From Phycisphaerae bacterium (GTDB lineage Bacteria > Planctomycetota > Phycisphaerae > Sedimentisphaerales > Anaerobacaceae), in contig JAAYBV010000035.1 in the NCBI GenBank assembly GCA_012744475.1, positions 1-44,048 on the forward strand: DNA of 44,048 bases, in the 5' to 3' direction. Made by a program: the position numbers and the translations under genes. Shown in pieces: positions 1-44,048 of this stretch; the first letter of the stretch is position 1, and every line of letters starts with the position of its first letter. The notes beneath the pieces are model-generated. The model was not told the origin of the DNA. It ran no database searches and saw nothing but the letters and a program-made list of their open reading frames with translations.

Positions 1-3000
1 AGATTCAGGTTGATCGTCTCGCTGCCGATGTTGACCAGCTCGATGTACTCGGCGTTCGGATCGAGCGGATGGTACATGACCTCGCTGATCCGCAGATTCT
101 CAGCCACCGGCCCGACACTGAACGTCGCCTCATTCAACGCACTCCACGCGGAGCCCTGCAACGAGCGGGCCATAACACGCACGCTCCGACCGGGCGTCAG
201 CGGCCTTGTATACTGGACCGCTTTGGGGCTGATCCCGCCGCCCGTGCCACCCGAGGCGCTCCGGACCGCTCCGAGAGTAGCAGAGAACAGGAAATCCGAA
301 CTCGTCGAGGAGATGTTCAGCGCCTGAACGGCCAGGAGATTCCGCCCGGCGTGCAGCGCGTTGCGGTAGGCAGAGACATCGATCGGTTCGAATTCGACCG
401 CGTTGAGATCAGAGTTCTGGGCGTTGGCCGCCGAGATCCAGATCGGCTCGCCATCGAAGTTGCGCCGCGCGATCTCCACGCCATTGAGGTACGCAATGAA
501 CCCGTCATCGTATCGCACGTCGAGCGCCAGATTCGGCAGGTCCGCCAGGACCTTTTGGGAAACATCGAACGGAATTCGGATGTAGCAGGTCGTGCTGCGA
601 CCATACATCGATCCGGCAACGTCGATGTCGAAGAACTGCTCGTAGCCGGAGCTACGTTCGAAACCCACCCCTCCGGTGCCGCTGGTCCAGGTCGAATCAT
701 CAAAGGTTGGACTGCTTCGCCACGCGGGATTGATCGGGATCGAAGGGACAAACACGCGCTTGGCCGCATCCTCCGCGACCAGCAGCAGCCCGTCATCGGC
801 GCCGGCGGAAGCCGCCCGCTCGGGAAGGCGCGGATCGCTGCCGTCGAGCGTGTACCAGATCGTGCCGTCCGCATCGCGCATCGCGATCTCGCCCCCTGTG
901 GCGACGGCGCCACCATGCTGATAACGGCCGTCGACGTAGAAGACGGGGGCATCCACGTTGGGATACAGCTTTGCACTGCGAAACTGCTGAAGCACGATCC
1001 CTGTTCGCTGTGGGAGATAGTAGTTGAGAATCCAGCCTCGTCCGGCCCGTCCATCGTTGTATCGTTCGTCCCGGTCGTACCAGTCCTCCAGCGTCAGCGG
1101 CGTGCCGTGGTGCTCGTCGCCCCACCGCGCGGACTCTCCGATGATGGCCATCTCCACCTCCCCGGAGAGCCGCTCGTAGCGGGCGATCAGCGGCTCGGGC
1201 GTCAACACACCGCCGTTGAGAAGAAAGCGATGCACGCGGTCGGCAAAGAGCATCCGATACTCGGGGTTGTCCTCCAGATACCGATGGGGCTCGCCGGCCG
1301 AGGAGAAGTTGTTCTGCAGCGCATTCTTATTGAGCGGCGAGCGGCCCAGATTGTTGCCGATCGTGTTTTCGTAGTCCCAGGTGTAGAACTTGAAGCCCGT
1401 GCTCGCGGGCGAGCGGTCACGTCCGGCCCACCAGTTCTTCCAGGGCCAGTCCCAGTTGCCGCCCCAGACGTTGACGATGAGATAGTCGATGTAGTTGGTC
1501 ACGTCCAGGAGCACAGGGCGCCCCGGATCGCGTGTCCCGTCCGCATGGTTCCCCTGGAGCCTCTGGTACGCCTCCTGCGACGTAGCGGCGCTGCGGCACA
1601 GGCTAACCATCTGGTTCCAGGCGTTGCGGTCTCCGTCCTCCACCTCATCGACGTGAATGGCGTCCCATTGGTCCTCATCGCCTCCGTAGTAACTGGCGGA
1701 GAAGGAGGCATCGGGACGCTCGACGGGATTGTAGAGCCCCCAATAAAGGCCGTTGACGTACAGATGGACGAACATCCCGTGCGGCGCGATGTGGCCTGTC
1801 GCTCTCTGCAGCTCGCGGCCGAACTCGTCCCGCGTGTATTGCTCGGTGTACCGCGCGTCGCTCCAGGCATAGCCGTCGTTGGCCCCGGCGCGAAGCGTGA
1901 TCGTGTTGAACTCGTCCACGGCGCTTTCGCCGAACAAGGGGTATCGCAGCTTCGAGGCTCCGTAGGCGCTCTTGAACAGGAGCCGGAACGACTTCTTCTT
2001 CGTCAGTCCCCATTCGCGGAAGGCCCCGCCCTGAATGCGCACGCCGCAATCGCTCTGGAAGCTGTCACGACCATCGGGGTAAATCCATTCAACTGAGGCC
2101 GGCCGCTCCCACAACTCGCCCCGCCGATTGGGATTGGCGTAGATGCCTCTTTGCGCACCAAACATGTCGTCTTTGGTCGTCACCAGGGACATCGAGGGAA
2201 TCGAGAGAAGCGACGATCTCATCAGGGCCTTGTAACGAGGATCGTTGACAATATCGGGGTCCATCTCATAGTCGGCCAGGGTCCCGCCCCAGGTAGTGGG
2301 GAAACCGGAAGGGAACCGTGTTTGCGCCACCACGTTGTCGAGGAATATGTAGGTGTGCGTGGCCGCACGGCTGGACTTCCATCCTTCCTTGATGGCGCAG
2401 GCCCGAATGCACGTGGTGCCCAGAACGAAGATGGGACCGGTATACACCGTGCCGGTCCGTCCGTGTCCGGTGTCGGCGCCCGGCTCGCTGCCGTCGAACG
2501 TGTAGTAGATGGTCACGCCGGGCGTGTCACACGTGACGCGCAGCTCGAAAGGCGCATCGTAGAAACCGCGTTCGTGGCTGAACCGCAGGTCGTCCACGAA
2601 CCCCGCGTACACCGAGACGTTTGTCGACCCCGGCGTGGGGAACCCGAGGAACTGCCAGGGACCGACACCGTCGGGAACACGGCCGTACGAGACGTCCGGG
2701 GATTGCTCGCCGTATTCGACCTGGTCGATCAGGGTCTTCCCGTCGGCGGCATACAGATACAGCCCATCTCCTGCGGCGCTCAATCGGAACCCCGCGTGCA
2801 GGCCTGTATCGCCAACATCGTCGTCGGCCCATATCACCAGGAAGCCCCCCGCCGCGATCCGCGTCAGAGACGGCTTGCCGGTCGGGATTTGCCAGCGAGT
2901 CGAATCATCGGCGTTGTCCGTCAGATACATCCCGCCGACGTCAACGGGCACATTCGTCGGATTGTGCAGCTCGATCCAATCGTCATACTGGCCCTGGGGG

Positions 3001-3143
3001 TCTTTCACACTCTGATGGTTCGAGGCCAGCAATTCGTTGATCACCACAGAAGCGCCATCCTGGGCAAGGCAATTGGCGTCTCGGCTGGCAGCCACGCAGA
3101 GAATCAGCGCGACGACACCGAGGATTCTGACAGATGTGACCAC
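1..3143 (-). CDS. Secreted lamin-tail / chitobiase-like / CotH-kinase-like protein (3' end outside window)
   Basis: The reading frame opens at a GTG preceded by GGGAGGA at good spacing and stays open to the left edge, giving about 1,047 residues with the C-terminus missing. Residues 1-28 form a signal peptide (VRILGVVALILCVAAS). A lamin-tail domain follows (about 33-145; VINELLASN, DWIELHNP). Next come a chitobiase C-terminal-like beta domain (about 200-270; YYTFDGSEPG), a CotH-like domain (about 350-650; GVRIQGG, KKKSFRLLFK, GLYWGLYNP), a second chitobiase-like segment (about 750-770; WYTLDGSDPR) and the start of another lamin-tail domain (about 1020; NAEYIELVNIG). Such mosaics are frequent in Planctomycetota and are thought to be surface or extracellular proteins. 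Spore-coat CotH proteins are atypical protein kinases, but kinase activity here is not shown. The gene lies 185 bases behind the ComEA-like gene and may be cotranscribed with it. Confidence 0.85.
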   Translation of the reverse strand, partial: MVTSVRILGVVALILCVAASRDANCLAQDGASVVINELLASNHQSVKDPQGQYDDWIELHNPTNVPVDVGGMYLTDNADDSTRWQIPTGKPSLTRIAAGGFLVIWADDDVGDTGLHAGFRLSAAGDGLYLYAADGKTLIDQVEYGEQSPDVSYGRVPDGVGPWQFLGFPTPGSTNVSVYAGFVDDLRFSHERGFYDAPFELRVTCDTPGVTIYYTFDGSEPGADTGHGRTGTVYTGPIFVLGTTCIRACAIKEGWKSSRAATHTYIFLDNVVAQTRFPSGFPTTWGGTLADYEMDPDIVNDPRYKALMRSSLLSIPSMSLVTTKDDMFGAQRGIYANPNRRGELWERPASVEWIYPDGRDSFQSDCGVRIQGGAFREWGLTKKKSFRLLFKSAYGASKLRYPLFGESAVDEFNTITLRAGANDGYAWSDARYTEQYTRDEFGRELQRATGHIAPHGMFVHLYVNGLYWGLYNPVERPDASFSASYYGGDEDQWDAIHVDEVEDGDRNAWNQMVSLCRSAATSQEAYQRLQGNHADGTRDPGRPVLLDVTNYIDYLIVNVWGGNWDWPWKNWWAGRDRSPASTGFKFYTWDYENTIGNNLGRSPLNKNALQNNFSSAGEPHRYLEDNPEYRMLFADRVHRFLLNGGVLTPEPLIARYERLSGEVEMAIIGESARWGDEHHGTPLTLEDWYDRDERYNDGRAGRGWILNYYLPQRTGIVLQQFRSAKLYPNVDAPVFYVDGRYQHGGAVATGGEIAMRDADGTIWYTLDGSDPRLPERAASAGADDGLLLVAEDAAKRVFVPSIPINPAWRSSPTFDDSTWTSGTGGVGFERSSGYEQFFDIDVAGSMYGRSTTCYIRIPFDVSQKVLADLPNLALDVRYDDGFIAYLNGVEIARRNFDGEPIWISAANAQNSDLNAVEFEPIDVSAYRNALHAGRNLLAVQALNISSTSSDFLFSATLGAVRSASGGTGGGISPKAVQYTRPLTPGRSVRVMARSLQGSAWSALNEATFSVGPVAENLRISEVMYHPLDPNAEYIELVNIGSETINLN

Positions 3144-3328
3144 CTTGATCCTCCCTTTCGAATCGATACGACGTCGCTGCTTTTCCCCAGCGAAGAGGCT
3201 TTTCCGGACGATGCCGGGCGCCTGACAGTAGGATTGTACCACAAATCAGGGCCCGAGGTCAACTGCACGTCCGGCCTACAGGAGACGCTTGCCGAAGAAG
3301 AAATCTGGCGAAAAACGAGGGAACGGGG

Positions 3329-3748
3329 TCACGGACGCGGCTGTTCGCCCACTGGAGACGCCGAGTCGTCAAAGGCAGACGAACTGAACTCGAGCCAGTC
3401 CGCAATGTCCTGAGCGGTCTTCGGGCCGATGCCTTTGATCCTCTCCAGGTCCTCGGGACGGCGAAACGCCACGCCGCCGGTCTTTCCACACACCGCGTCG
3501 CGGTAGGCCGCAATCGCGCGGGCCCGCGTCAGGCCGATGCCGGGCAGTCGGATCAGGCTGCCGACAGGCGCCGTGTTGGGATTGAGCTTCTCGTGGGTGT
3601 AGGCCCCTCGTGCCTCGTTGCGGACAAGGACCATTACGACAAAGCACATCGCAAGCACTACGGACAGACAGGAGCAGACCACCAATCCAATAGACTGAAG
3701 GAGCCGCCTGCTTTCACCCTCGCTCGCATTCGAATGGTCCGGCGTCAT
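3329..3748 (-). CDS. Membrane-anchored ComEA-like helix-hairpin-helix protein
   Basis: This 139-aa protein has one transmembrane segment (about residues 19-43, CSCLSVVLAMCFVVMVLV). A tandem helix-hairpin-helix domain follows (about 54-118), with the typical KLNPNTAP start, LPGIGLTRARAIAAYR and IKGIGPKTAQDIADWL. This is the ComEA / T2SS-K-associated HhH_3 fold, which binds double-stranded DNA non-specifically. In competent bacteria ComEA captures DNA outside the cytoplasmic membrane; orphan copies like this one are common and their role is unproven. It begins 36 bases after the GH10-like gene in the same orientation, so both probably share a transcript. Start is ATG; the upstream AGG is weak. 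Confidence 0.85.
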   Translation of the reverse strand: MTPDHSNASEGESRRLLQSIGLVVCSCLSVVLAMCFVVMVLVRNEARGAYTHEKLNPNTAPVGSLIRLPGIGLTRARAIAAYRDAVCGKTGGVAFRRPEDLERIKGIGPKTAQDIADWLEFSSSAFDDSASPVGEQPRP

Positions 3749-3784
3749 GGCACGCCTGCGCTTCGCTTCCTGTCCGTTGCCTGT

Positions 3785-5260
3785 CTACCGCTTGAACATC
3801 GACACGTGGAGCCGCTTGAGTGTCGCAAACGCTTCCTTGGGCTCCAACTGCTCCGTCAGCAGTCCGCTGTGGGCAATGACGTCGTCCGGGCCATCGGCCA
3901 GCGTCCCATAGTTGACCGCCTCGACAAAGGGCTTGCTCAGAACGACCTTATAGAACCGGTCGAGCCACTGCGCCTGCCGGGTCTGATCCCACTTTCGATG
4001 CCACAAGCCGGCCACTTCGACGTCGAACGGACCTTTGCCGCTCTCACTGGGAATCTGGACGTCCGTGATGTGCAACGGCTTGGCCACTGGACCAAAGCAA
4101 TCCAGAATCGACGAAATCTGCATCATGTCCCGCAGGTGCATGCCGGTCTCGTCCTTACCGAAGCGCATCTGCAATCCGAAGGCATCGAAGCTGGTGCCGC
4201 TCTGGACGACCATGTCCATGTAGACGAACGGCGGGATGCTGCCCGGCGTGGTGGCATAATACTCGCCCCACGGGCAGTTGACCTCGATGACGCGAACGCC
4301 GCGGCTGCCGGCCGCACGCACGGCCATGTTGGCGGCCCGCGTCATCTCCAGAATCTGCTCGAAGTTAAAGTTGAACTGGTTGACCGCGTTGAGCCCGTTG
4401 ATGACGTACCACCGATGCACCACCGCCGCATAGCGCCCCACGACCTTGGAAACGAACTGGTAGGCCGTCTCGCGAATCTTCTCGAACCCCAGGCCGGAAC
4501 GGAGAAGCCAGTCCGGCAGGCTCTCCTTCGAGAAATGCAGCAGCGGTCCGGCGCTGAGAACGGCTTTGCGCCGACTCAGCATCGTGATGCACGCGTCCAG
4601 ATCGGAGAAGTCGTAATGGCCCTGCCGAGACTCAATCCTCGCCCAGTTGACCGGAACCGTCACCGAGGCGAACAACTCCGCCAGCCGATCGACGTACGCC
4701 GACTTGGTCATCAGAGTCGGATCGATTCGACATCCCAGACACCCTCGGCTGAAGCCGTGGCTCTTGCGACGCCTGTCGAAGAGCATCTTGCCCTGACGCA
4801 CGGCCAGTTTCTCGGAATAGACCATCGCCTTGCGAAGCGATTCGTCGGCCAGTTGGGAGGCCCGCTCCGGGTCGCGCAGGTTCTGGATCGCGTCGATGAA
4901 CAGGTTCTGCGACTCCTGGGCGACGCCTTCCATCCCCTCGATTTCGTCGAAGAACGACCAGTCTTCGCGACGATTCGTGATCTGCATGAGCTTGGCGCGG
5001 ACGATCTCCACGTTCAGATTGTACGGGCGGTCGCGTTCCGGCAGGCAGGTCGTGGGGAGCATGATCCGTCCGAATCCATCGATGGGCCACAGCAGGGTCA
5101 GGCCGGCCGTCTCCATGTTCGGCCGGACGCACTCGACGCAGCCCTTCTTGAACGTGATCTTCGTGCGGCGAACGCTGATACCGTCGGTACCGAACAGATA
5201 CGCCCCACACGGAGTGAACGACTCGACTGTTTTGCCGTCTTTGAATACCTGGAACTTCAC
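3785..5260 (-). CDS. GH10-like protein with non-canonical active site
   Basis: 491 aa, no obvious signal peptide. An N-terminal beta-rich carbohydrate-binding-like part (about 1-150, including LPTTCLPERDRPYNLN) precedes a TIM barrel resembling GH10 endo-1,4-beta-xylanases (about 185-480; ARIESRQGHYDFSDLD matches the GH10 'fewxxxxP..G.fdf..aD' region). In true GH10 enzymes the acid/base Glu lies in W-x-V-x-N-E and the nucleophile in T-E-L/D. Here the equivalent positions read YVINGLN and ITDVQIP, so both glutamates are absent. An acidic stretch VIEVNCPWGEYY is well placed in the barrel and could supply alternative residues (inference). Annotation pipelines would probably call this a xylanase; that activity should not be assumed. 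Start is GTG; a sigma70-type promoter with a perfect TATAAT lies 73 bases upstream. Confidence 0.75.
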   Translation of the reverse strand: MKFQVFKDGKTVESFTPCGAYLFGTDGISVRRTKITFKKGCVECVRPNMETAGLTLLWPIDGFGRIMLPTTCLPERDRPYNLNVEIVRAKLMQITNRREDWSFFDEIEGMEGVAQESQNLFIDAIQNLRDPERASQLADESLRKAMVYSEKLAVRQGKMLFDRRRKSHGFSRGCLGCRIDPTLMTKSAYVDRLAELFASVTVPVNWARIESRQGHYDFSDLDACITMLSRRKAVLSAGPLLHFSKESLPDWLLRSGLGFEKIRETAYQFVSKVVGRYAAVVHRWYVINGLNAVNQFNFNFEQILEMTRAANMAVRAAGSRGVRVIEVNCPWGEYYATTPGSIPPFVYMDMVVQSGTSFDAFGLQMRFGKDETGMHLRDMMQISSILDCFGPVAKPLHITDVQIPSESGKGPFDVEVAGLWHRKWDQTRQAQWLDRFYKVVLSKPFVEAVNYGTLADGPDDVIAHSGLLTEQLEPKEAFATLKRLHVSMFKR

Positions 5261-5332
5261 TACATCGCCCCGATCTCACCTGACGCCCGTCGCCCTGCGG
5301 CCTGCATCACATTCGCGCCGCCGGACCGCTGC

Positions 5333-5360
5333 ATTATAACACGGACACCCCCTGTCGCAA
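5333..5360 (-). promoter_or_regulatory. Sigma70-type promoter for the GH10-like gene
   Basis: On the minus strand TTGCGA (5355-5360) and a perfect TATAAT (5333-5338) are separated by 16 bases, about 70 bases before the GTG start. It is the best -10 box in the window. Confidence 0.6.
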
Positions 5361-5407
5361 TCCCAAAACCGACAAGCCTCGGCCACGGAAGACACGGCGC
5401 AATGCTG

Positions 5408-5878
5408 TCAGTTCGCAGGGGCATCGCTGGTGCCGTAGGCGCTGTAGCATCGGACCTGCGTGTCACTGAGCAGGCTGGCGGTCTCGATGAGTCTGGCCAC
5501 CAGGGCGATCTGGCTGAACAGGGCCTCCGCCAGGTCCATGGTGGCCTGGGTCCACTGCGCATCACGATGAGCGAGGATCAGCACGAGATAGCCGCAGTTG
5601 GTGTGCTCTGTGGCCAGTTGGGCTGTCGCCACACTCTTGTCTCCCACTTGGGCGACGGCGGGTTCGAGACCGTCGTCGACCTGGGCCCACAGGTTCTGCA
5701 GAACGGTGTCCCCGGGACACATCTGGTCGAACGCCTCCGGATCGCTGGCCCAGCAATTGCCGCTGCGATCCATAATCGCCAAAAGCGGACCGTTCTCCCC
5801 CAAGGCGTCGAAGATCCGTCGGGCGACCCGCTCGTTCAAGATGTAGCCGGCCGAGAACATCGCATCGTACGTATCCAT
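5408..5878 (-). CDS. Unrecognised 156-aa cytoplasmic protein beside RsbV/RsbW genes
   Basis: I do not recognise the family. The start MDTYDAMFSAGYILNE is chosen because AGGAAGG precedes its ATG; an upstream ATG (5908) would add ten residues without a better site. The protein has no signal peptide or membrane segment. Its middle (LLAIMDRSGNCWASDPEAF, then NCGYLVLILAHRDAQ) has the alternating pattern of a GAF/PAS-like alpha-beta sensor fold, and the C-terminal part is helical (MDLAEALFSQIALVARLIE). A GAF-like sensory role tied to the anti-sigma pair upstream is possible but is inference. It follows the RsbW-like gene by about 240 bases in the same orientation. Confidence 0.6.
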   Translation of the reverse strand: MDTYDAMFSAGYILNERVARRIFDALGENGPLLAIMDRSGNCWASDPEAFDQMCPGDTVLQNLWAQVDDGLEPAVAQVGDKSVATAQLATEHTNCGYLVLILAHRDAQWTQATMDLAEALFSQIALVARLIETASLLSDTQVRCYSAYGTSDAPAN

Positions 5879-6119
5879 AGCGTCGAGTCCTTCCTGTGAG
5901 TGCAACAAACCATTTCACCGGAAGGGACTTCGACCAGATTCGGCTCTGACTTTGTGAACGACTCGGGCGACGCCCTCGATCCGCCTTCGCAGGCCGAAGG
6001 CCCGTCCAGGGCCGGACGGCAACCGCATTTATGGGACTATCATGGACCGGCAAGAGAACAAGGAAGCTCCCTGAAGTTCGGGTTTCTGCGGCATGGGACA
6101 GAACAGGAGGCTGCGGCGA

Positions 6120-6572
6120 TCACACCTGGCCGGCGTCACCAGGAGCGGGGATCGGCCGGTCCTTGTAGCGAATCATATGGACACCGTTGCCGCGTTCGTT
6201 GTACTCGAACACGTGCATGTACGCGCTCATCAGCAGAAGGCCGCGACCCTCCGGCCGATAGAGATTTTCTCCCACGCGAGGGTCGGGAACCGTCTGGGGG
6301 TTGAATCCCGACCCCTGGTCCTGGATGCGGATTTCCACCTTTTCGGGGTCGATGGCGTAGTCGATCGTCACCGTCTTGCTCGGGTCCATCTTGTTGCCGT
6401 GCTTGACCGCGTTGAGGAACGCCTCTTCGAGCGCCAGGTGCACGGCAAACACATCGTCCTTGCTGAACCCCTTCTCTCGCATCACGGCCAGAATCTGCCG
6501 GCAGGGATCGCTCATGGCGGACGGCTTGCTTTCTACAACTATGGAACACTGGATCGGCGCCTCGGACGCCAT
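6120..6572 (-). CDS. RsbW/SpoIIAB-type serine-protein kinase (anti-sigma factor)
   Basis: 150 aa, a single HATPase_c domain of the GHKL type. Visible ATP-site motifs are the N box EEAFLNAVKHGN (about 50-61), the G1 box DQGSGFNP (about 84-91) and the G2-like EGRGLLLM (about 108-115). RsbW-type proteins bind a sigma factor or other partner and phosphorylate a STAS antagonist on a serine. The presumed antagonist gene is about 105 bases upstream in the same orientation, the usual partner arrangement. No sigma factor and no PP2C-type phosphatase lies in the window, so the target is unknown. An AAGG sequence precedes the chosen ATG at a rather long distance. Confidence 0.85.
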   Translation of the reverse strand: MASEAPIQCSIVVESKPSAMSDPCRQILAVMREKGFSKDDVFAVHLALEEAFLNAVKHGNKMDPSKTVTIDYAIDPEKVEIRIQDQGSGFNPQTVPDPRVGENLYRPEGRGLLLMSAYMHVFEYNERGNGVHMIRYKDRPIPAPGDAGQV

Positions 6573-6676
6573 AGCATACTACCTTCCCGTGTACAACTCC
6601 GAAAGGCCGGTGGGCATCCGAGCAGGTCACCCGCCGACTCCGCGGCAATCGCCCCCTCCGACCGCGCCTGCCGTAT

Positions 6677-7045
6677 CTATTGACGGTCGGAAAAACTCTG
6701 CGTTGCGCTGTTCACATCTTCATATATCTCGAATACGTTGGTCAGCCGGGTGATCTTGAAAACCTCGTAGATCCCTGGGTGAATATTGCACAGCTTCAGT
6801 TGCCCCCCTTGCTCACTGACGCGTTTGCTGATGCGAATCAACAGACCCAATACCGCCGAAGAGAGAAAGCGAACATGGCGGAAATCAAGGACCAGGTGAA
6901 GGCCCCCGGCTTGCTCGATCACCGCCTCAACGGATTCGCGCAGGGCGCGCACATCCGTATCCTCCAGAATCTTGTCATCGGTGAATGCCACCACGGTGGC
7001 ACCCTCCCGATACTCCACACTGACTCGAGGCTGAATGGCCGCCAT
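6677..7045 (-). CDS. STAS-domain anti-sigma factor antagonist (RsbV/SpoIIAA type)
   Basis: 122 aa, one STAS domain over nearly the whole length. The conserved strand-helix LVLDFRHVRFLSSAVLGLL (about 51-69) carries the Ser-Ser pair where SpoIIAA-type antagonists are phosphorylated. When unphosphorylated such proteins sequester the anti-sigma kinase and free its target. The first gene of a likely operon with the RsbW-like gene. ATG start with GGGAG about ten bases upstream. The C-terminus is slightly longer than the typical 100-110 aa antagonist. Confidence 0.87.
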   Translation of the reverse strand: MAAIQPRVSVEYREGATVVAFTDDKILEDTDVRALRESVEAVIEQAGGLHLVLDFRHVRFLSSAVLGLLIRISKRVSEQGGQLKLCNIHPGIYEVFKITRLTNVFEIYEDVNSATQSFSDRQ

Positions 7046-7489
7046 AGCTCAGGTCTCCCGAAAAGACACCAAGGAAAGCGCGCATGCTAAAGGACAACGA
7101 CCAGCCTGTCAAGGATTTTGGATGACGCCGTTTTTTTTCAACCACGGGCTCCCATGCCCTGTCTTTCGGCCCGGGCGACCGCTGCGACGCCGGACAAATT
7201 CCCATTTTTCTGACAAGAAATCTCTTGCTATTCGGAGTAGACAATGGATACTACTATCTGATCAGCGCGGCGGTCGCGGGAGTGTTGCTGCCGGTCGCCG
7301 ACACAACAGACAGGCAATCGTGGGGTCCATGAGACGTTCTGAATTGCAGTGCCTTCTCTTCCGGCCGCTGGCATTCTATGCAGAAGCCAGAGAGACGGGC
7401 CTCACGTACTCGGATGGTGCCGAGACGTTCGCTTGGCAGAGGATGAAAAGGAATCACCGGTAGTTCTGGAAGGACAAAAGGAGAACGAC
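7046..7489. other. 444-base divergent intergenic region
   Basis: This separates the STAS gene (minus) from the Rrf2 gene (plus), so it must hold promoters for both. I see no coding region I would defend. It contains an eight-T run (7133-7140), an AT-richer patch around 7196-7260, and a short inverted repeat CTCGG-6-CCGAG at 7409-7424 about 65 bases before the Rrf2 start. Rrf2 proteins often repress their own promoter through a dyad, so this could be an operator, but nothing here proves it. Confidence 0.4.
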
Positions 7490-7891
7490 ATGAGAGTCAG
7501 CAGATCGACAGGATACGCCCTTTTGGCAGTCGGTTATATCGCCAAACACCAGGGGAAAGGGGTGGTGTTGTCCCAGGACGTTTCGAAAGAATATGATATT
7601 CCGCTGGAATACCTGCTCAAGATTCTCCAGCAACTGGTCCGTGCGAACGTGCTGCGCAGCAAGCGTGGCCCCCGGGGCGGCTTCTCGCTGGCCAAACCCA
7701 CGAGTAAGATCACGATGCTGGAGATCATCGAGGCCGTGGACGGCCCGCTAACGGGAGAGCTGAATCTGGCCGAGCAGGCCGGCAGGGACAAATACGGCGT
7801 CAAGGCCGAACAGGCCTACAACAAGGCGATTTCTCAGGCGAGGAGCGTGTTCCAGAAGGCCAAGCTCTCGACCTTGCTCACAACGAAGTAG
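7490..7891 (+). CDS. Rrf2-family transcriptional regulator
   Basis: 133 aa starting at MRVSRSTGYALLAV, with AAGGAG just upstream; a longer reading frame exists but lacks a site. The N-terminal winged helix is typical of Rrf2 (SKEYDIPLEYLLKILQQLVRANVLRSKRGPRGGFSLAKP, about 32-70, the recognition helix and RGxxGGF wing). The dimerisation helix carries ITMLEIIEAVDGPL. The three cysteines that bind the Fe-S cluster in IscR/NsrR-type members are absent (no cysteine at all), so it either senses something else or is cluster-free. No isc, suf or nitrosative-stress genes are adjacent; the MazG-like gene follows by 86 bases. Confidence 0.88.
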   Translation: MRVSRSTGYALLAVGYIAKHQGKGVVLSQDVSKEYDIPLEYLLKILQQLVRANVLRSKRGPRGGFSLAKPTSKITMLEIIEAVDGPLTGELNLAEQAGRDKYGVKAEQAYNKAISQARSVFQKAKLSTLLTTK

Positions 7892-7977
7892 CCGCCGGAA
7901 TCCCGCCGGCGCGGTGGCGGAGGCCATCAACGTGGAAAGTGTCGGACCGTTCAAGAAGGTCGGGGTGCGCGCCAAGA

Positions 7978-8250
7978 ATGCAGATCCGTGAATTTCAGGA
8001 GCTGATCGCCCGCAAATACAAAGAGCGGGACATGGAACGCGGAGTCTCCCGCACGTTCCTCTGGTTCATCGAGGAAGTCGGAGAGCTGGCGACGGCGCTG
8101 GCTTCACAGGACCAGGAGAACCGGGCCGAAGAGTTCGCCGATGTCTTCGCCTGGCTCTGCACGCTGGCGAACATCACCGACATCGATCTGGAGGATGCCT
8201 GCCGCAAGTACACGGAGGGCCGCGTCAAAGACGGGTTCAAGCCCAAGTAG
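7978..8250 (+). CDS. MazG-like nucleotide pyrophosphohydrolase-domain protein
   Basis: 90 aa, all-alpha MazG/dUTPase-like fold. The metal-binding pattern is visible: FIEEVGELATAL (E-E-x-x-E, about 24-35) followed by EEFADVFAWL (E-x-x-D, about 45-54). Family members hydrolyse nucleoside triphosphates to monophosphate and pyrophosphate, often as house-cleaning enzymes; the substrate is not predictable. The ATG at 7978 fits the family length; a GTG at 7939 would add 13 arginine-rich residues. Neither has a strong ribosome-binding site, so translation coupled to the upstream Rrf2 gene is possible. Confidence 0.82.
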   Translation: MQIREFQELIARKYKERDMERGVSRTFLWFIEEVGELATALASQDQENRAEEFADVFAWLCTLANITDIDLEDACRKYTEGRVKDGFKPK

Positions 8251-8358
8251 GCATACAGGGGATGCCTATTTCGCAGGCCGACGATGCGATGTTCCGGTCA
8301 TGTGAGGTACTGTGCGCGTACGTTTGGCAGCAGTTCCAGGGTCTATTCCGGCCGCTTG

Positions 8359-8457
8359 TCACGCCTTCTTCCTAAACGTCCGGCTCAGGCAGAAGACCGT
8401 CAGCGCCAGGATGGCGCCCCAACTGAGCACGAGAAAGACCCACCCTGACAGACTCAT
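8359..8457 (-). CDS. 32-aa MetS-like small subunit of NSS transporter
   Basis: A very short gene whose ATG overlaps the stop of the symporter gene in the sequence ATGA (four-base overlap), so translation is almost certainly coupled. The product is MSLSGWVFLVLSWGAILALT followed by VFCLSRTFRKKA: one hydrophobic helix with a polar, basic tail. This is the layout of the MetS / 'NSS transporter small subunit' peptides that accompany bacterial neurotransmitter:sodium symporters, as in the MetPS methionine/alanine system. It probably inserts in the membrane and assists the transporter. No recognisable terminator follows. Confidence 0.75.
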   Translation of the reverse strand: MSLSGWVFLVLSWGAILALTVFCLSRTFRKKA

Positions 8458-10025
8458 CGTGCCGCCTCCCCGTTGTGGCGTTTCCTCCAGGCCAGCCAGA
8501 CCAGAAACGCCAGCGCCGCAAACAGATCGATCAGCAGGACCCGAGTGCCGATCACATAGGGCACATTTTCCGCCGGTGTCTTCTCCAGCAGCAGCGTCGG
8601 CCAGCCCTCCTGGACGAACCAGAATCCGAGGATCAGGACCAGGAACAGCGGAGTGATGTACTTGATGATGAAACGATAGATCCGGGGGATACGGATGTCC
8701 GAGCCGCTGTGCAGCTCACTCCAGGCTTTGTCCATTCCGAAGACCCATGCAAACAGAACGACCTCGATCATCGCGAAGAGCACCACACAGAACGTCCCGC
8801 CCCAGAAGTCCATTTCGTCCAACGCGCCCTGACCATTGAAAAAGATGACCACCTGGCACAGGTTGAAGGTCACGATGGCAAACAGGATACTGGCGGTCTT
8901 GCGATCGAGGTTGAACTCATCCTGGAGGAACACCACCGCCGGCAGGGCCAGAGAGATGGAACTGGTGACCCCGGCGATGAACAGTAGGAAGAACCACGCA
9001 AAGGCGAAGAACTGGCCGAAGGCCACCTTCTGGAGCACCAAAGGCATCGTGACGAACCCCAGATTGAAAGCCCCTCCCTCCGCGATCTCCTGGGTCACCT
9101 GCGGTCCGAAAATGGCGAAGGCGGCGGGAATGACGATGCTGCCACCGAGAATGACCTCGGCGAACTCGTTGGCGGTCGAGGCGGTCAACCCAGAGAGAGC
9201 CACGTCATCCCGCCTGCGCAGATAGCTGGCATAGGTGAGAATGACACCGAAACCGACGCTCAACGTGAAGAAAATCTGCCCGGCGGCCGCCAGCCAAACC
9301 TTGGCCTCTTTGAGCTCGGCCCACCGCGGATTCCAGAGGAAGCCGAAGCCGTTGTTGACGTTCCATTCGGGCCTGCCCGGGTCCGGCGTGCCCAGGGTCG
9401 CCACGCGAATCACGATCGCGATGGCCAGGATGAACAACACGAGCAGGCCATACTTGCAGACCCGTTCGATGCCGGCCCGCAGCCCGACCCAGATGACCAG
9501 GATGTTCACAGCAAACGTGACCAGAAAGAAGAAATACGCCGGGCCGATGCCCGAGAAGTGCTCGTTCTGTACCAGACCCTGGTAGCCCTTCAGGAACGCA
9601 GCCATGCTCGGCTGGTCCGTGCAGGATGCGTACCGCCCGGTCAAGGCGAACACGCTGTAGCCCAGCAGCCAGGACTCGATGTACGTATAGTAGACGAAGA
9701 TGATCGTCGGTCCGAAGATGCCGATGACACCGAAGTACTTGATGAATCGGTTCTTCTGCCAGACCGTTTCGAAGATGCCCGGGGCCGTGCTGCGTTCGAA
9801 TCCACCTCCGAACCGTCCGATGGTCCACTCGATCCACATCAGCGGCAGCCCCAGCAGCAGAAACGAGATGAAATAGGGGATCATGAACGCCCCGCCGCCG
9901 TTCTTGGCTGCCTGGACAGGGAAGCGAAGGAAGTTGCCCAAGCCGACGGCGCTGCCGGCAACGGCGAGAATGACTCCCAGTCTGCTGCCCCAGGCTTCTC
10001 TCGGTTCCTTGCGTGGTTCTGCCAT
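8454..10025 (-). CDS. Sodium-dependent transporter, NSS/SNF family
   Basis: About 523 aa with 12 predicted membrane segments. The signature of the family is at the N-terminus: WGSRLGVILAVAGSAVGLGNFLRFP (TM1 with the unwound sodium/substrate site), then NGGGAFMIPYF and the WIEWTIGRFGG segment. Bacterial members use the sodium gradient to import amino acids or related amines; LeuT is the structural model. The substrate cannot be read from sequence. A GTG at 10031 would add two residues; ATG at 10025 is preferred. It sits 50 bases after the amidohydrolase-like gene and overlaps the 32-aa subunit gene, suggesting one operon. Confidence 0.92.
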   Translation of the reverse strand: MAEPRKEPREAWGSRLGVILAVAGSAVGLGNFLRFPVQAAKNGGGAFMIPYFISFLLLGLPLMWIEWTIGRFGGGFERSTAPGIFETVWQKNRFIKYFGVIGIFGPTIIFVYYTYIESWLLGYSVFALTGRYASCTDQPSMAAFLKGYQGLVQNEHFSGIGPAYFFFLVTFAVNILVIWVGLRAGIERVCKYGLLVLFILAIAIVIRVATLGTPDPGRPEWNVNNGFGFLWNPRWAELKEAKVWLAAAGQIFFTLSVGFGVILTYASYLRRRDDVALSGLTASTANEFAEVILGGSIVIPAAFAIFGPQVTQEIAEGGAFNLGFVTMPLVLQKVAFGQFFAFAWFFLLFIAGVTSSISLALPAVVFLQDEFNLDRKTASILFAIVTFNLCQVVIFFNGQGALDEMDFWGGTFCVVLFAMIEVVLFAWVFGMDKAWSELHSGSDIRIPRIYRFIIKYITPLFLVLILGFWFVQEGWPTLLLEKTPAENVPYVIGTRVLLIDLFAALAFLVWLAWRKRHNGEAAR

Positions 10026-10074
10026 AGGCACTGCCTGTTGCTCACGCAGGTCGCTGCTGCCGCACCCGGCGAGT

Positions 10075-10917
10075 CTAATCCTCTGAACGTTCCTGGCCTG
10101 CGGGCTGGGCCCGATGCTCCTGACGCTTGATCTGGCTGTGCTCGATGCCCAGCAGTTCCAGCGAATCCCGCTCGATCACATTCCGGATGCTGCCCCGAGG
10201 AACGGTGGGCAGCTTCGTATCGGACAGAAGCATGTTGAAGCCCAGGAGCGTCTCGATGCACTCACCGGCGTTGCTCAGCGGAAACCCACTGCCAAACAGC
10301 AGCTTGTCCATCACGCCCCGCTCGTGGGCGGCCACAACGATGTTGTAGGTCTGCCAGACCTTGCTGGGCCGGATGGTCAGGTCGGCAAAGACGCAATCGT
10401 GCTTACCCACCATCGCCAGGGTCTGCTCGACGAACGGCACTCCCATGTTCCCGAGGATGATCTTGAGGTCGGGAAGGGTTCGGGCCACCTCGTCGAGCAA
10501 ATAGGGCTGGGTGTACTCGAGGATGGCCGAAGCCTTGAGGGAATGGCTGCCGTTGTGGAAAAAGATGGGCTTGCCCGCCTCGCGGACGGCCTCGTAAAAC
10601 CGCATGGCCCGGCTGTGGGTGGGGTGAAAGCCGGACATCGAACAGTATAGAACGAACCCCTTCAGGCCCAGCGTCTCGGTCAGCGCGACGAGACTCTTGT
10701 CATCGATTCGGTCCTCGGTGGGATCCACGACGGCGAATCCGACCATCCGGTCGCCGTGCCGGCCGACGTATTCGGCCAGGGTCTGGTTGACCCGGTCACG
10801 CTCTCCATCCAGTGTCGCCAGGACCACGCAGGCATCGACCGTCTCGGCGGCGGCGAGGTGCTCCGAGATATCGGCCTCGTCCAGGGACCGAATGTGGGTG
10901 TGACAATCAACAATCAT
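10075..10917 (-). CDS. Amidohydrolase-2-like protein with altered metal/catalytic residues
   Basis: 280 aa, TIM-barrel amidohydrolase (Amidohydro_2) fold. The first metal motif D-C-H-T-H (residues 4-8) and the mid-barrel FFHNGSH are present. Two further motifs are changed. The usual 'LAHxG' strand reads ILGNMGV (His to Asn), and the usual 'FGSDxP' near the C-terminus reads FGSGFP, losing the aspartate that acts as general base and metal ligand. The protein may therefore bind ligand without hydrolysing it, or use another mechanism (inference). It is the first gene of the operon with the NSS transporter, so transporter substrate and ligand may be related. GAGGAAA lies upstream of the ATG. Confidence 0.8.
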   Translation of the reverse strand: MIVDCHTHIRSLDEADISEHLAAAETVDACVVLATLDGERDRVNQTLAEYVGRHGDRMVGFAVVDPTEDRIDDKSLVALTETLGLKGFVLYCSMSGFHPTHSRAMRFYEAVREAGKPIFFHNGSHSLKASAILEYTQPYLLDEVARTLPDLKIILGNMGVPFVEQTLAMVGKHDCVFADLTIRPSKVWQTYNIVVAAHERGVMDKLLFGSGFPLSNAGECIETLLGFNMLLSDTKLPTVPRGSIRNVIERDSLELLGIEHSQIKRQEHRAQPAGQERSED

Positions 10918-10974
10918 TCAGCGTTTCCTCGAAAATCGCGGCCGACGCCGCGTCAACCGTCGTAAAGGCATTGC

Positions 10975-11004
10975 ATCTTACGTGTTACGGCAGTTGGACG
11001 TCAA
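10975..11004 (-). promoter_or_regulatory. Candidate promoter for amidohydrolase/NSS operon
   Basis: On the minus strand TTGACG (10999-11004) and TAAGAT (10975-10980) are 18 bases apart, about 58 bases before the ATG. The -35 box falls within the first copy of the direct repeat described at 10988-11133. Confidence 0.4.
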
Positions 11005-11133
11005 GGACAAATTGCGGTGTCCCAAGATGGGAAGGTGGGCATGCGGCAAGCTGGCCTGCGAATCGGGGAAGGCCTGCCGGAAGGTCACCTGTCGACTCGT
11101 GTTCGGCAGTTGGGCGCGGCTGACAAATTGGCG
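10988..11133. repeat. Two-copy imperfect direct repeat
   Basis: CGGCAGTTGG-N8-GACAAATTG occurs at 10988-11014 and again at 11104-11130 with identical internal spacing (two further bases match within the N8). The copies are 116 bases apart and outside genes. It could be a regulator-binding site or a dispersed intergenic repeat. A related GACAAATTCCC is seen at 7193-7203. Confidence 0.5.
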
Positions 11134-11165
11134 AAGACGCAGTCCACCCGCGGCTGCGTCTTCGC
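11131..11165. repeat. Perfect 12-bp inverted repeat (hairpin)
   Basis: GCGAAGACGCAG (11131-11142) and CTGCGTCTTCGC (11154-11165) pair perfectly around an 11-base loop. There is no T-run on either side, so a simple intrinsic terminator is unlikely. It abuts the second direct-repeat copy. Confidence 0.6.
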
Positions 11166-11322
11166 CGGGTCCACAGGCCGTCCTCTGGGAGGGCATTCTC
11201 GAGACATAAAGCGACGGCCAGGACACCGATGTGGATGCGAAGACAGGAATTCCCGTTCTTTTTCTTGCATGGGTCGCATCGAGGGGGGGGCCTGTCCCGC
11301 TCCGCCTTGTCAACAGCATCTC

Positions 11323-11351
11323 TTGACGGCCCGTAGCCCCCGCGATAGCAT
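11323..11351 (+). promoter_or_regulatory. Candidate promoter for zinc-ribbon gene
   Basis: TTGACG (11323-11328), 17-base spacer, TAGCAT (11346-11351). It lies about 190 bases before the ATG of the zinc-ribbon gene, implying a long leader. Confidence 0.35.
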
Positions 11352-11540
11352 GTGACCCTCAGAGGCCGTCGACGCCGCAGACAAGAAGTCCGGACCTCCG
11401 GTCAGGAGGCGAAGTAAGCAGGTCCGAACGCTGTGAGTTGAATATTGGGCCGCCTCGGACGTCTGTACCGATAGCAGAGACAGACGGCCCGGAACTCAAG
11501 GGGCCCGCTCTCAGGCATACAAGGACTCCGGAGGCCATGA

Positions 11541-11945
11541 ATGGACTGTCCCTCGTGCGGAAACGCGATGATCACGCTGGAACTGGCGGATGTCGAAATC
11601 GACCACTGCGTCGGTTGCGGCGGCATCTGGCTCGATGCCGGTGAGCTGGAGTTGCTCCTAGACGACCCTCGGAAGGCCGCCGGGCTGTTGGCCTCGTTCC
11701 AGGAGGCCCCCTCCTCAGCCGAGCATCCTCGAAAGTGCCCCATCTGTGACAAGAAAATGGCCAAAGTCGTGGTCGGCTGTGACAAACCCGTTCTCCTGAT
11801 CGACAAATGCCGCCGAGGTGACGGGCTCTGGTTCGACGGTGGCGAGCTGAGGGACGTCCTCGACCGAGGGCGGCTCGACGAGGACAGCCGTATCCGGAAG
11901 CTGCTCGCAGATATGTTCGCTCACGACGAATCGAAGCAGAAGTAG
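11541..11945 (+). CDS. Double TFIIB-type zinc-ribbon protein
   Basis: 134 aa with two zf-TFIIB-like units. The first is CPSCGNAM ... DHCVGCGGIWLDAGELELLL (about 3-39); the second is CPICDKKM ... DKCRRGDGLWFDGGELRDVL (about 67-110). In each, a CxxC knuckle is followed by a second cysteine cluster and the GIWLDxGEL signature. The second unit has an incomplete last pair: CRRGDG replaces CxxCxG, so one zinc ligand is missing. Function of these small bacterial proteins is unknown. GGAGG is ten bases upstream of the ATG. The sialidase gene starts 12 bases after the stop, so the two are probably cotranscribed. Confidence 0.85.
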   Translation: MDCPSCGNAMITLELADVEIDHCVGCGGIWLDAGELELLLDDPRKAAGLLASFQEAPSSAEHPRKCPICDKKMAKVVVGCDKPVLLIDKCRRGDGLWFDGGELRDVLDRGRLDEDSRIRKLLADMFAHDESKQK

Positions 11946-11957
11946 GATGCCTTGCGA

Positions 11958-14189
11958 ATGACGAACAGGCCTGTCCAAAACGCCATCATCCTGGTCCTGA
12001 CGCTTGTCCCAACGGTCGCAATCGCCCTGCCGCCCGCCCAGCCAAGGAGCTATTCCATCCCGGTTGTGGACCTTTCCGGGGAAACACAGCGGCAGACGGT
12101 GGTTGACCGCGAAAGCGGTCAATACCTGGGTCACCCCACCACGGTGCTTCTGGAGGACAACCGGACAATCCTGGCTGTCTACCCCAAGGGCCACGGTCGC
12201 GGCGCCATCGTGATGAAGCGCAGCACGGATGCGGGCCTGACCTGGTCGGACCGCCTGCCTACGCCGGAGAACTGGGCAACGTCGCAAGAGACCCCCACCA
12301 TCCACCGCGTCGTCGATCGCGAAGGCCGCAAGAGGCTGATCCTGTTTTCGGGTCTGTATCCGGTCCGAATGGCCGTCTCCGAGAACGATGGGCGGGACTG
12401 GACGGCCTTGGAGCCGATCGGCGATTTCGGCGGGATCGTTGCGATGGCGTCCGTCGAGCGTCTGGCGAACGGCGACTACATGGCCCTGTTCCACGACGAC
12501 GGGCGCTTTCTTCGAAATGGGGGCCAGCCGACGCAGTTTCGGGTGTATAAGACGATCTCGCAGGACGGTGGCCTGACTTGGGGCCAGCCGATTGCCATCG
12601 CCGAGCATCCAGAAGCTCATCTGTGCGAGCCCGGCCTGATTCGCTCGCCTGATGGGCGACAGATCGCCGTCCTACTGCGGGAGAACAGCCGCAAATTCAA
12701 TTCCTTCGTCATCTTCAGCAACGACGAAGGGCAAACATGGAGCAAGCCGCGCGAGCTGCCAGCCGCACTGACGGGCGACCGGCACGTGGGCAAGTATGCC
12801 CCGGATGGACGTCTCTTCGTCACCTTCCGGGACACCACGCACGTCAGCTCGTCCAAAGGCGACTGGGTCGGATGGGTGGGCACATACGACGACATCGTCG
12901 CCGGCCGGGAAGGTCAGTACCGCGTCCGCCTGATGGACAACACCAAGGGGGCCGACTGCGCCTATCCGGGCCTCGAAGTGCTCCCCGACGACGGCACGTT
13001 CATCGCGACCACCTATGGCCACTGGACCCGGGATGAGCAACCCCACATCGTCAGCATCCGCCTGAAGCTCTCGGAACTGGACCAGCGGGCAGCAGAACGT
13101 AGAGTCGCCCTGACCGACCTCTACGTCAGTGGCAACGACGGATATCACACGTATCGAATCCCGTCGCTGCTCGTGACCAGGAAAGGAACGCTTCTGGCGT
13201 TCTGCGAGGGACGCAAAGGAGGTCGAGGTGACTCGGGCGACATCGACCTGCTCGTCAAGCGGTCGGCCGATGGCGGCAGGACCTGGAGCCCCCAACAGGT
13301 CATCTGGAACGACGCAGACAACACCTGCGGCAATCCATGTCCCGTCGTGGACCAACAGACCGGAACGATCTGGCTGACCATGACCTGGAACCACGGGCAG
13401 GACAAAGAGAGCCAGATCATGCAGAACACGAGCAAGAACACACGGCGCGTGTTCGTGACCCACAGCGAAGACGACGGTCTGACCTGGTCGGCGCCGCGTC
13501 AGATCACCGAGACGACCAAACGACCGGAGTGGCGATGGTACGCGACCGGCCCGGGCGTGGGCATTCAACTGGAGCGGGGTCCGTGGCGAGGGCGTCTGCT
13601 GATCCCCTGCGACCACAGCGTCGTCTCTCCCGAAGACCCCACCGGCTACAACTCGCACGTGATCTTCAGCGACGATCGAGGACAGAGCTGGCAACTCGGC
13701 GGCGCGATCCGGCCGGCCGTCAATGAGTGTCAGGTCGTGGAACTGTCCGACGGCACGCTCCTGATGAACATGCGGAACTATGACCGGTCCGCGACGACGC
13801 GGGCCGTTGCGACAAGCCGGGACGGGGGAATGACCTGGTCGCAGGTCCGACACGATCCGGCCCTCGTCGAGCCGATCTGCCAGGCGAGTCTCGTTCGATA
13901 CGATGAGGCAACAGAGCAAGACCGCGACTGGCTGCTGTTTTCCAACCCCGCGCACGGTGAGAGTGGGATACGCCGAGATATGACCGTCCGCCTCAGTCGC
14001 GACGGGGGCAAGACCTGGCCTGTCGAACGCCTTGTCTGGCCCGGGCCGGCCGCCTATTCGTCTCTGGCGGTCCTTCCCAACGGCGCGATCGCGTGTCTGT
14101 TCGAAAGCGGCCAGGCAAGTCCGTACGAGCGGATCGTCCTGGCGAGATTCGAACGCCGCTGGCTCGCCGGCGAGTCGCTCGGTCCCTGA
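11958..14189 (+). CDS. Secreted two-domain sialidase (BNR-type domain + GH33 exo-alpha-sialidase)
   Basis: 743 aa with an N-terminal signal peptide (AIILVLTLVPTVAIALP). The C-terminal half (about 385-740) is a full GH33-like sialidase: YRIPSLLVT (the RIP arginine), DSGDIDLLVKRS, TCGNPCPVVD, ATGPGVGIQL, NMRNYDRS. It has five Asp boxes at about 435, 502, 571, 619 and 679 (e.g. SADGGRTW, SRDGGKTW). The N-terminal half (about 35-370) is a second six-bladed-propeller-like unit with four Asp boxes (about 88, 140, 200, 253), but it lacks a recognisable RIP motif and may be a binding or inactive domain. GH33 enzymes release terminal sialic acid; related 2-keto sugars are also possible substrates. No sialic acid catabolic genes are nearby. 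ATG chosen over a TTG two codons earlier. Confidence 0.88.
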   Translation: MTNRPVQNAIILVLTLVPTVAIALPPAQPRSYSIPVVDLSGETQRQTVVDRESGQYLGHPTTVLLEDNRTILAVYPKGHGRGAIVMKRSTDAGLTWSDRLPTPENWATSQETPTIHRVVDREGRKRLILFSGLYPVRMAVSENDGRDWTALEPIGDFGGIVAMASVERLANGDYMALFHDDGRFLRNGGQPTQFRVYKTISQDGGLTWGQPIAIAEHPEAHLCEPGLIRSPDGRQIAVLLRENSRKFNSFVIFSNDEGQTWSKPRELPAALTGDRHVGKYAPDGRLFVTFRDTTHVSSSKGDWVGWVGTYDDIVAGREGQYRVRLMDNTKGADCAYPGLEVLPDDGTFIATTYGHWTRDEQPHIVSIRLKLSELDQRAAERRVALTDLYVSGNDGYHTYRIPSLLVTRKGTLLAFCEGRKGGRGDSGDIDLLVKRSADGGRTWSPQQVIWNDADNTCGNPCPVVDQQTGTIWLTMTWNHGQDKESQIMQNTSKNTRRVFVTHSEDDGLTWSAPRQITETTKRPEWRWYATGPGVGIQLERGPWRGRLLIPCDHSVVSPEDPTGYNSHVIFSDDRGQSWQLGGAIRPAVNECQVVELSDGTLLMNMRNYDRSATTRAVATSRDGGMTWSQVRHDPALVEPICQASLVRYDEATEQDRDWLLFSNPAHGESGIRRDMTVRLSRDGGKTWPVERLVWPGPAAYSSLAVLPNGAIACLFESGQASPYERIVLARFERRWLAGESLGP

Positions 14190-14253
14190 TGATATAGCGT
14201 GTTGGCATGACTTTCATGTTTTGGCTGTAGCACGTTTTGGAAAGGATCCAGGA

Positions 14254-14337
14254 ATGAGTAGTTGGACGTTGATCCTCGTGGGCGTCGCTGCCGTACTGAT
14301 TGTCGTGGCACTGATCATGAAGAAGGGGAAATCGTAG
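14254..14337 (+). CDS. 27-aa single-span membrane peptide upstream of lemA
   Basis: The frame MSSWTLILVGVAAVLIVVAL + IMKKGKS has AAAGGA seven bases before its ATG and stops 42 bases before the LemA start. It is one hydrophobic helix followed by a basic tail, the normal 'positive-inside' end. Size, start signal and position between two well-supported genes make it a credible small membrane protein, probably acting with the LemA/HtpX module; no family is recognised. Confidence 0.5.
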   Translation: MSSWTLILVGVAAVLIVVALIMKKGKS

Positions 14338-14379
14338 TCCCCCAAACGGAATCGTTCCGTCCAATTGAAGGGAGAACCC

Positions 14380-14949
14380 ATGTCAGGAGCACTGATCGTA
14401 CTGCTGGTCTTCGTCGGCCTTCTGGTCGTCCTGGCCCTGATCGTGATCGGCATCTACAATGCCCTGGTCCGACTGCGAAATCAGGTGGACAACGCCTGGT
14501 CGCAGATCGACGTGCAGTTGAAGCGCCGGCACGATCTGATTCCGAACCTGGTCGAAACCGCCAGGGGCTACATGAAGCATGAACGCGAGACCTTCGAGGC
14601 CATCACGCAGGCCCGCAGCCAGGCGATGGGCGCCAAGAGCGTGGCCGAGACCGCCAAAGCGGAAGGCCAGCTCGCCGATGCACTGAGCAAGTTCATGCTC
14701 GTCGTCGAGAACTACCCGGAGCTCAAGGCCAACCAGAACTTCCTGGCGCTCCAGGAAGAGCTGACCGGCACGGAGAACAAGATCGCGTTCTCGCGTCAGA
14801 ACTACAACGACCAGGTCTTGTTCTACAACAACAAGATCCAGATGTTCCCGTCGAACATCATCGCGGGAATGTGCAGCTTCACGAAGCGCGACTTCTTCCA
14901 GGTCGACAGCGCGGCGGAGCGTGCGGTCCCCAAGGTCAGTTTCTCGTAG
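14380..14949 (+). CDS. lemA: LemA family protein
   Basis: 189 aa. An N-terminal membrane helix (about 5-27, VLLVFVGLLVVLALIVIGIY) is followed by the LemA helical bundle with its hallmarks: YNALVRLRNQVDNAWSQIDVQLKRRHDLIPNLVETARGYMKHE (about 27-70) and ENYPELKANQNFLALQEEL (about 110-128). The end FYNNKIQMFPSNIIAGMC is also typical. LemA proteins are membrane-tethered bundles of uncertain role, often encoded next to HtpX-type proteases as here. GAAGGGAG precedes the ATG. Part of a plus-strand operon with the 27-aa peptide, the M48 protease and the coiled-coil membrane protein. Confidence 0.93.
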   Translation: MSGALIVLLVFVGLLVVLALIVIGIYNALVRLRNQVDNAWSQIDVQLKRRHDLIPNLVETARGYMKHERETFEAITQARSQAMGAKSVAETAKAEGQLADALSKFMLVVENYPELKANQNFLALQEELTGTENKIAFSRQNYNDQVLFYNNKIQMFPSNIIAGMCSFTKRDFFQVDSAAERAVPKVSFS

Positions 14950-15063
14950 TCGAGCGGTTCGGTGCTCCTGGCATGGCCGGCGTGTGCGCCGGATCGGGGG
15001 ATGGGGGTGGTGTTGTGCCCAGAGAAACCCGGTCCGGAGAACCAACGGATGTAGGGATGACGC

Positions 15064-16302
15064 ATGTGGGAACTGATTAGAGCAAACAAAAGACACTCGA
15101 TCTTCTTGATGGCCCTGATGGCCTTGGTGCTGTTGCTGGTCGGCGGGGTCATCGGGCTGGCGGTGTTCGGCCCCGACGGCGGATGGATCGGTCTGGGCGT
15201 CGCGACCGTCGTATGGCTGGTTCTGGCCCTAATCAGTCTGTCCTCCGGCGACCAGATCCTGCTGGCGGCCAGTCACGCGCAGCGAGTCGACCATGACGTC
15301 CATCCGCAACTATTCAACATCGTCGAGGAGATGAAGATCGCGGCCGGGCTGCCGGCCATGCCGAAAGTCTACATCATCAACGACCCGGCTCCGAACGCCT
15401 TCGCCACCGGCCGCAGCCCTCAATCCGCGTCCCTCGCCGTCACCGCCGGTCTGCTGGCCCGGCTCAACCGCGACGAGCTCCAGGGCGTGGTCGCACACGA
15501 GATGAGCCACATCCTCCATCGCGACATCCTGTACGTGACTCTGGCGGGCATCATGCTCGGCGGCATCGTGCTCATGTCGCAGGTCTTCCTGCGAGGGATG
15601 CTCCATGGCTCGATGGGATCGAGGCGACGTTATTCGAGTGGCGGCCGGGGCAACGGCCAAACGCAGATTGTCCTGGTCTTGATCGCCGTCGTCGTCGCGG
15701 TGCTCGCCCCCATCATGACCCAGTTGCTCTACTTCGCCCTGTCGCGCCGCCGGGAGTACCTGGCGGACGCCGGCGCGGCAAGGCTGACGCGCTATCCCGA
15801 GGGGCTCGCCAGCGCCTTGGAGAAGATCGCCTCCGATCCGGCCCCGCAACTGGGCCCGGCCAACCAGACCACCGCGCCGATGTACATCGTCAATCCCTTC
15901 AAGAAGGGCCGGATGAAGCTGTCCGATCTGACCAGCACACACCCGCCGATCTCCGAACGCGTCCGCATCCTGCGCAGCATGTCCCAGGGCGCCTCGTACC
16001 GGGACTACGCCGAGGCCTTCATGAAGGTGACGCGGTCGAAGAGCATCGTCCCGGCGACCGCTCTGAAAGACGAGCCGGTCAATCTCCGACAGGACCAGAC
16101 ATCGCCGACCAGCGACGAGAAGACCCAAAGGCAAGTCCATCAGATGGGCGACATCATGCGCAATGTCAACGGTTTTGCGTTCCTGAGCTGCTCCTGCGGC
16201 CTCAGCCTGAAGGTCCCTCCCAACTTCCAGGGGGACACGGTCCGGTGTCCCCGCTGCAACAGGAACCTGGATCTGGGCGCCCAGCGGGTGCCCCCAAGGT
16301 AA
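15064..16302 (+). CDS. M48-family HtpX-like membrane metalloprotease with C-terminal zinc ribbon
   Basis: 412 aa. Two N-terminal membrane helices (about 13-36, 40-60) precede the catalytic domain with the zinc motif HEMSH (about 145-149), a further pair of membrane segments and the downstream ligand motif REYLADAGA (about 230-238). HtpX-type proteases cut damaged or misfolded membrane proteins. After the normal end of the family (about residue 320) there is a linker and then a compact zinc ribbon, CSCG-x12-CPRC (about 376-400), which is not part of standard HtpX. It may recruit substrate or partners (inference). Located 114 bases after lemA, the common pairing. Confidence 0.9.
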   Translation: MWELIRANKRHSIFLMALMALVLLLVGGVIGLAVFGPDGGWIGLGVATVVWLVLALISLSSGDQILLAASHAQRVDHDVHPQLFNIVEEMKIAAGLPAMPKVYIINDPAPNAFATGRSPQSASLAVTAGLLARLNRDELQGVVAHEMSHILHRDILYVTLAGIMLGGIVLMSQVFLRGMLHGSMGSRRRYSSGGRGNGQTQIVLVLIAVVVAVLAPIMTQLLYFALSRRREYLADAGAARLTRYPEGLASALEKIASDPAPQLGPANQTTAPMYIVNPFKKGRMKLSDLTSTHPPISERVRILRSMSQGASYRDYAEAFMKVTRSKSIVPATALKDEPVNLRQDQTSPTSDEKTQRQVHQMGDIMRNVNGFAFLSCSCGLSLKVPPNFQGDTVRCPRCNRNLDLGAQRVPPR

Positions 16303-16419
16303 ATGCCTGCCACCTTTGGCCAGGGGCGCGCTTGCCGAATCCTCCCCGACCGGATAATCTATCGATGTCGAAACTCGGACGAACGCCGTTCCCCTACAGG
16401 ATAGGACCAGAGGAACCCT

Positions 16420-16818
16420 ATGGCCGACGAACCAGCGTGCGAACAAGCCGACCAGATCGAAAGCGAACTCGATGATCTTCGCAAGGAATTGGAGAATTTC
16501 CAGAGGGAGAAGGAGCGTGTCCGCGCCATTGTCGGCAAGATCGGCGGCGTTCCCAAGACGCGCGTCCGCCTGGTCAACACCCTGTTCATCCTCGTCGTGG
16601 TCTTTTCCGTGGTCGCGTCCGTCGTCGGCGGCCACAAGTGGCAACTGCCCATGATCGAACTGGCGGCGGTCACGCTGTCGGTGAAGATCATCTATCTGAT
16701 CCACGCGCAGATGCGCATCGCCCATTTCGAGTTCTGGATCCTCTCCTCGCTCGAGTGGCGAATCAATGAGGTGATGAAGCAGGTTCGCCAACTCCGCAAG
16801 GATCTGGGGCACCCATGA
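16420..16818 (+). CDS. Coiled-coil membrane protein of unknown family
   Basis: 132 aa. Residues 8-40 form a charged coiled coil (QIESELDDLRKELENFQREK); two hydrophobic segments follow (about 51-68, NTLFILVVVFSVVASVV, and about 77-95). The C-terminal part is amphipathic (FEFWILSSLEWRINEVMKQV). I do not recognise a named family. Position behind the LemA/HtpX genes (117-base gap, same strand) suggests a membrane-quality-control accessory. GAGGAACCCT precedes the ATG. Confidence 0.7.
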   Translation: MADEPACEQADQIESELDDLRKELENFQREKERVRAIVGKIGGVPKTRVRLVNTLFILVVVFSVVASVVGGHKWQLPMIELAAVTLSVKIIYLIHAQMRIAHFEFWILSSLEWRINEVMKQVRQLRKDLGHP

Positions 16819-17136
16819 CCCTCTGGCGGTCGCCATGGGCAGCCTGAATCGCACCGCGTCCCCCACTGCCGGACCAGCCGAGTGTGAAGCGGAGTCAACA
16901 TGAACCTCCTGGCTCCGCAATCACCAGGAAGAACCGATCCCCGTGAGACGCCTGTGTGCCGCGAGGAGATCAACTCAGGATATTGTGTCGCCAAAAAGAC
17001 CGTTCTGCCCGCCCGCCACAGCACTCCGGCGCGACTATCAAGTCGCTTTTACATAAATCCTCCCTCGGGCACTCGGGATTCCCTTGCGGCATCCGCCGCG
17101 AGGCCGGGCGAGGCCGCCGGCCTTTGCGGTGGCAAC
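16819..17136. other. Intergenic stretch, nothing recognised
   Basis: About 320 bases between two convergent transcription units. Short open frames here have no start signal or family resemblance, and I see no RNA gene. Confidence 0.4.
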
Positions 17137-17165
17137 AAAAAAGGCCTCGCTTGAAAAGCGAGGCC
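17137..17165 (-). terminator. Rho-independent terminator of cold-shock gene
   Basis: A perfect 10-bp stem (17143-17152 with 17156-17165) and 3-base loop is followed, on the minus strand, by six T. It lies 36 bases after the cold-shock gene stop. Confidence 0.85.
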
Positions 17166-17200
17166 CAAGGTCCTTCTTGCCGTAGTCTTCTGCCGTACCG

Positions 17201-17404
17201 TTACCCTGGACGGACACTCGTTGCCTGCGGTCCCTTCCTCCCCTGACCAACCACATACTCCACATCCTGACCTTCGAGGAGCGATTTGAACCCGTCGGCC
17301 TCGATATTCGAGAAATGCACGAACAGGTCCTCGCCTCCGTCGTCCGGCGTGATGAAGCCGAACCCCTTCTTGGCATCAAACCACTTTACCTTACCTGTGC
17401 TCAC
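17201..17404 (-). CDS. Cold-shock domain protein (CspA family)
   Basis: 67 aa if started at GTG, which has AAGGAG seven bases upstream; the longer open frame to 17467 adds a low-similarity leader and is not favoured. The OB-fold RNA-binding motifs are intact: [20 protein letters not shown] (RNP1 K-G-F-G-F-I) and DLFVHFSNI (RNP2). Such proteins bind single-stranded RNA/DNA and act as RNA chaperones. Single-gene unit with its own promoter and terminator. The leader is about 100 bases, consistent with the post-transcriptional control known for csp genes. Confidence 0.93.
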
Positions 17405-17512
17405 GGTGCTACTCCTTCGTCCCTCTCTGCTACTGGAATGTGACGCGACGACTCTGTCGGCGGGCATTGCTCCTGAGGGGGTGAAGAACGCCCTCCGGCA
17501 AAAATCAAAAAA

Positions 17513-17541
17513 ATGTTATATCAAAAAGGCTCAATTGTCAA
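17513..17541 (-). promoter_or_regulatory. Strong promoter for cold-shock gene
   Basis: Minus-strand TTGACA (17536-17541) is perfect. The -10 can be read as TAACAT at 17-base spacing (17513-17518) or TATAAC at 15 (17515-17520). The surrounding sequence is markedly AT-rich for this genome. Confidence 0.65.
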
Positions 17542-17902
17542 CAAGATTCTTCCAAAACTTGGGCCTTGCGGCACCGGCATTGCTCGCCCGTCCGCGGCGG
17601 CCTTCCGCCCGATTGCCTGTCCACAAATACCCTGAATGGTCCCGGCCAAGGCGTCGACGTCGGGCCCTCCTGCCGTTGTCCCGGCTCGATGCAGGATCGC
17701 TCTCGCTCACGCCCGCAACACAATCCTTGGCGGTGGCTGCCGACCTGCACCGACTGGTTTTTTGCTTGCCTGCGCGCCCGACTACCTGTAGACAAAGGGC
17801 TGTCGTGACAATCCCGACGGGCGTCGGGCCGGCGTACCCACGGCCGCCGCATCGACACGGCACGAAGGCACTACGAATCTGCGTGTATGAAGGAGACCGA
17901 CG
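17542..17902. other. Intergenic stretch before the oxidoreductase gene
   Basis: About 360 bases. Apart from the cold-shock promoter at its left edge I see no gene, RNA or convincing plus-strand promoter. A short GC-rich inverted repeat (CCCGACGGGCGTCGGG) lies at 17813-17828. Confidence 0.4.
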
Positions 17903-19132
17903 ATGTTGAAGATAGGCATGATTGGGGCCGGCTTTGTCGCAGGATTTCATGAGCGAGCCTTGCGTTCCGTGCGAATCGGCGAGTTCGCAGGAGTCTGCGC
18001 CCCCAAGGGCGCCGAAGAACTGGCCCAGGTGGCCCGCCAGGACCGACTTGGAGACACGCGCGTCTACGCGAACGTCGCCGAACTGGCCAAGGCCGTCGAT
18101 GTCATATGTATCTTCGCCCCGAACTTCGCCCGTCTGGAGATCATGCGCCAGATCGCCCAGGCCGTGGAAGGCGGCGCCGAGTTGAAGGGAATCATCGTCG
18201 AAAAGCCTCTGGCACGCACCCTGCGAGAGGCGGACACCCTCGTGCGAATCACCAAGGCCATGAACATCCCCACCGCGTATTTCGAGAATCAGATCCATAT
18301 GCCCTCGATCGTCCAGGCACGTCACCAGCTCGCCGGCGTCGAGAAGGCGATGGGGCCGGCCCACCTGGCGCGGAGCGCCGAAGAGCATGGCGGTCCTCAC
18401 GAACCGTGGTTCTGGGACCCCACCACCCAGGGCGGCGGCGTCTGTTGCGACATGGGCTGCCACAGCATCGCCTGCGGGATGTTTATGCTCACGCCGGAGG
18501 GCAGACCCCTGGACTACCTCAGGCCGGTCTCGATCAACGCTACCATGGCCCTGCTGAAATGGGGCAAGGAGCCTTGGCTCAGCCAACTCAAAGCACGCGG
18601 CGTCGACTACACCAACGCGCCGGCCGAGGACTACTCGACCGTCACGCTCGAACTGAAGGACCCCCAGAGCGGTCATCGCAGCGTCGTGCAGGCGACAAAT
18701 TCCTGGATTTACGACGCCCCTGGTCTGCGGCTGCTGATGGAGACCTTCGGGCCGGGCTATTCCTATACGGTCAATTCCCTCCAGTCTCCCTCCGGGATCT
18801 TCATCAGTGATGCGGCGGCAACCGCCGTTGTGGACAGCGAGCTGGCCCTCGAAAAGTCGCAGGCCACCCGTGGCTCCCTGATTCTCCAGTCCAACGAAGC
18901 CGACCTGTATGGCTATGTCGCCGAATGGATCGACGCGCTGAGTGCTTTCGAGCAGGGCAAAGACGCCAAGCTCAACCTCGAATACGGCAAGCTGATCACC
19001 ATGCTGATCCTGGCGGCCTACATGTCGCACGAGAAACGCAAGGTGATTGACCTGACGGATTCGCGGGTCCTGCGTGAGCTGGAGGAATACGTCCCGTCGA
19101 TCCAAAAGGGGGAAGGCAAGAAGGTGCTGTAG
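17903..19132 (+). CDS. Gfo/Idh/MocA-family NAD(P)-dependent oxidoreductase
   Basis: 409 aa. The N-terminal Rossmann fold begins at once (MLKIGMIGAGFVAGFH). The family lysine is in VEKPLARTL (about 97-105), and the C-terminal domain carries GGGVCCDMGCHSI (about 182-194), equivalent to the G-G-G-x-x-x-D-x-G-x-H active-site strand. Members oxidise or epimerise sugars, inositols and similar polyols. This gene fits the sugar-processing theme but the substrate is open. It lacks an export signal, unlike the Tat-exported copies common in this phylum. GAAGGAG precedes the ATG. The radical SAM gene starts 250 bases further on. Confidence 0.92.
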   Translation: MLKIGMIGAGFVAGFHERALRSVRIGEFAGVCAPKGAEELAQVARQDRLGDTRVYANVAELAKAVDVICIFAPNFARLEIMRQIAQAVEGGAELKGIIVEKPLARTLREADTLVRITKAMNIPTAYFENQIHMPSIVQARHQLAGVEKAMGPAHLARSAEEHGGPHEPWFWDPTTQGGGVCCDMGCHSIACGMFMLTPEGRPLDYLRPVSINATMALLKWGKEPWLSQLKARGVDYTNAPAEDYSTVTLELKDPQSGHRSVVQATNSWIYDAPGLRLLMETFGPGYSYTVNSLQSPSGIFISDAAATAVVDSELALEKSQATRGSLILQSNEADLYGYVAEWIDALSAFEQGKDAKLNLEYGKLITMLILAAYMSHEKRKVIDLTDSRVLRELEEYVPSIQKGEGKKVL

Positions 19133-19382
19133 GCCGCACCGGCGACGGGTCCGGTCTCATCGCCGCGACCGCTCCCCGACTTCTTCCGGGAACGCGCGAA
19201 TTGGCGCTTGCATCTCAGGGTCCGCGCAGTTACGGTCTTTTCTGACGTCATCGAGATGACGGTCATGCGATCCGCATTCGCATGCGGGGTTGGCATCTGT
19301 TCGGTACGCTTTCGCTGCACCGGCGATACCCACACCGATCGATGGAACGAAACAGGTCTCGCAGAGAGCTTCGAGGCGAACC

Positions 19383-20948
19383 ATGAAAAGACACCGACTT
19401 CGAATCGTGGTGCCGGCGTACCCCACGTTCAACATCTACTCTCGCATCGCGTGCAAGACCACAGCGCTGGGCCCGGTCTGCGTGGCCACCGCGGTTCGCG
19501 AGATCGGCGGGTGGGACGTCGAGGTCATCGACGAGAACAACCTCGGCCGCTACGGACCGAGAGGCAACGTCGGCGCCGACCACCGCGTCCTTCAGGCTCA
19601 GCGTCCCGCGGATATCGTGGGATTCTACGGAGGCCTGACCAGCACCGTCCCCCGACTCTACGAACTGGCCCGATGGTATCACCAGCAGGGAGTAACGACC
19701 GTAGCCGGAGGGCAGCACTTCGCGGGCGAGAACGTAAACGAAGCTCTCGCGAACGGCATCGACTATGTTGTCTTCGGAGAAGCGGAAGAGACTATCTGCG
19801 AACTCATCGAGGCCTGGCAGGAACGAGCCGACCTCGATGCGATCAGGGGCATTGCGTACTGCAAAGACGGCTCGGTGTTTCGAACCGCCCCGCGCGAGCC
19901 GCTGACCGACTTTGACCGCTCTGCCTTTCCCGATTTCTCGCTGGTCCGCTATGCCAGAATCCGCATCTATCCGGTCGAGAGAGTCCGCGGCTGCTGTATG
20001 AACTGCGAGTTCTGCACGGTCAAGGGCACGCCTCGGTGCGCCTCGGCCGAGCGGTTGTTCGAGAACATCCGCTATCTGGTCGAAACGCGCAACGCCACAG
20101 ACTTCTTCGTCGTGGACGACCTCTTCGGCCAGCAGCGAAGCGAGGCCATCCGCTTCTGCCGGATGATGGCGGACTATCAACAGCAGATCGGCAGGCGACT
20201 GATCTCGACCGTCCAGATCCGGCTGGACAGGGCCAAGGACACAGAACTGCTCGCCGCCATGCGGCAGGCGGGGATCGCGCACGTCGCCATCGGCTTCGAA
20301 TCGCCGATCGACGAAGAGCTCCAGGCGATGAACAAGCAGGTCAAGGCCGAGGCGATGCTGTCGCTGGTAAAGGTCTACCGCCGGTTCGGGTTCTGGGTGC
20401 ACGGCATGTTCATCTTCGGCTATCCATCGACCGTCGAACAGACGTTCACCATGCCGATCGACGAGCGGGTCAAGCGGTTTCGACGATTTATCCGCATGGC
20501 GCGGCTCGACACCGTTCAGGTACTGCTCCCGGTGCCGCTGCCGGGCACGCGGCTGCGCCAAAGGCTCGAACGCCAGCACCGGGTCTATGCCTCGGAGGAT
20601 GTGGGCTGGGAATACTATGATGGGAATTTCCCTCTCTTCGAGCCCGATGCCCCCATGACGGCACAGGAAATGCAGGAGGGCAGCAAGCGAATCATGGGAC
20701 GGTTCTACCGTTTCCAGTACATGTTTCTCGTCGGCGCCAGCATCCTGACGTTTCCGTCGCTGCTGTTCTCGCTACACAACCTGCGGGCCGGCTGGAGCCG
20801 CTGGTACATCCGATGGGCTCGTCGCGTCATCCGTTTCGGCGGCTGGCTGACCATGCGGAAATGGACATCCGACTTCCAGAAGGGCGACTTCCTGGAGCGA
20901 CTCCAAACCGCGCGGGGCCACCTGAGTATGCCGCACCACGGGGGCTGA
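19383..20948 (+). CDS. B12-binding-domain-type radical SAM protein
   Basis: 521 aa. Residues 1-150 form a cobalamin-binding-like alpha/beta domain (RIVVPAYPTFNIY, GWDVEVIDENN, VVAGGQHF), without an obvious D-x-H-x-x-G base-off motif. The radical SAM core follows: RGCCMNCEFC (C-x3-C-x2-C, about 203-210), VDDLF, and FESPIDEELQAMNK (about 300-313). The last 110 residues form an aromatic, partly hydrophobic tail (FRFQYMFLVGASILTFPSLL) that could bind the membrane. Comparable proteins act on lipids (hopanoid, tetrapyrrole, glycerolipid methylation), but a reaction cannot be assigned. The ATG at 19383 has GAGGCGA upstream and matches the normal family N-terminus. Confidence 0.88.
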   Translation: MKRHRLRIVVPAYPTFNIYSRIACKTTALGPVCVATAVREIGGWDVEVIDENNLGRYGPRGNVGADHRVLQAQRPADIVGFYGGLTSTVPRLYELARWYHQQGVTTVAGGQHFAGENVNEALANGIDYVVFGEAEETICELIEAWQERADLDAIRGIAYCKDGSVFRTAPREPLTDFDRSAFPDFSLVRYARIRIYPVERVRGCCMNCEFCTVKGTPRCASAERLFENIRYLVETRNATDFFVVDDLFGQQRSEAIRFCRMMADYQQQIGRRLISTVQIRLDRAKDTELLAAMRQAGIAHVAIGFESPIDEELQAMNKQVKAEAMLSLVKVYRRFGFWVHGMFIFGYPSTVEQTFTMPIDERVKRFRRFIRMARLDTVQVLLPVPLPGTRLRQRLERQHRVYASEDVGWEYYDGNFPLFEPDAPMTAQEMQEGSKRIMGRFYRFQYMFLVGASILTFPSLLFSLHNLRAGWSRWYIRWARRVIRFGGWLTMRKWTSDFQKGDFLERLQTARGHLSMPHHGG

Positions 20949-20971
20949 GCCCGACAAGTATACGGACGGAG

Positions 20972-22570
20972 CTATTCCTTCCTGAGCGCCGAAGCCGGCA
21001 CTGTCTCATCCACGACAACGGGTGCTTGCGCCTGGCGGAGGTAGTTGGCCTGGAGCACGACGTCGCGACTGGCCGACCCTTTCAGCGATAGAAACATGCC
21101 CGTCTCGGGGCCGGCCCAGCAGCCGTGAATATAGACGCCCTGCACATCCGTCAAGTCGATCACCGCCGCGTCGGCATGGGCCTTGCCGGTGCGAAAGCCG
21201 TCGATCTCCAGATTCCTCGTGTTCACGCACGTCAGCGCCGGACCCTTCTGGGTATCGATCGTCACATCATGGAAGGCAATGCCCTGGGCGTCCTTGCATT
21301 GAAAACCCGTTTCGGCGTCGATGTTAAGGTCCGTGAACGTCACGTTCTCCACCGGTCGCTCCGGCAGGCCCAGGATATAGCCAGCCACCGGCGCCCCCTT
21401 GACCGTGATATTGCTGAAGTGCAGATTGCGGAAAGCAGGCGTGCGGTCGGAGAGTGGCTCCTCGGGCGCCCGCGTGTAGAACATGTTCAGGTAGATCGGT
21501 CCGATGGGGATGTTGGTCATCAGGATATTGCTGACGCGGATGTCCTCGACCGCCCCGCCGCGACCGCGCGTGGTCTTGATGCGGATGCCCTTGTCGGTGC
21601 CGTCGAAGACGCAGTTGCTGATCGTGACCTTCCTGACGCCGCCGGACATCTCGCTGCCGATGACCACCCCGCCGTGCCCGTCGAGCATGGTGCAGTTGGT
21701 CACGGTGATGTTCTCACAGGGCCGGCCGACGCGCCGCCCGTCTTCATCCCGGCCCGACTTGATCGTAATGCAGTCGTCGCCCACGCTGATGTGGCAGTCG
21801 GAGATGTGCACGTTGCGGCAGGAATCCGGGTTGATCCCGTCGGTATTGGGCGACCCGGCCGGGTTCTTGATCGAGATCCCCGTCACCGTCACGTCGTCGC
21901 AGTACACAAGGTTGCACGTCCAGAACGGTGGGTTCTTCAGATGCACGCCCTCGATTCGCACCCTTCGGCATTCGACCGGCTGGATCATCGGCGGACGCAG
22001 GAACCAACCCTTCTGGCCGAAATAGGCGTAGCCCAGGGCGTCTTTGTTCTTCTCTTTGAACATCTCCACGTACCTGGCAACCCGCGCGATGCGCTCGGCA
22101 TCCTCGGCAGCGGCGCGGTTGCGCTGATAGCTGTCCCACCAGACCTTGCCCTGTCCGTCGATCGTGCCGCGCCCGACGATGGCGATGTTCTCGGCCTGAT
22201 AGGCATAGATCTGCGGCGAGAAGTTGGTGCATTCGAGCCCTTCCCAACGCGACTTGACCATGGGCAGGTAGTCGTCGAAATCCTCGCTGAACCTCAGCAC
22301 CGCCCCGGCGTCCAGATGTAGCGTGATATTGCTCTTGAGGTGGATCGGCCCGGTCAGATACTGCCCGGCGGGGAAGTAGACCGTTCCGCCGCCCGCCCGG
22401 GCCGCGTCATCGATCGCCCTGGCTATGGCGGCCGTGTCTTTGGTCGTCCCGTTCGCGACCGCGCCAAAGTCCTTCACGTTGCGAAACGGATTCGCCTGGA
22501 CGCCGACAAAGCTGGGAACCAGAACCACGAGACATACCATCAGGCAGAGACGTGACCGATCGGTGTGCAT
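20972..22570 (-). CDS. Secreted GH28 polygalacturonase-like glycoside hydrolase
   Basis: 532 aa with signal peptide (LCLMVCLVVLVPSFVGVQA). The N-terminal cap has the pectate-lyase_3 start NVKDFGAVANGTTKDTAAI; the right-handed beta-helix follows. All GH28 landmarks are intact: PNTDGINP (about 246-253), VGDDCITIKSG with the Asp pair (about 267-277), DGHGGVVIGSE with the catalytic His (about 302-312) and KGIRIKT (about 335). These enzymes hydrolyse galacturonan or rhamnogalacturonan with inversion. ATG preceded by AAGGAG; a GTG six codons earlier overlaps that site. It has its own promoter and an operator-like inverted repeat at the transcription start. Confidence 0.92.
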   Translation of the reverse strand: MHTDRSRLCLMVCLVVLVPSFVGVQANPFRNVKDFGAVANGTTKDTAAIARAIDDAARAGGGTVYFPAGQYLTGPIHLKSNITLHLDAGAVLRFSEDFDDYLPMVKSRWEGLECTNFSPQIYAYQAENIAIVGRGTIDGQGKVWWDSYQRNRAAAEDAERIARVARYVEMFKEKNKDALGYAYFGQKGWFLRPPMIQPVECRRVRIEGVHLKNPPFWTCNLVYCDDVTVTGISIKNPAGSPNTDGINPDSCRNVHISDCHISVGDDCITIKSGRDEDGRRVGRPCENITVTNCTMLDGHGGVVIGSEMSGGVRKVTISNCVFDGTDKGIRIKTTRGRGGAVEDIRVSNILMTNIPIGPIYLNMFYTRAPEEPLSDRTPAFRNLHFSNITVKGAPVAGYILGLPERPVENVTFTDLNIDAETGFQCKDAQGIAFHDVTIDTQKGPALTCVNTRNLEIDGFRTGKAHADAAVIDLTDVQGVYIHGCWAGPETGMFLSLKGSASRDVVLQANYLRQAQAPVVVDETVPASALRKE

Positions 22571-22614
22571 CTTTCCGCTCCTTTCCACAGATGTTGCTGG
22601 CTGTCTCCATCACG

Positions 22615-22630
22615 GCACACCAAGGTGTGC
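22615..22630. promoter_or_regulatory. Operator-like inverted repeat at GH28 transcription start
   Basis: GCACACC-AA-GGTGTGC, 7-bp perfect arms. It begins within a few bases downstream of the predicted minus-strand start point, where a repressor would block initiation. Confidence 0.45.
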
Positions 22631-22638
22631 GGCACTCC

Positions 22639-22667
22639 AGTATACGAGGCCTCAACCTGACGTCCAA
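22639..22667 (-). promoter_or_regulatory. Promoter for GH28 gene
   Basis: Minus-strand TTGGAC (22662-22667), 17-base spacer, TATACT (22639-22644), about 70 bases before the ATG. Confidence 0.6.
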
Positions 22668-22754
22668 TCCCTATTGCAGGAGTGAATGATGATTCGCCCG
22701 TAGGCGGGCTGTGGAAACCAGTTCGGATTCATCGTATCCGCCGATCTCATATCT

Positions 22755-22763
22755 TGGTACAAT
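22755..22763 (+). promoter_or_regulatory. Extended -10 promoter candidate for prepilin-like gene
   Basis: TGG followed by TACAAT (22758-22763) forms an extended -10 element about 50 bases before the ATG; no good -35 is seen. Confidence 0.35.
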
Positions 22764-22815
22764 GGACGATACAGGTCCGATGGCATGGGGATACAGCTTC
22801 GATGGAGATGCTGCG

Positions 22816-23571
22816 ATGGGACGCGTCGAGAGAGCTTTCACTCTGATCGAGTTGCTGGTCGTCATCGCCATCATCGCCCTGCTCATGGGCATTCTGCTGC
22901 CCGCCCTCGGCCGCGTGCGCGAGCAGGCGCGAGCGGTCTACTGCCTCAACAGCCTCCGTCAGCTCAGCCTCGCGACGCTGGCGTACGCCCAGGCGAACGA
23001 CGATTTCATCCCGCGAGCGCTCGACAACGAGGTCAAGTGGATTCTGGCGTTCATGCCGTATCTCGGGACCGAATACGAGACCGCGATGGATTATCGAGAG
23101 GTGGACGTGTACCAGTGCCCGTCGTTCCCTCGCGCGGGCGTCGGGCTCAACGGCCGCTCCAACGCCGACCAGACCGTCGACTACGTGGTCAATGCGTGGG
23201 ATATGGACGAACCCGGCCTGACGACGGGCGACAAAGGCAAGCAGAAGGATGAGCCTACCAAGCTCGGCGACATCCGGCCCGCCGGCGAACGCATCTATCT
23301 GGCCGACAACGAGGCGGGCCCCTGGCGGCCCGTTGTCACCAGCCGCGATGAGTTGAATGTTGCCTCGCGTTTCAACCTGCTCGATGTCTGGTCGACGACG
23401 CACCTGCCCGCCTCCGATGCTGAGACCGCCGGCAGTAACCTGACCCGACGCGTCTCCAAGGATCGCCACCGAGGCAAAGGCTGCAATAACCTCTTCTTCG
23501 ACGGCCACGCCGCCTGGCTCGCTGCCGAGGCTAACACCTCCCGCTACTGGTGCGGCCTCGAACTCCAGTGA
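22816..23571 (+). CDS. Prepilin-like secreted protein (type II pseudopilin N-terminus, planctomycete type)
   Basis: 251 aa. The N-terminus [20 protein letters not shown] is a class III prepilin signal: cleavage is expected before the Phe, leaving an N-methylated Phe and a hydrophobic spine with Glu at +5. The C-terminal part ends with [19 protein letters not shown], close to the H-x9-DG motif of the large planctomycete family of prepilin-like proteins (DUF1559-related). Planctomycetes carry dozens to hundreds of these; their function is unknown, with attachment or polysaccharide handling proposed. ATG chosen for the GGAG upstream and the start of the signal; the open frame itself extends to 22711. 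Confidence 0.9.
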
Positions 23572-23647
23572 CCGCTCACGCCGAACAGCGCCATACCGTA
23601 CAGAACCTACTACTCCGGCCGTCCCATGTCCGTCGCGACACGACGAC

Positions 23648-25858
23648 TCAGCGGCTTTCAGACGAGGCAAAGCCGGGGGCGGACAGGCCTTCCTCGCAGA
23701 TGATGGGCCGCAGCCAGGCGGGAACGTCGGGGCGGGCATTGCTGTCGAGCCGGGCCTTCCACTCCTCGTCGGTCAGCCGCGTCTCGTCGACGAACTCGTA
23801 GTACGGCATGACGGCCCCTCGGCACAGCACGGCCTGCCCCTGCCAGGGATACAGCACGTAGATCGCCCGCGCCCGGCCGACGCCGACGTGCAGATTGCCG
23901 AGCAGCGGATTCGAATGGACGTCGGCAATCCGCGGCGCATCGTCCTTGGGATGCTTGGACGAGTAGTTGCCGTCGTAGCCCATGATTGCGGCGAGCGTAT
24001 CCCCATAGCCTCCGATGAAGTCATCGTAGTCTTCGCCGAGGTCACCGCCCGCAAGCTGTATTCGCGCAACAGACTCGAGACGGCGACTCGTCGTATCCAG
24101 CAAGGGCCACAGGCGGGCGACATCCGATTCATACATCCACGTAGTCGCGCCCAGCGACGGATCGACGATCCCCTCGCCCAAATCGTCTGCCATCGCGCGC
24201 AGCCAGGCCACCATCGTGGCCGTCCATTCTTCTTCGGGCACATCGTCGGAAGCCGGCCAATGCAGCATCACTCTGAGATGATTGAGCCGGAAGTGCTCAT
24301 CATCGGGAAGCTCCCACAACCTCTGATAGAACTCTTCCTTGGTCGCGGACCGATCGAGAAGATCGGCCAAGTCCATCAGGGCATCGATGAGGCTGAAGTA
24401 GCTGCTGTCGAATGCTCCGGCTGCCTCCAACAAGGCGCGCGTCCGCGCCGCCAGATCGGCCATGCGACGGAAGAACTCGGGCTCCGGCTCGACGAACCCG
24501 GCTGGGATTCTGCCTGTGCCGAAGGCGATGACATTGAGCTTGGCCTGGAGGACCCAGGTGTGGCGCAGTTGGGCCCAGCCAGCCAGGGCGGTGCCGCAGC
24601 TCTTGGCCTGCCAGGGTTCAGCGGTCATGAAGTCCGGCGCGTTGGGCTCGGGCGCATCGAGCAGCGTCGCGATCATGCGGAGATAATCGAAATAGAGGCT
24701 CGTGCCGGCATCGAACAGCCCCAGGTTCTCGTCGATCGTCGCGAGCACGTCGGCCTTCTGGACGCTGTCGAGCTTGTCGCGGGCGAACGTCGAGCCCAGC
24801 GCGATGCAGACCTCCAGGCCGTTTGGGAAGAACCGCCCAGGGAACTGGCGGATGTCGGTGGTCCGCTGGAACAACACGGCCTCGGGCAGCCGATAGGCCG
24901 AGAGGATCCGAAAGTTCGGTTCGGCGGCCGCGTTCGGGTCATCCGGAGGGAAGCGCAACTGGTCGTTGATCTGCGGCCCGTCCTCGGCCTGGGCGATCAG
25001 CTCAGCCCGCTTGGCGTCAAGATCGAAATCAAGTCCCTCGGTCACGACGCCACTGGCCGTGACAAGGTCCCAGTCGTCACCGACTCCCAGGAACTCGGTG
25101 TAGGTCCGAAAGAAGATGCGATGCGCCTCACAGCGAGCATCATTAGCTTCCGAGCCGTCGGACGCGAGGCAGCGACCCAGCATGAGGACCGACAACAGCT
25201 CGTCGTCGTGGCTGACGCGGAACGGAATCGACTGGAGCCAGGCCACCGCTCGGAAGTAGCGGGTCAGCCTCTCGCTCTCGGTGTAGAAGCCGCGAACCTT
25301 GTAGCGGCTGTAGTCGAGGTACATGAAATCTGGCTCGGGCGGCCCCAGCCAGTCGGGCTTCATGACCATCTGCGCCTCCACGATCCGGGCCACCTCATCG
25401 GAAATGATCGCCATCGTTCCGGCGTCCGTGATCTGGAAATCATCTTCGAGGAGCTTCAGGGCCGTGCCGAGGACGATTGTCGCCCGCCGTTTCGCGGCGG
25501 CAGTCAGTTCGCCCTGTTCACCGATACTGGCTGCGGCAGCGTCCAGGCGGCCCAGGATGAAACGCAGCACGGCGGGAAGCTTCTGCGCGTTGGCCTGTTC
25601 GAGCCGCAGAATCGACTCTTCATAGAGGACGTGGTAGCCGTTCAGCAGCGAATCGGACGTCACGAACAAGGGAGTCCCGGTGACCTTGTAGGCCTCAAAG
25701 ATCTGCTTGTGGGTCTCGTTGGCGATGAGTATCCGGTCCCGCTCAAGCTGCTGGGCGTCCGCGTCGGACAAGGCCCGTCCGACCGTCGGCAGCGATAGAA
25801 CAATGGCAAAGCAAGCGAATGCAGCTTTCGCACGCGGGCTGGAATTCAGCATGGTCAT
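23648..25858 (-). CDS. Secreted DUF3160-domain protein
   Basis: About 736 aa with a signal peptide (AFACFAIVLSLPTVGRA). The body matches the DUF3160 family layout: an early ANETHKQIFEAYKVTGTPLFVTSDSLLNGYHVLYEE (about 45-80), RLTRYFRAVAWLQSIPFR, and the C-terminal IADVHSNPLLGNLHVGVGRARAIYVLYP. It is a mostly helical extracytoplasmic protein of unknown biochemical role that recurs in Planctomycetota and Chloroflexota. Start is the ATG-ACC-ATG cluster with GGGAG eight bases upstream. A clear promoter precedes it, so it is a separate unit from the epimerase operon. Confidence 0.85.
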   Translation of the reverse strand: MTMLNSSPRAKAAFACFAIVLSLPTVGRALSDADAQQLERDRILIANETHKQIFEAYKVTGTPLFVTSDSLLNGYHVLYEESILRLEQANAQKLPAVLRFILGRLDAAAASIGEQGELTAAAKRRATIVLGTALKLLEDDFQITDAGTMAIISDEVARIVEAQMVMKPDWLGPPEPDFMYLDYSRYKVRGFYTESERLTRYFRAVAWLQSIPFRVSHDDELLSVLMLGRCLASDGSEANDARCEAHRIFFRTYTEFLGVGDDWDLVTASGVVTEGLDFDLDAKRAELIAQAEDGPQINDQLRFPPDDPNAAAEPNFRILSAYRLPEAVLFQRTTDIRQFPGRFFPNGLEVCIALGSTFARDKLDSVQKADVLATIDENLGLFDAGTSLYFDYLRMIATLLDAPEPNAPDFMTAEPWQAKSCGTALAGWAQLRHTWVLQAKLNVIAFGTGRIPAGFVEPEPEFFRRMADLAARTRALLEAAGAFDSSYFSLIDALMDLADLLDRSATKEEFYQRLWELPDDEHFRLNHLRVMLHWPASDDVPEEEWTATMVAWLRAMADDLGEGIVDPSLGATTWMYESDVARLWPLLDTTSRRLESVARIQLAGGDLGEDYDDFIGGYGDTLAAIMGYDGNYSSKHPKDDAPRIADVHSNPLLGNLHVGVGRARAIYVLYPWQGQAVLCRGAVMPYYEFVDETRLTDEEWKARLDSNARPDVPAWLRPIICEEGLSAPGFASSESR

Positions 25859-25900
25859 AGCGGCTCTCCCAAGCACGAACCTCCGTCAGTCACTCGGTTT

Positions 25901-25929
25901 ATGTTACCACAACCGCCCGTCAATGTCGA
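25901..25929 (-). promoter_or_regulatory. Promoter for DUF3160 gene
   Basis: Minus-strand TCGACA (25924-25929), 17-base spacer, TAACAT (25901-25906), about 43 bases before the ATG. Confidence 0.5.
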
Positions 25930-25957
25930 GAAAGACCTTGGCCCTTGCAAAGCGCCA

Positions 25958-25977
25958 GGGCGAGGCATGCCTCGCCC
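25958..25977. repeat. Perfect 20-bp palindrome, REP-like
   Basis: GGGCGAGGCATGCCTCGCCC is fully self-complementary and lies between two minus-strand units. A second small inverted repeat (ATCCGC-5-GCGGAT) follows around 26007-26023 and a third (TGCATCG-11-CGATGCA) at 26032-26056. The cluster looks like an extragenic repeat block that could protect or end the epimerase transcript. Confidence 0.55.
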
Positions 25978-26055
25978 CTACCATCCAGGGCGGGTGGCAG
26001 TTTCATCCGCTGCAGGCGGATTGGGGATGGTGCATCGACAGAAAGGAGCGATGCA

Positions 26056-27165
26056 TCACACCCTGCGCTCCGTGACGCCGAGGCCGGGGCCGGCGGGCAG
26101 GACCAGGCGGCCGTGACCGACGGTGACGCCGGCGAAGGGGTCGTCGGCGATCAGGAGGTTGCCATCGAGGTCGGCGTAGTCGATCAGCGGACTGAGGTGG
26201 GCGGCAGCAGTGATCGACACGGAGCTGGCGATCATGCAGCCCAACATGATCTTCAGGCCCAAGGCGCGGGCCACGTGGATCATCCGCAGGGCCTCTTGGA
26301 TTCCGCCGGATTTCATCAGCTTGATATTGATCCCGTCATAGGCTTGGGCAAGCTCGGGAATATCGGCGGCGCGCTTGACTGCCTCATCCGCGATGATCGG
26401 AATGTCCACGCGGTCGCGCAGCCAGGCGGTTTCTTCGAGCATTCCTGCAGGCATCGGCTGCTCGATCAGCTCGACGCCCAGGTCCTGGAGCCAGCGAATC
26501 CTGTCGAGCGCGGTTTGCCTGTCGCGCCAGCCTTCGTTGGCATCGACGCGAAGCGGACAGTTCGTGACATCGCGCACGGCGGCCAGGATTTCGGCATCGT
26601 TGTCGCGGCCGACCTTGATCTTGAGGACAGGAAACTCGGCGGCTTCCCGGACCTTCTGCCTCACGACGTCCGGCGTATCGATCCCGATCGAGAACGTCGT
26701 GACGGGCGTCTGGCTTCCGTCCAGGCCGAGCAACTGGTAGAGCGGCACGTTCAGCTTGCGGCCTACCCAATCGAGAACCGCCATGTCGAGCGCAGCGCCG
26801 GCGCACGTCTGGTCCTTCGTGAAGGTCTCCCATCGCCGGCGCAGATCGACGTACTCGAACCAGTCGCTCGATTCGAACAAGGGCCGGGCCTGCTCCAGAA
26901 CACCCATGGTCTTCTCGGCGCTCTCGCCGTAGCGGACGTTTGGCGCCGCCTCGCCCCAGCCAACCACGCCGTCCCGCTCGATCCGCACAAAGACGTTGTC
27001 CTTGTAGTCGCTCGAATTTCGCGCGATCGTCCAGGTGTGCTTCAGCGTCAGGCGCTTCACACTCAACGAGAATCGCGGCCGTTCGCCGGCGAGCAAGGGG
27101 CGCGCTGCCCCTGCCAGGCCTGCGGCGGCAAGTGTCTTCAACATGTCTCTGCGTGCGATCTTCAT
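26056..27165 (-). CDS. Tat-exported dipeptide epimerase-like enolase-superfamily protein
   Basis: 369 aa. The N-terminus MKIARRDMLKTLAAAGLAGA is a twin-arginine signal (R-R-D-M-L-K). The enolase-superfamily muconate-lactonising subgroup barrel has an intact active site: LKIKVG (K-x-K, about 195-199), RVDANEGW (Asp, about 222), LIEQPMP (Glu), IIADEAVK (Asp) and NIKLMKSGG (second-side Lys), ending with DLDG. That set is diagnostic of L-Ala-D/L-Glu-type dipeptide epimerases. Most are cytoplasmic and act in murein-peptide recycling; an exported version would act in the periplasm. It is the third gene of a tight operon (25-base gap) with two secreted glycan-type proteins. Start chosen for AAGGGA and for the Tat signal. 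Confidence 0.88.
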   Translation of the reverse strand: MKIARRDMLKTLAAAGLAGAARPLLAGERPRFSLSVKRLTLKHTWTIARNSSDYKDNVFVRIERDGVVGWGEAAPNVRYGESAEKTMGVLEQARPLFESSDWFEYVDLRRRWETFTKDQTCAGAALDMAVLDWVGRKLNVPLYQLLGLDGSQTPVTTFSIGIDTPDVVRQKVREAAEFPVLKIKVGRDNDAEILAAVRDVTNCPLRVDANEGWRDRQTALDRIRWLQDLGVELIEQPMPAGMLEETAWLRDRVDIPIIADEAVKRAADIPELAQAYDGINIKLMKSGGIQEALRMIHVARALGLKIMLGCMIASSVSITAAAHLSPLIDYADLDGNLLIADDPFAGVTVGHGRLVLPAGPGLGVTERRV

Positions 27166-27190
27166 TCCCTTGCCCTCAGCGATACACATG

Positions 27191-29365
27191 TCACCAGGTC
27201 AGCGTCACGCAAACGCCATCGCAATGGTTGGCGAACTTGACGCGACAGGTCCGCGTTCCCGCGTCCCACGACGGCTCCACTTCGTTCACGGGCTGCCCAT
27301 CCGGCCCGGTCACGGCGATTTCGACCGGCGCGGCGGGCAGCAGAATGCGCATGACGCTCTGCGTGCCTGACGGGCTTTTCGCGACGAAGGAATACGAACG
27401 GCCCTCTGTTCGTTCCTCATACACGCGGCAGGCGGCGGCCAGCACCTTCGGACGGCCGGCGTCCGTCACGCGGCGGAGACTGTAAAGGTATGCCTGCTGG
27501 CCAGGAGCCACCATCTTCTCCGACAGGATCGGCAATTCGGGATCGAACAGGTCGATCACCGGTCCTGCAATCCGCAACGGCTCGGCGGCCACGCTCTCGT
27601 CCATCACCGCGACGATGTCGTATGGCCCGCGCTGCAAACGCAGATGGTTCTTCATTTGCAGCGTCCCTGCCCGCGCATCCTGCTCGTACGCCCGCCGGAC
27701 CATCTCCACGAACGCGCCGTCCTGGTTTGGCTCGAGCACCAGTTCTTTCGGATCACGCCGGACGATGTAGGCGACTCCCCTGCCACACTCGTATCGCTCC
27801 CGGTCGGCGGTCGGCCGAATGTCCAGCAGCTCGAACAGATGCTCGGACGGCGCCTTGTACTGACGGCCATCCGTGTTCCACCACTCCCTGACCTCCTGGA
27901 ACGGATCGTTGTCCCGCCCGTAGTAGATCAGCACGCCGCCCTGTTGGACCCACGCGGCCAGATGCTGGTGAACATCGGGCGACAACGGCTTCATGTTCGC
28001 ATAGCTCATTACCAGGACGCGAACGTCCGTGAGCGTGCCGGCAAAGCCCAGGTTCTCCATGTGGACCGTCTGAACGGGCACGCCGCGTTTGAGCAGAGGC
28101 AGCGCCATGCCGTAGAAATTCGACAGCTGCGGGTCCTCGTACTCCTTGTGCGTGGGAAACCGCTGGAACATCATTGAATTGCCCAGCAGTACGCCGATGC
28201 CGTGACTGCCGTCGATTCGGTTGTCGGAGAGAGGCATGTCGTTGAGCGAGTTGACCATCACCTGCATCTGCGTCGCATAGGCCCTGGAGATCGGCTGCGT
28301 CACATCACTGCCTTCGACCTTGAAGCGGCCGCGATAGATGCGGCTCGGCCATGGCATCACCTCATAGCTGTCGACCATCGGGTACATCAGCTGCGCCGTG
28401 AACGTCGCCTGATAGTTGCGCCTATAGTCGTCCCACGTGCGGGGCCAGTCCTCAACCGGATCGGTGAGGAAGAAGACCTTGCGTCCGGTGGGCGCGGTCA
28501 TCGAAACCATCGAGCCGTATTCAAGGAACGCGTTCTCGAAGACGCGCTCCTGGCGGACGCCGTTGAAGAAGACCGGCTCGCGGCTGGTGCCCGTCCAGAC
28601 CTGGGCGATGTATCCGTCCATCCCCGGCAGCGCCGCCAGACTCGCCTCGGGGCTGACGATCCGCCAGGCCGAGTAGTTCAGCAGCGAATGGGTGGGCACG
28701 TAGCACCGCACGCGCGTGCCCTTGCTCTCGCTGTACGCCTTGGCGTACGCGAACACCTCTTTGAGAGCGTCGAAGTAAAGCTGATACTTGAGCTTCGACG
28801 ACAGGTACGTCGCTTCGGGCGATTCGTGCTGGGCCATCCAGGGGAAGCCATAGTGGCTCTGCCACTGCTTCTTGAACGATTCGCTGTAGCCGGCGCGGGC
28901 CCAGAACTCGGGTTCTTCAAGATGGATGGCGACAACACCCGCGTCGACGGCCTGCCTGACGAGCGACTTGACGTAGGCGATATACGCCGGCGACGGCACG
29001 ACGTAGGGAACGTTGCGTCCGTGCCAGATGATCTCGCCGTTGCGCTCGACTTGGCCATCCTCGTTATGCGTGACGCCATCGAACTTGCCGGTGAAGTAGT
29101 CCTGATAGCCACCCCAGGCAATCCCGGTCATGAAGTGCGTGACATAGCCGCGATCGTGCCAGCCGGCCAGCCGCGAGGCGAAGCTATCGTTCATGCCATA
29201 AATGATGGCGACATCCGAACGGACATCCAGTTCCGGCGCCCACGGCGCAGCGACCTGAAAACACGTCTTCTCAGCGGCGTGGGCCAGCATCGGCACCTGC
29301 GCCTGCGCGCCGATGGCCAGAACCAGCACCACAGCCCACGCGACATCACGGCTTCTTCTGGTCAT
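27191..29365 (-). CDS. Secreted TIM-barrel + amidotransferase-like protein of unknown family
   Basis: About 724 aa with a signal peptide (VAWAVVLVLAIGAQAQ). I do not recognise a named family. Residues 40-330 look like a glycosidase-type barrel: DVAIIYGMND, GYVTHFMTGIAWGGYQDYF, AGVVAIHLEEPEFWARAGY with a paired Glu at about 147. Residues about 390-490 resemble the class-I amidotransferase/beta-galactosidase trimerisation fold (GVLLGNSMMF, LVMSYANMKPL, VQQGGVLIYYG). The C-terminus is beta-rich. This domain order recalls GH42-like enzymes, but the catalytic pair cannot be assigned. It follows the lipoprotein gene by 23 bases. AAGGA precedes the ATG. Confidence 0.75.
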   Translation of the reverse strand: MTRRSRDVAWAVVLVLAIGAQAQVPMLAHAAEKTCFQVAAPWAPELDVRSDVAIIYGMNDSFASRLAGWHDRGYVTHFMTGIAWGGYQDYFTGKFDGVTHNEDGQVERNGEIIWHGRNVPYVVPSPAYIAYVKSLVRQAVDAGVVAIHLEEPEFWARAGYSESFKKQWQSHYGFPWMAQHESPEATYLSSKLKYQLYFDALKEVFAYAKAYSESKGTRVRCYVPTHSLLNYSAWRIVSPEASLAALPGMDGYIAQVWTGTSREPVFFNGVRQERVFENAFLEYGSMVSMTAPTGRKVFFLTDPVEDWPRTWDDYRRNYQATFTAQLMYPMVDSYEVMPWPSRIYRGRFKVEGSDVTQPISRAYATQMQVMVNSLNDMPLSDNRIDGSHGIGVLLGNSMMFQRFPTHKEYEDPQLSNFYGMALPLLKRGVPVQTVHMENLGFAGTLTDVRVLVMSYANMKPLSPDVHQHLAAWVQQGGVLIYYGRDNDPFQEVREWWNTDGRQYKAPSEHLFELLDIRPTADRERYECGRGVAYIVRRDPKELVLEPNQDGAFVEMVRRAYEQDARAGTLQMKNHLRLQRGPYDIVAVMDESVAAEPLRIAGPVIDLFDPELPILSEKMVAPGQQAYLYSLRRVTDAGRPKVLAAACRVYEERTEGRSYSFVAKSPSGTQSVMRILLPAAPVEIAVTGPDGQPVNEVEPSWDAGTRTCRVKFANHCDGVCVTLTW

Positions 29366-29388
29366 ATGGAATCCTTGCCGCCTCCGAC

Positions 29389-30858
29389 TCACTTGCCTGC
29401 CGGGAAAACGGGCCGCGCGACACCTTCCATGCCTTCGGGCTGCTCACCCACCTTGGCGATCAGGAAATGACGCCCTGTGGCCTCGCCGTCGTTGGCTTCG
29501 AACTGGAGAACGAAAACGCCGGGCTGGGAAAACGTCGCCTGCGTCTTCAGAGCGGCCGGCGCTGCGAGTTTCACAGCATCGGCCTGGCCCTGGATCAGCG
29601 ACCACGCGTATGTCAGCTTGCCCGAAGGTTTCCCGTCGTCCACGACCGAGCCGCTTAATGTCACGGTGCCGCCCTGCTCGGCGAGTTGGACGTCAGGTCC
29701 GGCGTATACGTCCGGCGGCTGATTCGGCGCGTTCGGGTCCCGCACGTCGAGACCGAACATGTTGCGATAACACACGTGTGCGATCTCGCCTTCTCGCGTC
29801 CGCTCGTCCGCGATCGCCAAGGCGGGTCGAAGTCCCTGCCCTGTCAGGCAGCTCTCGGCGAAGACGTTGTAGACACCGCCGCCTATCTCGCCCGCGATCG
29901 AGATGGCCGTCTCGGCGTTGAAAGTGCAATCGTGGACATAAATGTTGCGGCTCGGCCAGCCCATCTCGCGGCCCTCGCGCCCGGCGCCCGACTTGATGGA
30001 GACACACGCCCCGTGGTTGGCAATGGCCACGCCGTGAACCCGCACGTACTCGCAGGAATCGAGAACAATCCCATCGTTGTCGGGGTTGTGGGAGTCGATC
30101 CGGGTGTTACGGATCGTGACGTTCTTCGAGTAGATCGGATGCAGGCACCAGAACGGCGAATCGACGATCGTCACACCCTCCACCAGCACGTTCGTGCACC
30201 CGAGGAATCCGATCATGCTGGGCCGCAGGAAGTAGCCATCCCCCAGGAACCGGTCCACTACGGGCGTCCCCTCGTCGTTCCAGCGGCGCAGCGTCTCGAT
30301 GCCCTTGTCCTCCTTCCGGGCCCACGTGCTCCACGCATCCTTTGCCTGGCCGTCCAGAGTCCCGGTTCCGGTCAAGGCGACGTTCTTGCGACGATAGGCA
30401 TAAATGAACGGGCAGTAGTTGTAGATCTGCGTCCCTTCCCATCGCGTCAGGACCAGCGGCAGGTAGTCGTCGTACTTCGACCCGAACTTCAGGCGCGCCC
30501 CTTCGGCCAGATGCAGCTCCATGTCATTGACCAGATAGAGCGGACCGTTGACGAGGTAGGTGCCCGCCGGAACGATCACACGTCCTCCGCCCGCTTCCTC
30601 ACACGCGGCGATCGCCGCCATGATCGCAGGCCGGCAATCGGTTGTGCCATCGGCCACCGCCTCGAACTTCGTGATGTCGAAGTCGCGGCTCGGAATGTTC
30701 GGCTCGCCGATCTGCGCCAGGATGTCGGGCACCTGCGCCCACGAACCCGTATACTTCGATTCAGCGGCCGTCCCGCCCTTGCGGCACCCGCCGCCGACTG
30801 CAACAAGCGCCAGCGTGACAGCCACGGACACCAACGCTGTCCAGTATTTGTTTCTCAT
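29389..30858 (-). CDS. GH28-fold lipoprotein lacking catalytic residues, with PKD-like domain
   Basis: 489 aa. The lipobox VAVGGGC (Cys at about 25) marks a lipoprotein. The beta-helix is closely built like the GH28 protein at 20972 (DDYLPLVLTRWEG, YAYRRKNVALTGTGTLDGQAKDAW, SPFWCLHPIY). The catalytic set is gone: the Asp pair region reads NHGACVSIKSG instead of xGDDCxxIKSG, the GHG-His region reads NAETAISIAGE, and the RIK region reads ALAIADE. Only the NxDG aspartate (DNDGI) remains. A PKD/Ig-like domain (about 375-475; AGPDVQLAEQGGTVTLSG) is appended. It probably binds rather than cuts pectin-type chains (inference). First gene of the operon with the barrel protein and epimerase. Confidence 0.82.
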   Translation of the reverse strand: MRNKYWTALVSVAVTLALVAVGGGCRKGGTAAESKYTGSWAQVPDILAQIGEPNIPSRDFDITKFEAVADGTTDCRPAIMAAIAACEEAGGGRVIVPAGTYLVNGPLYLVNDMELHLAEGARLKFGSKYDDYLPLVLTRWEGTQIYNYCPFIYAYRRKNVALTGTGTLDGQAKDAWSTWARKEDKGIETLRRWNDEGTPVVDRFLGDGYFLRPSMIGFLGCTNVLVEGVTIVDSPFWCLHPIYSKNVTIRNTRIDSHNPDNDGIVLDSCEYVRVHGVAIANHGACVSIKSGAGREGREMGWPSRNIYVHDCTFNAETAISIAGEIGGGVYNVFAESCLTGQGLRPALAIADERTREGEIAHVCYRNMFGLDVRDPNAPNQPPDVYAGPDVQLAEQGGTVTLSGSVVDDGKPSGKLTYAWSLIQGQADAVKLAAPAALKTQATFSQPGVFVLQFEANDGEATGRHFLIAKVGEQPEGMEGVARPVFPAGK

Positions 30859-30933
30859 GGTCCGTCTGCTCCAGATCCGTCGTTGAGATAAAGCCATTGT
30901 CCATCCTTTTTCGCATTTTGGCGTTTCACAAAT

Positions 30934-30965
30934 CGCAATCGGGCGAAACGAGCCTGCCCGATGCG
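30934..30965. promoter_or_regulatory. Inverted repeat in leader of lipoprotein operon
   Basis: CGCAATCGGGC (30934-30944) pairs with GCCCGATGCG (30956-30965) with one bulged base. It lies just downstream of the predicted minus-strand start and in the divergent region, so it could be an operator or an RNA hairpin. Confidence 0.35.
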
Positions 30966-30978
30966 GCAATCGGCGTCA

Positions 30979-31007
30979 ATTATGCCCGTGCGCCGCACGC
31001 GTGGGAA
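30979..31007 (-). promoter_or_regulatory. Candidate promoter for lipoprotein operon
   Basis: Minus-strand TTCCCA (31002-31007), 17-base spacer, CATAAT (30979-30984). The implied leader is about 115 bases. Confidence 0.45.
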
Positions 31008-31038
31008 GCGTTTTATCGCATTTGCCCTTGAAGAACGC

Positions 31039-31068
31039 TTGCATTGGCCCGCATCGAACCGGTATCCT
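31039..31068 (+). promoter_or_regulatory. Candidate promoter for GH51 gene
   Basis: TTGCAT (31039-31044), 18-base spacer, TATCCT (31063-31068), about 58 bases before the ATG. Confidence 0.4.
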
Positions 31069-31126
31069 CGTGTCCCGACAAGAAGGTCTGATCCATCAAT
31101 GTCACTCATTTGAAAGGGACACAGCC

Positions 31127-33097
31127 ATGCAGCTCCCCATCCGTTTCCTCCTGCTAACGGGCCTGTGCCTGTTGACTATCCCGGCGGCGGGCGTCCGTGC
31201 ACAGGACGCGGCGCCGGCCTCCGCCACTGTCGAAGCCACGATCTCGATCGATGCGGCCGACAAGACCGAGCCAATCTCGCCGTATATCTATGGCCAGTTC
31301 ATCGAGCACCTGGGCCGCTGCATCTACGGCGGCATCTGGGCCGAGATGCTCGAAGACCGCAAGTTCTATTTCTCCGTGCCAGCCGAGGGCGACATCTGGC
31401 GACTGACCCGTGCTCAGGCCCGCGTGCTGGCGGCCTCCCCGTGGAAGGTGATCGGCCCGGAAGGCACGGTGAAGATGGTCAAGGAGGACGCCTTCGTGGG
31501 CGAGCACACGCCGCAGATCACCGCCCCCGGCGGCCGGCCCGTCGGCATCTATCAGGAAGAGCTGGGCCTCATCCAAGGCAAGAACTACACAGGCTACATC
31601 TACCTGGCCGGTGACGGCAAGGTCGGCCCTGTCGTGGTCAGCCTCATCTGGGGCGATGCCGAGTCCGACAAGGACACCGTCACGATCACGAAAGTGCGCG
31701 ACAAATACACCAAGAGCCCGCTGAAATTCACCGCGGGCAAGGGTACGGACAACGCCCGCCTGGAGATCACCATGTCGGGCGAGGGCACGCTCAAGATCGG
31801 CTGCGTCTCCCTGATGCCCGCCGACAACGTCGAGGGCTTCCGCAAGGACACGCTCGAATTGCTCCGGCAGCTCGACTCGCCGGTCTACCGCTGGCCCGGC
31901 GGCAACTTCGTCAGCGGCTACGACTGGCGCGACGGGCTGGGGGACCGCGACAGGCGGCCGACCCGCACCAATCCCGCCTGGACCGGCATCGAGACCAACG
32001 ACATGGGCATGGACGAGTTCATCCGGTTCTGCCGCCTGATCGACACCGAACCGATGATTGCGGTCAACACAGGCTTCGGCGACGCCTACTCGGCGGCCGC
32101 ACAGGTCGAATACGCCAACAGCTCGGCCGACACGCTCATGGGCAAGTGGCGGGCGAAGAACGGCCACCCCAAGCCGTACGGCGTCAAGTGGTGGTGCGTC
32201 GGGAACGAGATGTGGGGCAACTGGCAACTCGGATACATGTCGCTGAACCACTACGTCCTGAAGCACAACTGGATCGAGCAGAAGATGCGTGAGGTCGACC
32301 CGGCGATCAAGACCGTCGGTTCCGGCGACATCGGTCGCGACGGCCGCTGGTCGAGGGGCATGCTGACCAGTTGCGCCGACCACATGGACCTGCTCAGCGA
32401 GCACTTCTACTGCCGCGACAAGGAGGACATCCCCGAGCACGTCCAGCAGATCCCGGACCAAGTCAAGCGGATCGCGGACGCCCATCGTGAATACCGCAAG
32501 ACGATCCCCGCGCTGGAGGGCAAGGACATCCGGGTGGCGCTCGACGAGTGGAATTACTGGTATGGCCCGCACGTCTTCGGCGAGCTGGGCACGCGGTATT
32601 TTCTGAAGGACGCGCTGGGCATCGCGGCGGGACTCCACGAGTGCTTCCGCAACACGGACATCATCTACATGGCCAATTACGCCCAGACGGTCAACGTGAT
32701 CGGCTGCATCAAGACCACCAAGACCGCGGCCGATTTCGACTCGACGGGCCTGCCTCTGATGCTGTACCGCAAGCAGTTCGGAACCGTCCCGGTGGCGGTC
32801 AAGCACGAAGCGGCGCCGCTCGATGTCTCGGCGGCGCTGACCGCCGACGGCAAGGCGCTGACGGTGGGCATCGTGAACCCGACGCCGGACACGTACCGGC
32901 TCAGGCTGGAGTTGGATAACGTCGCTGCCGCCGGCGCCGCCCAGACCTGGATCATCGCAGGCGACGACCCGATGGCCTACAACCAGCCGGGCGAACCCCG
33001 CAACGTCGACATCGCCAGCACCGACCCCACCGACCTGACCGGCCCCATTGCCGTCAAGCCGCTGAGCATCACGCTGCTCCGCGCCCCCGTCAAGTAG
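31127..33097 (+). CDS. Secreted GH51 alpha-L-arabinofuranosidase
   Basis: 656 aa with signal peptide (FLLLTGLCLLTIPAAGVRAQ). The N-terminal part has the family start ISPYIYGQFIEHLGRCIYGGIW; an inserted carbohydrate-binding-like beta domain lies at about 80-235; the TIM barrel follows with YRWPGGNFVSGYDWRDG. The acid/base Glu is in WWCVGNEMWG (about 358) and the nucleophile Glu in RVALDEWNYWYG (about 473). A C-terminal beta-sandwich closes the protein. GH51 enzymes remove arabinofuranose side chains from arabinan, arabinoxylan and pectin. Single-gene unit with AAGGGA upstream and a strong terminator downstream. Divergent from the lipoprotein operon, so both may share regulation. Confidence 0.95.
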   Translation: MQLPIRFLLLTGLCLLTIPAAGVRAQDAAPASATVEATISIDAADKTEPISPYIYGQFIEHLGRCIYGGIWAEMLEDRKFYFSVPAEGDIWRLTRAQARVLAASPWKVIGPEGTVKMVKEDAFVGEHTPQITAPGGRPVGIYQEELGLIQGKNYTGYIYLAGDGKVGPVVVSLIWGDAESDKDTVTITKVRDKYTKSPLKFTAGKGTDNARLEITMSGEGTLKIGCVSLMPADNVEGFRKDTLELLRQLDSPVYRWPGGNFVSGYDWRDGLGDRDRRPTRTNPAWTGIETNDMGMDEFIRFCRLIDTEPMIAVNTGFGDAYSAAAQVEYANSSADTLMGKWRAKNGHPKPYGVKWWCVGNEMWGNWQLGYMSLNHYVLKHNWIEQKMREVDPAIKTVGSGDIGRDGRWSRGMLTSCADHMDLLSEHFYCRDKEDIPEHVQQIPDQVKRIADAHREYRKTIPALEGKDIRVALDEWNYWYGPHVFGELGTRYFLKDALGIAAGLHECFRNTDIIYMANYAQTVNVIGCIKTTKTAADFDSTGLPLMLYRKQFGTVPVAVKHEAAPLDVSAALTADGKALTVGIVNPTPDTYRLRLELDNVAAAGAAQTWIIAGDDPMAYNQPGEPRNVDIASTDPTDLTGPIAVKPLSITLLRAPVK

Positions 33098-33128
33098 CGT
33101 CCAAACGGCATAGTCCGTTAGCGCCCCG

Positions 33129-33167
33129 GAGGCCGTCGCCCCTCACGCGACGGCCTCTCTTCTTCTG
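33129..33167 (+). terminator. Intrinsic terminator after GH51 gene
   Basis: An 11-bp perfect stem (33129-33139 with 33147-33157) and 7-base loop is followed by TCTTCTTCT, 32 bases after the stop. Confidence 0.75.
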
Positions 33168-33291
33168 GGGCACAAGCGTTGGCCCGATACCCGCGTGGTC
33201 AGGCCAACAATCGTTTGCCTCTGCATCCGGTCAGTGCTACAATCCCGGCGTGTGCGTTTCTCGGCAGGGCCAACTTGGAGCATGTGTACAG

Positions 33292-33677
33292 ATGGTCGAC
33301 AAGGTCGTGCAAAACTGGCTTTCGCTCGCGGAGTATGATCTGGCTACCGCGGAGGCCATGCTACAGACTCGTCGCTATCTGTACGTCGCTTTCCTGTCCC
33401 AGCAGGCGAGAAGATCCTGAAGGCCTGCTATGTGAAATACCGCGCGTCCACGCCGCCTTATACGCACAACCTCCTGCGTCTCGTGGCGGAGTTGCCGTGG
33501 AAAGACGAGGCAGGCTCCCAAAGGATGGAGGCAATGGAACGGCTCAACTCGCACTACATTGAGTCTCGGTATACCGAAGATATCGCGGAGCTGACGCGTG
33601 TCTTGACTGATACAGAAGCGGAACGTCTGCTGGAATCGGCGAGGGAGCTATTCGAATGGATCAAGGCCAGGCTGTAG
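33292..33677 (+). pseudogene. Frameshifted HEPN-domain gene (toxin-side partner of MNT)
   Basis: From the ATG the frame encodes VQNWLSLAEYDLATAEAMLQ ... RYLYVAFLSQQA, the normal N-terminal half of a HEPN protein, then hits TGA at 33418. The second half continues in another frame from 33408 (EKILKACYVKY ... PPYTHNLLRLVAELPW to LFEWIKARL). The family normally reads 'QAxEKxLKA' without a break, so a few bases (one or four) are missing near 33405-33408. No slippery sequence is apparent, so programmed frameshifting is unlikely. It is either a real inactivation or an assembly error. Intact HEPN proteins of this kind are RNases or RNA-binding toxins held in check by an MNT partner, here encoded with a 22-base overlap. 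Confidence 0.8.
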
Positions 33678-33979
33678 TCCGCGAGACCATCCTGAGGTTC
33701 TACGAGTCGGCGCGGCAGTTGTTCCCGATAAAGAAGGTGCTGCTGTACGGCTCCCACGCCAAAGGGCAGGCAGGTCCCGACAGCGATATCGATGTGGCCG
33801 TCGTCGTTGACGAGACGGACCACTCCAGACGCATGGACATCACGGCCGGCCTGTTCCATGCGGCCTTCGCCGTCGACGCCGCCATCGAGCCCAAGTGCGT
33901 CTTTTGGGACGAGTACCGCAGCCCTGCCACCGCCAGCATCTTGTCCGAGATCCTTGACAGCGCCATCGAAATCGTCTGA
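33656..33979 (+). CDS. MNT-domain nucleotidyltransferase (antitoxin type)
   Basis: 107 aa minimal nucleotidyltransferase. The motif GSHAKGQAGPDSDIDVAVV (about 32-50) contains the G-S and D-x-D metal site; a third acidic position lies further on (around EPKCVFWDE). MNT proteins of HEPN/MNT pairs AMPylate or block the HEPN toxin (type VII toxin-antitoxin). This copy is intact while its partner gene is broken. The ATG lies inside the end of the HEPN frame, so expression was probably coupled. Confidence 0.88.
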   Translation: MDQGQAVVRETILRFYESARQLFPIKKVLLYGSHAKGQAGPDSDIDVAVVVDETDHSRRMDITAGLFHAAFAVDAAIEPKCVFWDEYRSPATASILSEILDSAIEIV

Positions 33980-34047
33980 CCCACTTCTCGGAACTCGTCA
34001 CCCAGTGTGCCGCTCCGCACTACGCAGTGGCTTGCCGCGACATACTT

Positions 34048-34076
34048 TTGGAGATCGGAGGGAAGAAAGGTATTAT
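34048..34076 (+). promoter_or_regulatory. Candidate promoter for HNH/AP2-like fragment
   Basis: TTGGAG (34048-34053), 17-base spacer, TATTAT (34071-34076), about 97 bases before the ATG. Confidence 0.4.
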
Positions 34077-34172
34077 GGAAGGAGATGGGAAACGGCCGCC
34101 CACGTGGATCGCGAGAGGTCTTGGCGATCAGAAGGCTGAAAGACAGGCAGTGCAAACGGAGGCGAGCGAAGT

Positions 34173-34379
34173 ATGAAAGAGATACCATTGGACAATGGGT
34201 TGAAGGCGCAGGTCGACGACGAGGACTACGAGTGGCTGTCGAAGTACACGTGGTATGCCTACGTCGATCCGGGCAGCGGGCACACCTATGCGGCGACCGA
34301 CACGCCGAGCGGACGACGCGTCTACATGCACGACGTCATCATGGGCCTCGACTCGCTCGAAGACCAACTGCGGAACTGA
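34173..34379 (+). CDS. HNH/AP2-like short protein, probably the N-terminal remnant of a homing-type endonuclease
   Basis: 68 aa. The start MKEIPLDNGLKAQVDDEDYEWLSKYTWYAY is the usual N-terminus of phage and mobile HNH/AP2-domain endonucleases, and is followed by RRVYMHDVIMG, where the family normally has MHRxIxG and continues into HNH residues. Here the Arg is Asp and the protein ends shortly after (LDSLEDQLRN), so the nuclease core is absent. It may be a decayed mobile endonuclease or a small independent protein of unknown use. GGAGG lies ten bases upstream of the ATG. It sits in the accessory patch with the HEPN/MNT pair. Confidence 0.6.
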   Translation: MKEIPLDNGLKAQVDDEDYEWLSKYTWYAYVDPGSGHTYAATDTPSGRRVYMHDVIMGLDSLEDQLRN

Positions 34380-34385
34380 TCGATC

Positions 34386-34412
34386 ATTGATGATGGATTA
34401 TTGATGATGGAT
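34386..34412. repeat. Short tandem repeat
   Basis: The 13-mer ATTGATGATGGAT occurs twice with one base between copies, in the short gap between the HNH-like fragment and the end of the TRAP operon. Confidence 0.7.
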
Positions 34413-34441
34413 GCTGGCTCTGACGGACACATTGCGAGCGA

Positions 34442-36010
34442 CTACCGGACGAAGCCGAGCCGGGCGGGAATCCAGAGAGAGATCTCGGGGATGAAGGTAC
34501 AGATCAGCAGTGCGACGACCATCGCGCCGTAGAACGGCAGGATGTGGCGCATGACCTTGGTCACTGTCGTCTCTGCGATGCCGCAGCCGAGGAACAGACA
34601 CGTCCCGACGGGCGGCGTGCACAGCCCGATGCACAGATTCATGATCATGACGATGCCGAAGTGCAGCGCATTGAGCCCCAGCGCTTCGACGATGGGCAGG
34701 AAGATCGGCGTAAAGATCAGCACCGCCGGCGTCATGTCCATGAACATCCCGACGACCAGCAGAATCGCGTTGATGAGCAGCAGCAAGACGACCTTGCTGT
34801 CGGTCAGCCTCACGAGGTAGGCGCTGATATCCTGCGGGACGTTCTCCGAGGCCATGACCCAGGACATCGCGACGCTGGTGGCGATGAGCAGAAATACGAC
34901 CGCGGTCGTCACGCCGCACTGCAAGAGAATCTGGGGCAAGTCCCTGATCTTCAGCTCGCGATACACCAACGCCAGAATGAACGAATACAGCACCGCCACC
35001 GCCGAGGCTTCTGTGGGCGTGAACCAGCCGAGCAGAATCCCGCCGATGACGATAAGCACCAGCAACATCGCCGGAACCGCACGCAAATAGGCTACCGTAG
35101 CCTCCTTGATCGCTGGGAACCGCCACACGATCTTTATCTCCGCGGCCAGAGTCAAAGACCCAACAAGGCCCCAGAGCCCGGCCTTGATGACCGTCGCACC
35201 AGCGGGAAAGGGATGGCCTTCCCCCACGCCGCCCCCTAGCCCCCTGGCGATTCCGACGATGGCCCAGGCAAGGGCCCCCAGCGCCGCAGACAACAACGGA
35301 ATGAAGCACAGCAGGGCGAAGTCGACTGCCAGCATGGACACGAGCACCAGACCGTAGAAGCGAACGGTCTCTGTGAACCCGGCCGCATCACCCTTCCCCT
35401 GGCCGTAGTTGTTCCGAATCGAGATGATCGCGCTGACGACCATCAACGCGAATCCGACCAGGATGCCGGGCAGGTAGCCGGCCATGAAGATTGCCGCAAT
35501 CGAGACCGCCCCGCCAGTGGCCAGCGAATAGACAATCATGACGTTGCTCGGCGGAATCAGCAGTCCCGTCGTCGCGGCGGTGATCGTCACCGAGGCGTTG
35601 AAATCCCGATGGTAGCCCATCTTGTTCATCAGGGGGATCAGGAAGCCGCCCACGGACGAAATGGCGGCGGTGGCAGACCCGGAGATCGCGCCGAAGAGCA
35701 TGCACGTGAGAATGTTGACGAAGGCGAGGCCTCCCCGGAACCGGCCCACCAGAACGTTGGCAAAATCGATCAGGCGTCGCGCGATGCCGCCGTGGCCCAT
35801 CAGCAGCCCGGAGAGAATGAAGAAGGGAATCGCCAGCAGGGAGAAGCTGTCGATCCCGGTGGCGATGTTGTGTGCGACCGCCCCGAACGCCGGCGCGCCC
35901 ATCACGACGAAGGCCAGCAGCGTCGCAATCCCCATGCAGAACGCCACGGGGACATTGAGGACCAGCAGGACCACGAAGCTGATGACCAGAACCAGAACGG
36001 GTACGTTCAC
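34442..36010 (-). CDS. dctM: TRAP transporter large permease, DctM type, enlarged
   Basis: 522 aa, about 90 longer than the usual DctM. The conserved parts are clear: LAIPFFILSGLLMGHGGIARRLI, GAISGSATAAISSVGGFLIP, TTGLLIPPSNVMIVYSLATGG in the first half, and FTPTEASAVAVLYSFILA, TPPVGTCLFLGCGIA in the second. It forms the sodium-coupled elevator channel of the transporter. The extra segment (about 206-297) lies between the two halves and holds two or three hydrophobic stretches, perhaps extra membrane helices. GTG start preceded by GGGGAG. Last gene of the operon, 64 bases after dctQ. Confidence 0.93.
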   Translation of the reverse strand: MNVPVLVLVISFVVLLVLNVPVAFCMGIATLLAFVVMGAPAFGAVAHNIATGIDSFSLLAIPFFILSGLLMGHGGIARRLIDFANVLVGRFRGGLAFVNILTCMLFGAISGSATAAISSVGGFLIPLMNKMGYHRDFNASVTITAATTGLLIPPSNVMIVYSLATGGAVSIAAIFMAGYLPGILVGFALMVVSAIISIRNNYGQGKGDAAGFTETVRFYGLVLVSMLAVDFALLCFIPLLSAALGALAWAIVGIARGLGGGVGEGHPFPAGATVIKAGLWGLVGSLTLAAEIKIVWRFPAIKEATVAYLRAVPAMLLVLIVIGGILLGWFTPTEASAVAVLYSFILALVYRELKIRDLPQILLQCGVTTAVVFLLIATSVAMSWVMASENVPQDISAYLVRLTDSKVVLLLLINAILLVVGMFMDMTPAVLIFTPIFLPIVEALGLNALHFGIVMIMNLCIGLCTPPVGTCLFLGCGIAETTVTKVMRHILPFYGAMVVALLICTFIPEISLWIPARLGFVR

Positions 36011-36074
36011 GTCGTCTCCCCTTTGATCCGATTGTCTGTCCGGATGACGTTCATCGCTGCCGCACCACCAGTCC

Positions 36075-36584
36075 TCACACAGGTATCGTGCTGTCTTTGC
36101 CTAGGAGCGTCCGCAGCCGTTCTACAAGGGCAATGACGGCATACAGCGTCAGGAAGAACCCGCTGATGGGAACCGCCAGATAGACGTGTCCCATCTGGAC
36201 GTTGAGGGCCGGCGAAGGCTGACCGAGTTCGAGCGTGCTGCGGACCAGGTCGATCCCACCCAGCACCATGACCAGGAACGAGAACGCCGCGACGCAGAAG
36301 AACACGAACACCTCTGTCGCCAGGCGCACCCGCTCGGGCAGCTTGCCCATGAAATAGTCGATGCCCAGGTGCGCGCCGCGCCCCAGCGCGACCGCCGCCC
36401 CCAGCAGCGAGACCCAGATCAGCATGAACACCGCCAGCTCTTCCGTCCAGCTACTGGGCTTGTTCAGCACAAACCGCGTGAAGACCTGCAACAGCACGTC
36501 GAGGACGAGCACCGCCACGACGACCATCACCAGCGTCTCGAGCATACGGTCCAGCACCTTCTTGACCAGCAGCAGGAACGTCAT
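36075..36584 (-). CDS. dctQ: TRAP transporter small permease, DctQ type
   Basis: 169 aa with four membrane segments (about 13-35, 45-65, 85-107, 130-152) and the family signatures NKPSSWTEELAVFMLIWVSLLGAA and GAHLGIDYF. The protein joins DctM to make the membrane part of the importer. Its ATG overlaps the dctP stop by four bases (ATGA), so the two are translationally coupled. Confidence 0.92.
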   Translation of the reverse strand: MTFLLLVKKVLDRMLETLVMVVVAVLVLDVLLQVFTRFVLNKPSSWTEELAVFMLIWVSLLGAAVALGRGAHLGIDYFMGKLPERVRLATEVFVFFCVAAFSFLVMVLGGIDLVRSTLELGQPSPALNVQMGHVYLAVPISGFFLTLYAVIALVERLRTLLGKDSTIPV

Positions 36585-37588
36585 GGGACCTCCTGGATGC
36601 GATCGATCAGATCGCCGATCTCAGCCAGCTTCTGATCCGAACTGCTCTCGAACTCATCCCAGATCGGGCGGACCGACTCGCGAAACGGCTGCTTGTCCGG
36701 GCGGATGATCTCCACGCCGGCCTCCCGGGCCACCTGGAGGTCTTTCTGCTCCTGCTCGAGCCAGAGTGTCCGCTGATACCTGACTGATTCATCGGCCGCT
36801 TCCTGGAGGATCTGCCGCTGCTCGGCACTGAGCTTCTTCCAGACGCGCGTGCCGATCATGAGAATATCCGGCAGACAGGTGTGCTCATCCAGCGTGTAAT
36901 AGCCGCAAACCTCATAGTGGCGGGCCTGCACGAACGACGGCGCGTTGTTCTCGGCGCCGTCCACCACACCCTGGTCGAGCGCGGTGTACAACTCGCCGAA
37001 GGGAATGGGAGTCGCCGAGCCGCCCATTGCCTGCATCATCTTGACGGCCATGATGCTGTTCTGCACGCGGATCTTCAGGCCGCTCAGGTCGGCGGGTGAG
37101 TGGATCGCGCGGCTCTTGGTGTAGAAGCTTCGGGCTCCGGCGTCGTAGTAGCACAAGCCGCGCAGCCGCTTCGATTCGCCTTCCAGCAGCAGCTCCCTGC
37201 CAATGGGGCCGTCCAGCACCTTCCAGAAGTGCTCCGAGTCGCGAAACAGATACGGCACGCCGAACACCTTCATCTTGTTGACAAACGACTCCATCGGGGC
37301 GCTGGAGACCTTCGTCATCGCGAGGTAGCCGAGCTGGAGGGCCTCGATGCATTCCTTTTCGTTGCCGAGCTGCTCGTTGGGGAAGACCTGGACGATCATC
37401 TGCCCCTCCGACCGGGCCTTGACACGGTCGGCCATAAAGAGCATCGCCTTATGCACCGCGTGTGTGGTCGGCAGGCCGTGGCCCAGCTTGAGCACCAGCC
37501 TGGGTCTGGCCAGGGCAGCAGGAGACGTGCAGAGAAATGCGGCAGACGCAAGAAGCAGCCAACCAGCCGTGCAGCGACATCGACTCAT
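36581..37588 (-). CDS. dctP: TRAP transporter substrate-binding protein, DctP type
   Basis: 335 aa with signal peptide (GWLLLASAAFLCTSPAALA). The binding-protein landmarks are present: LKLGHGLPTTHAVHKAMLFMAD, the substrate-clamping Arg in GLKIRVQNSIM (about 155-165), and IPFGELYTALDQGVVDGAENN (about 178-198). DctP-type proteins bind organic acids, very often uronates, through that arginine. Next to a pectate-lyase fusion the natural guess is (unsaturated) galacturonate or short oligogalacturonate. ATG chosen for the AGG upstream and the signal peptide. Confidence 0.93.
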   Translation of the reverse strand: MSRCRCTAGWLLLASAAFLCTSPAALARPRLVLKLGHGLPTTHAVHKAMLFMADRVKARSEGQMIVQVFPNEQLGNEKECIEALQLGYLAMTKVSSAPMESFVNKMKVFGVPYLFRDSEHFWKVLDGPIGRELLLEGESKRLRGLCYYDAGARSFYTKSRAIHSPADLSGLKIRVQNSIMAVKMMQAMGGSATPIPFGELYTALDQGVVDGAENNAPSFVQARHYEVCGYYTLDEHTCLPDILMIGTRVWKKLSAEQRQILQEAADESVRYQRTLWLEQEQKDLQVAREAGVEIIRPDKQPFRESVRPIWDEFESSSDQKLAEIGDLIDRIQEVP

Positions 37589-37712
37589 TGACACCTGTTC
37601 CCTCGACAAAGACGTTCCGGCTATCTCCACCCTCCCGGCTCAGTTCGGCAGGCATTGTAGCAGTCCCAACCGCCATCCTTCCAGTGAAAAACCCGCATCC
37701 CGCCGGCAATCG

Positions 37713-40283
37713 CTACGGTGCAGTCACCGAGCCGCCTGTACCTGTGATGACGATGCGGCGGTAGCGAGTCAGCGGAGGCTCGCCACTATCGGTCACGACG
37801 AGAACGACATGGATCGTCTTGCCCAGCGCCTCGGCGGGCACGGCGAGGGAGCACGATGGGCCGCTGTCGGCGTCGATCACAATATCGCCCCCGAACGTGC
37901 CGGCCTCGGGATAGTACATCCATCGGTACGCCAGCCGGTCGCCGTCCGGGTCTGTACTGCCCTTGGCCGAGAGCGAGACGCTCGACCCGGCCGGCGCCTC
38001 CAGAAACACGATGTCCCCGGTCGCATCCCCCTGCACGCACGGCACCGGTTCGTGATTCGCCTCGCCATAAGTCCGGGCGACGCACCAATCCGCGCGGGCC
38101 CGAAAGTCATTCTGGATGTGAATCGCCCACTTCTTGAGCGTGTTGTCTCGATGGGTGGTCCCCTGCCACGCGTCCTGCCGGTCGCACCACCACATATTCA
38201 GGTCCCGATTCAGGCCGTATCGCCCCGACCAGCCACCCCAGGCCGGTCTCTCCGGCACGTTCAGGCCATTGGGGATCAGGTGCATGAACGTCGGCGTATC
38301 TCCCTCCTTCTGGATCGTGTATTCGGCGCAGAGCGGCCCGTGCCCGGTCTTGATGTCCCGATCCACCGCGAAGCCGCCGGCGCGCTCGGTCAATGGGCGC
38401 CAGCGATGGTACCAGCGCCCCCCGTCCATGTCCGGGTAGAAGGTATCCATGTAGCATCCCAGCGCCGAACGGTGCCGGCCGAGATGGTTCTGGTTGTGCG
38501 CTTCGACATAACGGAGCGTCCCGGCGAATCGCTCATACTCTCCATCACTTCTCGTTGCTTTTACGTGATCCAGGGCCTCGCGCAACGCCGTAGGTTTGTC
38601 GTCCTCCTCATTCGTACCCCAGTTGAGATACCAGATCGGCCTCGGATCGTCCCGGTCGACCAGAGCGATGACGTGGTCCCGCCCTTCCTGGTCGGCGTAA
38701 CACTGCTTCGTGATACGACGCAACGCATCCGGCTCAGGATAATCGGCCTTGTGCACCTTGAGATTCGCGTAGACGCGTTCGTAACCATCCACGTACTGGA
38801 GGATGCGGTCCTTGCCCGAGATGCCCAGGCGGCTCTGGCCGGGCCCTCGCGTGCCGATCAGACCTTCGACGTCCCATTCGTTGAGGTACAGGAAGAACCG
38901 CACGAGCGAGCCTTCATCGTCGGGGTCGCCTCCCGGCGCATCGGTCTCGATAACGACGCGTAATCTGCCCGAACGCTGGGGTTCTCGTTCGGTCATATCG
39001 TGCAGGTTCCACCGCGATGGGTCAAATACCGAGCGCGTCGGCTTGACTCGCGGATATCCACCCACCTCCTGCTCGCTGTCGATGATCCGGCCCTGGCCGG
39101 CACGGGCCTCGCGGATGATGCGGCAGTCCACCTCATCCCGATCCCATGGGCGCGCGCCGGCGTTGGCCAGCACACGGTCCCTGACCTCTGCCGCCGGCAA
39201 CGCCACCAGCTCCGGAGGCCAGAACGGCCGAGCATCCAGAACCCGGCATTCACCAGGCGCGGCCCGGCTGTCGATCTCCAGCAGCGGGACGTCGTCAGCC
39301 TGGCCGATCGCCAGATTATCCGCCAGATAGACTTCGCATGGGCCGCCTCGCTGGTGACGCAGCACGGACATGGGCCGGCGCGTGGAAGGCCCTGGCTCCA
39401 GGACGTTGCCCACCACGACCATCTGCCCGGTCGAGTACGGACGCTCGCCCCACTCGGAGGGCACCAGCGCGTAGTGCACGGCCCGGCCACCCGGATTGTA
39501 GATGTAGTTGTTCACGACCGCGCCTCGCGCGCCGCCCTTGAACAGCGGATTGCGATCTCGATTGTGCGCGTACAGATTGCCGACGATGGCGATGTCGGTG
39601 CAGTTGTCGTGGATCAGCGTGCCCTTCGAGTGCTCGCCTTTGCCATGCGCCGATTGGCTCAGTCCTTCGGCGATGATGCAGTTGCTGAAGGTGATCTTCC
39701 GCGAGGTGCCGCAGCGCCACTGTTCGACGTCGTCCCCGTCGAAGCGCGGGCCCGAGGCGCTGAGGTTCTCATCGGTCGCCCACGAGCAGGAGCACTGATC
39801 GACAATGACGTTATAGGCATCGGGACCCGAGGTAGCGATCGCATCGATCTCCCATCCGCTCTTTTTGGGCCTTCCGGCCTCGCCCGGACGCACGCGAACG
39901 TGTTGGAGGATCACATCGTGCGTGTGGATCCCGATGCCGCCGCGAACGAAGGTGATGCCCGGACTCGGCGCCGTTTGTCCGGCAATGGTCACGAAGGGTT
40001 CGTCGATGCCGATCGATTTGCCGTCCAGATCGATCACGCCGCCGACCTCGAAGACGATGATCCTCGGCCCCTTGGCGCCCACGGCCCGGGCAAAGGACCC
40101 GGGGCCATCGGCGTTGAGGTTCGTCACTCGAATGACGCGCCCGCCTCGTCCGCCGGGCGTACAGGCGGCCCATCCCACCGCATCAGGGAAGGCCTTGCAT
40201 GGCAGAGGCTCTGCCTCGCAGACGGCATGACTCATCAGGACAGCAATCCAGACGCAGAGAACGATCAGGCCCTTTCTTTTCAC
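37713..40283 (-). CDS. Secreted pectate lyase-like / Sde182 (DUF1593) fusion protein
   Basis: 856 aa with signal peptide (LIVLCVWIAVLMSHAVCEA). The N-terminal half (about 25-430) is a beta-helix pectate lyase of the planctomycete PL1 type: FPDAVGWAACTPGGRGGRVIRVTNL, FEVGGVIDL, ITIAGQTAPSPG-like segment, DQCSCSWATDENLS, HNRDRNPLFKGG. From about 443 the nucleoside-hydrolase-like Sde182/DUF1593 domain begins (IETDAPGGDPDDEGSLVRFF), running through GRWYHRWRPLTERAGG, with a C-terminal beta domain (SVSLSAKGSTDPDGDRLAYRW). These two modules are normally separate proteins. GTG start chosen because GAGGAGG lies just upstream; an ATG eight codons earlier overlaps that site. 44 bases after the DUF1080 gene. 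Confidence 0.85.
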   Translation of the reverse strand: MKRKGLIVLCVWIAVLMSHAVCEAEPLPCKAFPDAVGWAACTPGGRGGRVIRVTNLNADGPGSFARAVGAKGPRIIVFEVGGVIDLDGKSIGIDEPFVTIAGQTAPSPGITFVRGGIGIHTHDVILQHVRVRPGEAGRPKKSGWEIDAIATSGPDAYNVIVDQCSCSWATDENLSASGPRFDGDDVEQWRCGTSRKITFSNCIIAEGLSQSAHGKGEHSKGTLIHDNCTDIAIVGNLYAHNRDRNPLFKGGARGAVVNNYIYNPGGRAVHYALVPSEWGERPYSTGQMVVVGNVLEPGPSTRRPMSVLRHQRGGPCEVYLADNLAIGQADDVPLLEIDSRAAPGECRVLDARPFWPPELVALPAAEVRDRVLANAGARPWDRDEVDCRIIREARAGQGRIIDSEQEVGGYPRVKPTRSVFDPSRWNLHDMTEREPQRSGRLRVVIETDAPGGDPDDEGSLVRFFLYLNEWDVEGLIGTRGPGQSRLGISGKDRILQYVDGYERVYANLKVHKADYPEPDALRRITKQCYADQEGRDHVIALVDRDDPRPIWYLNWGTNEEDDKPTALREALDHVKATRSDGEYERFAGTLRYVEAHNQNHLGRHRSALGCYMDTFYPDMDGGRWYHRWRPLTERAGGFAVDRDIKTGHGPLCAEYTIQKEGDTPTFMHLIPNGLNVPERPAWGGWSGRYGLNRDLNMWWCDRQDAWQGTTHRDNTLKKWAIHIQNDFRARADWCVARTYGEANHEPVPCVQGDATGDIVFLEAPAGSSVSLSAKGSTDPDGDRLAYRWMYYPEAGTFGGDIVIDADSGPSCSLAVPAEALGKTIHVVLVVTDSGEPPLTRYRRIVITGTGGSVTAP

Positions 40284-40327
40284 GGCTCGGCCTCCTCTTG
40301 AAGCCATCCTGCGACGGCAGGAATCCG

Positions 40328-41614
40328 CTACGGCTTGCGCCCCCAGATGATCACATCATCGACATTGCCTGTGTCGTCGAACGTCCCGAAGCCGATCCCG
40401 CCGGCGCCGAACGTCCGGTCTACCGCCCGCATGACGGGCTTGTTCATGTCGTCGAAGAACACTTCGATCGAGCCGGTCGACACGTTGCGCACGACCCGCA
40501 CATCGTGGTAGCCGGTCCCCCAGTCCACCCCCCTGGTCCGCTCCAGTACGATGGGCGCGCGCGGTGCCCCGTTGACGATGTGGATGCTGTGGGCCGCATC
40601 GTCAGCGGCCGAGGCAATATGGGTGTAGTAGAAATGAGACGAGTCCTGGTATCCGAAAAACACGCACATGTCACGATGGCCGTATTCGCGGCCGGTCTGC
40701 TCTATCTTCGCCTGCACTACGAAGTCGGAAACCTTCAGGTTCTTGATTCGCGCGATATTCAGCGGTGACCGCACGGGCGGCTCGTACTTGCTCTGCTGAT
40801 ATTGAGAATAGGCGTGATTGCCGTCCTGGTCGATGAGCTTCCACGCGTTCGGATCGGTCTGCGTCCAACGATCGGTCCCGCTCTCGAAGTCCTCGAAGAA
40901 CACCAGTGGCAGACCGTTGTGCGCCTCCCTCAACGCCGCCGGAGCGGGTAGTTCGCGGAGGCAGAGGTTTCGAAAACGGTACATCTTCCCGGCCTCACCA
41001 TGGTGCTGGATCGCAATGTATCCGTCCCGGTCGGTTGCATCGACGTAGTCGGTGGTCAGGATCCCATTGACGTAGATGCGGATGCTGGGTCCGATGCAGT
41101 GAATGCGATAGCGGTTCCAGTCGTCGAGCCTGAACGCCCCCTTGGTGCTCTCGACAAAAGCCTTCACTGAATCCCCATCATTATTTCGGGGATTGAGCCA
41201 GCCCCGGCGTCCCTCATCATACAGACCGCCCGACCATCGCCGTTCCGAGGGATCGACTTCGGCCTGATATCCATAGACCTTGTTATGCTCCTGGTGACAG
41301 CGGAACATGAAGCCGGAGTTCGACTGTGCGTCCGGCATTTTGACCTCCCCTTCAAAGAGGAAGTCGCGGTACCTCTTGGCGGTTACCAGGAAGAACTTCT
41401 GTTCGGCCTGAAGGACAATCTGGCCGTCGTCGACGCGGGCCTCGCCCCAATCATATGGATTGCCCCAGCCATCGAGATTCCGGCCGTTGAACAGCGGTGT
41501 CCAACTACGCGTGTCGCTTGCCGCCGCGACGCAGGTCCACATCCCAAGCACACATGAGCAGGACACCGCGACAAAGGCCACGGACGTCCCCCATTCGGTA
41601 CTTCGACAGAGCAT
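40328..41614 (-). CDS. Secreted DUF1080-type protein with second beta-sandwich domain
   Basis: 428 aa with signal peptide (VAFVAVSCSCVLGMWTCVAA). Residues about 25-220 match DUF1080 / 3-keto-disaccharide hydrolase (WTPLFNGRNLDGWGNPYDWG, FLFEGEVKMPDAQSNSGFMFR, DWNRYRIHCIGPSIRIYVNG, GYIAIQHHGEAGKMYRFRNL). Members bind or cleave glycosides; several act on 3-keto sugars. A second LamG/concanavalin-like domain follows (about 235-428; FFEDFESGTDRWTQTDPNAW, GGIGFGTFDDTGNVDDVIIWG). ATG preceded by AAAGGGG. First gene of the operon leading to the lyase fusion and TRAP genes. Confidence 0.87.
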   Translation of the reverse strand: MLCRSTEWGTSVAFVAVSCSCVLGMWTCVAAASDTRSWTPLFNGRNLDGWGNPYDWGEARVDDGQIVLQAEQKFFLVTAKRYRDFLFEGEVKMPDAQSNSGFMFRCHQEHNKVYGYQAEVDPSERRWSGGLYDEGRRGWLNPRNNDGDSVKAFVESTKGAFRLDDWNRYRIHCIGPSIRIYVNGILTTDYVDATDRDGYIAIQHHGEAGKMYRFRNLCLRELPAPAALREAHNGLPLVFFEDFESGTDRWTQTDPNAWKLIDQDGNHAYSQYQQSKYEPPVRSPLNIARIKNLKVSDFVVQAKIEQTGREYGHRDMCVFFGYQDSSHFYYTHIASAADDAAHSIHIVNGAPRAPIVLERTRGVDWGTGYHDVRVVRNVSTGSIEVFFDDMNKPVMRAVDRTFGAGGIGFGTFDDTGNVDDVIIWGRKP

Positions 41615-41738
41615 GGCTGACACCCCTTTCCGTCTCCGCATGAACACGAACATCGTCCACGGCCCGTTCCGGCTGTCGACACAGCGACGCCGCAACGCAC
41701 GGCAACTCACCCGGCTCCACGCCGCGGAACCCTGTGGT

Positions 41739-41767
41739 ATTGTGTCATTTCAGAACAATAAGGTCAA
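41739..41767 (-). promoter_or_regulatory. Promoter for DUF1080 / lyase / TRAP operon
   Basis: Minus-strand TTGACC (41762-41767), 17-base spacer, CACAAT (41739-41744), about 125 bases before the first ATG. No other promoter is evident down to 34442. Confidence 0.55.
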
Positions 41768-41841
41768 GCATCACCGTCCATGCCCTAACGCCAGGAGACG
41801 TCACCGGCGAGAAAAAGGTGGTCGCACACGGCGATATTGTG

Positions 41842-41869
41842 TTGACACCGAACGCGAAACCACGATAAA
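41842..41869 (+). promoter_or_regulatory. Promoter candidate for PAS-protein gene
   Basis: A perfect TTGACA (41842-41847), 16-base spacer, GATAAA (41864-41869). Confidence 0.5.
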
Positions 41870-41973
41870 GAGAGGGAAGATGTAGGGGACACAGACAATG
41901 GGGCACCGCGATTCATCATGGCGAGCCACCTCACTCGGTCATGGGGCATGGCTTCTCGTTTCGGGAAAGCACA

Positions 41974-43941
41974 ATGGATGGTCGCCAGAGTTCCACGGAT
42001 AGGATTCCCGCTCGTGCCGACGATCTGACCGCTTCGGCGGCCAGCGACCAGCGACACGGGCAACAAGCAGGCCCAAGGCGAGCGAGCCAAGCGCCACGGA
42101 CGGAGGCCTGCCTTTGGGGCATCTACCGCTCGACCACGATCGGTATCGGTCTGGTGACCAACCGCATCATGCAGGATGTCAACGATCGGCTGTGCGAAAT
42201 GGTCGGCTACTCCCTGGAGGAACTCCTCGGAAAAGACGCCCGCATGTTGTACCTCAATGACGACGATTACGACCACGTCGGCCGGCACGCGTATCGGCCG
42301 GTCGCCGAGTGCGGCACCGTCGAAGTGCGCTGGCGACGCAAGGACGGACACATCATCAACGTCCTGCTGACGTCGACTCCTTTGGACCCCGACGATCTGT
42401 CCGAGGGGGTCCTGTTCACCGTGCTGGACATCACCGCGCGCAAGGCGGCGGAAGAGGAGCTGCAAAGCCTGTTCGATCTTTCGCTGGATATGGTGTGCAT
42501 CGCGGACATCCATACGGCCACCTTCGTCAAGGTCAATCCGGCGTTCGAGCGGACGTTGGGATACACGCAAGAGGAGTTGCGGAACCGGTCGTTTCTCGAT
42601 CTCATTCACCCCGACGATGTCGCTCAGACAAGAGCCGTCATCGAGGAGAAACTTCGAAACGGCCAGATGGTCATCAATTTCGAGAACCGCTACCGACACA
42701 AGGACGGATCTTACCGCTGGCTCAGTTGGATGTCGCACCCGAAGCCGGAACAAGGCGTGACGTACGCCGTGGCGCGCGATGTCACCGAGCAGAAGCAGCG
42801 AGACATAGCGCTCCAGGCAAGCGAGCAGCGCTATCGCACGCTCTTCGAAAACGCCAATGACAGCATCTTTCTCGTGCGGGACGGCGAGTTTCTGGACTGT
42901 AACTCGAAAACGCTCGACATGTACGGATGCACACGGGAGCAGATCCTCGGGCATGGCCCAGCGGACTTTTCGCCCGCTCGACAGCCGGACGGCAGCGCCT
43001 CCACAGCGGCCGCCGCCGCACGTATGCAAGCCACTCTCGATGGCACACCGCAACGGTTTGAGTGGCAGCACACGAGAGCCGACGGCACGCCCTTTGACGC
43101 GGAAGTAAGCCTCAACGTGCTCCCGTTGCCCGGCGGTCAGTACCTACAGGGGATCGTCCGGGATGTGACCGAACGCCGCAAAGCGGAAGCGGCGATCCGT
43201 GACAATGAGAGATTTCTCGGCGACGTCTTCAACGGCATTCAGAACGGCATCAGCGTGCTCGATCTCGATCTGACGATCGTCCGTGTTAATCGCTGGATGG
43301 AATGGAGGTATCCCGAGGCGCAACCGCTGATCGGCAAGAAGTGTTATGAGGTCTACCAGCACCGAAAGGATGTCTGCCCCTGGTGCCCGGCGATTCGCGC
43401 CCTGGAAACCGGACAGGCGCACAGTGCGGTCGTCCCATATCCTTCGGCCGACGACCCGACTGGCTGGATCGATCTCTCGGCGTTTCCTCTTCGCGATGCC
43501 GCGGAGCGCACCGTCGGCGTGATCGAACACGTCAAGGACATCACCGAGCGGGTACGCGCCGAAAAGCAACTGCGCCGCGAACGGGATCGGAGTCAGGCGT
43601 ATCTGGACGTCGCAGGCGTCATGTTCGTCGCGCTGGATTCGAGCGGTCGAGTCAGCCTGGTCAACCGAAAGGGTTGCGAGATTCTCGGGTACGACGAGCG
43701 TGAAATCCTCGGGATGGACTGGTTCGCCAACTTCGTGCCGGAACGCATGCGCCAGGACGTGTGGGCCATCTTCGACAAACTCCTACGAGGACAGACGAGC
43801 CTCGCTGAGTATGCCGAGACGCCGGTCATCGTCCGAGACCGTTCGGAGCGAATCGTCGCCTGGCACAACACCGTGCTGACCGATGAGGCAGGGAAGATCG
43901 TCGGTACGTTGAGTTCCGGGGAAGGCGAATTCACATGGTAA
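41974..43941 (+). CDS. Multi-PAS sensor protein, truncated before a kinase domain
   Basis: About 655 aa holding five PAS domains (about 47-165, 170-285, 290-410, 420-530, 540-655), each ending in a D-I/V-T-E/A-R linker such as VLDITARKAAEE, ARDVTEQKQRD and VKDITERVRAE. PAS4 carries CYEVYQHRKDVCPWCP, a cysteine-rich form that could hold a metal or haem. The frame ends at GTLSSGEGEFTW. Proteins of this type normally read GTLSSGEDIT and run on into a HisKA/HATPase kinase. The break coincides with what looks like an insertion-sequence end, so this is probably the 5' part of an interrupted histidine kinase gene. ATG at 41974 has a weak GGGA; 41941 is the other option. Confidence 0.75.
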   Translation: MDGRQSSTDRIPARADDLTASAASDQRHGQQAGPRRASQAPRTEACLWGIYRSTTIGIGLVTNRIMQDVNDRLCEMVGYSLEELLGKDARMLYLNDDDYDHVGRHAYRPVAECGTVEVRWRRKDGHIINVLLTSTPLDPDDLSEGVLFTVLDITARKAAEEELQSLFDLSLDMVCIADIHTATFVKVNPAFERTLGYTQEELRNRSFLDLIHPDDVAQTRAVIEEKLRNGQMVINFENRYRHKDGSYRWLSWMSHPKPEQGVTYAVARDVTEQKQRDIALQASEQRYRTLFENANDSIFLVRDGEFLDCNSKTLDMYGCTREQILGHGPADFSPARQPDGSASTAAAAARMQATLDGTPQRFEWQHTRADGTPFDAEVSLNVLPLPGGQYLQGIVRDVTERRKAEAAIRDNERFLGDVFNGIQNGISVLDLDLTIVRVNRWMEWRYPEAQPLIGKKCYEVYQHRKDVCPWCPAIRALETGQAHSAVVPYPSADDPTGWIDLSAFPLRDAAERTVGVIEHVKDITERVRAEKQLRRERDRSQAYLDVAGVMFVALDSSGRVSLVNRKGCEILGYDEREILGMDWFANFVPERMRQDVWAIFDKLLRGQTSLAEYAETPVIVRDRSERIVAWHNTVLTDEAGKIVGTLSSGEGEFTW

Positions 43942-44048
43942 GCGCAACACGGATATAGAAGAGACATCGCGAGCGGCATCCGGTAGCTTGGAGTTGTTCA
44001 ACGACTTCAGACTACGGAGTGCCCGCGATGTCGTACAACCATCTTACC
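43925..44048 (+). mobile_element. Probable left end of an IS30-like insertion sequence (continues outside window)
   Basis: Coding similarity of the PAS protein stops at about 43924, and a transposase-like start follows at 44028. The exact terminal inverted repeat cannot be defined because the other end is not in the window. Confidence 0.4.
44028..44048 (+). CDS. N-terminus of probable IS30-family transposase (partial)
   Basis: Only MSYNHLT is visible before the right edge. IS30 transposases typically start MSYxHLT/SxEER, and GGAG lies eleven bases before the ATG. Seven residues are thin evidence, but the break in the neighbouring kinase gene supports it. Confidence 0.4.

Follow-up and report, generated by a model that had tools for sequence, protein, structure and literature searches.

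A PKD lipoprotein derived from GH28 without the catalytic Asp pair: a candidate pseudoenzyme of Phycisphaerae

What does an enzyme fold do once the residues that made it an enzyme have been replaced? The question is raised by P0001, a protein encoded in a 44,048-nucleotide stretch of DNA from a Phycisphaerae bacterium (contig JAAYBV010000035.1), referred to here as the window. The original prediction, made from the letters of the window, described P0001 as a lipoprotein of the GH28 fold that had lost every catalytic residue, that lay beside an intact GH28 enzyme, and that had been recruited as a surface glycan-binding protein, a possible analogue of SusD. Our preferred reading differs in part. 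We give a probability of roughly 0.5 to P0001 being a pseudoenzyme that would act as a surface-anchored, non-catalytic binder or scaffold for an arabinan/pectin locus, by way of the N-terminal part of its helix. P0001, its parts and the surrounding genes are listed in Table 1.

Table 1. Positions of P0001, its parts and the genes around it in the window
Feature	Position	Strand	Remark
Intact GH28 protein P0002	20972..22570	-	Comparison protein, not a close paralogue
DUF3160 protein	23648..25876	-	Same orientation as P0001
Enolase-superfamily (MR/MLE) protein	26056..27189	-	
733-aa protein gene, next downstream of P0001	27191..29392	-	No family match
GH28-derived PKD lipoprotein gene P0001	29389..30858	-	489 aa; stop included in coordinates
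PKD-like domain, residues 386-459	29482..29703	-	Profile match
Approximate deletion point, ~residues 369-371	29746..29754	-	Asp-bearing orthologues have ~90 extra helix residues
Former catalytic helix part, residues 251-366	29761..30108	-	D262 kept; G283/A284; A348/A350
N-terminal beta-helix part, residues 55-250	30109..30696	-	Highest constraint in the genus
Signal peptide and lipobox, residues 1-25	30784..30858	-	Cys25 (VGGGC, then RK); pattern match
GH51-like alpha-L-arabinofuranosidase	31001..33097	+	Divergently transcribed from P0001

P0001 and what is left of its catalytic site

The open reading frame, its coordinates and its strand are as originally predicted, and homology places the product in GH28. 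The Pfam model Glyco_hydro_28 (PF00295) matches with an E value of 2e-12 (47.3 bits, cut-off 22.9). The nearest PDB relatives found with phmmer are 3jur (E 7e-71), the exopolygalacturonase of T. maritima, and 5olp (E 4.3e-58), a galacturonidase that we take to be from B. thetaiotaomicron. Foldseek, given a model of P0001, also ranks 3jur first (E 2.4e-14). This AlphaFold2 model was built from a two-sequence input, has a mean pLDDT of 52.5 and was used only as confirmation of the helix; in ten-residue blocks over residues 61-290 its pLDDT is 68-89, except at residues 131-150 and 171-210, where it is 34-44. The beta-helix of GH28 type extends from residue 55 to about residue 366. The NCBIfam BT4155 family gives 228 bits, which is under that family's cut-off of 800, and the PKD-like domain scores 27.4 bits against a cut-off of 27, barely above it. 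By pattern match, the N-terminus satisfies what we take to be the lipobox rule. The pattern occurs in seven of the eight members of the subfamily described below, in keeping with a surface-anchored protein, but it is common elsewhere (6/13 other GH28 rows tested) and is therefore no special mark of P0001. The lipoprotein signal is a sequence pattern, and P0001 would presumably be located at the surface.

The alignment agrees with the substitutions first described. GDDC, the Asp pair of motif II, is replaced by NHGAC (G283/A284), the column of the motif III His (316) holds Glu, and RIK of motif IV is AIA at the aligned place, with A348 and A350 for Arg and Lys. Motif I (NPDNDG) retains its Asp, D262, so that not every catalytic residue has gone, as had been claimed; this column is Asp in all six pair-less rows of the alignment (the five genus members and G038, see below) and in all 36 rows that bear the pair. 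P0001 is a member of GH28 by homology which, of the residues of an active enzyme, has the motif I Asp and has neither the Asp pair, the His nor RIK. An idle catalytic site would not need D262, and its invariance speaks against our reading.

According to PMC6102391, rhamno-PGs lack motif III, and the His is absent from the motif III column in 15 of the 36 Asp-bearing rows; its loss alone is thus not decisive. The Asp pair is absent in five of the five genus members that carry the gene, which favours a pseudoenzyme and confirms that the substitutions are conserved among these orthologues, as the original prediction had proposed to check. An annotation or sequencing error was ruled out as the cause, since five genomes agree. 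This genome has seven GH28 genes (eight match rows, since one gene accounts for two), and P0001 is the only one without the pair, which the other six possess. From its motifs, P0001 is predicted not to hydrolyse glycans.

The comparison protein P0002 is intact, as had been stated, with NTDG, GDDC, GHG and RIK all present. It does not lie beside P0001, from which it is separated by about 7 kb, and it is 34% identical to P0001 over the full-length alignment and 39% over the best segment. We considered P0001 as a recent duplicate of P0002 and rejected this, because P0002 falls off the eight-row side of the 100/100 branch that defines the subfamily; the tree is drawn rooted on P0002, and this branch is independent of the root.

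Orthologues and the order of losses

Orthologues were searched for with P0001 in 161 genomes of the order and 89 of the family. At an E value of 1e-96, eight of the 161 genomes hold a subfamily member: that of the window and four more from its genus (G005, G004, G001 and G002), G018, and two genomes that share one other genus, G107 and G038. G003, of the window's genus and with a genome that is about 80% complete, gave a weak match alone (E 2.3e-10). Searches with P0003 as the query in 397 genomes of the class (E 1e-105) and 392 of the phylum (E 1e-118) yielded no further member, and the other matches of the class search were in genomes whose proteins sit in other groups of the GH28 tree. Scanning genome contigs with P0001 gave a single locus, in a Bacteroidota MAG, which matched residues 379-460 (the PKD part), and a scan of viral contigs found no relative. 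The eight members form one clade with support of 100/100 in a tree from which L002, L003, L004, L006 and L007 were left out. A tail of the form GEQPxGMEGVxRPxF (29389-29448, minus strand) follows the PKD-like domain in the copies of the window, G005, G004 and G001; it is absent in G018, G107 and G038, and the region is masked in G002.

Two of the orthologues, those of G018 and G107, carry NNDG and DDDC and keep all three Asp, with Tyr at the place of the His, Tyr or Asn at that of the Arg, and Lys still present in RIK. It follows that the Asp pair was lost in particular lineages, and a catalytic loss ancestral to all orthologues is ruled out. Orthologues with the Asp pair and the His had been named in advance as evidence against the original prediction; the pair is indeed retained in these two, and the His is not. 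A sister clade of 11 GH28 proteins (ten of 725-806 aa and one of 489 aa) likewise has no motif III His and keeps the pair; it joins the subfamily with support of 94/81, or 100/99 in a smaller tree set. Since the Asp-bearing orthologues and this His-less clade show it, the His and the Arg were replaced earlier than the Asp pair, and the staged loss on the tree is a further point in favour of our reading. The sister clade comprises L023, L028, L031, L033, L038, L040, L041, L055, L056, L060 and L062; its members have SDDC for the Asp pair and LYCKS at RIK, and the ten long ones have a further C-terminal stretch.

The lipobox and the PKD-like domain of P0001 are present as predicted, but they were not gained with the catalytic loss. 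The PKD part is found by alignment in G018, G107 and G038, and the lipobox pattern in G107 and G038, so that Asp-bearing orthologues already have both (G107) or the PKD part (G018). Another change went unnoticed in the original prediction. The distance from the GE(V/I)xH motif to the start of the PKD part is 117 residues in both G018 and G107 and 109 residues in G038; in the five members of the window's genus it is 27, 27, 27, 27 and 22; about 90 residues of the C-terminal helix have therefore been removed in this genus only.

The pair-less copy of G038 is paired with the Asp-bearing copy of G107 in the best tree (support 58/89), and the AU test does not reject one loss common to all pair-less copies (p 0.46). 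The loss in G038 may be a second, independent one; the evidence leans towards two losses, because an SDR gene (69-77% identical) neighbours the copies of G018, G107 and G038 alike. The G038 copy (L022) has a long branch (0.59-0.63), and W237 and G170 of the shared scaffold are also changed in it.

The same rows differ at column 260 of motif I, which is Asn in 35 and Ser in one of the 36 pair-bearing rows, is acidic in none of them, and is acidic in all six pair-less rows (Asp in five, Glu in G038). Together with the invariant D262, this could mean that the acidic pair has moved to motif I (D260 with D262) and that a re-wired enzyme cleaves another substrate. We regard this as quite unlikely, given that at most two evolutionary events lie behind the six rows, that R292 and the RIK Lys are missing, and that evolution of the catalytic half is rapid for a region holding an active site. 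Very unlikely, in our estimate, is a variant in which two lineages each lost the Asp pair and acidified the motif I Asn, so that the acid pair would have moved by one coil to give either a re-wired enzyme or an acid-dependent metal or sugar site.

Selection and constraint along the helix

Within the genus, the dN/dS of the P0001 gene is 0.165-0.277 over 10 pairs, about 0.2 (NG86; comparisons with G002, in which most of the PKD part is masked, use about 400 codons). Values for the neighbouring MR/MLE and arabinofuranosidase genes are 0.131-0.221 and 0.133-0.244, respectively (NG86, 6 pairs each). As predicted, selection is maintaining a protein that lacks the GH28 catalytic set, and with catalytic Asp lost under purifying selection P0001 qualifies as a GH28 pseudoenzyme. 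A decaying gene without function could explain why catalytic residues and part of the helix have been lost and why the match in G003 is so weak, but the frame is open, dN/dS across five genomes is like that of the neighbouring enzymes, and the N-terminal half is 83-85% identical to G005, G004 and G001 and 68% identical to G002. The gene is thus not decaying by this measure, and we hold decay to be highly improbable.

In the genus it is now the N-terminal half of the helix, and no longer the old catalytic half, that is the more constrained. The Asp-bearing copies of G018 and G107 are identical at 104/116 positions (90%) of residues 251-366 and at 153/196 (78%) of residues 55-250, whereas the window and G005 are identical at 78/116 and 167/196. 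The interaction has a z of -4.27 (p 2e-5) for the window against G005 and of -2.68 (p 0.007) for the window against G002, with sites treated as independent. Against G005, G004 and G001, the catalytic half of P0001 is 65-67% identical and the N-terminal half 83-85%. Among 260 Asp-bearing pairs of 60-97% identity, a comparison in which pairs share branches and are not independent and from which L011 and P0002 were left out, conservation of the catalytic half exceeds that of the N-terminal half by an average of 9.5 points. The difference is -16 to -19 points for the window against G005, G004 and G001, and none of the 260 pairs is as low; for the other seven pairs within the genus it is -6 to -13 points, with one to eight of the 260 as low. 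This reversal argues for our reading, but the catalytic half is also the less conserved one in 37 of the 260 Asp-bearing pairs, and the window against G002 is less striking, with eight pairs as low. The eight lowest Asp-bearing pairs all lie inside the His-less sister clade. Constraint on the N-terminal half could also reflect folding or protein contacts and not glycan binding.

For the former substrate cleft, we took the 103 columns within residues 55-372 whose conservation among 33 pair-bearing rows (L011 left out) is at least 90%. The five genus members keep 43/64 of these columns up to residue 250 and 12/39 after it; G018 and G107 together keep 49/64 and 26/39. The original prediction that the substrate-side segments are kept is thus not confirmed. 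Eleven of the conserved columns are basic. R93, R139 and R250 are kept in all six pair-less rows, and K81 in G038 only among them. R292 and K350, which are present in 36/36 pair-bearing rows, are kept in G018 and G107 and lost in 6/6 pair-less rows, in line with a pseudoenzyme. K289 survives in four of the six and R355 in one, and the window has both; R309 and R330 are already changed in G018 and G107, and R298 is Glu or Lys there. P0001 has lost five of the seven conserved basic columns after residue 250. According to PMC6102391, motif IV is thought to contact substrate carboxylates. With these basic residues of the catalytic half lost, binding of galacturonan in the ancestral cleft is unlikely, and other ligands could still be bound there.

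This bears directly on the role first proposed for P0001, that of a glycan binder at the cell surface whose old GH28 cleft would hold homogalacturonan or rhamnogalacturonan, in analogy with SusD. The GH28 fold and the lipobox are consistent with it, as are the PelZ-like pectate lyase and GH28 genes of the window and a genome without SusD families: PF07980 and PF14322 gave no match in this genome, with a Bacteroides control positive, which for this genome agrees with the original prediction. No SusD model matched P0001, which was matched by GH28 and PKD models, and the one TonB-type barrel match of the genome is on contig C85, not the window's contig. We nevertheless consider binding through the old cleft unlikely. 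The half that holds the cleft is less conserved than the N-terminal half in the window against G005, G004 and G001, five of its seven conserved basic residues are lost in P0001, and the helix is partly deleted. In addition, the beetle and weevil GH28 pseudoenzymes that were tested bind no pectin, as reported in PMC8213348, which also weighs against our own reading.

Neighbourhood, role and known systems

The arabinofuranosidase gene adjoins the P0001 gene in all five genus members that carry the latter, which is in favour of our reading. An MR/MLE gene lies near the P0001 copy in four of the five, with none in the stretch taken from G002. A DUF3160 gene occurs in three, being whole in the window and G005 and in pieces in G001; none was seen in G002 or in about 1.6 kb to the left of the MR/MLE gene in G004. 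These members of the immediate operon are not specific to pectin, which counts against our reading. There is a 4-base overlap between the 733-aa gene, at its GTG, and P0001, at its TGA. Its product had no significant match in Pfam, NCBIfam or PDB and, by eye, has a signal-like N-terminus. Its counterparts by position in G004 and G001 are 29-30% identical, compared with about 70-85% for neighbouring genes, and there is none in the G005 and G002 stretches beside the P0001 copies. The window also carries a TRAP transporter (DctP, DctQ and DctM). At 37713-40307 on the minus strand, one protein combines a PelZ-like pectate lyase part (residues 36-425, under the family cut-off) with the nucleoside-hydrolase-like and C-terminal domains of Sde182. 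The arabinofuranosidase has an insert of about 155 residues; 3ug3 matches it in two segments, with chain residues 16-59 on residues 72-115 and chain residues 62-499 on residues 273-693.

PKD domains often mediate contacts. P0001 might have a protein-protein role, serving secreted neighbours such as the arabinofuranosidase or the 733-aa protein as their lipoprotein anchor, as an assembly factor or as a regulator. The constant arabinofuranosidase neighbour agrees with such a role, and because the helix has been shortened, its new end may be exposed. The arabinofuranosidase is encoded on the opposite strand, however, and no counterpart of the 733-aa gene turned up next to the P0001 orthologues of G005 and G002; we regard the proposal as unlikely. 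In our preferred reading, that of a non-catalytic binder or scaffold, P0001 descends from exo-galacturonidase-like GH28 proteins that no longer had the motif III His or the RIK Arg. On the way to the window's genus, the fully conserved Arg of column 292, the RIK Lys and both Asp of the pair disappeared, and a deletion took some 90 residues from the C-terminal helix. The resulting protein, presumably at the surface, may act through its N-terminal helix half, with a possible contribution from the PKD domain, and not through the ancestral galacturonan cleft.

P0001 and its close relatives suggest that a GH28 frame now serves another role. Among the eight orthologues, Asp-bearing proteins of full length and shortened, pair-less lipoproteins mark the two ends of a short series, with both states in related genomes, and they allow testing of what a carbohydrate-enzyme fold does after catalysis is lost. 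CAZyme surveys that tally GH28 in genomes of this kind can be counting some proteins with little likelihood of cutting pectin.

Among the closest known systems are the exo-type GH28 galacturonidases (3jur, 5olp and the BT4155 family). P0001 resembles them in fold and in its N-terminal half, but lacks their Asp pair, His, RIK and C-terminal coils and differs further in its PKD-like domain and its lipoprotein-type signal. Its orthologues in G018 and G107 share the PKD part and the His-less motif III, and that of G107 the lipobox pattern as well; unlike P0001, they have three Asp, the Lys of RIK, a full-length helix and an SDR gene, not an arabinofuranosidase gene, as neighbour. SusD and other surface glycan-binding proteins of Bacteroidota are non-catalytic lipoproteins found near glycan-degrading genes. 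P0001 is like them in its lipoprotein type and in the glycan-degrading genes nearby, as read from sequence, and unlike SusD in having no homology to it. The GH28 pseudoenzymes of leaf beetles and weevils, presumably without lipobox and PKD domain, are a further close system. According to PMC6549527 and PMC8213348, they have substituted catalytic residues, are under strong purifying selection and are tied to the digestion of pectin; they are eukaryotic proteins secreted into the gut lumen, and GH28-3 is without one of the three catalytic Asp. Knockdown of inactive beetle GH28 proteins had greater effects than that of active ones, as reported in PMC6549527. A limited search of open-licence literature found no description of a bacterial GH28 pseudoenzyme. 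GH28 pseudoenzymes are already known in beetles, and what looks new here is a bacterial lipoprotein version with a staged loss of its catalytic residues.
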